Shown in pieces: positions 1 through 54,415 of a stretch of DNA of 54,415 nt (the first letter of the stretch is position 1; each line of letters begins with the position of its first letter). The translations under genes and the position numbers were made by a program. The notes under the pieces were generated by a model, which saw nothing but the letters and a program-made list of their open reading frames with translations, did not search any database and was not told where the DNA came from. The stretch comes from Verrucomicrobiales bacterium. Its GTDB lineage: Bacteria; Verrucomicrobiota; Verrucomicrobiia; Verrucomicrobiales; DEV007. The stretch is taken from positions 1 through 54,415 of the forward strand of contig JARGNI010000038.1 in NCBI GenBank assembly GCA_029213195.1, given 5' to 3'.

Positions 1-239
1 ATCGTACAAGTCGAATTTCGCGTTTTCCCGAACTTCTTTCTGAGAATGGGTCTATACCAAAACGGATGGCGCTGGCTACTCGTGAGAGCACGGGATGAGG
101 TTTCCGGCACCTGGATTTCGCCATGGTGGAATTGAGAGGCGAGGTGGGTTCGCCTCATCCTGCCACCGCTCCGCAAAGAGGCGGGGAGGTGTGGCCGGAG
201 ATGGGAAGATGGCGAATGGCTCACGCTGGAGCCTTTGCG
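1..239. other. No recognisable gene; GC-rich left edge with one hairpin
   Basis: I see no convincing coding region here. Short frames exist on both strands but none has a recognisable domain. There is one clean inverted repeat, GAGGCGA at 136-142 and TCGCCTC at 150-156, with a 7-base loop GGTGGGT. It has no T-tract, so it is not an obvious intrinsic terminator. The stretch lies downstream of the small minus-strand pair 240-723 and may hold its transcript end, or the remains of an older gene cut by the window edge. Confidence 0.4.
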
Positions 240-557
240 TCAGTTCTGCCCGTGGACGGTGGGGCACGGGGAATCGCTCATTCCGATGAGAAGATGGGCG
301 AGTCCGGGATGGAACTCGAGGATATCCTCGGCGAGGTCGCGAAGGCCCTTTTCGAAGGCGGCCTTGACCTCGGGATCGTCTTCACAGATCTGCGAAGGAG
401 AAGGAGAGGCGGATTCTAGGAGAGCAAGAGTGTGGGCTGCTTGCTGGTTTGGGGACGGTTCGGGGAGATGCATGGTGTTGAGTGGCGGTTCCTGGTCATT
501 GATGAATGGGTCGTTTTCTCGTTCAGGATGAAAAGCTCGGTCGTGGAGCCTGACCAT
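240..557 (-). CDS. Small hypothetical protein, partner of the RHH gene
   Basis: Product of 105 residues with no family that I recognise. The N-terminal half is rich in Pro, His, Glu and Asp and looks disordered. The C-terminal half (about residues 55-90) is an acidic amphipathic stretch with EDDPEVKAAFEKGL and LRDLAEDILEF, likely helical. Its ATG lies inside the 3' end of the upstream RHH gene, a 35-base overlap in another frame, so the two are probably co-transcribed and translationally coupled. A GTG directly before the ATG is an equally possible start. The position suggests the second gene of a regulator or toxin-antitoxin-like pair, but nothing in the sequence resembles a known toxin. It could also be a spurious frame. 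Confidence 0.45.
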   Translation of the reverse strand: MVRLHDRAFHPERENDPFINDQEPPLNTMHLPEPSPNQQAAHTLALLESASPSPSQICEDDPEVKAAFEKGLRDLAEDILEFHPGLAHLLIGMSDSPCPTVHGQN

Positions 558-723
558 CACGTTGTAGATCTCGGATTTTCTCCTTGAGCAACGCATGGGC
601 TGTGTCCGCGGCATTTTTCCCGTAGAAGCCCGACTTCGAGAGTTCTTCCAGCAACTCCTTCACCTGTGGGGTGGTGGAGAGCGTGATCTGAACCGTCTCG
701 GTCGTGTTTTTTGGGCGAGCCAT
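523..723 (-). CDS. Ribbon-helix-helix-like small DNA-binding protein
   Basis: Product of 66 residues. After a basic start (MARPKNTTE) comes a short beta-strand-like segment, VQITLS, then two predicted helices (PQVKELLEELSKSGFYG and NAADTAHALLKEKIRDL). This order fits the ribbon-helix-helix fold, in which a dimer inserts a two-stranded sheet into the DNA major groove. Such proteins often repress their own promoter. Upstream, at 744-773, the motif TATGGCA occurs twice, 22 bases apart from start to start, and is a plausible operator. The gene overlaps the 5' end of the next minus-strand frame by 35 bases. The RHH call is by pattern only; the DNA target and any toxin partner are unknown. Confidence 0.55.
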   Translation of the reverse strand: MARPKNTTETVQITLSTTPQVKELLEELSKSGFYGKNAADTAHALLKEKIRDLQRDGQAPRPSFSS

Positions 724-743
724 TTTTCGCTAAAACGAAATAA

Positions 744-773
744 CTATGGCATTGTTATAGGAAAGTTATGGCA
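744..773 (-). promoter_or_regulatory. Candidate operator of the RHH gene
   Basis: TATGGCA occurs at 745-751 and 767-773. A CTAT(g)GCATTGTTATAG arrangement at 744-760 also forms an imperfect dyad. The element lies 21-50 bases upstream of the RHH start codon, in an AT-rich stretch where a promoter would sit. Repeats spaced by two helical turns are typical of RHH operators. No experimental support. Confidence 0.35.
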
Positions 774-942
774 CTCGTCAACGGATATTGATCTTTTTTC
801 TCAAAAAAGGGGAAGTTTCTGGAGAATCCGCCAGGAAATCGCTCGATTTCCGAGATTCGGAGATGAATTCAGGGAGAGGGCACGGCGCAGAAACGTCCGC
901 AAAGAAATTGCGAAATGAGCCTTCTCGTCGCAGGCTTGTTGT
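774..942. other. Intergenic region upstream of msrA
   Basis: This stretch separates the minus-strand RHH pair from the plus-strand msrA gene and should hold both promoters. I see no good -35/-10 pair, no dyad of note and no Shine-Dalgarno sequence in front of the msrA ATG. The minus-strand frames over it have no recognisable domain and mostly overlap msrA, so I do not call them. Confidence 0.35.
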
Positions 943-1776
943 ATGAAGCAACGCAAGGTTTCCTGGTTCACTCCGCTCTTTCTGGTTTTCGCGATGGGGA
1001 GTTTTCTCCTCGTGTCCTGCAATGACGATTCCGAGCCCTCGGCATCTGCTCCGGAACCGGCGAAAGTCGAGGAGGCGAAGACAGATGATTCGGCGAAACC
1101 TGCAGAATCTGAGGAGAAGTCCTCCCCGGCTCCCGAGGAAAAAGCGAAAGAAGAGAAGGCGGGGGGTGCCAAAGCCGGTGACGAAAGTGCTGCGACCGAC
1201 GTAAACTCTGAAAAGACTCCAATGAAAGCCGGAAAAGAACTGGATCAGAAAGCGAACCCGAACTTGGAAGTTGCTACTATTGGCGGAGGTTGTTTCTGGT
1301 GCACCGAGGCGGTTCTCGAGCGCGTCGAAGGAGTAGCGGACGTAGTCTCCGGCTACATGGGTGGACATGTCGAGAACCCCACCTACGAGCAGATCTGCAC
1401 GAAAACGACCGGTCATGCCGAGGTGATCCAGGTGACCTATGACAAGACGGTTCTCACCTTCGAGGACGTTCTCGATATTTTCTGGCAGGCGCATGATCCG
1501 ACGACGCTGAATCAACAGGGAGCAGATCGCGGTCCCCAGTATCGATCCGTGATTTTCTTTCACTCGCCGGAACAAAAGAACCTGGCTGAGAAATCCAAGG
1601 CGGCCCTGGATGCGAGCGGAATGTATGAGGATCCTGCCGTGACGGAGATCACGGAGGCCTCGACCTTTTGGGAAGCCGAGGAGTATCACCAGGATTACTA
1701 CGTGAACAACAAGGACAAGAACCCCTACTGCCGCATCGTGATCACTCCCAAGATGAAGAAGCTGGGATTCGAATAG
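943..1776 (+). CDS. msrA: Lipoprotein peptide-methionine (S)-S-oxide reductase MsrA
   Basis: Reduces the S-epimer of methionine sulfoxide in oxidised proteins. The product has 277 residues. A lipoprotein signal ends in a lipobox with Cys26 (LLVSC), followed by a Glu/Ala/Lys/Pro-rich tether to about residue 105, then the MsrA domain to the end. The catalytic motif GCFWCTE is at 116-122, with nucleophile Cys117. Downstream GYMGG, the HAEVIQV segment and the EYHQDYY motif are all present. MsrA is usually cytoplasmic; here the anchor implies periplasmic or outer-membrane-facing repair. A lipid-anchored MsrB is encoded at 33.3 kb, so the two could together repair both epimers outside the cytoplasm. 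The reductant (a thioredoxin-like partner) is not obvious next to the gene. Domain call is very secure; localisation is inferred from the lipobox. Confidence 0.95.
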   Translation: MKQRKVSWFTPLFLVFAMGSFLLVSCNDDSEPSASAPEPAKVEEAKTDDSAKPAESEEKSSPAPEEKAKEEKAGGAKAGDESAATDVNSEKTPMKAGKELDQKANPNLEVATIGGGCFWCTEAVLERVEGVADVVSGYMGGHVENPTYEQICTKTTGHAEVIQVTYDKTVLTFEDVLDIFWQAHDPTTLNQQGADRGPQYRSVIFFHSPEQKNLAEKSKAALDASGMYEDPAVTEITEASTFWEAEEYHQDYYVNNKDKNPYCRIVITPKMKKLGFE

Positions 1777-1815
1777 GAATCCCTGTTCCTGCTAGCGGCA
1801 CAACTGGGGTCGGCC

Positions 1816-1848
1816 ATCAAATGTTTGATTCTCGAACTTCGTAGAATC
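1816..1848. repeat. Two overlapping short hairpins between convergent genes
   Basis: ATCAAA (1816-1821) pairs with TTTGAT (1824-1829), and GATTCT (1827-1832) pairs with AGAATC (1843-1848). The two stems share three bases and so exclude one another. They lie between the end of msrA and the end of the minus-strand lipoprotein gene, where transcripts converge. No T-tract follows on either strand, so terminator function is only a guess. Confidence 0.3.
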
Positions 1849-1928
1849 TGCCGTCTCGAATGTCGTGAGCCGGGTGAATGTCGCGACGGAGTCTTTGAAG
1901 AGACGAATCCGTCCCCGGTCCGGAGAAA

Positions 1929-2894
1929 TTATCGATTTCGATAAGAGCGCTGCGAGAAGAGCGGGCCTGGGTCGGGGTTTCTGATCTTGATCTGACCGTT
2001 CTCGAGGACCAGCGGGCTGGCTTCAAACTCCCAGAAGATTTTCGGATCGCGAGTGACGACAATCGCACCATTTTCCTGTTTCGCAGCAAGCTGGTCGAGA
2101 TGGGGATAGAGGGTGGAGAGCATGTTGAGAATGAGTTCGGCATCTCTTCTCCCCACGGGTGCACCGGGGTAGGTCGCGCGGAGGGATTCGGAAGAGGTCA
2201 CGGAGGTAATGACGAAGAATTCCTCGCCCTGTTCCATTCTGGATTTCACCTCGGCTAGAGAATCGGAAAGCACTTCGCGATTGGCGCCCGCCTCACTCGG
2301 GCTTTGGGATACCGAGATTTCACGGAAATAGGACTCCAGTTTCTTCGGGTCGATTTCCTGTCGAAGGGTTCTGAAATCGAGAGCGACACTTCGGGTTGGG
2401 AGCGCGATTCGTCCTTCCGTCTGGGTGGTGATTTCCACGATTTCTTCCTGGGACAAGGTCAGTGGAACGAGACGTTTTTCTTCCTTCCCGTAGGAAGCGA
2501 GGACGGTCTGCCATTCCTCGTTGGCGAGAGTGTCCTCGATGCTGGAGGCCTTGTGGAGGATGGCTCCGGATTGCTCGAAGAACACGTCTCCCGGATGAAT
2601 CGAGCGGGGTTCGAAATCTCCCTTCTTCCAGGCAATCGAAGGGTCAAGAGGCGGAAGGATCGAATCGGATTCTTCGGAATTTTTCTCTTCGAGCCGAGCG
2701 TTTGGGGAGTCCGCGATCTTCTTGAGCTCGGCAATTTTTTCGTCAGACAGGGCCGGCTCTCCGATGACCTCGGCGACGAGAGGAGAGGGCTGGTTCTTTC
2801 CCTTTCGGGCGTGCGAGCAGGAAGAAAGCAGAAAGGGGACACAGACGAGTAGGGTCGTGCCCTGTGTCAGCCGCGCCAGAAGCATCGGTCTCAT
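1929..2894 (-). CDS. Unknown lipoprotein
   Basis: Product of 321 residues from the ATG at 2894. A TTG four codons upstream is possible but would place the start within the upstream dyad. The N-terminus is a lipoprotein signal with a hydrophobic core and lipobox LLSSC, followed by a basic stretch (SHARKGK). The rest is soluble, charged and mixed alpha/beta, including a long acidic segment and an RRDAELILNMLSTLYPHLDQL helix. I recognise no family and no catalytic motif. It converges on msrA and is preceded on its own strand by an AT-rich region with an extended dyad. Secreted or membrane-anchored, function unknown; probably a lineage-specific protein. Confidence 0.7.
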   Translation of the reverse strand: MRPMLLARLTQGTTLLVCVPFLLSSCSHARKGKNQPSPLVAEVIGEPALSDEKIAELKKIADSPNARLEEKNSEESDSILPPLDPSIAWKKGDFEPRSIHPGDVFFEQSGAILHKASSIEDTLANEEWQTVLASYGKEEKRLVPLTLSQEEIVEITTQTEGRIALPTRSVALDFRTLRQEIDPKKLESYFREISVSQSPSEAGANREVLSDSLAEVKSRMEQGEEFFVITSVTSSESLRATYPGAPVGRRDAELILNMLSTLYPHLDQLAAKQENGAIVVTRDPKIFWEFEASPLVLENGQIKIRNPDPGPLFSQRSYRNR

Positions 2895-2900
2895 ATTATT

Positions 2901-2928
2901 TTGCAAATATTGAATATCAATATAGCAA
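2901..2928 (-). promoter_or_regulatory. Extended dyad in AT-rich promoter region
   Basis: TTGC (2901-2904), ATATTG (2907-2912), CAATAT (2918-2923) and GCAA (2925-2928) form a nested inverted repeat centred on AATAT. It lies immediately upstream of the lipoprotein ATG at 2894. The surrounding 2890-2960 stretch is much richer in A/T than the rest of the window and contains TTGACA on the minus strand, but the spacing to a good -10 is not ideal. An operator for an unidentified regulator is the simplest reading. Confidence 0.4.
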
Positions 2929-3046
2929 AAACATAAAAACCATAACTGTCAATATCAGAACACAGGTCCGAAGCGGGACTGACTCCGGCAGGTTGACCGG
3001 GCTCCGTCCTTTTCCTCGGTCGAAAGAAAAGAGCGTGATGGGGATG

Positions 3047-3961
3047 TCACGCTTCGGGATGGAGTCCTCTTTCCTCCAACCACTGGAAGATGAGGGGATG
3101 CGCCTGGAGCTCCTGAATCCAATGTTCGGGAAGATGCCCTACTCCGTGCTCCGCTCCGAGGACCATTCCGATGAGGAGGCCTCGTGAGGCCGAGTCGCCT
3201 CCTGCGTTGGCATTCTCGATGAGCGCATCGGAAAGAGAATCTCGAAAGCGCTGCAGGAAGTAGAGAGTGGCGGGAAAACCATCCGTCAGGGAGCAGGCCC
3301 TCCCGAGGGTATCCAGGGCAGCGGCGGGTGGCTTCTCGATGACCGAGTCGACAGCGGCAAGCGCTTTTTCGGGCTCAAGCGCCATGTAATCGGCCTCCGA
3401 GGCCTTTTTCAGCGCATCTTCCCACGGGGAGCCGTCGATCAGGGAAAGGGTCAGGGTTCCAAAAAAGCGAGCCGCATCGACGACTTCGGGATGGGCATGG
3501 GTCAAAGCAGTTTGCTCGGTGATCGCCTGGAGAATGCCCCGAGGTTCTTCCTTGTGGAGACCGACCACGAGGGGGGCGATGCGGCTGGCTCCCGCGAGGT
3601 CATGAGAATCCGAGCGACCATTCCGCAAAGTCGACTTGGTCGCTCCGTCGATGTAACCGGCATAGCCCGTCCACATCGCCTTCCATTCGGCTCGAAAGGT
3701 ATCGAGAGAAAAGCCATCGACATGATTGATGGACTGCATCAGGCAGATGGCCTGGTCTCCGTAGTGAGTAAACTCGCCGCGGGTTTTTGCCGAATGATAG
3801 GGATTCGTCGAGGGATCGAGGTAGTCGGTGACTCGGCCCCAACGGGATTGAATCTCCTCGGGATCGTAGATCCAGTGCGGTGCAAGGCAGAGCGCATCTC
3901 CGATGAAGCTTCCGTAGAGAGCTCCGTTGAGACGATCGGTTCGGCTGGGAAGAGAACTCAT
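3047..3961 (-). CDS. ADP-ribosylglycohydrolase family protein
   Basis: Product of 304 residues, the usual length for the family, which removes ADP-ribose from proteins or cleaves related glycosidic bonds using two metal ions. N-terminal GALYGSFIGDAL matches the first conserved motif, and the C-terminal ENANAGGDSASRG matches the metal-binding ...N.GGD.D..G motif, with Ser where many members have a second Asp. The middle is all-helical, as expected. The ATG overlaps the stop of the interrupted rhodanese-YceI gene by four bases (ATGA), so it was probably translated by coupling to that gene. The substrate cannot be predicted; members also act on dinitrogenase reductase, O-acetyl-ADP-ribose or DNA adducts. 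Confidence 0.85.
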   Translation of the reverse strand: MSSLPSRTDRLNGALYGSFIGDALCLAPHWIYDPEEIQSRWGRVTDYLDPSTNPYHSAKTRGEFTHYGDQAICLMQSINHVDGFSLDTFRAEWKAMWTGYAGYIDGATKSTLRNGRSDSHDLAGASRIAPLVVGLHKEEPRGILQAITEQTALTHAHPEVVDAARFFGTLTLSLIDGSPWEDALKKASEADYMALEPEKALAAVDSVIEKPPAAALDTLGRACSLTDGFPATLYFLQRFRDSLSDALIENANAGGDSASRGLLIGMVLGAEHGVGHLPEHWIQELQAHPLIFQWLEERGLHPEA

Positions 3962-4848
3962 GTGAGGCGGGCAACGACTTTCAGTTCGATATCGACAAGG
4001 TCGTTCACGAGGTGCATCCCGAGTCGGTGGAAGAATTTACCGGATCCATAGATCACGTTCCAGACCGTTCGATCGATGAGAAACGAAGATTGCGCGGCGA
4101 GAGAGCCGTCTGGCGCGATACCGGCGCAGGCTCCCAATTCGACGGGTGCGGTGACGCCTTTCATCTCCAGCTCGGCGCGAACGATGAGATTTTGATTTCC
4201 CGGCGTGGCGTTGGGGATTTTCTGTGAGGAAAGAATCCGGAAAAACGCTTCCGGTTATTTTTCGGTATCGAAGAAGTCATCGCTCTGGAGGTGAGCGATG
4301 AGACCATCGTGCATCTCGCCCTCGAGATCGCTGCAGTGCATGTCCGTCATGTCGATGACGATTTCTCCCCCGGTCAGCTTTTCGCCCGCGATTTTCAGGG
4401 AACCTGATTTGAGTCCGATCGTCCCTCAGTGCTTGTTGAGCAAGTTGCGACCGGTCCACTCGATTCGGCTTTCTTCGAGATCGAGAGAATACTGGCCGTC
4501 TGCAAACGCAGGAGGGAAGGGCTCGTTGCCTTCGCCTTCGACAGGGTGCCCAGCCGCTTTCCAGGCCTCGATGCCGCCGTCGACCACGACCACGTTCTGG
4601 TAGCCGAGTCGCTCCATCTTCTCTGCGGCCATGGGCGCTTCCTGGCTCTTCGCATTGGCTCCATAGATCACGACCCGGTTTTCCTTGTAGGGGGCCTGTT
4701 CAGCAAGGCGACCCGCGAAGGCGACTTCAAAGACGCAATTTGATTTCGCTCGAGGGAGGTGCTGATGATCGAAATCCTCGGCGAGGCGAACGTCGATGAG
4801 GCAGTCCGCAGGGTTGTTGTAGAGAGCGTCGACAGGGACTGTTTTCAT
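3958..4848 (-). pseudogene. Rhodanese-YceI fusion interrupted by two in-frame stop codons
   Basis: One continuous frame runs from the ATG at 4848 to the TGA at 3958, broken by TGA at 4426-4428 and TAA at 4255-4257. Without these stops it would encode about 296 residues. Residues 1-110 form a rhodanese domain in which the catalytic Cys position reads YGANAKS, so the active-site Cys is replaced by Gly. From about residue 118 the frame reads as a YceI-like lipocalin domain: EWTGRNLLNKH, then after the TGA GTIGLKSGSLKIAGEKLTGG, then LQSDDFFDTEK, then after the TAA PEA and, further on, MKGVTAPVEL. The TAA falls where the family usually has Tyr (KYP), a single base change; the TGA falls at the variable H-x-G position. 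No frameshift is needed. It is either a pseudogene from two point mutations or an assembly/consensus error. The first 140 residues could still be made. Confidence 0.8.
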
Positions 4849-4877
4849 GAGAAGAAGAAAGGACGATTGGCGTTACG

Positions 4878-4915
4878 TTTCGAACGAAATCCTGTATTGT
4901 AAAGTCACAGGTGAC
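4878..4915. promoter_or_regulatory. Two small dyads in the divergent rhodanese/ald region
   Basis: TTTCG (4878-4882) with CGAAA (4885-4889), and GTCAC (4904-4908) with GTGAC (4911-4915), each separated by two bases. They lie in the 127-base gap between the divergent starts at 4848 and 4976 and could be operators for one or both genes. No clear -35/-10 pair is visible for either direction. Confidence 0.3.
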
Positions 4916-4975
4916 GATCAGGAAATTTTCGCGGGACAGTGAATTTGTCCCCCTTGATGGTTTTCCCTTTTTCCC

Positions 4976-6097
4976 ATGATGAATGTGATCAGCTCGGTCG
5001 GATGCCCCAAGGAAATCAAGAGCCAGGAAAATCGGGTTGCCCTGACTCCCGGAGGAACACGGCAACTGGTGAGAAATGGGGTGCCGGTTTACGTTGAAAG
5101 TGGAGCGGGGGAAGGAGCTGCCTACTCGGACAAGGAGTATACGGATGCAGGAGCGGTAGTCCTTTACTCGGCCAGGGAGTTATTCGAGACCAGTGACATC
5201 ATTGTGAAGGTCAAGGAGCCTCAGCCTATCGAAGTCGAGTGGCTCTCCGAAAAAAATCTCCTCTTCACCTATTTGCACCTCGCCGCCGATCAGGCACTGA
5301 CCGAGTCGCTAACCCAGTCGGGCGTTGCTGCCGTGGCGTATGAAACGGTAGCCGTGGGAAATCGGCTCCCGCTCCTCGAACCGATGAGCGAGGTCGCGGG
5401 GCGCATGAGTGTGCTCGTGGGGGCCTATCACCTGGCCAAGCATACCGGTGGGAGGGGGACCTTGTTAGGCGGTGTGCCCGGAGTATTGCCAGGGCGCGTC
5501 ACCATCCTCGGCGGAGGAACTTGCGGGACCAATGCCGCGAAGGTGGCCACCGGGATCGGTGCCGATACGACCATCCTCGAGGTCAGCAGCGAGAGGATGA
5601 CCTGGCTGGATACGGCGATGCCGGCAGCGCGAACGTTCTACAGCAGTGAGGCTGCGCTGATCGAGATCCTACCCCGGACGGATCTTCTCATCGGGGCCGT
5701 CCTTGTTCCCGGTGCGAAAGCGCCCAAGCTCGTGAATCGCGAGATGCTTTCCCTGATGGCTGAAGGCACAGCTCTGGTCGATATCGCGGTGGATCAGGGT
5801 GGGTGCATCGAAACGACTCGGGCGACGACGCATGAGGACCCCATTTTCGTAGAAGAGGGCGTGATTCACTACTGCGTGGCCAACATGCCCGGAGCTTATG
5901 CGAGAACTTCGACGCAGGCTCTCACCAGCGTCACGCTTCCCTATTTGCAGACCCTGGCGACCCAGGGGTTGAAAGGGGCTTGCGCAACCTCTCCGGAATT
6001 GCTGGGAGGGATCCAGTGTCAGCGTGGGGTCTTGACGAATCAAGCCGTTGCCGAAGCCCACGACCTGCCGTGGAGTGAGCCGAGTTTTGCGGAATGA
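4976..6097 (+). CDS. ald: Alanine dehydrogenase
   Basis: Catalyses NAD-dependent oxidative deamination of L-alanine to pyruvate and ammonia, or the reverse. The product has 373 residues, the family's normal length. PKEIKSQENRVALTP at the N-terminus is the AlaDH/PNT signature, with KVKEP and YLHLAAD carrying the substrate-binding Lys and catalytic His. A Rossmann motif (ILGGGTCGTNAAKVA) begins near residue 177, and the segment PGAYARTSTQALT near the C-terminus is typical. The GNAT gene follows with a four-base ATGA overlap. Two ATG codons stand in tandem at 4976 and 4979; the first is used here. Confidence 0.95.
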   Translation: MMNVISSVGCPKEIKSQENRVALTPGGTRQLVRNGVPVYVESGAGEGAAYSDKEYTDAGAVVLYSARELFETSDIIVKVKEPQPIEVEWLSEKNLLFTYLHLAADQALTESLTQSGVAAVAYETVAVGNRLPLLEPMSEVAGRMSVLVGAYHLAKHTGGRGTLLGGVPGVLPGRVTILGGGTCGTNAAKVATGIGADTTILEVSSERMTWLDTAMPAARTFYSSEAALIEILPRTDLLIGAVLVPGAKAPKLVNREMLSLMAEGTALVDIAVDQGGCIETTRATTHEDPIFVEEGVIHYCVANMPGAYARTSTQALTSVTLPYLQTLATQGLKGACATSPELLGGIQCQRGVLTNQAVAEAHDLPWSEPSFAE

Positions 6098-6729
6098 AGC
6101 TCCGGTCACTCACGACAGTGGCTCCTCTCAGAGTGGGGTTGGGTGACGATCTCGAAGTGTTGCTTCGTCCCCTCGGGAGAGAGGACAAGGAGCGTGTGCG
6201 CCGGGCCTATGCCATGCTCTCCACCGAGTCGAGGATGAATCGTTTCTGGGAGAAGCCCGCGGAGTTGAGCGAATCTCGTGCGGAGAGCCTCACCGATGTC
6301 GACGATCAGAATCATGTCGCCTGGGCGGCGTTGCCGATCGAGGAAGGAGATCTTCCGGGATATGCCGGGGCTTCATTCTGGCGATCGGAAGAGGAGCCGG
6401 AGAAAGCAGAGTTGGCTTTCACCGTGGCGGATGCGTTTCAGAGAAGAGGGCTCGCGACCATGCTGTTTTCCATCCTCTGGATCGAGGCCTGGGAGGTTGG
6501 GGTCCGGGAGTTCATAGGATTTTGCCGACCTCGAAACGAAGGGATGATCTCCTGGTGGGAAGGAATCGGAGGAACCGTGATCCGCGGTCCCTACCAGGCC
6601 GAGTTGCGATGGGTGATCGAGCGACCGGAAGACTTTCTCAATCGAGTGCCGTTCGAAATGCCACCGTCGTTGCGGCGGGTCGAGATCGCTGAGTGGATGG
6701 AGCGGTGGTTGGAGAAGCTCGAAGAATGA
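6094..6729 (+). CDS. GNAT family N-acetyltransferase
   Basis: Product of 211 residues with the GNAT fold, which transfers an acetyl group from acetyl-CoA to an amine. The central part has the acetyl-CoA pyrophosphate-binding motif AFQRRGLATMLF (about residues 112-123), preceded by a beta-strand (KAELAFTV) and followed by NEGMISWWEGIGG, the usual C-terminal GNAT segment. It resembles the GNAT module attached to some acyl-CoA synthetases and protein acetyltransferases, but stands alone here. The start overlaps the ald stop (ATGA), so the two are translationally coupled. Substrate unknown. Confidence 0.8.
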   Translation: MKLRSLTTVAPLRVGLGDDLEVLLRPLGREDKERVRRAYAMLSTESRMNRFWEKPAELSESRAESLTDVDDQNHVAWAALPIEEGDLPGYAGASFWRSEEEPEKAELAFTVADAFQRRGLATMLFSILWIEAWEVGVREFIGFCRPRNEGMISWWEGIGGTVIRGPYQAELRWVIERPEDFLNRVPFEMPPSLRRVEIAEWMERWLEKLEE

Positions 6730-6739
6730 ATCGCCGAAT

Positions 6740-7645
6740 CTACTCGATCAGATACTGGCTCATCGCAGTCTCCACATCCATGCCTCCGCGGAGCAGGGTA
6801 TTCCCTTCGAAGAGAGCGGTGGGATCGATGCCTTCGTTCTCGTCCCAGTCCTTCTCGCTGACTTGCCCGCTCTGTCCGTAGGCAGCAAGGGGATTGTGAT
6901 AGGTGACCTGCTCGATTTTTTCGAGGCTGATTCCCCGGTCTTTCATGAGGGCAGCCGTCTTGGGAACGGCAAGTGGATCGCTGATTCCCCAGTCGGCGGC
7001 GCTGTCGACAACGATCTGCTCGGCGCCATACTCGAGTATGAGCTCGACCATCCGCTCATTGCCGAGCTTGGTGTGGGGATAAATCGTGAACGCAGACCAG
7101 TAGCCTCGGTCGAGGACCTGTTTCACGGTTTCCTCATTGTTGTGATCGATAATCACCTTGGAAGGATCGACGCCGACATCTTCGAGCACATCCATCGTCC
7201 GGATCGTTCCCTTTTTCTTATCGCGGTGAGGAGTATGGATCTGGATGGGGAGATCGGCTTCGAGCGCGAGCTCGGCCTGCTTGATGAGATATTTCTCCTC
7301 CGCCTTGGTCTGATCGTCGAATCCGATTTCGCCGATCCCGACGACGCCTTCCTTGCAGATGTAGAGAGGCATCAATTCGAGCACCGCTTCGGCGAGCTTT
7401 TCATTGTTCGCCTCCTTGGGATTGAGTCCGATCGTGCAGTAGTGCTGGATCCCGAACTGGCTCGCTCGGAAACGCTCGAATCCGATCAGGGAATTGAAGT
7501 AGTCTTTGAACGTCCCGACCTCGGTTCGGGGCTGGCCCTGCCAGAAGGACGGTTCGATGATGGCGGTCACGCCCGCAGCTGCCATTCTCTGGTAGTCATC
7601 GGTCGTGCGAGAGACCATGTGCACGTGGGAATCGAAGAAGCGCAT
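6740..7645 (-). CDS. eboB: TatD-family hydrolase EboB
   Basis: Product of 301 residues with the TatD/amidohydrolase barrel. The metal-binding DSHVHM is at residues 5-10; GIGEIGFD, QIHTPH, DHNNEET and VDSAADWG follow. The sequence is that of the TatD-like hydrolase found in ebo gene clusters rather than of housekeeping TatD, which has PVIIHxR in place of IQIHTPH. It directly follows eboA on the same strand, with 37 bases between them. In the cyanobacterium Nostoc punctiforme the ebo cluster is needed to move a scytonemin precursor to the periplasm, but the reaction of this protein is unknown. The gap to eboA carries three tandem 8-base repeats and no Shine-Dalgarno sequence. Confidence 0.85.
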   Translation of the reverse strand: MRFFDSHVHMVSRTTDDYQRMAAAGVTAIIEPSFWQGQPRTEVGTFKDYFNSLIGFERFRASQFGIQHYCTIGLNPKEANNEKLAEAVLELMPLYICKEGVVGIGEIGFDDQTKAEEKYLIKQAELALEADLPIQIHTPHRDKKKGTIRTMDVLEDVGVDPSKVIIDHNNEETVKQVLDRGYWSAFTIYPHTKLGNERMVELILEYGAEQIVVDSAADWGISDPLAVPKTAALMKDRGISLEKIEQVTYHNPLAAYGQSGQVSEKDWDENEGIDPTALFEGNTLLRGGMDVETAMSQYLIE

Positions 7646-7655
7646 GGGGTAGGGG

Positions 7656-7679
7656 GTAGGAAAGTAGGAAAGTAGGAAA
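7656..7679 (-). repeat. Three tandem GTAGGAAA repeats between eboA and eboB
   Basis: GTAGGAAA is present three times without interruption at 7656-7663, 7664-7671 and 7672-7679 (TTTCCTAC on the coding strand). It fills most of the gap between the eboA stop and the eboB ATG. The coding strand is pyrimidine-rich here, with no purine-rich ribosome-binding site. Copy-number change would alter the spacing between the two genes. Confidence 0.7.
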
Positions 7680-7682
7680 GGA

Positions 7683-8537
7683 CTAGGTCAGGCTTTTTCG
7701 GACGAGTTTTTCTTCCATGGTTTGACCGAGCGTGTGCCAGGTCAGTTCGCCTGAATCGATTTGTGCCAGTTCAGGGGCGAGGGTTTCGCGAAGATCTTCG
7801 AGATCGTTGCCAGACTCGGAAACGACGAGGGCGGCGGCGGAACGATCGTCTGAATTTTCGCTCTCGGCGATTTTCCGGATATCGTTGCCATGGCGCTCAT
7901 CCAGGAAGCCGGAAACGCTTCGCCAGGCTTCGGGAGTGATGACTCGGCCGGCAGCCCAGCGTTCGTGGGCAAGGTCAGAAATTGCTTCGGCGAGGAGCTG
8001 ATTCTTTCGGTCCGCGATGCCATGGATTCGATAGAGGGGGCGCGTAATGAAGATCGCCTTGAGCACCATCTGGTTCCAGGCTTCATCGGTGAAGTGCTTC
8101 TGGGGAAACGGATTGTTCAGGGCAATCGCATCGAAGATGTCGACGATATTGGATCGGAGTCCATCGACGGCGGGCTCGACCAGTTCTTCCTGGTGAGGCA
8201 TCCACTGGAGTGCCGAGAAGAGGGCAATCTGTTCCCGAATGTCGGCGGTGTTGAGAACGGCAAAGAAGGTTTCGAGAAAAGTCTCCTTTTCCTGTTCGGC
8301 GAGGACGAGGAGCAAAGCGACACGGGCAGCACGGTATTTGTCCCAGCCTTCGAAGAGACTTTCGTCTGAACCCTGGATCGTCGCGGACTTGTCGAATCGG
8401 CGAGAGACTCCGCTGAAGGCGTAGTAGAAAGGACGCTTCTCGAAATTCTCCGAGAGTTCCGAGAGGGTCTGTCGCAACCAGGAAACGGCGTCCGCGTCAG
8501 CGGAAAGGGCGAGGGTATCAATCAGTGTGTCACGCAT
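7683..8537 (-). CDS. eboA: EboA protein
   Basis: Product of 284 residues. It matches the pattern I associate with EboA: a helical protein with the segments EGWDKYRAARVALLL, IALFSALQWMP, DGLRSN..DIFDAIALNNP, DEAWNQMVLKAIF and LAHERWAAGRVITPEAWR. No enzyme motif is evident and the biochemical role of EboA is unknown. It is followed by eboB and preceded on the same strand by a tricorn-like protease gene ending 77 bases upstream. In many bacteria eboA to eboF are contiguous; here eboC, eboE and eboF are absent from the window and eboD lies about 28 kb away. Confidence 0.85.
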   Translation of the reverse strand: MRDTLIDTLALSADADAVSWLRQTLSELSENFEKRPFYYAFSGVSRRFDKSATIQGSDESLFEGWDKYRAARVALLLVLAEQEKETFLETFFAVLNTADIREQIALFSALQWMPHQEELVEPAVDGLRSNIVDIFDAIALNNPFPQKHFTDEAWNQMVLKAIFITRPLYRIHGIADRKNQLLAEAISDLAHERWAAGRVITPEAWRSVSGFLDERHGNDIRKIAESENSDDRSAAALVVSESGNDLEDLRETLAPELAQIDSGELTWHTLGQTMEEKLVRKSLT

Positions 8538-8558
8538 GATCTATCTCTTGTAAGATCA
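8537..8558 (-). promoter_or_regulatory. Hairpin abutting the eboA start codon
   Basis: TGATCT (8537-8542) and AGATCA (8553-8558) form a 6-bp stem with a 10-base loop. On the coding strand, its last base is the first base of the eboA ATG, so the fold would sit where the ribosome binds. It may limit eboA translation, or act as the weak end of the upstream protease transcript, although no T-tract follows. Confidence 0.35.
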
Positions 8559-8614
8559 AAGGGTTTCGGCCTCTCGTCAATGGACTTAGACGCCGAACTC
8601 GCGTTCGATCCAAT

Positions 8615-11600
8615 TTAATTTTCACTGGCTCGCTTCGGCTGCGCTCTCTTCCGCTTCTGAAAGGCGGAAATATCCTCTTTCAAGACCTGCACCGCTTTCT
8701 CGATTTGACGGTCTTTGCCAATGGGGAGCTCTCCTGGCTTGTTCCAGACCACGAAATCGGGTTTCGCGCCGTTCATCTCCATATCGGCTCCATCGCTGAG
8801 GCGGAACCAGCCACGGAAGGGGATGCGGAGCGTGCCGACATCCATGATGCCTTTGGAGCCGGTGGAGATCACCCCGCCGGAGGTTTCAACTCCGACGAGT
8901 TTTCCTCGGCCGAGATGTTTCACTGCGTGACTGAAGATCTCGGCATTGGAGAAACTGTTCTGATTGCAAAGAACGGTGATCGGTTTGCTCCACGTAGCAT
9001 AGACCCTCCGGTCTTGCGGATACCCCGGGGCGCCTCCTCTCGGAACGGTGAAAGCGTGCTCGGGAGGAGTCAGAACGGTGAGCAGGTGATCGGCGGTGAA
9101 GCCACCTCCATTGTTCCGGACATCGATGATGAGCCCCTCCTTTCCAGCCCCTCGAGCATAGATTTCTTCTTCGAACTTGATGAACTCGTCCCACTGCATT
9201 CGAGGGACATAGACGTAGCCGATCCTGCCCTGGCTGAGCTTGTCGACCATGCGTCGATTCTGGCGAATGAGATCGGCGCGCATCAGGTTGCGAATGGTGG
9301 AGAAGGAGACGGGACGAATCCGTACCTCGCGGTCCTTTGGCTTGGCCTTGGCTGCTTCCTTTCCTTCGGCTTCCTCTTTAGGCCCGGGCAGGCCGCGAAC
9401 CTTGAGTCGGGTTTCGCGTTCGAGCGGACCGTTGAGGAGGGAAGTGAGATCGGTCTTCCGGTCGACCTTGATGCCATCGATTTCGAGAATGGTTTCTCCG
9501 ACTTCGAGACGGCTGTCGACCTGGTCTGCGGGTCCTCTCGCTACAACGGACTGGATCTTGAGACCCGGGCCGCCAAAGAATCGATCCCAGGTTACGCCCA
9601 GATGCGCGGTCGAGGGGTTCCATCCGGTTTCCGGTTTCCATCTCGTTTCTCCAAAGGCGGTCGAGGAAGCCCGGAATCCGAGATGGGATCCATTCAACTC
9701 TCCCAGCATCATGCCTACGGCGCGTTCGAAGACTCGGTTGTCGGCGGCCTGAGATGCGATCGGGGTGTATTTTTCGCCGATCTTTTCCCAGTCGAGATTG
9801 TTCAGGTTCGGATCGTACCAGATATCGCCCATCGTTCGCCAGATGTGGCGGAAGGCGGCACGACGATAGTCGGCGAGCTCCATCTCCTGCAGGGCTCGAA
9901 AGGAATAGGATTTGAAACTGCCCTTGGAGAGCGAGGCCGGGACGCCATTGACGAGCCAGAGGACGGTGTCGTTCTTCGGGATCCAGCGAGCGAGAGATCC
10001 GCGCTTGGAATAGAGGGTTGAGGGAGAGGTGAGCTTGTCAGGAAAGGTTACGAAGTAGGTCGCATCGACATTCTTGATCTTGGCACCAAAGGCGAGGCGT
10101 TTCGAGTCATGGGCCCAGAAAAGGTTTTCCTCGGTCGAATCCGGGATCGAGATCCGGCGAATGCGCTCGTAGATGCCCTCGAAATCGATTTTGACTTCAG
10201 GCGGTTTGGGGCCGGTGGAAGCGGTGGGCTTCTCTTCTTCCTTGGCGACCGGTTTGGGAGTTTCTTTCTTGGAAGTCTCGTCCGGCTTCTTCGTGGGCTC
10301 GGTCTTTTGATTCGTTGGTTCCGGTTTCGCGGGTGCAGGTTTCTTGGCCTGGTTTCCGGATTCCGTCTTCGATGGCTCAACTTCGGGCTCTGGAGCATCC
10401 TGTTGAGGATCGGGTGTCTTCGCAGGTGGCTTGGGCGGAGTTGGTTTCTTGCGCTCTTTCGACATCTTTGTCAGGGCGTTCTTGAGAGCGCGGTCACGAC
10501 GGTCCTCTTCCTCGTCGGCCCGGGAAAGATAGACATAGTAAATGTCGGTTTCCTTATCGAAGCGCCTTCCGGTGAAGGCGAGAATTTTTCCGTTGGGTGA
10601 CCACCTGGGGTTGCTGTCCGAGTCTGGATGGCGGGAGAGATTATACGGTTTCCGTTTTCCGTCGGCAGGAGCGATCCAGATGTCACGGTTGAAATCGGAG
10701 TCACTTTTTGCGTAGGCGATCCATTTCCCGTCGGGAGACCAGTCATAGGGCATCGGGCTCCACGATTCGATCAGGCGTCGAGCGTTCTTCCCATTCGGAT
10801 CGGAGATCCAGAGATCGCCTCGCCCCACGTGATAGCAGATCTTCTTTCCTCCGGGAACAAAGGTGAGATCGTGCTTGGTCTTTCCATCCCTGGTAATCTG
10901 CGTCTCGTTGAACTCACGATTCTGCCACCAGTAGCGCTTGGGGTCAGCCCGCCGGACGGACCAGATGTCCGCCGTTTCTCCATCGTCCCGGATGAAGAGG
11001 ATGGAGTTTCCGTCCGGGCTCATGACGGGTTCGCGTTCTTCGGCTGCGGTCTGGGTGAGGGGGACGGGCTCCTTCAGTTCGGTATCCATGATCCAGACAT
11101 CTCCACCTGCCGTGAATGCCATTTCCAGGCCATCCTCGCTGAAGCTCACGTTGTTTGCCTTGGTCAGGGTGCGGCGAAGAGTGGCGTCTCGTGAGAGGTC
11201 GCCGGTGGGGCGGAGAGTGATCTTTCGCGGTCTACCCTTGTTGCCCTTTGCCTTGGGATGGAGCCGGACGAAATCGAATCCCGATCGATAGACGAGGACG
11301 GAACCGCTTCGAGAGACTGCGGGAAGCAGGGCGGGATCGTGTTTCTGCGGGGCGATTTCCTTTTCCTCTCCCGTTGTGAGGTCGTAGCTCCAGAGCGAGA
11401 AAAGTTCGCTTTCTCCATGGTCTCCTGCGTAGTAGAATCCCGAACCATCCGGCTTCCAGAGAGGGGAGTTGGCGCCGGTCTCGCGGGCGATCACCTGGGT
11501 GAACTTGGGCTGCCTGGTTTCGAGGTTCTCGGCCAGCCAGATCTGAGAGGATCGCGACCCACGATATCCTCGCCGGTAGAGATCCCCGCCTTCGCGAGTG

Positions 11601-12154
11601 AAGAGAAGTTTCTTTCCATCAGGAGAAAGCGAAGCGGTCCCGAATCCGTGTTCGGCGTCGAAGAGCAGAACTTCTGCATTCCGATGCTCGAGAGAAACTC
11701 GGTAGAATCGATAGGCGCTCCGGGTTCCGAAATCTCTCTGACCTCGGATGAGGAGTGATTTTCCATCAGGATACCAATCGACGCCTCGCGAGCCTTCGCT
11801 GTGAAAGGTCACCTGGCGGGGCATTCCACCATTCAGGGGCACCGTGAAAACCTGGTCGGCCCCGGTCCGATTGCTGGTGAATGCCAGGGTTTTTCCATCG
11901 GGTGAAAAAAGCGGAACTCCGTCGATCGCCGGATGGGTCGTGATGCGGCGGGCGTTTCCTCCCCGGGAGGGGGCGATCCAGATGTCGCCGGCCCAGGCGA
12001 AGGAGAGCTTCGAGCCGTCAGGAGAGAGCGCGGGCATCGTGGCCAAGCGAATCGGAACAGGTGTGTCTTCTCCCAGCAAAGGGGTTGGAAGGTGCGATTC
12101 GACAAGTAGGAGGCTGCTGATGAGCAGTGTTAGGGATTTAGGAATTACACTCAT
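8615..12154 (-). CDS. Tricorn-like secreted protease (PD40 propeller, PDZ, S41)
   Basis: Product of 1179 residues from the ATG at 12154, chosen because it gives a signal peptide with the core LTLLISSLLLV; longer frames upstream lack one. Residues about 30-555 contain repeated propeller blades of the PD40/WD40-like type (for example ALSPDGSKLSFAW and LFSPDGKTLAFTS). A Pro/Lys/Glu/Thr-rich linker of about 100 residues (about 558-655) is an unusual insertion. The catalytic half has the C1-type helical region (FRHIWRTMGDIWYD, His about 772), a PDZ domain (about 890-975) and an S41 peptidase domain with nucleophile Ser in NSFSNAEIF (about 1065) and GVETSGGVI. Tricorn peptidases degrade oligopeptides; the signal peptide suggests a periplasmic role. 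The gene is divergent from the solute-binding protein at 12.3 kb. Confidence 0.9.
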   Translation of the reverse strand: MSVIPKSLTLLISSLLLVESHLPTPLLGEDTPVPIRLATMPALSPDGSKLSFAWAGDIWIAPSRGGNARRITTHPAIDGVPLFSPDGKTLAFTSNRTGADQVFTVPLNGGMPRQVTFHSEGSRGVDWYPDGKSLLIRGQRDFGTRSAYRFYRVSLEHRNAEVLLFDAEHGFGTASLSPDGKKLLFTREGGDLYRRGYRGSRSSQIWLAENLETRQPKFTQVIARETGANSPLWKPDGSGFYYAGDHGESELFSLWSYDLTTGEEKEIAPQKHDPALLPAVSRSGSVLVYRSGFDFVRLHPKAKGNKGRPRKITLRPTGDLSRDATLRRTLTKANNVSFSEDGLEMAFTAGGDVWIMDTELKEPVPLTQTAAEEREPVMSPDGNSILFIRDDGETADIWSVRRADPKRYWWQNREFNETQITRDGKTKHDLTFVPGGKKICYHVGRGDLWISDPNGKNARRLIESWSPMPYDWSPDGKWIAYAKSDSDFNRDIWIAPADGKRKPYNLSRHPDSDSNPRWSPNGKILAFTGRRFDKETDIYYVYLSRADEEEDRRDRALKNALTKMSKERKKPTPPKPPAKTPDPQQDAPEPEVEPSKTESGNQAKKPAPAKPEPTNQKTEPTKKPDETSKKETPKPVAKEEEKPTASTGPKPPEVKIDFEGIYERIRRISIPDSTEENLFWAHDSKRLAFGAKIKNVDATYFVTFPDKLTSPSTLYSKRGSLARWIPKNDTVLWLVNGVPASLSKGSFKSYSFRALQEMELADYRRAAFRHIWRTMGDIWYDPNLNNLDWEKIGEKYTPIASQAADNRVFERAVGMMLGELNGSHLGFRASSTAFGETRWKPETGWNPSTAHLGVTWDRFFGGPGLKIQSVVARGPADQVDSRLEVGETILEIDGIKVDRKTDLTSLLNGPLERETRLKVRGLPGPKEEAEGKEAAKAKPKDREVRIRPVSFSTIRNLMRADLIRQNRRMVDKLSQGRIGYVYVPRMQWDEFIKFEEEIYARGAGKEGLIIDVRNNGGGFTADHLLTVLTPPEHAFTVPRGGAPGYPQDRRVYATWSKPITVLCNQNSFSNAEIFSHAVKHLGRGKLVGVETSGGVISTGSKGIMDVGTLRIPFRGWFRLSDGADMEMNGAKPDFVVWNKPGELPIGKDRQIEKAVQVLKEDISAFQKRKRAQPKRASEN

Positions 12155-12311
12155 GATGGCAGATGTGAGAGCTTGCGAGGGGAGGGGGATTGTGGCGGAC
12201 GAGGTTTCCGCTGTCGAATCCTGATTGGAGTTTCTGGGAACGCGAAGCCGGGAGGGGATTTCCCTCATGCGCGTGGTTGCCTCTCGATCGAATTGGCGGA
12301 GAATGGACGGC

Positions 12312-13127
12312 ATGATGGTCTCGCGAAGTTTTTTGCTCTCGGTTTTCCTCCCTCTGTGCGCCGGAGTTGCGATGACCGTTTTCTCATCCTGCACGGGGAA
12401 GGATGAGGAATCGAACACCCTCGTGGTAGGAATGGAGCTGGCCTACCCACCTTTCGAAATGCGGGGTCCGGACAACAAGCCTGACGGCATCAGTGTGAGA
12501 ATGGCCGAGGATCTCGCCGATCACCTGGGAAGACCGCTCGAGATCCGGGATGTGGAGTGGAACGGGATCATTCCGGCTCTTCGTTCTGAAAAGATCGACC
12601 TCATTATCTCCTCGATGACACGAACTCCCGAGCGGGAACGGACCATTGCCTTTTCGGATGGCTACGTGACCAATGGGCTTTGTATGCTCGTGAGAAAGGA
12701 TTCGAAGCTGAACTCGATCGACGATGTCGTAGCCGGAGAGCACAAGATCGCGGTGAAACTGGCGACCACGGGACACCAGTGGGCTCGGCAAGCTCTCGAT
12801 GGCGTTGACCTGATCACCCTGGATGAAGCTGCGGCGTGCGTTCTCGAGGTCGTGCAGGGCAAGGCCGATGCTTTCATCTACGACCAGATCTCGATCTATC
12901 AATTCTGGAAGAAATACGAGGGAGAGACCCGCCCCATTCTCAATCCGATTCGGGAAGAAACCTGGGCGGTTGGTCTCCGACAGGAGGACGAAGCTCTCAA
13001 AGAGCAGGTGAATCAGTTTCTGAAGGAGTATCGCGAGAAAGGTCGCTTCAACGAGCTCGCCGAAGAGTACATGGCCGAACAGAAAGCTGCCTTCGAAGAA
13101 ATGGGCGTGCCGTTCATCTTTCACTAG
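12312..13127 (+). CDS. Orphan amino-acid-type solute-binding lipoprotein
   Basis: Product of 271 residues from the ATG at 12312; GGAG at 12298-12301 is 10 bases upstream. A lipoprotein signal ends in lipobox FSSC, near residue 27. The rest is a type-3 extracellular solute-binding domain: VVGMELAYPPFEM starts lobe 1, DGISVRMAEDLADHLG and IIPALRSEKIDLIISSMTRT follow, and AVGLRQEDEAL and LKEYREKGRF lie near the C-terminus. These proteins capture polar amino acids or similar ligands for an ABC importer or present them to sensors. No permease or ATPase gene is adjacent, so the partner is elsewhere. The next feature downstream is a palindrome and the dnaK promoter region. Confidence 0.9.
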   Translation: MMVSRSFLLSVFLPLCAGVAMTVFSSCTGKDEESNTLVVGMELAYPPFEMRGPDNKPDGISVRMAEDLADHLGRPLEIRDVEWNGIIPALRSEKIDLIISSMTRTPERERTIAFSDGYVTNGLCMLVRKDSKLNSIDDVVAGEHKIAVKLATTGHQWARQALDGVDLITLDEAAACVLEVVQGKADAFIYDQISIYQFWKKYEGETRPILNPIREETWAVGLRQEDEALKEQVNQFLKEYREKGRFNELAEEYMAEQKAAFEEMGVPFIFH

Positions 13128-13144
13128 TGCGCATTCTGGCACTC

Positions 13145-13163
13145 CTGCGTCAAAATGACGCAG
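13145..13163 (+). promoter_or_regulatory. Perfect palindrome upstream of the dnaK sigma-54 promoter
   Basis: CTGCGTCA-AAA-TGACGCAG is a perfect 8-bp inverted repeat with a 3-base spacer. Its centre is about 130 bases upstream of the -24 element, a normal distance for the enhancer bound by a sigma-54 activator. It also starts 18 bases after the preceding gene's stop codon, so a terminator hairpin is the alternative. No T-tract follows and the loop would be only three bases. Confidence 0.5.
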
Positions 13164-13279
13164 CGTTTCGGATCAATAGCGCCATAACTGCGCGATTCTT
13201 GGGATTCCAGCAGCTCAGGTTTTTGCGTTTGTTTTTATAACCCGTTGAAAACAAATGAGTTAAGATTGAGTTTGCCCGT

Positions 13280-13296
13280 CTGGCACGGCGATTGCA
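13280..13296 (+). promoter_or_regulatory. Sigma-54 (-24/-12) promoter of dnaK
   Basis: CTGGCACGGCGATTGCA agrees at every conserved position with the sigma-54 consensus TGGCACG-N4-TTGCA. GG (13282-13283) and GC (13294-13295) are separated by exactly ten bases. Transcription would start near 13307, leaving a leader of about 77 bases before the dnaK ATG. Neither a CIRCE element nor a recognisable sigma-32-type promoter is visible in 13128-13383. Confidence 0.8.
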
Positions 13297-13383
13297 CTTC
13301 CTGCCGACAGGAAATTTGCGCTGCGGCGCACCAGAAAACCCCGTGTCCAAGTGATTGGGCGCACCAAAAGAAGGAGACAACTT

Positions 13384-15339
13384 ATGAGTAAAATTCTTGG
13401 AATTGATTTAGGAACGACCAACTCGTGCATGGCTGTCATGGAAGGCGGCCAACCATCCGTGTTGGAGAATGCAGAAGGCGCACGGACGACTCCGTCGGTG
13501 GTGGCTTTCTCGAAGGATGGAGAGCGTCTCGTTGGCCAGGCGGCCAAGCGACAGGCGATCACCAATCCAAAAAACACGATCTTCTCGGCAAAGAGACTGA
13601 TCGGTCGGAAGTTTGACGAACTCTCCGAAGAAGAAAAGAAGACCCCCTACGAGATCGTGAAGGCATCGAACGGAGATGCTCACATCAAGATCGAAGTTGG
13701 TGGGGAAGAGAAGACCTACAGCCCGCAGGAGATTTCTGCGATGGTTCTCGGGAAGCTCAAAGCGGACGCCGAGTCCAAGTTGGGTGAAACCATCTCTGAA
13801 GCGGTGATCACGGTCCCGGCTTATTTCAACGATTCGCAGCGTAACGCGACCAAGGCAGCCGGTGAAATCGCCGGACTCGATGTGAAGCGGATCGTCAACG
13901 AGCCAACCGCTGCCGCTCTTGCCTACGGGCTGGAGAAGGAGGGCGAGGAGAAGATCGCTGTCTACGACCTCGGTGGAGGAACATTCGATATCTCGGTGCT
14001 CGAGATTGATGAAGGCTTTTTCGAAGTGCTTGCGACGGACGGAGACACCCAACTGGGTGGTGATGACTGGGATAGCGCCATCATCAACTCCATCGTCGAT
14101 CAGTTCAAAAAGGACAACGATATCGATCTCAACGGTCAGCCTGACGCGCTTCAGCGGATCAAGGAAGAGGCCGAGAAAGCCAAGATTGCGCTTTCTTCGA
14201 GCCAGTCCTACGAGATCAACCTGCCTTTCATCACGGCCGACCAGAGCGGACCCAAGCACATTCAGCAGACCCTGACTCGGTCCCAGTTGGAGCAGATGAC
14301 GGACCATCTTTTCGAGCGCACCAAGGGGCCGGTGAATGCCTGTCTCAAGGAAGCCGGTGTATCCGCCGGAGACATCGACGAACTCGTGCTCGTGGGTGGA
14401 ATGACTCGTATGCCCAAGGTGGTCGAGACCGCCAAGTCACTGGCAGGAAAGGATCCTCACCAGGGAGTGAACCCCGACGAAGTGGTTGCCGTTGGCGCTG
14501 CGATTCAGGGTGGTGTTCTCGCCAAAGATCCGACCCTCGGTGACGTCGTTCTTCTCGACGTGACTCCGCTGAGCCTCTCCATCGAAACGATGGGTGGCAT
14601 TGCCACTCCGATGATCGAGCGGAATACGACGATCCCGGCGAAGAAGTCCCAGGTCTTTTCGACCGCGGCGGACAATCAGCCATCGGTCGACATTGTGGTT
14701 TGCCAGGGCGAGCGAAAGCTGGTCAGCGACAACAAGATGCTCGGTAACTTCCGCCTCGACGGGATCAACGCGGCTCCTCGCGGGGTTCCCCAGATCGAGG
14801 TGACCTTCGACATCGACCGGAATGGTATTCTCAAGGTTTCCGCCAAGGACAAGGAGACAGGCAAAGAGCAAAACATCTCTATCGAAGGATCCAGCGGTCT
14901 CAGCGACGAAGAGATCGAGAAGGCCAAGCAGGAGGCAGAGAAGTATGCCGACGCCGACAAGGATCGCATGGAAAGCATCGAGGTTCGGAATCTCGCCGAT
15001 AACGCGGTCTACACCGTGAAGAAGCAGCTCGAAGAACTCGGGGAGCAACTCCCAGCGGAAGCCAAGACGGAGATCGAAGCTTCGGTCAAGGAAGTCGAGG
15101 AGGCACTCGAGGCTGACGATACCGAAAAGATCAAGACGGCAACGGATGCCCTCCAGGCGAAGTTCGGTGAACTTGCCGCGGCGGCCCAGCAGGCCGGTGG
15201 AGGAGCTGATCCCATGGCAGCAGCCGCGGCTGCAGCTGCCAGCGCTGGGGGAGGCGAAGAAGCTTCCGAAGAGCCGAAACAGGCCAAGGGCGATGTCGTC
15301 GATGCCGAGTTCGAAGAAGTCGGCGAAGAAAAATCGTAA
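13384..15339 (+). CDS. dnaK: Chaperone protein DnaK
   Basis: Hsp70 chaperone that binds exposed hydrophobic peptides under ATP control, with DnaJ and GrpE as partners. The product has 651 residues from the ATG at 13384, with AAGGAG ten bases upstream. Residues 1-385 form the ATPase domain ([10 protein letters not shown] at 6-15, the [11 protein letters not shown] motif, and VGGMTRMP). The substrate-binding domain follows, with [11 protein letters not shown], then the helical lid and an Ala/Gly/Glu-rich tail ([12 protein letters not shown]). dnaJ, grpE and hrcA are not adjacent; groES and groEL follow after a terminator. The promoter read upstream is of sigma-54 type, an unusual control for this gene. 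Confidence 0.98.
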
Positions 15340-15351
15340 CCCCTCACTTTC

Positions 15352-15399
15352 CCCGGTCTCTCCCTGGACATTGTTCCTGGAGAGGCCGGGAACTTTTTC
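15352..15399 (+). terminator. Intrinsic terminator after dnaK
   Basis: A 12-bp stem (15352-15363 with 15379-15390, one G-T wobble) encloses a 15-base loop and is followed by TTTTT at 15394-15398. It separates the dnaK transcript from groES-groEL. Confidence 0.85.
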
Positions 15400-15520
15400 A
15401 ACCTTTCAATACATCCGGAGATCGTCGGCCCGCTCCTGAATCAGTCCTGAGCCAGCGGCGTGCCCAGCGATCCTCGGAAAATTTGAAAACCCAAACCCAA
15501 AGAAAACCAACCTAATATAT

Positions 15521-15814
15521 ATGGCAACAAACATCACACCTCTCGGAACGCGCGTCCTCGTGAAGCGGATCGAACAGGATGAGCAGAAGTCTGAAGGCGG
15601 CATCTTCCTCCCTGATACCGCAAAAGAGAAACCGCAGGAGGCCGAAGTGGTCGCTCTTGGAAACGGGAAAAACGACGACGGTGAAGTGGTCGAGTTTTCT
15701 GTCAAAGTCGGCGATCAGGTTCTCATCTCCAAGTATGGCGGCACCGAGGTCAAAGTCGGTGGCGACGAGTGCGTTCTCGTCAATGAGAGCGATATCCTCG
15801 GAATCCTCTCCTAA
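15521..15814 (+). CDS. groES: Co-chaperonin GroES
   Basis: The 10-kDa lid of the GroEL chamber. The product has 97 residues, with the typical start [15 protein letters not shown], the mobile loop ([10 protein letters not shown], about residues 21-30) and the dome/roof strands ending in the usual [10 protein letters not shown]. groEL follows after 72 bases. The ATG is preceded by an A-rich leader with no Shine-Dalgarno sequence. No CIRCE element is seen between the dnaK terminator and this start, so the type of control is unclear. Confidence 0.97.
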
Positions 15815-15834
15815 CCCGATACAACAGGGTTAGG
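15810..15834 (+). promoter_or_regulatory. Intercistronic hairpin between groES and groEL
   Basis: CCTAACCC (15810-15817) and GGGTTAGG (15827-15834) form a perfect 8-bp stem with a 9-base loop. The left arm includes the groES stop codon. No T-tract follows, so this is more likely an RNA-processing or stability element, giving different amounts of GroES and GroEL, than a terminator. Confidence 0.5.
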
Positions 15835-15841
15835 TCTATGA

Positions 15842-17512
<1,671 letters not shown>

Positions 17513-17562
17513 TCCATTCCCTGGTTCTCGAGTCGGAAACGATTCGAAATCCAATTCAAGAA

Positions 17563-17596
17563 ACCGGGCGTTCCGAAAGGGGCGTCCGGTTTTTTT
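17563..17596 (+). terminator. Intrinsic terminator after groEL
   Basis: A 12-bp stem with wobbles (17563-17574 with 17579-17590) closes a GAAA tetraloop and is followed by an unbroken T-tract to 17596. Confidence 0.9.
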
Positions 17597-17700
17597 GTGC
17601 TCAAAGATGTCTGGTGGGAAAGGGCATTTCTAGCACTCCGCTCGGAGGTCCGGCCAAGACCTTGTTCCGAAAGTTCAGGAGCTGGTTCTGATCCCGTTTC

Positions 17701-18360
17701 TCAGCCCGCCGGCCATTGGCAAAAGAAAGGGCGGGGGAAATTTCCAAGTCCAGCTTCCAGCTTCTTGTCTCCATTGATTCGAAGAAAGCTTCGTTCGCGA
17801 CCAGGATTGTAAGGAAGGAATTCCTTCGGCGGTGTTTTCTTGCTCACCGTTCCCAGGTAGGTTTCGGAGAGGGTATCGAGGTAGAGGCCAAAGTAGAATT
17901 CTTCCCCGCTGCTCTTTTCGATCAGGAAATCATAAGTCTTCTGGTCCATGATTTCGGCGAGATGGCCGCCCATTTTTTGGCATTCGAAACTGGCCGTAAT
18001 CCAGTTCACCGGCTTGGTGATAAACTTGTAGTAGGAACCTTCGAAGTAGATCGCATCCTTGGGGATCTCCGGTGGGGCAGACTTTTCCGTCGGTAGGCCG
18101 ATTTTCAGTGAAGCAATTTCTTCCCGAACCGCAAGAGCTGCTTCCAGATTCCCTTGTTTGGTCGCTTCCGACATGTGCGTTTCTAAAACCTGGAGAACTT
18201 GTTTCCTCTTTTCCGCGATGAAAGAGTCCGCCTCGGAATAAGTCTTCTCCTCGAATTCTTTCAGCTTGTTCAGAAGTTCCCGGCTCTCTTTGGGGAGATT
18301 CTGTCCCACCGCAATCTGGAAGGTAATCACGGAAAGTAAAAGGACGGTCGCTTGTTTCAT
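17701..18360 (-). CDS. Secreted C-type-lectin-like protein with coiled coil
   Basis: Product of 219 residues. A signal peptide (core TVLLLSVITFQIAVG) is followed by a charged helical or coiled-coil segment (about residues 22-90, with ELLNKLKEFEEK and HMSEATKQGNLEAALAVREEI). From about residue 105 comes a C-type-lectin-like domain: YYKFI, WITASFECQKMGGHLAEI, FYFGL, and a C-terminal FFCQWPAG. The spacing of the two Cys and the GGHLA and FCQW motifs fit the fold, although the calcium-binding EPN/QPD and WND motifs are not seen, so sugar binding is uncertain. It converges on groEL. Such modules are common in PVC secretomes; the ligand is unknown. Confidence 0.75.
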   Translation of the reverse strand: MKQATVLLLSVITFQIAVGQNLPKESRELLNKLKEFEEKTYSEADSFIAEKRKQVLQVLETHMSEATKQGNLEAALAVREEIASLKIGLPTEKSAPPEIPKDAIYFEGSYYKFITKPVNWITASFECQKMGGHLAEIMDQKTYDFLIEKSSGEEFYFGLYLDTLSETYLGTVSKKTPPKEFLPYNPGRERSFLRINGDKKLEAGLGNFPRPFFCQWPAG

Positions 18361-18646
18361 GATGGGCTACTTTGCAGCAGGGGAGGTGGCAGATGCCGAT
18401 CTTGCCGGGGTGCTTCTCCGGGTATGGAAACCTCTCACACAATAACGGTTTGCTGAGGTGGATGGAAGCTTCAAGTCGCGGCTTTTGAAAAGCTGGGAGC
18501 GATGAGTGAGGAATTCTGACGTGGACCGGGGAAAAACATGCCGGAGAAGGCGTGAATAGCTGAGCAGATCTTGTCACTTTTTTCAATCGGCTGGAAAGGG
18601 ATCTTGAAGGAAAGCCAGTCTCTCCCTAGGCTTGCGATCGACCCCA
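18361..18646. other. Divergent intergenic region, no gene seen
   Basis: This lies between the start of the lectin-like gene (minus) and the start of the PSCyt gene (plus), so it should hold both promoters. I find no strong -35/-10 or sigma-54 match. An imperfect inverted repeat AGCTTCAA/TTGAAAAGCT, with a two-base bulge, lies around 18468-18493. Minus-strand frames across the region have no recognisable domain. Confidence 0.4.
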
Positions 18647-21037
18647 ATGAAGTATTTCGCCCTCCTCTGTTTCTTTGTGGGAACCGTAACCGCAGCGGAC
18701 ACGGTTCAGTTCAATCGTGACATTCGTCCCATCCTTTCCGATCGGTGCTTTCACTGTCACGGACCGGACGAGCATGAGCGGAAAGCTGACTTGCGACTGG
18801 ATCAGACTGGAGGCGAGGACGGAGCCTATCGCGCCCTGGACGGCGTGGCGGGAATTGTTCCGGGTTCTCTCGAGGAGAGCGAAGTCTGGTATCGCATCAT
18901 TTCGGATGACGAAGACGATGTCATGCCTCCGCCGGACTCTCACAAGAAGCCGCTTACGGATCGCGAGAAGGAGCTTTTCAAAAAGTGGATTGAGGAAGGC
19001 GCAAAGTACGAAGAATTCTGGGCGTTTGTCCCTCCTGCACAGCCCGAGACACCGAGGGTGAAGAACCTGGGGTGGAGCGAGAAACCGATTGATCTCTTCG
19101 TGATGCGAAAGCTGGAGGAGAAGGGGCTCCAGCCGAAAGAACAAGCCGATCGGCGGACCCTGATTCGCAGGCTGTCGTTTGACCTGACGGGATTGCCGCC
19201 GACTCGAGAGGAAATTGCTTCCTTCTTGTCCGACGAGCGACCGGATGCCTGGGAGCAGCTCGTGGAGCAGTATCTTGCTCGGCCTCAATATGGCGAGCAT
19301 ATGGCCAAATACTGGCTCGACCTGGTCCGGTTTGCGGACACCAACGGGATTCATCACGATCACTACCGAGACCTGTCGCCCTATCGCAGTTGGGTGATTC
19401 GGGCTTTCAACCAGAACTTGCCGTATGACGAGTTCACTACCTATCAACTGGCGGGGGACCTGCTCCCCAATCCGACGCAGGATCAGCTCATCGCTTCGGG
19501 CTTCCATCGACTTCACCTCATCATCGATCGGGGCACGATGCTCCCCGAGGAGAGTTTCGCCCGGAACGTACTGGATCGCGTCGAATCCGTAGGCACGGCT
19601 TTCATGGGACTCACCGTGCAGTGTGCGGTGTGCCACGATCACAAATATGATCCCATCACCGCAAAGGACTTTTTCCAGCTCTCAGCCTTTTTCAACAACA
19701 TCGACGCGACCCCGGAGACCGGGGGGCGTTCCGGGAATGACTTCAAGAGGGGATTGCAGCCGCCCTACATCGAGATGCCGACACCCAAACAGGAGAAGCA
19801 GAGAGCGGAACTGGTCGAGATGGAGAAAGTGGTTCAGAAGGAACTCGAGTTGCTGAAGAAGTCGATTGCGGCTGCAGCGGACCCTGAGAAGGCAGAACTG
19901 GAGAAAGCGCAGAAGGCCGCCGACGCCAAGTTGAAAAAGATCCGTTCGGACAAGGCGAATCTCGAAATGACGATTCCGGCGGCGATGGTGATGAAAGAGC
20001 GGCCGGAGGTAAGACCTGCGCATATCCTCATTCGGGGAGCCTATGACAATCCCGGTGAGGAAGTGGGGCGCGACACGCCCGGTTTTCTTCCTCCGCTCAA
20101 ACCTGAGAATCCGGAGCTGAAAACGAGACTGGATCTGGCGAGGTGGTTCGTGACGGCCGAGAACCCGCTTACCGCGCGAGTTGCCGTGAATCGATTCTGG
20201 CAGCAGATCTTTGGAGTAGGCATTGTAAAGACATCAGAAGATCTCGGAGCACAGGGGGAGTGGCCGAGTCATCCCGATCTGCTCGATTACCTTGCTACCC
20301 GTTTTGTGGAGAGCGGCTGGGATGTGAAAGCCCTTATCCGTGAAATGGTTCTCTCGGAAACCTATCGGCAATCGTCGAACGCGAGCCCGGAAGAGTTCGA
20401 AGCCGACCCCGAGAATCGATGGCTGGCGCGTGGGTCTCGTTATCGCTTCGACTCGGAAGTGATCCGCGATCAGATCCTCGCGACGAGTGGGCTGTTGAAC
20501 GAAGAGATGTATGGCAAGAGCGTGAAACCTCCGCAGCCGGAGGGGCTCTGGAAGGCGGTCGCTCTTCCGAGTTCTTATCCCAATCGATTTGCGCCGGATA
20601 CGGGTGACAAAATTCGTAGGCGCAGCGTCTACACGTTCTGGAAACGAGGTCTTCCTCCTCCCCAGATGACGATCCTGAATGCGCCGACCCGCGAGTCCTG
20701 TACTGCTCGTCGCGAGAGAACGAATACGCCCCTCCAGGCTCTGCTCCTGATGAACGAAACGGAGTATCTCAAGGCAGCTCGCCACTTCGCCAAACGGGTT
20801 CTCGAGGAGGAGCCGAAGGACAGGCTGGATTTCGCTTACGAGACGATCACGTCGCAGGTTCCGGATCAGGAGGAAGCAGAAACGCTCAAAGCTTTGCTTG
20901 AGGACCTGCAAGTCAGCTACCAGGCAAAACCAGAATTGGCGACTTCCCTGACAGAGGGCGAAAGCGTGGAACTCGCCGCCTGGACGATGGTCATCAACAC
21001 CCTCTACAATCTCGACATCACCAAAACCCGGCAGTAG
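18647..21037 (+). CDS. Planctomycete-type cytochrome c protein (PSCyt1/DUF1549/DUF1553)
   Basis: Product of 796 residues from the ATG at 18647, which gives a clean signal peptide (core YFALLCFFVGTVTA). The planctomycete-type cytochrome c domain comes first: FNRDIRPILSDRCFHCHG, with heme motif CFHCH at 34-38. The DUF1549 (PSCyt2) region follows and contains a second CxxCH, CAVCH near residue 325, with DHKYDPI. After a charged coiled-coil spacer (about 375-455) comes the DUF1553 (PSD1) domain, with ARVAVNRFWQQIFG and TNTPLQAL. The following DUF1501 gene begins four bases after the stop. Such pairs are hallmarks of PVC genomes and are thought to act in periplasmic breakdown or oxidation of carbohydrates, but no substrate is proven. 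Confidence 0.92.
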   Translation: MKYFALLCFFVGTVTAADTVQFNRDIRPILSDRCFHCHGPDEHERKADLRLDQTGGEDGAYRALDGVAGIVPGSLEESEVWYRIISDDEDDVMPPPDSHKKPLTDREKELFKKWIEEGAKYEEFWAFVPPAQPETPRVKNLGWSEKPIDLFVMRKLEEKGLQPKEQADRRTLIRRLSFDLTGLPPTREEIASFLSDERPDAWEQLVEQYLARPQYGEHMAKYWLDLVRFADTNGIHHDHYRDLSPYRSWVIRAFNQNLPYDEFTTYQLAGDLLPNPTQDQLIASGFHRLHLIIDRGTMLPEESFARNVLDRVESVGTAFMGLTVQCAVCHDHKYDPITAKDFFQLSAFFNNIDATPETGGRSGNDFKRGLQPPYIEMPTPKQEKQRAELVEMEKVVQKELELLKKSIAAAADPEKAELEKAQKAADAKLKKIRSDKANLEMTIPAAMVMKERPEVRPAHILIRGAYDNPGEEVGRDTPGFLPPLKPENPELKTRLDLARWFVTAENPLTARVAVNRFWQQIFGVGIVKTSEDLGAQGEWPSHPDLLDYLATRFVESGWDVKALIREMVLSETYRQSSNASPEEFEADPENRWLARGSRYRFDSEVIRDQILATSGLLNEEMYGKSVKPPQPEGLWKAVALPSSYPNRFAPDTGDKIRRRSVYTFWKRGLPPPQMTILNAPTRESCTARRERTNTPLQALLLMNETEYLKAARHFAKRVLEEEPKDRLDFAYETITSQVPDQEEAETLKALLEDLQVSYQAKPELATSLTEGESVELAAWTMVINTLYNLDITKTRQ

Positions 21038-21041
21038 TACG

Positions 21042-22469
21042 ATGACTTTGGAAGAAAATATCATGATGCATCAGGGACGACGACAGTTTCTGCAAACGTC
21101 GGGAACCGGGTTGGGGCTCACGGCGCTGGGCTCCTTGTTGCCGCAGAACCTGCTGGCGAAAACGCACCGGGAGCCCAAGGCCAAGCACGTCATTTTCCTC
21201 TTTATGGCGGGAGCCCCGAGCCAGATCGATCTCTTCGACTACAAGCCTGATCTCGAGAAGCAGTTTCGACAGCCGCTTCCCGAAAGTATCAGCCAGGGCC
21301 AGCGGGTGACGGCGATGACCCGTGGAAAGGAACAGCTCGTCGCTCCATCCATGTTCAAGTTCCATCGCTCTGGAAGTAGCGGGATGTGGATGAGTGATTT
21401 GCTCCCTCACCTTTCGAAAGTCTCCGACGATCTCTGTATCATCAAGTCGCTGAGTACGGATGCGATCAATCACGATCCGGCGAAGACCTTTGTTTGCACG
21501 GGATCCGAGATTCCGGGGCGACCCAGTATGGGGGCCTGGCTCAGCTATGGACTGGGAGCGATCAACAAGAACCTGCCGGACTTCGTGGTGTTGCCTTCCG
21601 CCTATTGGACTGGTGGCACCCGGAACGTGCAGGGCCTCTACAGTCGTCTCTGGGGGAGTGGACCCCTGCCGTCGAAGCACCAGGGGGTGGCGTTTCAAAC
21701 AACGGGAGACCCGGTCTTGTTTCTTTCCAATCCAAAGGGAGTCGATCGGGAGATTCGGCGCAAGATGCTCGATGCAGCGGGCACACTCAATCGAAAGCAT
21801 CTCGGGGAAATCGGCGACAACGAGATTGCCACGACGATTGCCCAACAGGAGATGGCGTTTCGGATGCAGGCCTCGGTTCCTGAATTGACCGATCTATCGC
21901 AAGAACCCAAGAGCGTGCTTGATACCTATGGTCCCGAGGTCGGGAAGAATGGATCCTTTGCCCGCAATTGCCTGCTCGCCCGCCGCATGGTGGAACGAGG
22001 GGTTCGTTTCATCCAGTTGTTTCATCGTGGATGGGATCATCACACGATCCTGCCCAAGCAGCTTCCCGGCCAGGCCTTCGATGTCGATCAACCTGCCGCA
22101 GCATTGATCCAGGATTTGAAGAAGAGGGGATTGCTCGAAGAAACGCTGATCGTGTTTGCCGGCGAGTTTGGTCGGACGGTCTACGGCCAGGGCAATCTGA
22201 CTCGCACCGACTACGGACGAGATCACCATCCGCGTTGCTTTTCAGGCTGGATCGCCGGTGGCGGTATCCGGGGAGGAATGAGCTACGGAGAGACCGATGA
22301 TTTCAGTTACAATGTCGTGAAGGATTCGGTGCCGATCAGGAATCTTCACGCGACCATGCTGCATCAACTGGGAATCGATCATGAAAGGCTCACCTTTCCC
22401 TTCCAGGGGCTGGACCAGAGACTGACCGGGGTCGAGACGGCCAGGGTCATCCGGGAGATCCTGGCGTAG
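21042..22469 (+). CDS. DUF1501 protein with Tat-like signal
   Basis: Product of 475 residues. RRQFLQTSGTGLGLTALGSLL near the start is a twin-arginine signal, so the protein is probably exported folded. The body has the DUF1501 (sulfatase/alkaline-phosphatase-like) pattern: VIFLFMAGAPSQIDLFDYKP, then NHDPAKTFVCTGSEIPGRPS, GWDHH, VFAGEFGRT and GRDHHPRCFS, whose Asp and His residues could bind metal. It is placed four bases after the PSCyt gene, as in most PVC genomes, and the two gene products probably work together. Two ATG codons (21063 and 21066) further in would also leave the Tat signal intact. Confidence 0.9.
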   Translation: MTLEENIMMHQGRRQFLQTSGTGLGLTALGSLLPQNLLAKTHREPKAKHVIFLFMAGAPSQIDLFDYKPDLEKQFRQPLPESISQGQRVTAMTRGKEQLVAPSMFKFHRSGSSGMWMSDLLPHLSKVSDDLCIIKSLSTDAINHDPAKTFVCTGSEIPGRPSMGAWLSYGLGAINKNLPDFVVLPSAYWTGGTRNVQGLYSRLWGSGPLPSKHQGVAFQTTGDPVLFLSNPKGVDREIRRKMLDAAGTLNRKHLGEIGDNEIATTIAQQEMAFRMQASVPELTDLSQEPKSVLDTYGPEVGKNGSFARNCLLARRMVERGVRFIQLFHRGWDHHTILPKQLPGQAFDVDQPAAALIQDLKKRGLLEETLIVFAGEFGRTVYGQGNLTRTDYGRDHHPRCFSGWIAGGGIRGGMSYGETDDFSYNVVKDSVPIRNLHATMLHQLGIDHERLTFPFQGLDQRLTGVETARVIREILA

Positions 22470-22511
22470 GCTCTACCAACAAGTCCAGCTTCCATGCTTG
22501 GAGTTTTTCTC

Positions 22512-22532
22512 CGAGCCAAGTCGATCGGCTCG
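22512..22532. repeat. Short dyad between convergent genes
   Basis: CGAGCC (22512-22517) and GGCTCG (22527-22532) form a stem with a 9-base loop between the DUF1501 gene and the convergent M50 gene. There is no T-tract after the stem on either strand, so it is at most a weak transcript end. Confidence 0.3.
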
Positions 22533-22553
22533 TTGGCGCTCTCGGCGACTTCC

Positions 22554-23195
22554 CTAGGGAAACGAACTTCTCTGTCCCTGGAGCTGTTGCCAGTTTCCCC
22601 AGGCCATGAGGCCGAAGAGAATGCCGGCGAAGAAGAGGCCCTGCGTCAGTCCCAGGATGGCGAGGATGGCCGAGGCGACCAGGCTGACCCACAAGACGGT
22701 TCGCAGTTTGCTGGGACCAGCGAGGGCGGCGAGAATGTGTCCTCCATCGAGGGGATAGATGGGGAGCAGGTTCAGCAGGGCGACGGCGATGTTGATCCAG
22801 AGAAGCCATTGAACGGCAAAGGCGGTCCATGGATCCGATATCCCGATGACATTGATGAGGACCAGTACGATCGCACCCACGAGGAGATTGGCTCCCGGGC
22901 CGGCTGCAGAGATCCCGATGGACTGTCCCCGGCTGAATTGTCCCGGACCGGTGCAGAGCCCCCCGAATCCGTGGAGGATAATCTGGGAGTGAGGTGCTCC
23001 GAACTTCTTCCGGGCGAGAGCGTGCCCCAACTCGTGCCAGAGAATGGATCCGAGCAGGATGACCGTCATGAGAAGAAACTTGCCGATGCCTTCCGTGCCT
23101 CCCTGCTGAAGATAGTTCATTCCCAGCAGGACACAGAGGAGCCAGAAGAAGGGCTGAATCTGAATCGGAAATCCGAAGAGTTTGAACTGGAGCAT
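22554..23195 (-). CDS. Site-2-protease-type membrane metallopeptidase (M50)
   Basis: Product of 213 residues, nearly all of it membrane helices. The zinc-binding HELGH is in the motif ILWHELGHALA near residue 55, and the second conserved motif, LLPIYPLDGGH, is near residue 145. Together these define family M50, which cleaves substrates inside the membrane. No CBS or PDZ domain is attached, as in the short M50 branch. The gene follows xylA on the same strand, separated by that gene's terminator. The substrate is unknown. Confidence 0.9.
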   Translation of the reverse strand: MLQFKLFGFPIQIQPFFWLLCVLLGMNYLQQGGTEGIGKFLLMTVILLGSILWHELGHALARKKFGAPHSQIILHGFGGLCTGPGQFSRGQSIGISAAGPGANLLVGAIVLVLINVIGISDPWTAFAVQWLLWINIAVALLNLLPIYPLDGGHILAALAGPSKLRTVLWVSLVASAILAILGLTQGLFFAGILFGLMAWGNWQQLQGQRSSFP

Positions 23196-23230
23196 GCCGG
23201 ACGTTACGCGCTGAACGGGAAGAGGGAAAA

Positions 23231-23267
23231 GAAAAACGGCCGACCCGATTCTCGGGTGCGGCCGTTT
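23231..23267 (-). terminator. Intrinsic terminator after xylA
   Basis: On the minus strand AAACGGCCG-(C)ACCCGA pairs with TCGGGT-CGGCCGTTT, with a one-base bulge and a 3-base loop, and then runs into a T-tract (23231-23235 read in reverse). Confidence 0.85.
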
Positions 23268-23301
23268 CCTGGAGAAAGTGTGATCGGAACCGATCGGAAA
23301 C

Positions 23302-24615
23302 TTAGATGAAGTCGTTGATCAGGTTCTCGAGCATTTCCTGGCGTCCACTCTGGGTCTGGGGTTCGCCGTTTTGGAGAGCATACTCGGAGAGTTCCTTGAG
23401 CCCGACTTCGCCGGCTTCGATCTTCGCCCCGATTCCGGAGTCGAACGAGCTGTAGCGCTGCTTCTTGAAGTCTTCGAGACGACCGTCTTCGAGGATGGCG
23501 TGGGCAATCTTGAGTCCACGGGCAAACGCATCCATGCCACCGATGTGCGCGTGGAAAAGGTCTTCGGTCTCGTAGCTCTCGCGACGACACTTGGCGTCGA
23601 AATTGAGGCCTCCACTGGTAAATCCACCCATGCGGAGAACGCAGAGCATGATTTGCGTGGTCAGGTAGATGTCGGTCGGGAACTGATCGGTATCCCATCC
23701 AATGAGCTCGTCACCGGTGTTGGCATCGATCGATCCGAGGGCATCAGCCGCCATGGCGACTTCGAGCTCGTGCATCATGGTGTGGCCCGCGAGAGTGGCG
23801 TGGTTGGTCTCGATGTTGAGCTTCAATTCTCCGTAGAGACCGTGCTCGCGGAGAAAGTTGAGACACGCTGCCGAGTCCGAATCATACTGGTGGGTCGAGG
23901 GCTCGCGAGGCTTGGGCTCGATGAAGAAGTCACCGGTGAATCCGATCTCTTTCTTGTGATCGACGGCCATGCGCAGGAGCGCTGCGAGGTGATTGAGTTC
24001 GCGGCCGATGTCGGTGTTGTAGAGGGTGGCATAGCCTTCTCGTCCTCCCCAGAAGACATAGCCTTCTCCGCCGAGGCGATGGGTGACTTCGAGCGCTTTC
24101 TTGATCTGTGCGGCGCCGTAGGCGAACACATCGGCGAAGGGGGAGGTCCCGGCACCCTGGTTGTAGCGTTCGTGGGCAAAGAGGCAGGCGGTACCCCAGA
24201 GGAGCTTGATTCCGGTCTGCTGCTGCGCTTTTTCCAACTCGTCCGCAACGGCGTCGAGGGCGTCGTTGGATGCCTGGAGATCGTTGAGCTCGGGAGCGAC
24301 GTCACGGTCGTGAAAGCAGTAGTATTCGATCCCGCATTTCTGCATGAACTCGAACATGGCCCAGACTCGCTTCTGGGCATTTTCGACGGAATTCGATCCG
24401 TCGTCCCAGGGGCGAATCGCAGTGCCGCCTCCGAAAGGGTCGGAAAGTTCGTTCCGCATGGTGTGCCAGTAGGCGCAGGCAAAACGGAGATGCTCTTTCA
24501 TCGTCTTGCCACCGACAGTTTCTTCGGCGTTGTAGTGCTTGAAAGAGAGGGGATTTTTGGAATCGGGTCCCTCGAAAGCAATCGTAGGGATACCTGGGAA
24601 GAATTCTTCGCTCAT
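23302..24615 (-). CDS. xylA: Xylose isomerase
   Basis: Interconverts D-xylose and D-xylulose (and D-glucose and D-fructose) in the cytoplasm, using two divalent metals. The product has 437 residues, typical of class II enzymes. It starts with [16 protein letters not shown], then has [12 protein letters not shown] with the catalytic His and Asp near residue 100, the metal-binding region with [15 protein letters not shown] near residue 230, and [14 protein letters not shown]. No xylulokinase or transporter gene is next to it; an aldose 1-epimerase lies 15 kb away. A terminator follows directly. Confidence 0.97.
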
Positions 24616-24724
24616 AGGGCGAGAGTGTCCTCACGAGCGAAGGGAAGTTCAAGAGGAAATTGCGTCTCTTCCCCGGCCTTCGAGACCTGCGAGTCAATCC
24701 GGGAATCGATCTCGATCCCGAGTG

Positions 24725-26266
24725 CTACTCTGCCCGGAGATCGTAACAGATCAGTCGCGGTCTTTTTCCTGTCATATCCCGCTCGTGCTGAGAGACATAG
24801 AGAAGGCCTCGATGGAGGACGGGGAGCGACCAGGTCGATCGAGCGAGGAAGAGTTGCGCACGATCCAGAGATTTGACTCCCTCGGGAGACAATTCGAGGA
24901 TGCCCAGCGATCCCAGTTCTCCCAGTGCATAGGTACGTCCGTCCGCATGGAGGAGGCTGCCTCGGAGGTATTTCATCCGGTAGTCTCGGCCACTCTCGAG
25001 AGGGATCGTCCACTCGAGATCTTCCCGCCAGTTCTCGACTCCGGTCTCGATGTCGTAGCTCGCCAACCAGGCGTCCGGTTCGTTGCGACCCCGGAATCCA
25101 TAGAGATGTCCATCGATCTCGATCGGGGTCATCCAGTGCATTCCAAATTCGGGGGCTTTCCAGAGGGCTTCCCAACGCAGCTCTTCATTCAGCTTCAGAA
25201 GGACACCGCCTTTCTGGTAGGAACTGGTGAGGAAAACCTGGTTGTTTCCCACGGGCAGGGGAGTCGCGCTGTTGACGCTCTCGTATTTGTCAGGACGCCA
25301 GGGGAAGGCGTCGAGGAGAGTGCCATCCTCTGGGTTGATGCAGAGAAGTCCCCCGGTAGCCGGATCACTTTCTCCCCCCTGGAAGACGAGGAGGCGTGGC
25401 TTTCCCTGCAACTCCGTGACGATGGGAGAAGCATAGCTGGCATTCCATTCGTGCTTCGTTCCCCAGACCAGTTTGCCGGTGAGCGCATCGAAAGCAGCGA
25501 CACTGAGCTGGTCATCGGTTCCCAGCGGAACGATGATTTTCCCTTCGTAGATCAGCGGGCAACTGCCATGGCCGAAAAAGAAACTCGCCCGCTCGAATTC
25601 CTCCATCAGGTTTCGCCGCCAGATCAGTTGTCCGCTGGCGAGATCGAGGCAGCTCAAGACGCTGGTGACTCCTAGAGTGTAGACCTTTTCATTGTCGATG
25701 ACTGCGCTGGCCCGGGGGCCATTGCTGAAACCATAGCGGTCGGTGTATTCGACGGGGTAGGCGTCCTGCCAGTAGCGGTCTCCCGTTTCGGGGTCGAGGC
25801 AGTCGATGACTTCTTCGTCTCCAAGTCGATCAAAGAGAACCAGTCGATCCCCAACAATCACGGGAGAGGTGTATCCGGTTCCTTTATCCATCTCCCAGAC
25901 AATGGTGGGACCGTCCTCGGGGAACTCGGAGAGTAGGTGGGTTTCGGGGCTCTGGGCATCATCGGTGGGACCGAGAAATCGAGGCCAGTCGGCAACGACG
26001 GCCTCGGGGTGAAGGGGCTTGGGAGGGCTTCGAAAGGTGACGCGATCATTGGGCTGGGCTTCCTCGACGGCGGGTTTCGAGAGCTCGGCCACTTTCGGGG
26101 GGGCGGGATCCTCCCAGGTTTCTGCTCCCGGGGAGACGGAAGAAATCGCGAGCGCCGGAACGATGAGAAGGCGGGCCCAACCCTGTTGAATCGATGACCT
26201 GACCCTCTTGAATGGGCGAGAGGCGAGAGAGAGAGAGAGAGAGAGAGAGGCGGAGACTTGGCTCAT
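24725..26266 (-). CDS. Secreted PQQ-like beta-propeller protein with a (CT)12 tract near its start
   Basis: Product of 513 residues from the ATG at 26266. Residues 7-14 are Ser-Leu four times, encoded by a perfect 12-unit dinucleotide repeat, followed by a basic stretch and a signal-peptide core (LLIVPALAISSVSPG). The mature part begins with DWPRFLGPTDDAQSPE, the usual start of secreted PQQ-like propellers, and has repeated blades such as VYTLGVTSVLSCLDLASGQ and GKIIVPLG. It belongs with BamB-like propeller proteins; no quinone-binding or metal ligands are evident. A gain or loss of one repeat unit would shift the frame, and I read stop codons in both other frames within about 140 codons. This makes on/off phase variation possible. 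A longer frame upstream has no signal peptide. Confidence 0.85.
   Translation of the reverse strand: MSQVSASLSLSLSLASRPFKRVRSSIQQGWARLLIVPALAISSVSPGAETWEDPAPPKVAELSKPAVEEAQPNDRVTFRSPPKPLHPEAVVADWPRFLGPTDDAQSPETHLLSEFPEDGPTIVWEMDKGTGYTSPVIVGDRLVLFDRLGDEEVIDCLDPETGDRYWQDAYPVEYTDRYGFSNGPRASAVIDNEKVYTLGVTSVLSCLDLASGQLIWRRNLMEEFERASFFFGHGSCPLIYEGKIIVPLGTDDQLSVAAFDALTGKLVWGTKHEWNASYASPIVTELQGKPRLLVFQGGESDPATGGLLCINPEDGTLLDAFPWRPDKYESVNSATPLPVGNNQVFLTSSYQKGGVLLKLNEELRWEALWKAPEFGMHWMTPIEIDGHLYGFRGRNEPDAWLASYDIETGVENWREDLEWTIPLESGRDYRMKYLRGSLLHADGRTYALGELGSLGILELSPEGVKSLDRAQLFLARSTWSLPVLHRGLLYVSQHERDMTGKRPRLICYDLRAE
26225..26249 (-). repeat. (GA)12 simple sequence repeat in the coding start
   Basis: Twelve uninterrupted GA units run from 26225 to 26248, and one more G follows. 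On the coding strand this is (TC)12, within codons 7-14 of the propeller gene. The number of units is three-divisible only by chance; any single-unit change alters the reading frame. Confidence 0.9.
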
Positions 26267-26329
26267 GGGAAACAATCCTAGACCTTGGGAAAGGGGATGG
26301 ACAATCAGAAATCGAGGGGCCTGTACGTA

Positions 26330-26360
26330 TGTGAGGCCCACCGAAGTGGTGGACCCCACA
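26330..26360 (+). repeat. Hairpin upstream of a leader-like mini-ORF
   Basis: TGTG(a)GG(c)CCACC-GAAGT-GGTGG(a)CC(c)CACA forms a hairpin with a perfect 5-bp inner stem and two symmetric mismatches. It ends 41 bases before the mini-ORF's AAGGAGGAG. It may be part of a structured leader for the genes from 26417 onwards. No riboswitch class recognised. Confidence 0.4.
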
Positions 26361-26416
26361 AGGAACCGCTTGTTTTGTGACTGTAACTACTGATCCGCGA
26401 TAAGGAGGAGATCCAA

Positions 26417-26458
26417 ATGCATCACAGCGATTACAGTAAGGTTTGTTTCCCCGGATGA
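26417..26458 (+). CDS. Possible 13-residue leader peptide with strong Shine-Dalgarno
   Basis: ATG at 26417 opens a 13-codon frame, MHHSDYSKVCFPG, ending in TGA. It is preceded at a 6-base spacing by AAGGAGGAG (26402-26410), the best ribosome-binding site in the window. The frame is followed by an AT-rich hairpin with a T7 run and then, 89 bases after the stop, by the receiver-domain gene. This arrangement recalls attenuation leaders, but the peptide has no run of one amino acid. It could also be a real micropeptide or chance. Confidence 0.4.
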   Translation: MHHSDYSKVCFPG

Positions 26459-26470
26459 GAATTCGTTCGA

Positions 26471-26499
26471 ACTTTTTGGAGAAAAGTGGAAGTTTTTTT
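26471..26499 (+). terminator. Weak hairpin with T7, possible attenuator
   Basis: ACTTTT (26471-26476) pairs with AAAAGT (26482-26487), a 5-base loop, and T7 lies at 26493-26499 after a short gap. The stem is AT-only apart from its ends, so termination would be weak. It separates the mini-ORF from the receiver gene. Confidence 0.35.
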
Positions 26500-26547
26500 C
26501 ACACGATTTCTCGGTGATATATGAGAATGGTTTATCCTCAGTGAGTT

Positions 26548-26940
26548 ATGGCAAAAATCCTTTTGGTCGAAGATGATGAAGACAACATCAATCTGCTGAC
26601 TCGTCTCCTCGAGCATCATGGGCATGCGATATCGGTCGCTACCGATGGGGCCACGGCGAGCCGAATGGCTCTGGAATTGCGGCCCGAATTGATTCTCATG
26701 GACTTGGAGTTGCCCCCTACGGAAGACGCTTCTCCGGACCCGAATGCAGGGTTGGATGCGACACGGGTGATCAAGGCGGAGGCGGAGACTTCCTCGATTC
26801 CCATCATTGCCCTGACGGCGCATACCATGGCGCAGCACCAGGAGCGGATCGAGGCGGCAGGATGTGACGCACTCCAGGAGAAGCCGATTTTTCCTTTTGA
26901 AAGCCTTCTCGAGAAGATCGACTATTTCACAAGAAGTTGA
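26548..26940 (+). CDS. Stand-alone response-regulator receiver domain
   Basis: Product of 130 residues with a CheY-like receiver only. The acidic pair Asp9/Asp10 (VEDDED), phospho-acceptor Asp52 (LILMDLE), Thr90 (ALTAH) and Lys112 (QEKPI) are all present. A few extra residues after Asp52 (PPTEDASPDPNAG) enlarge that loop, as in receivers that pair with hybrid histidine kinases. No kinase or output gene is adjacent. The stop codon overlaps the ATG of the cardiolipin synthase gene by one base, so the two are in one operon. Confidence 0.92.
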   Translation: MAKILLVEDDEDNINLLTRLLEHHGHAISVATDGATASRMALELRPELILMDLELPPTEDASPDPNAGLDATRVIKAEAETSSIPIIALTAHTMAQHQERIEAAGCDALQEKPIFPFESLLEKIDYFTRS

Positions 26941-28403
26941 TGTTGGACGACACTGCCAGCCGGTTTTCGATCGGAATCCTGCTCTTCATCGGGTGGGAGA
27001 TCCTCGCGATCATGACGATCGTGAACGTCGTGATGAAGGCGCGCTCGGCAGCGGGAGCCTGGGGCTGGACCATGGCGATGCTGGCCTTTCCGTTCGTGGC
27101 GGTTCCTTTGTATTGGATCCTCGGACGTCAGCAATTCCAGGGCTACAGGGAGCAACTCCAGATTGCCCAGGAACAAAACGAAGGAGTCTTCGATCGACTC
27201 ATCGAAACGCTGGATCCTCATTTTGCCCAGTTGAACGAAGAGGAGAAGCGGTACGGAGGAGTCCTCGAGCGTCTCAGCGAACGCCGCTGGACGGATGGGA
27301 ACGAGGTCTGCCTCCTGATCGATGGCGAGCAGACTTTCGATGCGATTTTTCGCGAGATCGAGACCGCTGAGGATTACATCCTCTCCCAGTTCTTCATCGT
27401 CAAAGAAGACTCGCTCGGGACTGAGTATCGAGAACTGCTGGAACGGAAAGCACGCGAGGGAGTGAAGGTCTACTTCATCTACGATGAGATCGGCAGCCAC
27501 AAACTCTCGAAAAGCTATGTGAGATCGTTGCGGGAGGCCGGGGTCCAGGTACATCGGTTTCACTCGACCCAGGGGCCCAGCAATCGTTTTCAGATCAATT
27601 TCCGAAATCACCGAAAGATTGTCGTCGTCGATGGTCGAGTCGGATTCGTGGGGGGGCACAACGTGGGAGACGAATATCGAGAGACCACGGAGCGCTATGG
27701 TGAGTGGCGGGATACCCATGTCAAATTGACGGGCCCTTCTGTGCTCAGCCTGCAAATGGTGTTTCTCGGCGACTACTTCTGGGCGGCACGGCAGATTCCG
27801 GAACTCAAATGGGATCGCATTGTGGCGGCGGACGGAAGTCACTGTGGTGCCGGCCCTTCCAAGGTGCTGACCTTGCCGACAGGACCGATCGAGCGCGTCG
27901 AGGGAGGAACGGTCTACTTCCTCAATGCGATCACTCGGGCAAAGGAGCGTTTCTGGATTGCTTCTCCCTATTTCGTCACCGACGAGTCGATCCGCTCTTC
28001 CCTCCAGATGGCAGCTCTTCGAGGGGTTGATGTCAGGGTCATGATACCGGACAAACCGGACAAGTGGATTCCCTGGCTGGCGACGTTTTCCTACCTGGAA
28101 GACATGGATGCTGCGGGAGTGAAGGTCTATCGATACGAGCCGGGTTTTCTTCATCAGAAGGTCCTCCTCGTCGATGACTTTTTGTCTTCGGTCGGAACGG
28201 CCAATCTCGACAATCGGTCGATGCGATTGAACTTCGAAGTCTCGGCACTCGTCATGTGTCGTGAGTTCGCCAAGGGGGTCGAGTCCATGCTCGAGGTGGA
28301 TTTTGCCCGCTGTCGGCAGGTGGGAAAAGAGGACTATTCTTCGCGTCCGCTCTGGTTCAAGTTGGCCGTGAAACTGGCACGACTCGCCAGTCCTGTGCTG
28401 TAA
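26940..28403 (+). CDS. cls: Cardiolipin synthase
   Basis: Condenses two phosphatidylglycerol molecules to cardiolipin at the inner membrane. The product has 487 residues from the ATG at 26940 (a TTG one codon upstream is the alternative). Two N-terminal membrane helices (about residues 10-62) are followed by two phospholipase-D domains. Their HKD motifs, HRKIVVVD (His about 224) and HQKVLLVD (His about 405), are both intact. The upstream receiver gene overlaps by one base, an unusual pairing that might link membrane lipid make-up to a signalling input. Confidence 0.95.
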   Translation: MLDDTASRFSIGILLFIGWEILAIMTIVNVVMKARSAAGAWGWTMAMLAFPFVAVPLYWILGRQQFQGYREQLQIAQEQNEGVFDRLIETLDPHFAQLNEEEKRYGGVLERLSERRWTDGNEVCLLIDGEQTFDAIFREIETAEDYILSQFFIVKEDSLGTEYRELLERKAREGVKVYFIYDEIGSHKLSKSYVRSLREAGVQVHRFHSTQGPSNRFQINFRNHRKIVVVDGRVGFVGGHNVGDEYRETTERYGEWRDTHVKLTGPSVLSLQMVFLGDYFWAARQIPELKWDRIVAADGSHCGAGPSKVLTLPTGPIERVEGGTVYFLNAITRAKERFWIASPYFVTDESIRSSLQMAALRGVDVRVMIPDKPDKWIPWLATFSYLEDMDAAGVKVYRYEPGFLHQKVLLVDDFLSSVGTANLDNRSMRLNFEVSALVMCREFAKGVESMLEVDFARCRQVGKEDYSSRPLWFKLAVKLARLASPVL

Positions 28404-28425
28404 GGCTTTTTCTCCCTTCCCTCCG

Positions 28426-29568
28426 ATGCCCGACCTGTACTATTTCGACTGCAATGCGACGACCCCGATGGGGGCGGCGGCCCGCGAGGCCTGGCTGGAA
28501 GCGAACGACCGGCACTGGGCGAATCCTTCGAGCTTGTATCGGGAGGCCGGTCTGGCGAAGCAGGAACTGGATCGCTGGAGAGAAGAACTTGCCGATCGCC
28601 TGGGGCTGGAAGAGCCCGAGCGGATCGTTTTCACCTCGGGGGCGACGGAAGCGAATAACGCGGTCATCCGTTATTTCCTCGATACGGGGCGAAAGAGAAT
28701 CGCCTATTCTGCGATCGAACATCCCTGTGTCGATGCCGCGGTAAAACAGTGGGGAGACTCCGAGCAGGTTCGTGAGATTCCGGTCCATTCCGATACCGGT
28801 GTTGTCGACCTTGCGCCGCTGCGCGACTGGATTGGTGACGGCGAGATCGATGCGGTTTCGGTGATGGCTGCGAACAACGAAACGGGTGCTCTTCAGCCCT
28901 GGCGAGAAGTGGCGGCGCTTTGCCGAGAGCAGGGGATCCCATTCCACTCCGATGCCGCACAATGGATCGGAAAGATGGAGAGCGGTGATTTCGATGGGGT
29001 CGATTGGATCACTGGGAGTGCGCACAAGTTCGAGGGAGGGAAAGGCTGTGGGTTCCTGGTCATTTCCGAAGAGGAACTCGATCGGTTTCACGGTTTGATT
29101 GGCGGTCCCCAGGAAGACGGGCGTCGGGCTGGCACCGAGAATCTACCCGCGGTAGCGGGGATGGTGACCGCGCTGATGGGGCGGTCCGATGAAGATCTGT
29201 CCGATATCGCGGGGGTGCAGAGCCAGAGACGAGATCATTTTGAAGCGCAAGTTCGAGATGCGTTGGGGGTGCGCTTGCTTGGCGACGGCGGAGCTCGTCT
29301 CTGGAATACCTCGATGTTTGTCCTGCCCCACACCCGCAATGCCAAGTGGGTCAGTCGTTTGAGCCAGCGAGGATTTGCGGTATCGACCGGTTCCGCCTGC
29401 AGTTCAGGGCGCGGGAATCCATCCCGCGTCATGGCTGCAATGGGGCTCGACTACGACGAGATGGGGCGGGTGTTGCGAATCAGTGGGGAATGGGAGACTC
29501 CAGCTGCCCATTGGGAGGCCCTGGCAGGGGCTCTAGTGGAGATCGAGAAAGAGCTGCAGGGTCAGTAG
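28426..29568 (+). CDS. Cysteine desulfurase (NifS/IscS-like)
   Basis: PLP enzyme that takes sulfur from cysteine as a persulfide for Fe-S clusters or thiolation. The product has 380 residues. It begins with YYFDCNATTPM, has the GATEANN cofactor loop near residue 72, HPCV near 99, PLP lysine Lys201 (SAHKFEGGKGCGF) and sulfur-carrying Cys325 (STGSACSSG). No iscU, sufE or tRNA-thiolation gene is next to it. It converges with a rhodanese gene, overlapping the end of that frame by 7 bases, so sulfur relay between the two is plausible but not shown. Confidence 0.93.
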   Translation: MPDLYYFDCNATTPMGAAAREAWLEANDRHWANPSSLYREAGLAKQELDRWREELADRLGLEEPERIVFTSGATEANNAVIRYFLDTGRKRIAYSAIEHPCVDAAVKQWGDSEQVREIPVHSDTGVVDLAPLRDWIGDGEIDAVSVMAANNETGALQPWREVAALCREQGIPFHSDAAQWIGKMESGDFDGVDWITGSAHKFEGGKGCGFLVISEEELDRFHGLIGGPQEDGRRAGTENLPAVAGMVTALMGRSDEDLSDIAGVQSQRRDHFEAQVRDALGVRLLGDGGARLWNTSMFVLPHTRNAKWVSRLSQRGFAVSTGSACSSGRGNPSRVMAAMGLDYDEMGRVLRISGEWETPAAHWEALAGALVEIEKELQGQ

Positions 29569-29927
29569 CGAGGAACCTTGGGATCGATCTCGGAGGACCA
29601 TTGATCGATTCCCCCCGACATGCTCCAGGTCGAGGAAAGTCCTCGCTCTCTCAAGAACAGGGTCGCGTGGAGAGATCGCATCCCATGATGGCAATAAACG
29701 ATCACCGGCGTCTCGGATTCTCCTTCCGCCGGGAGAAGGAGACCCGGGGCGAGTTCTCCAAAGCGACTCAGCGGAATGAGTTCAGCGCCTTCGATCTTGC
29801 AAAGCTGGAACTCATCCTCCTCACGACAATCCACGAGTCGAAAGGAAGGCGAGTCCGTGTCCTTGCGGAGGGACGCCACCTCGGCGGGAGAGATTTCAAG
29901 TTCGTCGGAGGAGGGAAGTTCTGGCAT
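29562..29927 (-). CDS. Rhodanese-like domain protein
   Basis: Product of 121 residues from the internal ATG at 29927 (MPELPSSDELEISP); a longer frame starts at 29963. A single rhodanese domain has LVDCREEDEF near the start and active-site loop VIVYCHHGMRS with an intact catalytic Cys, followed by the expected MSGGIDQW. It may carry persulfide sulfur. It converges on, and slightly overlaps, the cysteine desulfurase gene. In contrast, the rhodanese module at 4.4-4.8 kb has lost its Cys. Confidence 0.88.
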   Translation of the reverse strand: MPELPSSDELEISPAEVASLRKDTDSPSFRLVDCREEDEFQLCKIEGAELIPLSRFGELAPGLLLPAEGESETPVIVYCHHGMRSLHATLFLRERGLSSTWSMSGGIDQWSSEIDPKVPRY

Positions 29928-30099
29928 GGGGGAGAAGATTGAACCGTGCCGAGTCGAATGCAAGCGCAGCCAGGGAACCCGGAGTCTTGGAGAACGTTCT
30001 CCAGGCGAAAAATCGGATTGAAGACCCCGTCGGACGAACCATAGTGTCTCCTGCCCGAATCTCCGTTGAAGAGAGCGCGGGCAAGAACCACGAGTTGCT

Positions 30100-30405
30100 A
30101 TGCCTACCTACGATTACAAGTGTCAGAAATGCGGTCACCAGTTCGAGGTGTTTCAATCGATGAAAGACGATCGGCTTACCGATTGCCCCGAGGAAAACTG
30201 TGATGGTTCGGTCAAGCGCCTGCTCGGAACCGGGGCGGGAATTATTTTCAAGGGCTCCGGCTTCTACGAGACGGATTACCGAAGCGATTCCTACAAGAAG
30301 GGAGCCAGTGCCGACAAGCCGAAGTCCGAATCCAAGAGTTCGGATTCGAAAGGTTCCGACTCCAAGGGTTCCAGTTCGAAGACCTCGACGAAATCCGATT
30401 CTTGA
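30100..30405 (+). CDS. FmdB-type zinc-ribbon protein
   Basis: Product of 101 residues. The first 45 residues are an FmdB-type zinc ribbon: MPTYDYKCQKCGHQFEVFQS, then CPEENCDG, giving two Cys pairs for one zinc, and IIFKGSGFYETDY, which is characteristic. The rest is a low-complexity tail of Lys, Ser and Asp with repeated SDSKGS units. FmdB proteins are thought to be small regulators, with no settled role. The next gene begins 16 bases downstream and is probably co-transcribed. Confidence 0.9.
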   Translation: MPTYDYKCQKCGHQFEVFQSMKDDRLTDCPEENCDGSVKRLLGTGAGIIFKGSGFYETDYRSDSYKKGASADKPKSESKSSDSKGSDSKGSSSKTSTKSDS

Positions 30406-30421
30406 GGTAAATATTGGGATC

Positions 30422-31567
30422 ATGAAGCCTCATCGTCGCAAGAAGACTCCTCCTCGTCGCGAACAGGAATCGCAGGATCACGCCAACGAAGCGGAGGCAA
30501 CGCCTCCGTCTGAAGCGGTTCCACAAGAGGCACCGGCTCTAGATCCCGATCCCGCCACCTATCAGGCACCCGCAGAGCCGTATGTCGATCCCGGCGATAT
30601 GCAGTATGACCCGGGGCAGGCTCTCGCAGAGGAATCCACGAGTCCATATGCGGAAACCGATCCCGCTCAACCCTATGTCGATCCTGGGCAGCAAGCCGTC
30701 GATCCGAGCTACCAAGCCTATGTCGAGCCGCCGGCAGAACCCTACGTGGATCCGGCTCAGGCTGGCTACGTCGACCCCAATCAGGCCTATTCGACACCAC
30801 CACCCCCTCCTCCGGCAGATCCAAGTCCTGACGCCGGTATCTACGACGAGGCTCCGGTGACGAGTTCGCCCAAGGCACACCCACGAAAAAAGATCGCCAA
30901 GAAGAAGTCGGTCCGGCGAGCGCCAGCAGCGCGTCCGGTAACGACCGGAGCACGGCCAGGCGGTTACACTCGGCCCGCTCCCAGTTCGGGAGGCGGGGTT
31001 TCGGTGATGACGGTGTTTCTTTCTCTCTGCGCGGTCGTCATGCTTGCGATCGTGGCCTTTGTGGTGCTGCCCAAGAACCTCAAAACGATCGCAGGCTATC
31101 CTGCGACCCCAACGGTCTCAGGAGAGTCTCGGAATCTTCTCGATGAAGGGCAGAAGCTCATGATCAACAGGGAAGGGGAGCTTTCCCTGACCGAAGAACA
31201 GGTCAACACCTACCTCAACGAGCGCCTCAAAGGAAAGCAGGAAGGGATGATGGCCATTCTTGTGAAATTTAAGGGGGTCTACATCGACTTCACTCCTGGA
31301 TTCGCCGAGGTCTTTGTCGAGCGCGAACTCCTCGGAATTCCTTTGACCATGAGCGCCAAGATCAAGGGGGAGAGATTCCGGAGACAGGTTCTCTACAAGC
31401 CGGCCGGATGGTCGATCGGGAAGATCGAGTTCAAGTCGAGGAACATCAAGCCAGTCATCGAGATGTTCACCCGACTCCGCGAATCGATGCAGGACGAATA
31501 CCAGGTTCTCAAGATGATGACGGATGTCCGGTTCGAAGAGGACCGTCTCGTTCTCGATCCGTCCTAG
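30422..31567 (+). CDS. Membrane protein with YVDP-type repeats
   Basis: Product of 381 residues from the ATG at 30422. Residues 1-15 are basic (MKPHRRKKTPPRR). About residues 45-125 are Pro-, Tyr- and Asp-rich with repeats built around PYVDPGQ and YVDP (at least five copies). After a basic, Ala-rich stretch (KKIAKKKSVRRAPAA) comes one membrane helix (about 195-217, VMTVFLSLCAVVMLAIVAFVV). The C-terminal 150 residues are a soluble mixed-fold domain with LNERLKGK and a YIDFTPGFAEVFVEREL segment, exposed on the far side of the membrane. I recognise no family. It looks like a bitopic protein with a disordered cytoplasmic head, possibly a scaffold. It follows the FmdB gene. Confidence 0.7.
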   Translation: MKPHRRKKTPPRREQESQDHANEAEATPPSEAVPQEAPALDPDPATYQAPAEPYVDPGDMQYDPGQALAEESTSPYAETDPAQPYVDPGQQAVDPSYQAYVEPPAEPYVDPAQAGYVDPNQAYSTPPPPPPADPSPDAGIYDEAPVTSSPKAHPRKKIAKKKSVRRAPAARPVTTGARPGGYTRPAPSSGGGVSVMTVFLSLCAVVMLAIVAFVVLPKNLKTIAGYPATPTVSGESRNLLDEGQKLMINREGELSLTEEQVNTYLNERLKGKQEGMMAILVKFKGVYIDFTPGFAEVFVERELLGIPLTMSAKIKGERFRRQVLYKPAGWSIGKIEFKSRNIKPVIEMFTRLRESMQDEYQVLKMMTDVRFEEDRLVLDPS

Positions 31568-31646
31568 GGCAGCCTGTTGGTTGCGAATCTCAAGGCCTCA
31601 CACCTCTACCGTCCAAGGTCTCCCAGTGGGCGTAGCGTTCTTTCGT

Positions 31647-32213
31647 ATGGCAGAAGACACGAACCCGGATGAGACGATCCATGCAGGCAAGTTCCTGAGC
31701 TATCGCAAGACGGCGGAGGGGTGGGAATATGTCACGCGGAGCAACGCGAAAGGATGCGTCGCTGTCCTCGCGATGACGGATGACAAGCGGGTCATTCTCA
31801 TCGAACAATTTCGACCGCCTACCGGACGAAATGTCATCGAGTTGCCAGCAGGTCTCGCTGGCGATATCCCTCTGCAGGAAGAAGAGCCTCTCGTCACGGC
31901 GGCCAAAAGGGAGTTGAAAGAGGAAACCGGCTACATTGCGAAGAACTGGACCCTACTGACCGAGGGGACTTCCTCGGCAGGCATGACCGATGAGTTTGTC
32001 TCGATCTTTTACGCCACCGGATTGACGAAAATGGGTGAAGGGGGAGGTGTCGGAGGCGAAGAGATCCGGGTCCACTACGTTCACCAGATGGATTTTCCCA
32101 AGTGGTGCCGCGATCGGCAGGCCGAGGGAAAATGGGTCGATTTCAAGATTTTTGCTGCGCTGTATCTTGCTCGATCTGTGAGCCAGTCCACGGAGTCTCG
32201 GTTGTGGTATTGA
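31647..32213 (+). CDS. Nudix hydrolase, ADP-ribose-pyrophosphatase type
   Basis: Product of 188 residues from the ATG at 31647. Nudix box G-x5-E-x7-REUXEEXGU is complete, running from GDIPLQEEEP to RELKEETGY (about residues 71-95), and is preceded by IEQFRPPTGRNVIELPAGL, which fits the ADP-ribose-pyrophosphatase branch. A likely role is cleavage of ADP-ribose or similar nucleoside diphosphate derivatives. An ADP-ribosylglycohydrolase at 3 kb could release ADP-ribose, but the genes are not linked. Converges with the next gene. Confidence 0.9.
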   Translation: MAEDTNPDETIHAGKFLSYRKTAEGWEYVTRSNAKGCVAVLAMTDDKRVILIEQFRPPTGRNVIELPAGLAGDIPLQEEEPLVTAAKRELKEETGYIAKNWTLLTEGTSSAGMTDEFVSIFYATGLTKMGEGGGVGGEEIRVHYVHQMDFPKWCRDRQAEGKWVDFKIFAALYLARSVSQSTESRLWY

Positions 32214-32234
32214 TCTGATTTGTCGCGATCGAAC

Positions 32235-33275
32235 TCAAGAAGCGATCGTCCAGGCAGGGGGGAAGGATGCACGCGGAAATTCCTTCCGAACTTCGTCTCG
32301 CATCTCCTGCCACTCGTCTTCTCGGTAGCGCCGAGAGAGATGGATCAGGGTCAGGTTCTCCACCTGGGCCTCACGAGACAACCTGCCGACAAGGTCGGTC
32401 GTCATGTGGCCGTTCTTCCGGGCAAGAAGGTGGTCGCCGCTACGATACTGCGATTCGCAGACCAGGGTCTCGGTTCCCTCGAGCCAGGTCACGAGTTGGC
32501 TCCAGTCGGACGTGCCGGGCTCGACCCGGAAATCGGTGAGGTAAGCGAGCGAGGACCCCGGTGACTCGACGAGGAGAGTCTTTCGAAGTTCCTCCAGCGA
32601 GATTTCTTTGCCGACGACCGAGAGAAGATGCGTGTCGGGAAGAGTTTCATCGATCAGGGCCTGCAACCAAGGTCCCGGTTGCAGGCCGCAATGGCGCAAC
32701 GCATCAGGATCCACATTCTGCTTCGGGTCTTCTTGGAAGCGGTAACCGATTGATCGTGTCGTGTGGTGAGGCAGGCAGATCGTTTTCATCGAGAACGCCT
32801 TTGTCTTCAGGGCGACTCCTCCGGCGATGGGGCGAGAGGGCTGATCCTTTCTTACCGCGAATGCTTCCTTCGTCGCAAAACGGGCCGACTCGATGTCCTG
32901 CGGCGTGAGATCGAGACCTTCGCAGATCTCGTGCACGACCCAGTCGCCGGGTTGTTCGTGATGCAGATTCCAGACAAAGGAACGGAATCGATGATGAAGC
33001 AGCTCGATCGTTTTCTCCGGTCCCCAGACCGAAACCGGAAATTCGGGTCGGTTGTAGTTGTGACGAAAAAAGGTATCGAACCCACAGACATGATCCATGT
33101 GGAGGTGGGAAAAGCAGAGGTGCTCGATGGCCTGGATTTCCCCGATTCGAAGCGAGTCGAGGACCTTTTCTCCGCAATCGACGAGGAGGGGATGGATCGA
33201 CTGGCCGGTGTCGATCTTGAGATGGAGGGCGTTGTCTTCTCCGGGGCGTCCGAGGACTTTCCAGTCGATGCTCAT
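32235..33275 (-). CDS. RNase Z-like metallo-beta-lactamase-fold hydrolase
   Basis: Product of 346 residues from the ATG at 33275. The zinc-binding motif SHLHMDHVCGF is near residue 58 and the C-terminal motif LIHLSRRYR near 315, as in the tRNase Z family. It could be the tRNA 3' endonuclease itself or a related phosphodiesterase: the insert between motifs is longer than in bacterial RNase Z, and the exosite arm is not evident. The gene follows msrB on the same strand, with 46 bases in between. Confidence 0.75.
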   Translation of the reverse strand: MSIDWKVLGRPGEDNALHLKIDTGQSIHPLLVDCGEKVLDSLRIGEIQAIEHLCFSHLHMDHVCGFDTFFRHNYNRPEFPVSVWGPEKTIELLHHRFRSFVWNLHHEQPGDWVVHEICEGLDLTPQDIESARFATKEAFAVRKDQPSRPIAGGVALKTKAFSMKTICLPHHTTRSIGYRFQEDPKQNVDPDALRHCGLQPGPWLQALIDETLPDTHLLSVVGKEISLEELRKTLLVESPGSSLAYLTDFRVEPGTSDWSQLVTWLEGTETLVCESQYRSGDHLLARKNGHMTTDLVGRLSREAQVENLTLIHLSRRYREDEWQEMRDEVRKEFPRASFPPAWTIAS

Positions 33276-33321
33276 CGTCGAGAGCATGGACCGAGATGCG
33301 CCGAGGGACCAATGAAGAATT

Positions 33322-33837
33322 CTATCGCGAGGAAAAAAGGGAGAGATACTTTCCAAGCCCTTCCTTCTCGAGATCCTGCGAGGGGATGAAGCGCAGGGCG
33401 GCGGAGTTGATGCAATAGCGGAGCCCGGTAGGCTCTGGTCCGTCGGGGAAAACGTGCCCGAGATGGGTGTCTCCCGTGACGGAGCGGACCTCGGTGCGGA
33501 GCATTCCGAACTTTCGATCCGTCACCTCGACGATCTCCTCGGGCACGAGCGGTTGCGTGAAACTGGGCCAACCGGTCCCCGATTTGAATTTGTGGGTCGA
33601 AGAGAAAAGGGGCTGGCCGGAGATGATGTCCACATAGATGCCCGGCTCCTTGTTGTCCCAGTAGGCATTGCGAAAGGCGGGTTCGGTCCCATCTTCCACT
33701 GCGACCTTGAACTGGATCGATGTGAGTCGGGTCTTCAACTCCTCTCGATCAGCGCGCTCGGGTTTTGATGAACCTCCGCAGGCGGCAAGAAAGAGGGCCG
33801 GCAGGACGAGCAGGGAGAGAGGGCGCAAACGCTTCAT
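33322..33837 (-). CDS. msrB: Lipoprotein peptide-methionine (R)-S-oxide reductase MsrB
   Basis: Reduces the R-epimer of methionine sulfoxide. Product of 171 residues. The lipoprotein signal has lipobox LAAC with Cys20. The MsrB domain follows: [18 protein letters not shown] (about 77-94), HLGHVFPDG (about 125-133) and catalytic Cys142 in [11 protein letters not shown]. The paired CxxC zinc ligands of many MsrB proteins are absent, as in the zinc-free group. With lipoprotein MsrA at 0.9 kb this makes a pair of lipid-anchored repair enzymes for envelope proteins. Lies downstream of purH on the same strand. Confidence 0.95.
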
Positions 33838-33921
33838 GGGTCTATAGACGACAAGAGTTTGAGAAACCTACGTTTCTCCTGCTGAAAGTGCGCCTATTGG
33901 CCCTGGAATCTCCTTTCCCGA

Positions 33922-35460
33922 TCAATGTAGGAAGTGGCGATGTCCCGTGAAGACCATGGCCGCATCATGCTCGTTGGCAGCAGCGATGACCTCTTCGTCC
34001 CGGATGGAACCTCCGGGCTGGATCGCGGCGGTGGCTCCGGCTTCGAGAGCATTGACGAGGCCGTCGGGGAAGGGGAACATCGCATCGCTGGCGACCACGG
34101 ACCCTTTCAGACTGAGCCCAGCCTGCTCGGCTTTCCAGGTGGCGAGACGACAGGAATCCACCCGGGACATCTGACCGGCGCCGATGCCCAGCGTGCGATC
34201 ACTCGAGGTGAAGACGATGGCATTGGATTTGACGTGCTTGACGATTCTCCAGCCGAAACGCATCGCTTCGATCTCCTCGGCCGTGGGAGGACGCTGCGTC
34301 TGGACTTTTTCCTCGATATGATCGAGACCCAGGGCCTTGGAATCGTGGTCCATCACGAGAAGCCCTCCGGGAGCGGAAGAAATGATGGGATCATCGAGGG
34401 TGTCTCGGAAGGCCTCATGCATCTGGATGAGACGAAGGTTTTTCTTCTTCTGGAGGAGAGCCCGCGCATCGGTTTCGAACTCGGGAGCGATGATCACATC
34501 CGTGAAGATCTCAGAGATGACCCGCGCGAGACCGATGCCGAGGGGACGGTTGCAGACGATGACTCCACCGAAGGGTGCCTGGCGATCGGTTTCGAACGCC
34601 TTTTCCCAGGCGAGTCGGAGATCGTTCTCATCGGCACCCACACCGCAGGGGTTGGTATGCTTGAGAATGGCCACGGCAGGGCGGCGAAACTCGAGAATCA
34701 GTTCCGACGCGGCACCGATGTCGATCACATTCGTGTAGCTGAGCCCCTTGCCCTGGAGCTGCTTGAAGTAGTCGGCAAAGTTTCCATACAGGGAAGCGGC
34801 CTGGTGCGGATTCTCACCGTAGCGGAGTTCCTGGGCGAGAGGGAGGCTGATCGAGAAGGAGCTTTCCGTTTCCTGGAGATCGTTGAGGTGAGAAGCGATC
34901 GCGGCATCGTAGGCAGAGGTTCTCTGGAAGACCTTGATGGCCAGTCTCTCCCGGGTCTTGAGGCTGGTGTTGCCCTCGTGCTCTTCGAGGTCGGAGAGCA
35001 CCGTCTCGTAGTCGTCGGGATCGACCACGACGGTCACGGAGTCATGATTCTTTGCCGCCGAGCGCAGCATGCTGGGACCACCGATATCAATCTGTTCGAT
35101 CGCTTCGGCCCGCGTGACGCCCTCCTTGGCGACGGTCTCCTCGAAGGGGTAGAGATTGACGACAACAAGGTCGATGGGGAGGATGTCATGCTCGTCGGCC
35201 TGGCTGACATGTTCCTTATTGTCCCGCCGATAGAGAAGTCCACCGTGGACCTTGGGGTGGAGGGTCTTGACTCGACCGTCGAACATCTCGGGAAAGCCCG
35301 TAAAATCGGAAACCTCGATGACGGGGATGTCGAGGTCGGCGATGAACTTGGCAGTTCCTCCTGTGGAGAGAATCTCGATTTCGTGTTCGTGGAGACCTCG
35401 GGCAAGGGTTTCGAGACCGGTCTTATCGGATACAGAAATTAGGGCGCGTGCAATGCTCAT
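33922..35460 (-). CDS. purH: Bifunctional AICAR transformylase/IMP cyclohydrolase
   Basis: Catalyses the last two steps of IMP synthesis. Product of 512 residues from the ATG at 35460 (longer frames upstream lack homology). The N-terminal MGS-like IMP cyclohydrolase domain (about 1-190) has [18 protein letters not shown] and [20 protein letters not shown]. The AICAR transformylase domain follows, with [21 protein letters not shown] and VKSNAIVF. Full length and apparently intact. msrB and the RNase Z-like gene are downstream on the same strand. Confidence 0.97.
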
Positions 35461-35607
35461 GAGCTCTTCGTTTGAGGCAGCTGTACGCGCCAGAGGATGC
35501 CGTGCAAGAGGCAAAATCAGGGAATCAAGGGATTTGAAAAAATAAAGGGCAGGGAACGGCTTTGAACCGCTTTTTGGAAAATTTCGGCTCGAATATTTAA
35601 AAAATCC

Positions 35608-35636
35608 TTGCTTCTTATTTAAGAAACCTTAATAAT
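35608..35636 (+). promoter_or_regulatory. Candidate sigma-70-type promoter of the LysM gene
   Basis: AATAAT at 35631-35636 matches the -10 consensus at five of six bases; TTGCTT at 35608-35613, 17 bases upstream, is a weak -35. An AT-rich stretch precedes it. Transcription would start near 35643. Confidence 0.4.
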
Positions 35637-35672
35637 TTGGAGTAATTAGGCACAAGAACTGACCTCTGGATT

Positions 35673-36167
35673 ATGAAATACCTTTATCTGCTCCCTCTCG
35701 GCATCGCATTGATGACCGTTTCTTGTAAGAACAATCCGAAGACGGCTTCGACGAATCCGTACCAGAACAATCCCTACTACGGACCAAGCGGTTCGAACTA
35801 CGGGAACAGCACCACGGATTATTCGACTTCATCGAATGCGAACAAGTATCCGAGCTACAGCGACAGCGCTTATACGCCGCCCACTTCGAACAATAACGCC
35901 GACGTCTCTTTGCCGAGTGTTCCTTCGGTTCCCGCCTACAGCGGCCCTGCACCTTCCTACAGCAATCCTACGCCGACCTACAGTGGCACGACGACATCGG
36001 GCAGTTACTCCCAGCCGAGCTCCGGTGGAAGTACTCACACGGTGGCTCCAGGTGAAAATCTCTATCGCATCAGCCTGAAGTACAACACCAAGGTGGCTGC
36101 GATCAAGAGTGCGAACGGTATGGCCAGCGACACGATCCACCCAGGTCAGGTCCTTAGGATTCCCTGA
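35673..36167 (+). CDS. LysM-domain lipoprotein
   Basis: Product of 164 residues. Lipoprotein signal with lipobox MTVSC (Cys18), then about 100 residues of Tyr/Ser/Asn/Pro/Thr-rich, probably disordered, surface-type linker, then one LysM domain at the C-terminus (about 121-164, HTVAPGENLYRISLKYNTK and IHPGQVLRIP). LysM binds peptidoglycan glycan chains, so the protein probably links the membrane lipid anchor to the wall. No catalytic domain. A strong bidirectional terminator follows. Confidence 0.93.
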   Translation: MKYLYLLPLGIALMTVSCKNNPKTASTNPYQNNPYYGPSGSNYGNSTTDYSTSSNANKYPSYSDSAYTPPTSNNNADVSLPSVPSVPAYSGPAPSYSNPTPTYSGTTTSGSYSQPSSGGSTHTVAPGENLYRISLKYNTKVAAIKSANGMASDTIHPGQVLRIP

Positions 36168-36191
36168 TCGGTCTAACAGTTCCTGTTTTCA

Positions 36192-36226
36192 AAGAAAAAG
36201 GCATTCCTTCGCGGGAATGCTTTTTT
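36192..36226. terminator. Bidirectional terminator between LysM gene and eboD
   Basis: GCATTCC (36201-36207) and GGAATGC (36214-36220) form the stem; A5 precedes it and T6 follows, so it can end both the plus-strand LysM transcript and the convergent eboD transcript. Confidence 0.85.
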
Positions 36227-36294
36227 GTTGGTCTCTTCGCCTTGTGGATCTTCCTTCTCGCTTTCGGAAGCGACGGTGAGGGAAGTCGAGCTTC

Positions 36295-37473
36295 CTACTG
36301 GCAGCTTGCGGTTTCTCTCACCCTGGCCCGGGTTCGAAGCGCCTCGAGGGAGCGAAGGATCGCTTCTTCATCCATTTCGTGGACTTCGATCTTCCGTCCG
36401 ATCCCGGGAACCAGCGTGATGGTCAGTTTGCCTCCGAGATGCTCTCGAAACTCTTCGAGCCCTGCGAGGAGGATCGGTTTCCCGCGCTCGGAGGTATCGA
36501 GAGAGTCGGACCAGAGGGTAAAACCGACAGTTTCGATCAGACCGAGGATCTGCCCTGCCGTTTCTTTGGGGAGAAGTCCGATTTCGACGGAGTAGAGCAG
36601 GTCGATCGCCATCCCGATGGCGACAGCTTCGCCGTGGCTCACTTCAAAATTGGAAATCTGCTCCAGTTTGTGGGCTGCCCAGTGTCCGAAATCGAGAGGA
36701 CGCGCGGAACCGTATTCAAACGGGTCACCGCTCGTCGCGATGTGATCGACGTGGTTCTCCGCGCTGCGTCGAATCAGCATCTCCATCGGTGATTTCTCAA
36801 GACGTCCCAGCTCTTCTCCATTCCGGGAGAGATACTCGTAGAAGTCTTTGTCGCGAATCAGGGCCACCTTGATCGCTTCGATGACGCCATCGCGCGCGGC
36901 TCGTTCGGGAAGACTGTGAATGAAATCGAGGTCATTCACGATGGCGAACGGAACCGAGAAAGTTCCGACCCAATTCTTTTTGCCAAAGTAGTTTACTCCA
37001 TTCTTCACGCCGACTCCTCCGTCTCCCTGGCTGAGCGAGGTGGTGGGCATGCGGACGAGACGGATCCCCCGGTGGGCCGTCGCGGCACCGAAGCCGCAGA
37101 GGTCGAGAAAGGCCCCTCCGCCGATGGCGATGACGTAGGAATGCCGACAGATCTTGTGGAACTCGATCGCCTGCCAGATTTTGTCGACCAGGGACCAGTC
37201 GTTTTTGCAGGCCTCGCCTCCAGGGAGGATCATCGGATCCGCAACCAGGGTGGCCCGGTCCGAGTGTTGTGTGAAATAGGACCGGACCTGCTCAGCGAGC
37301 TCGGGATTTCCCTCGGCGACGCCCTGATCGAGCAGGACAAGCACTTTGGACGGTCCCTCCAGTCCCTGGGCGTCGGCAAGAAGATCCCGTAGCGTGTGAT
37401 TGGTGGATGCGAATGCGCCGTGTGTGAAGACGACACGGTGTTCGAAAGTAATCGGGATGGAGCGTTGGATCAT
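36295..37473 (-). CDS. eboD: EboD: 3-dehydroquinate-synthase-like sugar phosphate cyclase
   Basis: Product of 392 residues from the ATG at 37473; an in-frame TTG upstream is less likely. The fold is that of 3-dehydroquinate synthase and other sugar phosphate cyclases: AIGGGAFLDLCGFGAATAHRG binds NAD and RMPTTSLSQGDGGVGVKNGVN replaces the AroB motif PTTLLAQVDSSVGGK. Metal-ligand regions EAIKVALI, GHWAAHKLE and HGEAVAIGM are present. This reading, with GDGGVGVKNG, matches the cyclase of ebo clusters and not housekeeping AroB. It lies alone, about 28 kb from eboA-eboB. Convergent with the LysM gene through a shared terminator. The ebo product and this enzyme's substrate are unknown. Confidence 0.85.
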   Translation of the reverse strand: MIQRSIPITFEHRVVFTHGAFASTNHTLRDLLADAQGLEGPSKVLVLLDQGVAEGNPELAEQVRSYFTQHSDRATLVADPMILPGGEACKNDWSLVDKIWQAIEFHKICRHSYVIAIGGGAFLDLCGFGAATAHRGIRLVRMPTTSLSQGDGGVGVKNGVNYFGKKNWVGTFSVPFAIVNDLDFIHSLPERAARDGVIEAIKVALIRDKDFYEYLSRNGEELGRLEKSPMEMLIRRSAENHVDHIATSGDPFEYGSARPLDFGHWAAHKLEQISNFEVSHGEAVAIGMAIDLLYSVEIGLLPKETAGQILGLIETVGFTLWSDSLDTSERGKPILLAGLEEFREHLGGKLTITLVPGIGRKIEVHEMDEEAILRSLEALRTRARVRETASCQ

Positions 37474-37757
37474 GCTTTCGGAGAATCTACGGCGGGATAG
37501 GAGCCGCTTCAAAGTGACGTGAATACGGTGAGAACGAGGAGTTTTAGTGCGTCCAGAGCAGGCCGGAAGGTAGGAAATTCGAGAAATCCCGGTCGCGCCG
37601 GTGATCGGAGCGGCGATGCTGGGATAGGTTGAGGGTTAGCGGTTCACCGCAGGGGAGGGTCGCGAATCGCTATCTCGCGTTCCCCCTCGGTAGCTATCTA
37701 CTTCTTGACGAACTAGGGAATTGTCGGGAATTATAATCATACTTCGGGACCGCTCCC
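37474..37757. other. Divergent intergenic region, eboD and SGNH gene
   Basis: No gene seen. On the plus strand, TATAAT at 37732-37737 is a perfect -10 hexamer, 20 bases before the ATG of the SGNH gene; TTGACG at 37705-37710 is a good -35 but 21 bases away, longer than optimal. No clear promoter is visible for eboD. GCGGT (37639-37643) and ACCGC (37646-37650) make a small dyad. Confidence 0.45.
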
Positions 37758-39272
37758 ATGTTTACTCGATTCACTAGTTTCCGTTTTCAACGGATGCCTA
37801 CTCGTCACCCCTGGTTTCGAAGCGGTGCGTTGGTGGCGGTCGCCGTAGGATTTTTATCGTTGGCATGGACAGGGGTAGATGCCGGACCTTTTCAGAAGAA
37901 GTCCAACTCGCGAGGTGGCTCTTCGGCCCTCAAGCGGATCTTTCAACCTCGTCCGGCTCCTCCCTCCAAGCCCGTGCGTTCGACTCCCAGCCGGAAGGTG
38001 GCTCCTACGACAACGAGAAAGTCTTCCTCTTCACCCTCTCGCGAAATCGTCGTTTCCACCGGTTTGTCGCAGATCGAGCGTAAGGACCCCCGGCAACCGA
38101 GAATCTTTATCCTGGGCGATTCGCAGGGGTTTACCGATTTTGGTCCCACTTTGCAGCGGCTGCTTGTGGAAGAGGGATATGAGGTTCTCTATCATGCCGT
38201 CAAAAATGGGACCCCTTACTATTGGTCGGGGCTGTGGAAGTCCCCGGTGCTGACAAAGTCGTTCCCTCCCGCAGCAAGTCCCGAGCAGATCTCGAGTCCG
38301 ACGACGGTTTCGATGCGGCCGCATACGATCGAAGAGTATGCGAACGCTTTTGTTCCCGATGTTTTTGTGATCCAGGCGGGCACCAACTTTGAAGTGGACC
38401 TCGCTCGCGACAATCCCGTCCAGATATCGAAATTGATTCAAGGCTGTCTCGAGAAGGCGGAAGCGGTTGGGGCGAAGGTGCTCTGGATCGGCCCTCCAGA
38501 CGCGAGGGATGATGTGCGTTCGCCGGAATTTCAAAAGCTTGCCATCGAGACCCTCGAGGGAGCACTTGCACCTTGGTCGGAGTTGCAGTCACGATCTTGT
38601 TTCTTTGATAGCCGACCGGTGTCTCCCATGTCCAATCGCACCCGGGGGGATGGGGAGCACCCCGAAATCGAACTGGCAAGAGAGTGGGCGAGGGCATCGG
38701 CACAGTGGATCGACGAGTCGGTCGAGTATTTCTTTGCGGAGAAGATGTTGACTTGTCAGGGAGGGGAGCGAGGCGGCGCTGGATTGCCGGACATGACGAG
38801 GAGAGTGGTCGAAACACTTCCACGCCGGACCGTTCGGATGAAATTGCGCCTCTCCGAGAAATCGACTCCGGAAGGAATCCAGACGCTGCCCTACACGGAT
38901 GCTTTTTCCGTTTTTCGCTACGAGTTGTTGAATCCCGACGAGATCTACGGAATCGAGAATCGCCTCACGACGGATCCCGCGAATTCGAATCGGTACTGGG
39001 TTTATGTCCTGCATTGGACCGTTCACAACCCCGGCACGGGACCCAAGCCCACAAAAGTGGCGAAGCGTGAATTCGACACGAGGACCACAATGGAGCTGGC
39101 TGCGATGGAGGATCATCCACTTGGTGCCGCACTTGGGACCATGCCCCAGTTCAATCAGTTCGACGACTTTCTCGCTCCGATCTTCGTTTCGAAAGACATC
39201 ATGCTCGAGCGGGTCACGGAGGCTGGCAAGGAGATCGTTTCCTCGCCCGAAAATCTGCAGCCGGAGCGCTGA
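37758..39272 (+). CDS. Secreted SGNH-hydrolase-like protein
   Basis: Product of 504 residues. After an Arg-rich start comes a membrane or signal segment (LVAVAVGFLSLAWTGVDA), then a Ser/Pro/Arg/Lys-rich linker. The SGNH/GDSL esterase-like domain (about 110-330) shows block I IFILGDSQGF (Ser about 122), block III VFVIQAGTN and the DGEHP segment with the catalytic Asp-x-x-His. These point to a hydrolase acting on esters, perhaps O-acetyl groups of polysaccharides. The C-terminal 170 residues form a second, unrecognised domain. It stands alone; divergent from eboD. Confidence 0.75.
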   Translation: MFTRFTSFRFQRMPTRHPWFRSGALVAVAVGFLSLAWTGVDAGPFQKKSNSRGGSSALKRIFQPRPAPPSKPVRSTPSRKVAPTTTRKSSSSPSREIVVSTGLSQIERKDPRQPRIFILGDSQGFTDFGPTLQRLLVEEGYEVLYHAVKNGTPYYWSGLWKSPVLTKSFPPAASPEQISSPTTVSMRPHTIEEYANAFVPDVFVIQAGTNFEVDLARDNPVQISKLIQGCLEKAEAVGAKVLWIGPPDARDDVRSPEFQKLAIETLEGALAPWSELQSRSCFFDSRPVSPMSNRTRGDGEHPEIELAREWARASAQWIDESVEYFFAEKMLTCQGGERGGAGLPDMTRRVVETLPRRTVRMKLRLSEKSTPEGIQTLPYTDAFSVFRYELLNPDEIYGIENRLTTDPANSNRYWVYVLHWTVHNPGTGPKPTKVAKREFDTRTTMELAAMEDHPLGAALGTMPQFNQFDDFLAPIFVSKDIMLERVTEAGKEIVSSPENLQPER

Positions 39273-39284
39273 GGATACGCGGGC

Positions 39285-40379
39285 TCACGGTTCGACGAGA
39301 AAGTGAAACTCGGTCGTATGCCGGTAGGTTTCTCCGGGCCGGAGCAAGCTCGAGGGAAAATGGGGGTGGTTCGGAGTATCCGGGAAATACTGGGTTTCGA
39401 AGCAGATGGCTCCCCACTTGGGGTAGGGCTTTCCCGAAAAATGGTTTGCGGTGTAGATCTGGACCCCTGGCTTCGTTGTCTTCACGATCATCTTTCGACC
39501 GGAAGCGGGATCGGTCAGGACCGCCAGTTCTCGAGCTGAGTTGCGATTTTCGGATTTCGGGAGGGCGAAACAATGGTCGAAGCCTCCTCCTGCGAGTGCG
39601 TCCATCCTGCTACCGATCGGTTGCGGGCTGCGAAAGTCGAAAGCCGAGTCGGCGACATCGAGAAACTTACCCGTCGGGATTTTTCGTGGATCGAATTCGA
39701 CGACGCGGTCGGTGTGGAGTTGGAGTTCGTGCGCGAGGATGTCGCCTTTCCCGGAGAGGTTGAAGTAGGCGTGGTTCGTCAGGTTGAGATGAGTAGGCTT
39801 CGTGGTCGTGCCCTGGTAGTCCATCTGGAGGCGATTGTCCCGGGTCAGCGTGTAGCGAACCATGGCTTCGACTTCACCGGGGTAGCCTTCTTCCCCGTCC
39901 GGGCTGGTCACGGAGAACTCGACAAACGAGGCGCTCTCGGTGCTGCCGGATTGAGAAATGCTCCAAAGCTTCCTCTGAAATCCGTTCTTTCCCCCATGGA
40001 TGTGAATCCGAGTCTTGGGATGAACCGAAGTAAGGGGGTGAAATTTTCCGTCGATGGTGAATCCGCCCTGGGCGATGCGATTCGCGAACCGGCCGATGAC
40101 GGAACCGTAGACGCCTCCTTTGGTCATCTCCTCGAAGGAACGGAAGGAGAGGAGGATGTTGTGTTTCTCCCCGTTGCGATCCGGGCACTCGAGACTCTGG
40201 AGTAGGGCACCGAAATTCGAGACCTGTGCCGTGACACCGTTGCCCGAGTCGAGATGGAAGAGCGAGATTTCGCGTCCATCGGGTAGAGTTCCCCAAGTTT
40301 CTTCCGCAATTTCCTGTGCCTCCAGGGAGCAAAGGAAGATGCCAGTTGCCAAAAAGAAAATCCCAAACCACGTTCTCAT
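39285..40379 (-). CDS. Exported aldose 1-epimerase
   Basis: Interconverts alpha- and beta-anomers of aldoses. The product has 364 residues and starts with a signal peptide (TWFGIFFLATGIFLCSLEA), so it is likely periplasmic, unlike cytoplasmic GalM. The mutarotase fold is complete: VSNFGALLQSLECPD near the start, GRFANRIAQGGFTIDG, HIHGGKNGFQRKLW with the first catalytic His, NLTNHAYFNL with the second, and the Glu of CFETQYFPDTPNH near the C-terminus. Its ATG abuts the ATG of the divergent propeller gene with no base between, in the sequence CATATG. Sugar uptake is a likely context. Confidence 0.93.
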   Translation of the reverse strand: MRTWFGIFFLATGIFLCSLEAQEIAEETWGTLPDGREISLFHLDSGNGVTAQVSNFGALLQSLECPDRNGEKHNILLSFRSFEEMTKGGVYGSVIGRFANRIAQGGFTIDGKFHPLTSVHPKTRIHIHGGKNGFQRKLWSISQSGSTESASFVEFSVTSPDGEEGYPGEVEAMVRYTLTRDNRLQMDYQGTTTKPTHLNLTNHAYFNLSGKGDILAHELQLHTDRVVEFDPRKIPTGKFLDVADSAFDFRSPQPIGSRMDALAGGGFDHCFALPKSENRNSARELAVLTDPASGRKMIVKTTKPGVQIYTANHFSGKPYPKWGAICFETQYFPDTPNHPHFPSSLLRPGETYRHTTEFHFLVEP

Positions 40380-41618
40380 ATGTTCAAGTTGTCGTTCTTC
40401 TCGTTCCGCGTCAATCTGGCCTTTCTCATCGGGGGAATCGCACTCGTTGCCAGCCCTCTCGAGGCGGGCGACTGGCCATCGCTCCGCGGCCCGGATGGAG
40501 ATGGGATTTCAAAGGAAGAGAAGCTCCCCACCGAGGGATCTCTTGCCGTGAAGTGGACCAGGGAAGTGGGTCTCGGATACAGCGCTCCCATCGTGAGTGG
40601 AGGAAAGGTCATTCTCTCCGGGCATGATAGTCAGGGAAAGGATACCCTCTATTGCCTGGATGCGAATTCTGGCGAAGAGATATGGACGTTCTCCTACGAC
40701 CAACCGCTTGGGGATCTTTATTTCCAGGGGGGCACGACGGGGTCGGTCACGGTGGATGGAGACCAGGTCTACCACGTTGCGAGGGAAGGGGAGTTGTTCT
40801 GCCTGAACCTCAAGGACGGAAGTGTCCTCTGGCAGAAGCATTTGCAGAAGGACTTCGGGTATTCGAAGCCGACCTGGGGATTCACGGGAGCCCCGTTGAT
40901 TCGGGGAGACTGGATGTATGTGACGGCGGGGGAAGCGGGGCTTGCCCTGAAGAAGTCTGACGGGAGCGCCATTTGGAAATCGGAAGACGAAGAGTGTGGC
41001 TATGCCGCTCCGGCCCCCCTGACGAGGAACGGGAAGAATTACCTGATTTTTTCAAACAAGCGATTCTATGTCTGTGTCGACGCCCAGACGGGGGAAAAGG
41101 TTTGGGAACATCGCTGGATGACCCGCTATGGAGTGAATGCGGCCGATCCCATCGTGACGGAGGATGCCGTATTCTTGTCCAGCGGCTATGGCAAAGGAGC
41201 CGTCCTCCTGAAGTGGACCGGAGAGGGGGACCCGGAGAGAGTCTGGCAAAGCCGTGATCTTCGTACGCAGATGAATGCGGCACTCCTGATCCATGGTTTT
41301 CTCTACGGGATCGACGGGAACGAGAGTGTCGATGGAACCGGGCTGAAATGTCTCAAGCTGGACACCGGAGAGGTATTGTGGACGGACGACGGAGTCGGGC
41401 ATGGCACCGTATCGGGGATCCAGGACCAGCTTGTCGTTCTCACGGAAGATGGAGACCTCCAGATCGGCTCGGCCAGTCCGGAAGGGTTTTCTCCTGACCT
41501 CCAGGGGAAAGTTCTCAAGCCGCGAGTCTGGACTGTGCCTGTAGTGGCGAACGGAACCATCTTCTGCCGGAATGCAGGAGGGACACTCGTGGCTGTTGGT
41601 GTCGAAAATGAGTCCTAA
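40380..41618 (+). CDS. Secreted PQQ-like beta-propeller protein
   Basis: Product of 412 residues. A signal peptide (VNLAFLIGGIALVASPLEA) is followed by GDWPSLRGPDGDGISKEE, the typical start of secreted PQQ-like propellers, and by repeated blades with LYCLDANSGEEIWTF, LFCLNLKDGSVLWQ and VCVDAQTGEKVWE. It resembles BamB-like and dehydrogenase-like propellers but lacks visible cofactor ligands. It is divergent from the aldose epimerase with no gap and overlaps or nearly abuts the TraB-like gene downstream. The second such protein in the window, at 24.7-26.3 kb, carries the dinucleotide repeat. Confidence 0.88.
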   Translation: MFKLSFFSFRVNLAFLIGGIALVASPLEAGDWPSLRGPDGDGISKEEKLPTEGSLAVKWTREVGLGYSAPIVSGGKVILSGHDSQGKDTLYCLDANSGEEIWTFSYDQPLGDLYFQGGTTGSVTVDGDQVYHVAREGELFCLNLKDGSVLWQKHLQKDFGYSKPTWGFTGAPLIRGDWMYVTAGEAGLALKKSDGSAIWKSEDEECGYAAPAPLTRNGKNYLIFSNKRFYVCVDAQTGEKVWEHRWMTRYGVNAADPIVTEDAVFLSSGYGKGAVLLKWTGEGDPERVWQSRDLRTQMNAALLIHGFLYGIDGNESVDGTGLKCLKLDTGEVLWTDDGVGHGTVSGIQDQLVVLTEDGDLQIGSASPEGFSPDLQGKVLKPRVWTVPVVANGTIFCRNAGGTLVAVGVENES

Positions 41619-41649
41619 CGGATTTCTGATTCCGTCCGTTTCAAGAGGG

Positions 41650-42834
41650 ATGCATCGTCTTTTTCTCCTCCTCAGCTTTCTCGGAGTCTCTCTCGGTACG
41701 CACGCCGAAGATGTTCCTGCGCAACCAGCGGACGCTCCGGCGACCAACGCGGAGTCTCAAGCCGCAGACCGGAAGAAGGCGCCTGCGGCGACGGAGATTT
41801 TCGACTCAGGCGTCCCCGACTCAGGCGTCCCCGACTACATTCAGTACGAGGAGTTGGAAGATGGATCTTCGAGTCTGCAGACCGCGGTGACCCGTTTCAA
41901 GAAAGGGCCATGGAAAGTCGACCTGGTATCGGTGGTCCATCTTGCCGATCCTGCCTACTACACGGCTCTTTCGAAGAAACTTTCCCGCTACGATCAGGTG
42001 CTTTATGAAATGGTCGGAGGCGCGTTTCAGAAAGAGGCGCCCATTTCTCCGGCCACTCCGGAGAATGCAGCCCCCGAAGCGGCAGGTCTGCGACAACTCC
42101 AGGGAATGGCTTCGTCGATGTTGGGATTAAAGTTCCAGCTCGATTCGATTGACTACGAGGCACCGAACTTCGTTCACGCCGATGTTACTTGGGACCAGTA
42201 TCAGTCCCTCATGACGGCGAAGAACCAGAGTTTTTCGACGTTTTTCCTCCGAGCCCTGTCTCTCTCCGAGGAAGACCAACTTCCGGGGATGCCCAGCAAC
42301 GAAGAGGGGATGCAGCTCATGATGCAGCGCCTCATGGGGGCGGTGATGTCCGGGAATTCGAGCGAACTGAAGCGAATGCTGGCTCCTTTCCTGGCGGAGT
42401 CCGAAAGCCTGATCTCCAAGCTGGAGGGGGACGAGGGAACTGTTCTCGTTACCGAGAGGAACAAGGTCGTCATGACGAGGCTGAAGGAGCTTCAGCAGGG
42501 CCAGGAAGAGGGGCTATTCGCTATTTTCTACGGCGGTGGGCACATGCCCGACCTGGAAACGCGGCTTCTCGCGGAGGGGTATTCCAAGAAGAAAACCATC
42601 TGGCTCGCGGCGTGGGAAATGCCCAACCCCGCAACGGAGGAAGTGGTTCCCAATCCGGACGCGAATCCCCTGGGGATGTTGATGAAAATCCTCAGCGAGA
42701 ATCCAGAGATCGGGAACATGCTCAACGAACTCGGATCGAGCCTGGACGATCCCAGCCCTTCGGGCGAAACGTCGGGAGACGGCGGGTCCGGCGAACCATC
42801 CTCGGAGAAATCCGAAAGCGAGGAATCCGAGTAG
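41650..42834 (+). CDS. Secreted TraB/GumN-like protein
   Basis: Product of 394 residues from the ATG at 41650, where the signal peptide begins (HRLFLLLSFLGVSLG); an upstream ATG at 41608 overlaps the propeller stop. Mature part starts with an Ala/Pro-rich stretch with an exact 15-base DNA tandem repeat giving SGVPDSGVPD. The TraB-like features are VVHLADPAYYTALSKKL with YEMVGG, and FAIFYGGGHMPDLETRLL near residue 320. This family includes TIKI and PrgY, possible metalloproteases or regulators of signalling peptides. The C-terminus is Gly/Ser/Glu-rich and probably disordered. Function uncertain. Confidence 0.75.
   Translation: MHRLFLLLSFLGVSLGTHAEDVPAQPADAPATNAESQAADRKKAPAATEIFDSGVPDSGVPDYIQYEELEDGSSSLQTAVTRFKKGPWKVDLVSVVHLADPAYYTALSKKLSRYDQVLYEMVGGAFQKEAPISPATPENAAPEAAGLRQLQGMASSMLGLKFQLDSIDYEAPNFVHADVTWDQYQSLMTAKNQSFSTFFLRALSLSEEDQLPGMPSNEEGMQLMMQRLMGAVMSGNSSELKRMLAPFLAESESLISKLEGDEGTVLVTERNKVVMTRLKELQQGQEEGLFAIFYGGGHMPDLETRLLAEGYSKKKTIWLAAWEMPNPATEEVVPNPDANPLGMLMKILSENPEIGNMLNELGSSLDDPSPSGETSGDGGSGEPSSEKSESEESE
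41803..41832 (+). repeat. Exact 15-base tandem duplication in the TraB-like gene
   Basis: GACTCAGGCGTCCCC occurs at 41803-41817 and again at 41818-41832, adding five codons (DSGVP) without changing the frame. Confidence 0.85.
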
Positions 42835-42850
42835 CGCTTTCGAGAGGCGA

Positions 42851-43729
42851 TCAGGTTGCGGCAAACACGTCCTCGAGTCCTTTTCTCATCACGGAAGCGT
42901 CGGGAGTCCTCCCGGTCCAGTATTCGATCCCGATGACTCCCTGGGCGACGAGCATCCCGAGGCCGTCGATGACCTGGCATCCTGCGTTGCGCGCATCGCG
43001 AACGAGACGAGTCGTGGGGGGATTGGGGATGACGTCGGCAACGATCATCTCGGAACGAAGGCTCTCAACCACGAGTGGGATCTGTGCATCGACGTCGGGA
43101 AAGAGTCCGATCGAGGTCGCATTGACGACGATGTCCGCATCGGAGGGGAGCTCGTAAGCCCCGTCCCAGGGAACATATTCGATTTCGAGAGAGCCTCCGA
43201 CCCGATCGTTGAGCTTCCCCCGGAACAAGGTTTCGAGATCCCGACCCCGGCTCTCCGTGCGGTTGACCAGCGTGATTTTGGAGACGCCGGCAAGCGCCAT
43301 TTCGACCCCGATGGCTCGGGCGGCTCCTCCTGCTCCGAGCAGAACGAGAGACTTGCCACTCGGGTCGGCGAGTTCCTGAAAGCTGGAGACGAACCCTTTC
43401 CCGTCGGTGTTCTCTCCGATCAGTTTTCCCTCGCGGTTGACCACACAGTTCACTGCCCCCATGAGCTCAGCCGATTCCCCGAGACCATCGAGATGCTCAA
43501 TGACGGCGACCTTGTGGGGAATCGTGCAGTTGAATCCCTGGAAGCCGAAGGCACGTGCTCCAGCGACGGCGGCGGGCAGGTCCTCCGGTTTGACCTCGAG
43601 CGTCAGGTAGCGCCAGTCCAGCCCCATATCGCGGAACGCAGGTTCGATCATCGCCTGGGTTGGATTCTCCGCGACGGGAAAGCCAAAACAACCCACGAGT
43701 TCCTGTTTGAAATTCAATTCCGCAGCCAT
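42851..43729 (-). CDS. aroE: Shikimate dehydrogenase
   Basis: NADP-dependent reduction of 3-dehydroshikimate in the shikimate pathway. The product has 292 residues. Near the start, GFPVAENPTQAM (substrate-binding; more often HS in place of EN) and FNCTIPHK with the catalytic Lys, then GENTDGKGF with the catalytic Asp, and the Rossmann motif LLGAGGAARAIGVEMA followed by LVNRTESRG for NADP. C-terminal DGLGMLVAQG is as expected. Its only odd point is Glu-Asn at the first motif, where Ser-x-S is usual. Confidence 0.92.
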   Translation of the reverse strand: MAAELNFKQELVGCFGFPVAENPTQAMIEPAFRDMGLDWRYLTLEVKPEDLPAAVAGARAFGFQGFNCTIPHKVAVIEHLDGLGESAELMGAVNCVVNREGKLIGENTDGKGFVSSFQELADPSGKSLVLLGAGGAARAIGVEMALAGVSKITLVNRTESRGRDLETLFRGKLNDRVGGSLEIEYVPWDGAYELPSDADIVVNATSIGLFPDVDAQIPLVVESLRSEMIVADVIPNPPTTRLVRDARNAGCQVIDGLGMLVAQGVIGIEYWTGRTPDASVMRKGLEDVFAAT

Positions 43730-43822
43730 GGGCGGGATTGTAGAGAAGAGCCGCGCTCTGGCAAGTCCGGCGACGAATGTTTTTTCTTTCTGAATCTCTA
43801 CGACTGAGGGTAGGGTTTTCCC

Positions 43823-45079
43823 ATGCCCGCAGTAGTCCCTTCAATACCTGACCTCATTGAAAAGAAGAGGGATGGAAAGACTCTCGAAGATGCAGAGATT
43901 CGCCATCTCATCTCGCAGTTTTCAGAGGGAGTGCTCCCGGACTACCAGATGTCGGCCTTCGCCATGGCGGTTTATTTCCAAAGCATGACGCCAGAGGAGA
44001 CCGCTTCCCTGACACGGGCCATGTTGGACTCGGGGTCCTCCTTTTCATATCCTGACGGATGCCCTCCCGTCGTCGATAAGCACTCGACGGGTGGAATCGG
44101 GGACAAGGTTTCGCTCATTCTCGCGCCACTGATCGCGTGTGGGGATCGATGGATTCCCATGATTTCAGGTCGTGGTCTCGGGATCACGGGGGGAACGCTC
44201 GACAAGCTCGAAGCCATTCCCGGGTTCAACGTCAATCTTTCCGAAGAGGAGGCTCTCCGACAGATCGAAGAAATCGGGGTCTTCATGATGGGGCAGACGG
44301 CTTCAATCTGTCCCGCCGACAAGAAGCTCTACGCTCTGCGAGATGTGACTGCGACCGTCCCGAGCCAGCCTCTCATCGTGGCGTCCATCATGTCGAAGAA
44401 GCTCGCCGAAACCCTCGATGAACTGGTGCTCGATGTGAAGTTCGGATCGGGAGCTTTCATGAAAACACGGAGCGAGGCGGAATCCCTCGGAGCAGCTATT
44501 CAGAGCGTCGGGGAAGCGATGGGGGTTCGGACGCACATTCGTTTTCACCCAATGGACGAGCCGCTGGGGGCTGCCGTAGGGAATGCTCTCGAGGTGGTCG
44601 AGGCCATGGAAACACTCCAGGGACGCGGACCGGTGGATCTGCGGGAAGTCACCCTGACTCTAGCCGAAGCTATCAGCGAAGCGGATCGCGATGAGCTGGC
44701 GGCACGACTGGATGATGGACGGGCTTTTGCAAGGTTCCAGGAGATGGTGACCGCACAGGGGGGGGATCCGGGACAACTCGAGCAACTCGCAAAGATCCAC
44801 GAAGCTCCGGTCATTCGAGAACTTCATGCCGATCGCGGTGGCGTCGTAGCAGCGATCGACGCAGATGGAATCGGGCGTCTCTGTCTCGCCATGGGAGCTG
44901 GACGAAAGCAGACGGATGACGAGATCGACTATCGTGTCGGACTCGATCAGTTGGTGAAGACGGGCGCGGAGTTGGAGGCAGGGGATCTTGTTTGCCGGAT
45001 CCATGCCGCAACACAAGAGGAAGCCGAAATCGCATCAGAACATTTCTGGAAAGGATGGTCATGGAAAGACGAGTCGTAA
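43823..45079 (+). CDS. deoA: Thymidine/pyrimidine-nucleoside phosphorylase
   Basis: Splits thymidine or other pyrimidine nucleosides with phosphate, for salvage. The product has 418 residues. The family signature is present: DKHSTGGIGDKVSLILAP (about residues 85-102), then SGRGLGITGGTLDKLEAIPG (about 115-134), and DVKFGSGAFMKT. It could be DeoA or the broader pyrimidine-nucleoside phosphorylase Pdp; sequence alone, by eye, does not decide this. A lipoprotein gene starts within its last codons in another frame. Confidence 0.92.
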   Translation: MPAVVPSIPDLIEKKRDGKTLEDAEIRHLISQFSEGVLPDYQMSAFAMAVYFQSMTPEETASLTRAMLDSGSSFSYPDGCPPVVDKHSTGGIGDKVSLILAPLIACGDRWIPMISGRGLGITGGTLDKLEAIPGFNVNLSEEEALRQIEEIGVFMMGQTASICPADKKLYALRDVTATVPSQPLIVASIMSKKLAETLDELVLDVKFGSGAFMKTRSEAESLGAAIQSVGEAMGVRTHIRFHPMDEPLGAAVGNALEVVEAMETLQGRGPVDLREVTLTLAEAISEADRDELAARLDDGRAFARFQEMVTAQGGDPGQLEQLAKIHEAPVIRELHADRGGVVAAIDADGIGRLCLAMGAGRKQTDDEIDYRVGLDQLVKTGAELEAGDLVCRIHAATQEEAEIASEHFWKGWSWKDES

Positions 45080-45828
45080 TTATTTCTTTGTTAGGGGTGT
45101 TTCTCGGAGCTTGTGATCGTGCCGAGCCGGTTCAGGTCGTCATCGAGAAGGAGCCGTCGGTCGATGGGCTCGTCGAGACGGTGATGAATGGCGGGGGTAC
45201 CTTTCAGGATGTTCCTTTTGCTTCGCTGATTGAATCCTCCACTGGCAATCGCGTGCTTCCACTGAATCCGCAGGATCCTGTCGATGCCCAGATTTTGCAG
45301 GGAATTGAGGATGCCATGAATGTGATTCTCAAGGAGTTCAATGAGAGCGATATCACGCACCAGGAATCACGCATCAACGAGGTCAGTGCCCACTTCGAAG
45401 AGGCCTTGCTTCGAGAGGTGGGTCGGATTCCGGAACTGGAATGTGTCCTGCCTCGCACTGCGGAGGGAAAACTCCAGCGGGCCGGCTACCCCGATCTCTT
45501 GATCCGCCATGTGGAGTCGGGCCGAGTCGCCTATCTCGATCCCAAGTTGGTCGAAGAGGGATCGTTGAAATCGAGTTTACGCACCTTCTACTTCACGCCG
45601 CGACGAGAGACCAGCAAGGTGTTGCACGATGCGCATCATCTCCTCATCGGGATCGAGCACGATGGCAATACCGGGGAGTGGCAATACCTGCGATGGCATC
45701 TCGTCGACCTGACGCATTTCGAAGTCACTCTGAAAGCCGAGTTTCAAGCCAGCAATCGAGATCTCTACACCCCGGAACTCATCCTGAAATCGGCCGTCGC
45801 ACCGGGTTTCGACGAGGGCAAGGAGTGA
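45061..45828 (+). CDS. Lipoprotein with a possible PD-(D/E)XK nuclease-like core
   Basis: Product of 255 residues from the ATG at 45061, overlapping deoA by 19 bases (another ATG, at 45055, is two codons upstream). Lipobox LGAC puts Cys18 as the acylated residue. After a helical region (HFEEALLREVGRI, about 111-123) comes AGYPDLLI, with Pro144-Asp145, then a hairpin and YLDPKL, with Asp160-x-Lys162. Asp and Asp-x-Lys 15 residues apart in beta-strands is the classic PD-(D/E)XK pattern of nucleases; the upstream Glu would complete it. A membrane-anchored nuclease-like protein would be odd, so chance is possible. Function otherwise unknown. Confidence 0.6.
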   Translation: MERRVVIISLLGVFLGACDRAEPVQVVIEKEPSVDGLVETVMNGGGTFQDVPFASLIESSTGNRVLPLNPQDPVDAQILQGIEDAMNVILKEFNESDITHQESRINEVSAHFEEALLREVGRIPELECVLPRTAEGKLQRAGYPDLLIRHVESGRVAYLDPKLVEEGSLKSSLRTFYFTPRRETSKVLHDAHHLLIGIEHDGNTGEWQYLRWHLVDLTHFEVTLKAEFQASNRDLYTPELILKSAVAPGFDEGKE

Positions 45829-45845
45829 GCTCGTTGGCGGACGGA

Positions 45846-46421
45846 CTACCACCAGAGGATCGCGCAGACCAGGATCGCGGCTCCGTAAATGGCTCCGGCT
45901 GCGGCACCGATCTTGTAGCGAGCAGGTTCGGCGAGGACCCAGCGGATCTGGTCTCGCATCAGGTAGGGCATACCGACCCAGAACATGCCCTTGACGGCAA
46001 TGGCGTAAGAAAAAGCAACCAGGAGGAGTCGGGACTGGGGTTCCTGGAGAAAAGCGGAATCAAGGATGGGCGCAGCTGCGAGAATCATGAGGAAACCGAG
46101 AGCGCGGACGGCGACGAATTCCTTCACGTAGATGATCACTCCGACACAAACCCCGATGATGACGATCTGAACGGGGCGCTCGATTTTGAAAAACTCACCG
46201 AGATCCATGCAGCTCCAGATCAGGAAACCCCACGCGAAACAGAAAATCACCAACGGAACCCCGATCTTCTCGTTGCGGGGGTAGGCGGTCAGGAAAGGCT
46301 TTACGAGATCGGGTTTGATCAGGGCAAAGCCATGCGTAAGCACCAGCCAGGCTCCGACGAGGATTCCCACGAGCGAAAGAGGTAGCCCGGGCTCGTAGAG
46401 CATGTTGTAGATCGCCTGCAT
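45846..46421 (-). CDS. Multi-pass membrane protein of unknown function
   Basis: Product of 191 residues with about six hydrophobic segments of helix length (for example LSLVGILVGAWLVLTHGFALI and IVIIGVCVGVIIYV), short loops and few charges. No transporter or enzyme motif recognised. It starts shortly before miaB's 3' end on the same strand (miaB ends at 46455), so it may be transcribed with miaB. Converges on the PD-(D/E)XK-like lipoprotein gene with a 17-base gap. Confidence 0.7.
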   Translation of the reverse strand: MQAIYNMLYEPGLPLSLVGILVGAWLVLTHGFALIKPDLVKPFLTAYPRNEKIGVPLVIFCFAWGFLIWSCMDLGEFFKIERPVQIVIIGVCVGVIIYVKEFVAVRALGFLMILAAAPILDSAFLQEPQSRLLLVAFSYAIAVKGMFWVGMPYLMRDQIRWVLAEPARYKIGAAAGAIYGAAILVCAILWW

Positions 46422-46454
46422 AGAAATCGGTTCAAAGACTCGGAGAAAAACCGC

Positions 46455-47816
46455 TTATTGCAAGACCGGATCGCCATACAGCGTGTAGCCCGTGCTCTCG
46501 GTGATCTTGACGGGGAAAATCTCTCCCGTCATTCGATCGACGTCTCCGTCAAAGATGACGATGCGATTCGTGCGAGTGCGGCCCGAGAGGGTTTCCTTGT
46601 TGTATCGGCTCGGACCTTCGCAGAGGACTTCCTGGGTCGTTCCGACGAGGTCCTGGTTTTTCCGGGCGACGATCTCGTTGACCAGTTGGAGGAGGTCCTG
46701 GTTTCGCTCCTCTTTGACTCGCTCGGGCAGCTGGTCCTCCATTTCTGCGGCAGGCGTGTCTTTCCTCTGCGAGTAGCGAAAAATGAAGGCCTGATCGAAC
46801 TGAACGTGTTCGACCGCCTTCTTGGTTTCGAGATAGTCTTCCTCGGTCTCGCCGGGGAAACCGACAATAATGTCGGTCGAAATCGCGATCCCGGGACGAG
46901 CTTCCTTCATACGGTCACAGATATCGATGAACCGCTGGGCCTTGTAGGGGCGATGCATTCGCTTCAAGATTCGATCCGATCCCGATTGCATGGGAAAGTG
47001 CACGTGATCGACCAGCTTGGGCAGGTAGGTGAAGGCTTCGATGACGTCCTCCTTGTAGCCGATCGGGTGAGGGGAGGTGAACCGAATCCGCTTGATATCG
47101 TCGATTTCGTGCACCGCTTCGAGGAGCTGAACAAAGGGGCTCTTGCCATCGACCTTGGGGAATTCGTGGCGACCGTAAAGGTTTACGATCTGCCCAAGCA
47201 AGGTCACTTCGCGAACGCCCTGGTCGGCGAGGCGTTTGCACTCGTCCACGATTTCCGCAATGGGCCGTCCTCGTTCCGGGCCACGGGTGTAGGGCACGAT
47301 GCAGAAAGTGCACTTCATATTGCACCCCTGCATGATGCTGACGAATTCACTGACCTGGTGATCCTTGGCGACATGATCCCGAATCGTGTTCTGGGACTCC
47401 TCTTCTTCCTCGATGTCGATGATGGGACGTCGCAGATCATCCATCTGCGCTTCTTCCTTCGCTTTCATCAGGTCGACACAGTGGTCGACGACCCGGTGAT
47501 ACTTCTGGGTTCCCGCGACCAGGTCGAGATGGGGGACTTCCTCCAGCAGCTGATCCCCTCGACTTTGCGCCATGCAGCCCATCATCCCGTAGACGATGTT
47601 CGGGTTTTTCTTCCGGTGCTTCCCAAGGTGGCGCATGTTTCCCAGCGCTTTCTGTTCGGCCTGGTCGCGAACCGAGCAGGTGTTCATCAGCACGACATCG
47701 GCATCATCCGCTTGTGCCGTGATCGTAAATCCGCGTTCGACGAACATCTGCTCGACTTGCTCGGAGTCACGCTCGTTCATCTGGCATCCAAAGGTTCTGA
47801 CAAAGACTTTCGGCAT
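46455..47816 (-). CDS. miaB: tRNA-2-methylthio-N6-dimethylallyladenosine synthase MiaB
   Basis: Adds a methylthio group to A37 of tRNAs that carry i6A. Product of 453 residues from the ATG at 47816; longer frames upstream have no homology. The N-terminal MTTase domain holds its three Cys (FGCQMNERDSEQV; NTCSVRDQAEQKALG; GCMAQ), binding one cluster. The radical-SAM core has IMQGCNMKCTFCIVPYTRG. A C-terminal TRAM-like domain is present. Complete and canonical. Confidence 0.96.
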   Translation of the reverse strand: MPKVFVRTFGCQMNERDSEQVEQMFVERGFTITAQADDADVVLMNTCSVRDQAEQKALGNMRHLGKHRKKNPNIVYGMMGCMAQSRGDQLLEEVPHLDLVAGTQKYHRVVDHCVDLMKAKEEAQMDDLRRPIIDIEEEEESQNTIRDHVAKDHQVSEFVSIMQGCNMKCTFCIVPYTRGPERGRPIAEIVDECKRLADQGVREVTLLGQIVNLYGRHEFPKVDGKSPFVQLLEAVHEIDDIKRIRFTSPHPIGYKEDVIEAFTYLPKLVDHVHFPMQSGSDRILKRMHRPYKAQRFIDICDRMKEARPGIAISTDIIVGFPGETEEDYLETKKAVEHVQFDQAFIFRYSQRKDTPAAEMEDQLPERVKEERNQDLLQLVNEIVARKNQDLVGTTQEVLCEGPSRYNKETLSGRTRTNRIVIFDGDVDRMTGEIFPVKITESTGYTLYGDPVLQ

Positions 47817-47978
47817 CGGCTGGGAAAGGATGGGTGAAAAGGGGCGGAACGTAGACGTGAATCGAGGCAGAAACAAGCGCAAGAGGCGACGGTTTTCGAA
47901 TCGATGCCCGACAGATCGATTCTCACGAAAGCAAGGATTCCGATTGATTCCATCGCCGGAATTTTCTTTCATACTTCC

Positions 47979-49304
47979 ATGAAAATTCCGGTTCTTTTCA
48001 TCGTGACCAGCCTGATCCTGACATTTTCGCTCCAGGGAGAAACCGTAAAGGATAGGGAGGGGGCGGTGCGGGCCGATGCGAAGAAGATGGAGGGCACGGA
48101 TCGTTGGCTCTACAACGACCTGGAGACTGCCTTCGCCGAAGCCGAAAAGTCTGGCAAGCCCATCATGGTGGTCCTGCGCTGCGTTCCCTGTCTCGCCTGC
48201 ATGGGCATCGACACGGAGCTACTCATGGAGAGCGGGACCTTGTCTTCGTTGATGGATGAATTCGTCAGGGTCCGGGTCATCAATGCCAACTCCCTGGATC
48301 TTTCACTTTTCCAGTTCGACTACGACCTCTCGTTTTCCGTAATCTTTCTCAACGCGGACAAGACGATCTACGGTCGATTCGGATCCTGGGAGCACCAAAA
48401 GGATTCCCAGAATCGAGCGACTTCCGGTTTACGACAGGCGATGGAGCGCAGTCTCGCGCTTCACCGAAATCTCGAACGGTATCAAGAATCTCTCGAAGGG
48501 AAAAAGGGAGACCCAATGCCCTATCGGACCCCCGTGGATATGCCGCAGTTGGGAGATCGATATGAGAAGGAACTCGATTGGAGCGGCCAGGTGGTGAAGA
48601 GCTGTGTGCATTGCCACCAGATCGGGGACGCCATCCGATTGAGTTATCGCGATGAGGGAAAGGTTCTACCGATCGAGTGGATCGCTCCCTATCCCGCGCC
48701 GGAAACGATTGGATTGACGTTCAAGGAAGATCCCGTGATGGAGATCGACAGGGTCGAGGCAGGATCTCCCGCGGCGGAGGCAGGCTTGCAGTCGGGGGAT
48801 CAAATCCAGTTTCTCGAAGGCCAGCCTCTGATCTCGGTGGCAGATGTCAGTTGGGTTCTTCACCATGCCTCGTCGACCGGATCTCTCGACGTGCAATTCA
48901 GCCGCGGCGGTGCAACGTCCGAGGCGACGATTTCTCTTCCCGCAGGATGGCGAGAAAAGAGCGATTTGTCCCGCCGTGTCGGGACTTGGCCGATGCGGGC
49001 AATGGCATTTGGGGGAATGAAGTTGCAGGATCTGGATGACGACCAGCGCCGCCGTTTGAACCTCTCGCTCGATGCGCTTGCTCTCGAGGTCCCTCACTTG
49101 GGCCAATACAACAAGCATGGGGCGGCAAAGAGACAGGGGTTTCAAAAGGGGGATATCATCGTGGAGATCGATGGCAGCAGTCAGCGGATGACGGAAAGTG
49201 CTCTTCTGGCACGACACCTTTTGACACGGAAACCCGGAGAGAAAGTGCCGACCGTTGTTCTGCGGAATGGAAAGCGGGTCGAGTTGAAGATGCCGATTCA
49301 GTAA
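47979..49304 (+). CDS. Secreted thioredoxin-fold protein with CxxCH heme motif and PDZ domains
   Basis: Product of 441 residues from the ATG at 47979 (signal core VLFIVTSLILTFSL). Residues 45-160 look like a thioredoxin fold, with CVPCLAC (about 68-74) at the redox position. CVHCHQ (about 209-214) is a CxxCH c-type heme motif. Two PDZ-like domains follow, one with EAGSPAAEAGLQSGDQIQFL (about 253-320), the other with RQGFQKGDIIVEIDG (about 370-440). I do not know this combination as a named family; it may be a periplasmic redox or protein-quality factor. It is divergent from miaB and precedes the PVC heme protein gene by 60 bases. Confidence 0.75.
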   Translation: MKIPVLFIVTSLILTFSLQGETVKDREGAVRADAKKMEGTDRWLYNDLETAFAEAEKSGKPIMVVLRCVPCLACMGIDTELLMESGTLSSLMDEFVRVRVINANSLDLSLFQFDYDLSFSVIFLNADKTIYGRFGSWEHQKDSQNRATSGLRQAMERSLALHRNLERYQESLEGKKGDPMPYRTPVDMPQLGDRYEKELDWSGQVVKSCVHCHQIGDAIRLSYRDEGKVLPIEWIAPYPAPETIGLTFKEDPVMEIDRVEAGSPAAEAGLQSGDQIQFLEGQPLISVADVSWVLHHASSTGSLDVQFSRGGATSEATISLPAGWREKSDLSRRVGTWPMRAMAFGGMKLQDLDDDQRRRLNLSLDALALEVPHLGQYNKHGAAKRQGFQKGDIIVEIDGSSQRMTESALLARHLLTRKPGEKVPTVVLRNGKRVELKMPIQ

Positions 49305-49364
49305 GGGACGCCATCAAGGGGTTGCTAATAGAAGCGGATTCTGAAAGACTCCGAGCTTTCCATT

Positions 49365-52300
49365 ATGATCCGTTGGCTCTCTTTTCTACTCTTAGGTGCT
49401 CTCGCAACTTCTTCGGCTTTTGCCAAGCAGCCCGAGGCGCAGTTCGTTCGCATTTCGATTCCCGGTAAGGGGAAGATCCTGACCTTGAATGAAGTCGAGG
49501 TCATCAGTGGCGGAAAGAATGTCGCTCGAGGTGGGAAGGCCACCCAGAGCTCGGTATCTGCTTCCGGAGTTCCTGAACGAGGCATCGATGGGAACAAGGA
49601 CCCGGACTACAATAAGGGCGGGCAGACTCACACTTCCCAGGGGAAGGATGCCGTCGATCCCTGGTGGGAGGTCGATCTGGGTAAGGTGTATCCGATCGAA
49701 AGTATCCAGATCTGGAATCGGATGGGGCTTGAAGATCGACTCGATGGTTACGATCTCGAGTTGCTCGATGCGAATCGAAAGTCCGTTCTCAAGAAGACCG
49801 GCAATGCCGCTCCCGAAGGCTATGCGGAGTTTACTTTTGGGGACAAGGAAACCGAGATCGCCTTTTACAACTACAAGGGAAAAGCCCTTCCTGCTCCCGT
49901 GAAGCCGGAGAAGGTTCCGGACGACTATCGGGATCCCGATCCCTTTACTTTTCAGAAGAAGGATCAGATCGCGATCATCGGAAATGGGCTTGCTGACCGC
50001 ATGCAGCACGACGGCTGGACCGAGACGTTTCTGCAATTGGCGAATCCGGACAAGGAGCTTGCCTTTCGGAATCTCAGCCTCACCGGGGATCGCATCGACC
50101 GCTATCCGCGCAGCAAGGGCTTCACGGAGATGAACGACTATCTGCGTCATGTGGAAGCCGACGTGATTTTCGCTTTCTTCGGATACAACGAGTCCTTCGA
50201 AGGAGCCAAGGGGATTGCCGATTTCGAAAAGCGTCTCGAGGCGATGATCGACCGCTATCGTGGAATCAAGTCGAATGGAGAGAGCTTCGCGCGGATCGTC
50301 CTTTTCAGCCCGATCGCTCACGAGGACCTCGGAGATCCCAACCTCTCGAATGGAAAAGCCAACAACCGGCGTCTTGCGCTCTACACCGCGTCAATGCAGA
50401 AGGTGGCCGGAAACGAGGGCGTGGCCTTCGTCGATCTTTTCTCACCGACCAAGGAATTGTATGCATCGGAGGAAGAGCCGCTTACGATCAATGGAGTCCA
50501 TCTCAACGAGTTTGGAAATCGTAAGGTGGGTGAGATCATCGCCAAAGCGCTTTCGGGTTCCGTGAGCGCCGACGAGGAAAAGCTCTCCGCCACCCGCGAA
50601 GCAGTTCTCGAGAAAAACTGGCATTGGCACAATCGCTATCGAGCTGTCGATGGGAATGATATCTGGGGTGGACGGTCCACTCTCCGTTTCGTGAATGACC
50701 AGACCAACGCGGAAGTGCTGCAGCACGAGTTGACGATGCTGGACGTCATGACCGCAAATCGCGACCCTCGCGTGTGGGCCAAAGCCAAGGGCAGCGATTG
50801 GAAAGTCGATGACAGCAATGTTCCGGATCCGGTTCCCGTGATTTCGAACGTGGGCGGAGGAAGCAGGAGCTCCAATGCCCAGAAAGAGGGGAATCTCAAG
50901 TATATCAGTGGAGAGGCCGGGATCGAGCAGATGACCGTGCCGGAAGGATTCGAGGTCAATCTCTTCGCCGACGAAGAAATGTTTCCCGAACTCGTCAATC
51001 CCGTGCAGATGCAGGTGGATGGAAAAGGTCGACTCTGGGTCGCCGCCTGGGCGACCTATCCCAAGTGGGAGCCGCTCAAGGAGATGAACGATGCGCTTCT
51101 CATTCTTCCCGATGATGACGGGGATGGCGTGGCCGATCGAGTCGTCGAGTTTGCGCGAGTTCACAATCCTCTGGGATTCGAGTTCTGGAATGGGGGTGTC
51201 ATCGTCACCTCCCAGCCTGACATCCTCTTTCTGAAAGACACCGACGGAGATGATGTCGCAGATGTCCGCTATGTTCTTTTCCAGGGGACGGGCAGTTCCG
51301 ACACCCACCACGCGGCCAACAATCTCATCATGGGACCCGATGGCGGCATCTACTGGCAAAGTGGTGTCTTTCTCCAGCACAATCACGAGCATCCCTGGGG
51401 ACCGTCCCTCGAGTCGGGTGCTTCCGGGATGTATCGGTTTGATCCCCGACGCTACACGATTGCCTTCCATGCCAACAATTCCCCGAATCCCCACGGGACG
51501 GCCTTCGACGATTGGGGCTATCACTATGCCAATGATGGAACGGGAGGTCGATCCTACCAGGTCCGACCGGAAGGAAATGGCTTCAAGATGCATCAGCTTC
51601 TCGTCAAAGAAGTTCGCCCGGTTGCCGCTGACGCAATCGTCGCGAGTGACAATTTCCCGGAGGAGATGCAGGGCAATTTCCTGGTCTGCAACACGATTGG
51701 GTTTCTCGGGCTCAAGCAATACCAACTCCATCGTGATGGCTACAAGCTCGAGGAGAACAAGAACGGCAAGACATCGATTCGCGAGTTCAAGCTCGGAGAA
51801 GTCTGGGGAACCCCAACCGATGAAATGCTTTCGAGCACGGACAAGAATTTCCGTCCCACCGATGCCATTTTCGGAGCCGATGGAGCGCTCTATGTGGCCG
51901 ACTGGCACAACGTCATCATCGGGCACATGCAGCACAATATCCGCGACCCCAATCGGGACAAGAAACATGGGCGTGTCTATCGGATTACCTATTCCGGCCG
52001 CCCTCTGCAGAAACCGGTAGCGATCGACGGAGAACCCGTTGTTGCCCTGTTGGAGAATCTCAAGCATCCCGTCGTGAATGTCCGTCACCGTACGCGGGTG
52101 GAGCTCAGCGAGCGAGATGTCGACGAGGTCATTCCGGCTGCGAAGAAGTGGGCCGCAAACCTGGACGAGAAGAAGAAGGAGGATGTAAGACCCCTACTCG
52201 AGGCCTTGTGGCTGCATCAGCAGTTCAACGTGCGGGATCGAGAGTTGCTCGATCGTGTTCTGTCGTCTGTGGAGCCTCATGCTGTCGTTGCGGCAAAGAC

Positions 52301-52832
52301 CGTGCAGCATCACTGGGACAATGCGGATCCGATCAAGAACGTGGTGACCAGTCCGATCGAGCAGGAGGTGGAGAAGATTGAAGTGAATGTGCCCGAGTCT
52401 TTCTCGAAGGCGGAAGCCGAGATCTACACCTTGGGTGCCGAAGTTTTCCATCGAGAGGCCCACTGCGTCACTTGTCACCAGGATACGGGAGCAGGAATCG
52501 CCAACATCTATCCTCCTCTCACCAAGACCAAATGGGTCACCGGCAGCCCGGACCGTCTCATCAAGCTAGCTTTGCATGGTCTCTGGGGACCGATCGATAT
52601 GAACGGAGTCACCTACGATCCCGCCAAGGGAGTGCCGCCGATGACTGCGTTCAAAGCGCTGCTCGACGACAAGGAAATGGCCGCTGTTCTCACCTATGTT
52701 CGGAACACGTGGGGCAACGAGGCCTCCATCATTACTCCTGAGCAGGTCAAGAAGGTCAGGGCCGAGACCAAGGGGCACGCTATGTTCTACAAGCCCGCTG
52801 ATTTGCTCAAGGAGCATCCGTTGGAGGAGTAG
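49365..52832 (+). CDS. PVC-type heme-binding multidomain protein (discoidin, SGNH, propeller, cytochrome c)
   Basis: Product of 1155 residues with signal peptide ([17 protein letters not shown]). Residues about 25-165 form an F5/8-type (discoidin) carbohydrate-binding domain ([32 protein letters not shown]). Residues 205-400 look like an SGNH hydrolase ([23 protein letters not shown] with the catalytic His). About 510-870 is the PVC-type sugar-dehydrogenase-like propeller ([22 protein letters not shown]), then a helical repeat-like part, then a cytochrome c domain with CVTCHQ near residue 1033. Such proteins are PVC hallmarks, probably oxidising sugars in the periplasm and passing electrons to heme. 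A terminator follows. Confidence 0.9.
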
Positions 52833-52863
52833 GGGACGGTTGAGCCCAGCCAGGTTTTCGAGA

Positions 52864-52896
52864 AACCTGGGACCCTTGGCTGGGTTCCAGGTTTTT
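52864..52896 (+). terminator. Terminator after the PVC heme protein gene
   Basis: AACCTGG (52864-52870) pairs with CCAGGTT (52887-52893), followed by more T. Overlapping pairs CCCAGCCA (52845-52852) with TGGCTGGG (52877-52884) and AGGTTT with AAACCT offer alternative folds. Confidence 0.7.
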
Positions 52897-52925
52897 CGCG
52901 TTTCTGGCGAGACGAATTCTCTCAA

Positions 52926-54338
52926 TCACTTCTCAACGAATTGCACCGATCCTCCGGTCTCATCCGCGATGCGTTGAAGGACGGCTTTCGCTTTTCGATT
53001 GGATTCCAGACCGATCGTGTCCACTCGGACCCCTGCCTGAACGAGAGCCTGAAGTTGGTTCAGATAATCGTCCCTGTTGGGTTCTCCGTCGGAGAGAAAG
53101 ATGACTTGGTCTGGGATCGGGGTAAACTGCAAGGGCAGGGCAAGCCCCGCTGAGTAGTTCGTTCCGTTGCCGGTCTCGACCGATTCAATTTTTGAGATCA
53201 ATTGTTGCTTGTTGGCCTGGGTGGCGAGATGGAGCTGGAAGCTCCCATCCGTCCAGTGGGTGTTGCGATCAAACATGCCGACGTTGAAGCGGATGTTGGA
53301 GGGAAGGCCTCGAATGGCCGAAATCAATTCGTCGATCGTGGCATCGAATCGTGATTTCGGGCCAAAATCGGCATTCATCGAACCGGATGCATCGACGATA
53401 AAAAGGACATTTCCAGTGGTTGGTGTGTCGAAGAAAAGGGAAGTGGTTGCTGCATCGACCAACGAACTGTCAAGAAACTCGGGCACGATCGATTTCGCAT
53501 AGCTCGCGATCACGAAGCCGTCCGGATAGGTCGCTGCCTGCGTAAGGATCGCTCCGGAGTAGGCCCCCCAGACCGAGGGGGGAAGATGATCCTCTCCAGA
53601 TGGGACGAGCGAATAGAAGAGTTCGGAAGAGCCCGTCGGATTGGGATTGTTGATATAGATCGTAATCTCCGGAGTAGAACTGTCGAAGGCTTGATCGGAG
53701 AGGGTGATGCGAGGAGCGAGCAGGGCTACCGGTCGGGCTGGCGGACGAGTGTCGGGTGGGTTTCCGATCGGGATTTCCGTGGGACCTCCCGCGAAAGTCG
53801 GAGGGCGTTCTTCGTAGTCCCAGATCCAACCGGAGTCCGTCCCATAGACGAGCGCAGAGGCGCCGCGAGCGTGCTCGCCATAGTCGACTTCCGCGAGGGC
53901 TTCATTAAGTTCGAAGTGAGAGATTCCTCCGCGGACATTTTCTCGAATGACAAATCGATTCTGGGAAGCATCCCAGATACCCCCACTCCGGGAAGCTTCT
54001 TCCGGGGATGCCATGACGACGGCAAGCCGGGGATCTATTGTCGCTTCCGTCATACCGACGAAAGTAGGTCTTTGAGACGCAAGTGCAGTCGTCTTCATCC
54101 TGTCGAGGACCTCCTGTGGACTGGTGGCGCCCTCAAAGCTTCCTCCGTTGGCAAGGAACACCTTCGCTGCGGAGTTGAGGACCTGGACATCCTGCTGGAG
54201 CTTGGCTTGCTCGGCAGTGGATCGCAGGTTGCCAAAGAAAAGGACAGCAAGAGCACAGGCGACGGCCAACAGGCCCATGGCGATGGTGACCTCGGTCAAC
54301 GAAAATCCGGATGGAAACTGTCTGGGAACCGGTTTCAT
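52926..54338 (-). CDS. Prepilin-type protein with a C-terminal VWA domain
   Basis: Product of 470 residues. The N-terminus is a type-IV pilin/pseudopilin signal: basic start, cleavage site after Gly11 (SG|FSLTEV), Glu5 of the mature chain, and a hydrophobic helix (MGLLAVACALAVLFF). The middle (about 45-310) is Pro/Gly-rich with an ITIYINNPNPTGSSELFYSL segment like a chitobiase-type C-terminal domain. The VWA domain (about 310-470) has a complete MIDAS start, DASGS with Asp316, Ser318 and Ser320, then TNYSAGL and FLSDGEPN, so it can bind a metal and probably a ligand. A pilus-tip adhesin or minor pseudopilin is likely. No other pilus gene is in the window. Confidence 0.85.
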   Translation of the reverse strand: MKPVPRQFPSGFSLTEVTIAMGLLAVACALAVLFFGNLRSTAEQAKLQQDVQVLNSAAKVFLANGGSFEGATSPQEVLDRMKTTALASQRPTFVGMTEATIDPRLAVVMASPEEASRSGGIWDASQNRFVIRENVRGGISHFELNEALAEVDYGEHARGASALVYGTDSGWIWDYEERPPTFAGGPTEIPIGNPPDTRPPARPVALLAPRITLSDQAFDSSTPEITIYINNPNPTGSSELFYSLVPSGEDHLPPSVWGAYSGAILTQAATYPDGFVIASYAKSIVPEFLDSSLVDAATTSLFFDTPTTGNVLFIVDASGSMNADFGPKSRFDATIDELISAIRGLPSNIRFNVGMFDRNTHWTDGSFQLHLATQANKQQLISKIESVETGNGTNYSAGLALPLQFTPIPDQVIFLSDGEPNRDDYLNQLQALVQAGVRVDTIGLESNRKAKAVLQRIADETGGSVQFVEK

Positions 54339-54415
54339 GCTCCCTATTTGATATAATATAAAAAAAATGGTCCTACCGGGTTTTGAGTGGGTCGATGGAT
54401 AGGTTTCCGCAGTAG

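Follow-up and report, generated by a model that had tools for sequence, protein, structure and literature searches.

The dnaK-groES-groEL cluster of a Verrucomicrobiales bacterium was found downstream of a letter-perfect sigma-54 promoter and of 17-bp inverted repeats of the kind bound by sigma-54 activators, and both elements were shown to be conserved in relatives and shared with an hsp20 operon. Judged from the sequence, we consider it about 80% probable that sigma-54, together with a response regulator of the type here called C79, drives dnaK-groESL and hsp20 as a proteostasis regulon. The DNA analyzed (the window) is a stretch of 54,415 bp, contig JARGNI010000038.1, from a 5.9 Mb assembly with a completeness rating of 95%.

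Within the window, dnaK (Hsp70; 13384–15339), groES (Cpn10; 15521–15814) and groEL (Cpn60; 15887–17512) follow each other on the plus strand, downstream of a gene for a solute-binding protein (12225–13127). The closest named DnaK records were Verrucomicrobiales MAGs, followed by Haloferula, Roseibacillus, Akkermansia, and Prosthecobacter. Directly past the solute-binding protein gene, the minus strand (8615–12418), opposite to that of dnaK, encodes a large protein resembling tricorn-type proteases, with PD40 repeats, PDZ and peptidase S41. The order of the cluster was conserved: groEL was found after dnaK at 24 of 25 loci of the genus, 26 of 28 other loci of the same family, 24 of 24 in the Akkermansia family (f2), 8 of 10 in f3, 24 of 26 in the Prosthecobacter family (f4), 1 of 1 in f5 and 1 of 2 in f6, some of the loci counted being too short to show whether groEL follows.

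The initial annotation had proposed a sigma-54 -24/-12 site with exact GG-GC spacing before dnaK, and this proved correct. By pattern match and conservation, TGGCACGGCGATTGCA at 13281–13296 (plus strand) was identified as the promoter; it reads TGGCACG-N4-TTGCA and agrees at every letter with TGGCACG-N4-TTGCW, including the GG-N10-GC spacing. Taken alone, this match is weak evidence and was not beyond chance genome-wide. Four matches with up to two mismatches to the -24/-12 pattern were found in the window versus 5.5 expected, and in the whole genome the exact pattern occurred only twice, while with up to one mismatch it occurred 37 times (14 + 23) compared to 33 (12 + 21) for a reversed control pattern. 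Such weak single-site statistics are what would be seen if the promoter and the palindrome upstream of it were unrelated chance matches; the significance of the dnaK site comes from its conservation in relatives and not from these counts. The gene rpoN, whose absence had been named as an argument against the proposal, is present, with one Sigma54_DBD match (E 7.9e-61) in the window's own genome, the only one searched for it. Counted from the -12 element, transcription of dnaK is predicted to start at about 13306, which would give a 5′ untranslated leader at 13306–13383 (plus strand) with an AAGGAGA ribosome site. This leader folded slightly better than shuffled sequences (z -1.76), and an Rfam search of 12900–13700 gave no match over the gathering score and one sub-threshold match inside dnaK. 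Because of the weak fold and the Rfam result, the idea of an RNA thermometer was dropped.

A dnaK match was obtained in 120 of 141 relatives searched, and 116 upstream regions were analyzed. Left out were G036, G062, and G084, in which the match or contig begins inside or at the gene, L097, for which no start was set, and a second, partial dnaK match in G075. The best GG-N10-GC site within 200 nt before the dnaK ATG scored 8 of 11 or more in all 116 upstreams, 9 or more in 109 and 10 or more in 78, so that the conservation in relatives proposed as a check was confirmed. The corresponding numbers were 6.0, 1.2, and 0.1 for shuffled sequences, 35, 15, and 4 for the reverse strand, and 7, 0, and 0 of 111 for the region from -800 to -600; inside dnaK the number of sites was 0. 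The raised reverse-strand count may reflect that many of the sites are partly self-complementary. Named species with the dnaK sigma-54 promoter include Akkermansia muciniphila CSUN-56, Haloferula luteola, and Prosthecobacter debontii.

Outside the order, 62 loci were hand-picked from 229 genomes of the phylum with dnaK, and 61 of these had a start. Among upstreams from other orders of the class, 28 of 41 had a dnaK promoter of at least 9 of 11, compared to 0.9 in shuffled sequences and 2 on the reverse strand; among those from other classes, 15 of 20 had one, compared to 0.2 and 1. GG-N10-GC was absent altogether from 3 of the 41 and 1 of the 20. For 32 of the 41 class relatives (L346–L385 being among these upstreams) the best site was located 26–32 nt before the ATG, a few of these sites near the ATG being weak (7–8 of 11). 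From this position, the dnaK mRNA of eight families would be expected to have no leader or almost none, and little space is left for a downstream promoter. The position thus bears on whether the sigma-54 promoter may be minor or developmental, with most of the dnaK transcript coming from an unseen promoter of the sigma-70 type. Cells generally require dnaK at some basal level, which would fit such an arrangement. A precedent is found in Chlamydia, where the hrcA-grpE-dnaK operon is described with tandem sigma-66 and sigma-54 promoters (PMC8762339). A simple scan for sigma-70-like promoters at 13100–13400 gave no match, and with the restricted downstream space in the class relatives this makes a dominant sigma-70-type promoter rather unlikely.

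Upstream of the promoter, the perfect 19-base palindrome of the initial annotation was found by sequence inspection to consist of two perfect 8-base arms (13145–13163), whereas its AAA center is not symmetric; the element is an inverted repeat of 8 + 3 + 8 bases. No other copy of the 19-base pattern was present in the window with up to two mismatches, the sole further match having three. The repeat is one copy of a 17-bp motif, TGYGYCA-N3-TGRCRCA. Its 17-base core, UAS1 (TGCGTCAAAATGACGCA; 13146–13162; motif and matrix match), lies at -135 from the -24 element, and a degenerate second copy detected with the matrix, UAS2 (AGCGCCATAACTGCGCG; 13178–13194), lies at -103. The window thus contains one perfect and one degenerate enhancer copy at the phases seen in relatives, many of which have better UAS2 matches at -104.

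Within the genus, the 17-mer was found with up to two mismatches in 24 of 25 dnaK upstreams (40 sites versus 0.15 expected). A matrix trained on 41 dnaK sites of the genus was run on 89 genomes of other genera (two more being dropped for short flanks), and at least one site was detected in 73 of them versus 1.6 expected: 26 of 26 in the same family, 20 of 24 in f2, 10 of 10 in f3, 14 of 26 in f4 and 3 of 3 in f5/f6, the remaining 12 f4 and 4 f2 genomes being under the threshold. The positions peaked at -104 and -136, 32 bp apart. For Akkermansia, the enhancer was present before dnaK in 16 of 20 genomes and the promoter (at least 9 of 11) in 20 of 20. In g24, the Prosthecobacter-type main genus of f4, only 5 of 17 dnaK upstreams contained the enhancer, yet all 17 had the promoter at 9 of 11 or better. 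At a lower threshold, the enhancer was detected in 22 of 41 upstreams from the class and, beyond the class, in 17 of 20 (0.6 expected each). The conservation at a fixed phase supports the view that the repeat serves as an upstream activator enhancer.

The spacer between enhancer and promoter of dnaK was shown to contain a conserved AA-N4-TT element. Scanned in either direction with the IHF consensus as generally known, 27 of 116 spacers contained a perfect match (1.0 in shuffled spacers) and 74 a match with up to one mismatch (16.9 shuffled). In the window, the IHF-like bending site is located at 13238–13250 and differs from the consensus by one mismatch.

In the window's own genome, the 17-mer was found with up to one mismatch at seven places (reversed control 2). 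All seven were checked for a sigma-54-like site (at least 8 of 11) 60–220 nt downstream, and two had one, namely dnaK and an Hsp20 operon at G000:C100:13217, whose two consecutive Hsp20 genes lie downstream of two enhancer copies and TGGCACAGCGAATGCA; none was found downstream of the other five. Looking for the palindrome elsewhere in the genome, as the initial annotation had advised, thus yielded one further site with a sigma-54 promoter, situated before a heat-shock operon. This Hsp20 was detected (E 1e-8) in 88 of 141 genomes, none of them Akkermansia. From 30 hsp20 loci examined, four were set aside, and all 26 usable upstreams, own genome included, contained both promoter and enhancer, compared to chance values of 0.8 for the promoter and 0.05 for the enhancer singly and 0.0 for both together. 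The enhancers in these 26 upstreams were located only at -92 to -95 and -135 to -139, mainly at -94 and -138. One of the loci set aside lies on a contig too short for the enhancer and has the promoter, and the other three, with a mis-set start, showed the same architecture once the start was reset. Among 20 further hsp20 upstreams, mostly from f4, the promoter scored at least 8 in 19, and 14 had an enhancer match scoring at least 10, including L452 and L458, in which the hsp20 start is uncertain and the match is off the usual phase; the six upstreams without a hit all belong to g24. Only dnaK sites had been used to train the matrix, so that the hsp20 result is out-of-sample. More than one heat-shock operon was thus found to carry the same enhancer and promoter, the chaperone genes covered being dnaK-groESL and hsp20. 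Conservation, phasing and the independent hsp20 test contradict an origin of promoter and palindrome by unrelated chance matches, which we consider extremely improbable.

The usual explanations for the induction of chaperones are sigma-32, HrcA, HspR, or CtsR. In the order, HrcA gave a match in 0 of 141 genomes (the control was positive in 7 of 14 genomes), RpoH scored over the cut-off in 0 of 141, and the best CIRCE match within 400 bases upstream of dnaK had at least 5 mismatches of 18 in 116 of 116 upstreams. This agrees with the initial annotation, in which neither a sigma-32 nor an HrcA/CIRCE element had been seen at dnaK. The best RpoH score was 322.1 in G071 versus a cut-off of 323.1, and the own genome reached 186.8 bits. 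A sigma-70-family protein encoded at G000:C89:163679-164464 matched the RpoH model with about 187 bits, the cut-off being 323, and similar proteins of about 187 bits were found in most genomes of the order outside Akkermansia. Another stress sigma factor is therefore possible, and a diverged functional analogue of RpoH may exist.

The search for an activator in the own genome gave eleven PF00158 matches, five of them strong. Three were rejected: C92 is RtcR, C81b gave no HTH_8 match, and C65 does not contain GAFTGA; this left C81a and C79. A near-consensus sigma-54 site (TGGCACGGCGAATGCA; G000:C92:6262-6277) was observed about 150 bases before the RtcR frame, on the other strand and pointing away from it, and is perhaps the promoter of an RNA-repair operon. 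The C79 protein (G000:C79:53635-55050) contains a receiver domain (PF00072), an AAA+ domain (PF00158) with GAFTGA and a Fis-type HTH (PF02954). Its orthologs were present in 133 of 141 genomes of the order and in 97 of 99 good genomes; at the same threshold, C79-type matches were found in 228 of 240 genomes of the phylum, of which the distant ones may include paralogs. The recognition helix SRRT(M/L)QRKL, or nearly so, was seen in sampled proteins from f1, f4, f6, and Akkermansia. A tree of 30 of the 73 matches from the activator search and the own five placed one Akkermansia protein type with C79.

A different enhancer-binding protein, or several, could bind the 17-mer, and C81a, which possesses a receiver, GSFTGA, and HTH_8, would be a candidate. 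Its HTH differs, and no Akkermansia protein grouped with C81a although dnaK of Akkermansia has the promoter in 20 of 20 genomes and the enhancer in 16 of 20. The six Akkermansia genomes searched had two sigma-54 activator-type proteins each. We consider binding by another activator unlikely. By elimination and conservation, the C79 response regulator is most likely the activator. In the 0.9 Mb genomes G170 and G190, the single activator candidate reported is the C79 ortholog, and their dnaK upstreams have weak sigma-54 matches. In G011, the contig with dnaK was observed to carry another sigma-54 activator gene (G011:C18:583989), at a distance of about 9 kb.

Beside the C79-type gene, a PAS histidine kinase with no evident membrane segment was found to be encoded at no fewer than 33 of 38 loci. 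The best NCBIfam matches of regulator and kinase were AtoC and AtoS, both below the cut-off; the C79 protein scored 473.1 of 714 bits for AtoC and 415.4 of 558.6 for NtrC (TIGR01818), neither equivalog cut-off being reached. About 100 bases before the start of the C79 kinase, a 17-mer (L151:1501-1517; G000:C79:52301) is located inside the coding sequence of cutA, which lies on the other strand. Similar 17-mers were seen at 18 of 30 activator loci, of which 25 had an anchor and were scanned. Autoregulation of the C79 activator operon was considered and set aside, as the 17-mer lies within cutA and, in the own genome, is not followed by a sigma-54 site.

We propose that sigma-54 RNA polymerase would transcribe dnaK-groES-groEL, probably as one unit, from the promoter at 13281–13296. 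An NtrC-type activator, presumably the C79 regulator after phosphorylation by the soluble PAS histidine kinase of the adjacent gene, would bind the strong (13146–13162) and the weak (13178–13194) 17-bp site, DNA bending at 13238–13250 would bring it to the polymerase, and the promoter would be opened by ATP hydrolysis. The same activator would control the hsp20 operon, so that the two operons would form a sigma-54 proteostasis (heat-shock) regulon standing in place of the HrcA/CIRCE or sigma-32 control of other bacteria. Control of proteostasis by an enhancer-binding protein, as suggested by the initial annotation, is thus supported by the presence of rpoN, the promoter conservation, the phased enhancer and the hsp20 target. 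Heat or another stress is the signal that the targets suggest. The sigma-54 promoter may also be real and respond to nitrogen, carbon, redox, or growth phase, with the chaperones carried along. Kinase and regulator resemble AtoS/AtoC and NtrB/NtrC while being under the cut-off of every named family listed, the sensor is of the soluble PAS type, and the distant relative Chlamydia is described as using its sigma-54 system for development (PMC7482065). Both promoter-bearing targets found are, however, chaperone operons, and the other five enhancer-like places have no sigma-54 site; a signal other than stress is possible and, on balance, somewhat doubtful.

A link between sigma-54 and chaperones is known in kind, since it has been published for Planctomycetota, Bacteroidota, and Chlamydia. 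For Planctomycetota and Bacteroidota, enrichment of sigma-54 promoter-matrix matches was reported before the GroEL, IbpA, GroES, GrpE, DnaJ, and DnaK families, and sigma-54 dependence is cited there for GrpE and GroES in Bacteroides thetaiotaomicron and GrpE in Flavobacterium psychrophilum (PMC12316311). That system belongs to other phyla: the paper's passages on Verrucomicrobiota or its classes deal with motility, nitrogen fixation, ABC transporters, rpoN itself and a CXXC protein group, and its passages on chaperones name no enhancer, spacing, or activator. In the available part of a Methylosinus paper (PMC12727197), dnaK serves as a reference gene only. In the openly licensed literature, as far as its texts were accessible, control of dnaK by sigma-54 was not found to be described for Verrucomicrobiota, and the same texts contained neither the enhancer and its geometry nor the pairing of dnaK-groESL with hsp20, the missing HrcA or the conservation across Verrucomicrobiota. 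This hints that the enhancer-coupled dnaK-groESL/hsp20 regulon in Verrucomicrobiota may be new to print. If true, it would represent a widespread ATP-driven enhancer switch that is silent without its activator and ties proteostasis to a phosphorelay. For the culturable hosts Akkermansia and Prosthecobacter, it would yield a short list of one sigma factor, an activator, a kinase, a 17-bp site, and two operons.

HrcA/CIRCE and sigma-32 control the same targets (dnaK, groESL, and hsp20), but unlike in those systems neither the repressor, its operator, nor RpoH over the cut-off was found in Verrucomicrobiales. NtrC-type enhancers are 17-bp inverted repeats about 100–140 bp upstream of the promoter, helically phased and with an IHF site between. 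The Verrucomicrobiales dnaK region is similar in its 17-bp repeats, helical phasing, and intervening IHF-like site, and differs in its half-site, TGYGYCA versus TGCACCA for NtrC, and in having chaperones as targets. A role of IHF at RpoN promoters has been described (PMC7962754).

A further parallel is seen with Chlamydia, which belongs to the same superphylum and in which a sigma-54 promoter likewise feeds the dnaK operon and an AtoC-like regulator is combined with a sensor kinase. Chlamydia keeps HrcA/CIRCE, whereas HrcA was not found in Verrucomicrobiales (0 of 141 genomes). Its regulator CtcC is described as having no DNA-binding domain (PMC7482065), unlike the Verrucomicrobiales regulator, which has a Fis-type HTH; conserved enhancers are also present in Verrucomicrobiales. 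As a tentative view, which we hold to be less probable than its contrary, heat shock in Verrucomicrobiota, perhaps already in the PVC ancestor, may depend on sigma-54 and one dedicated two-component activator in place of a sigma-70-type factor or a repressor, and CtcB/CtcC of Chlamydia may be a degenerate descendant of this system. The system proposed here would also offer a reason for the retention of a sigma-54 promoter before the chlamydial dnaK operon.
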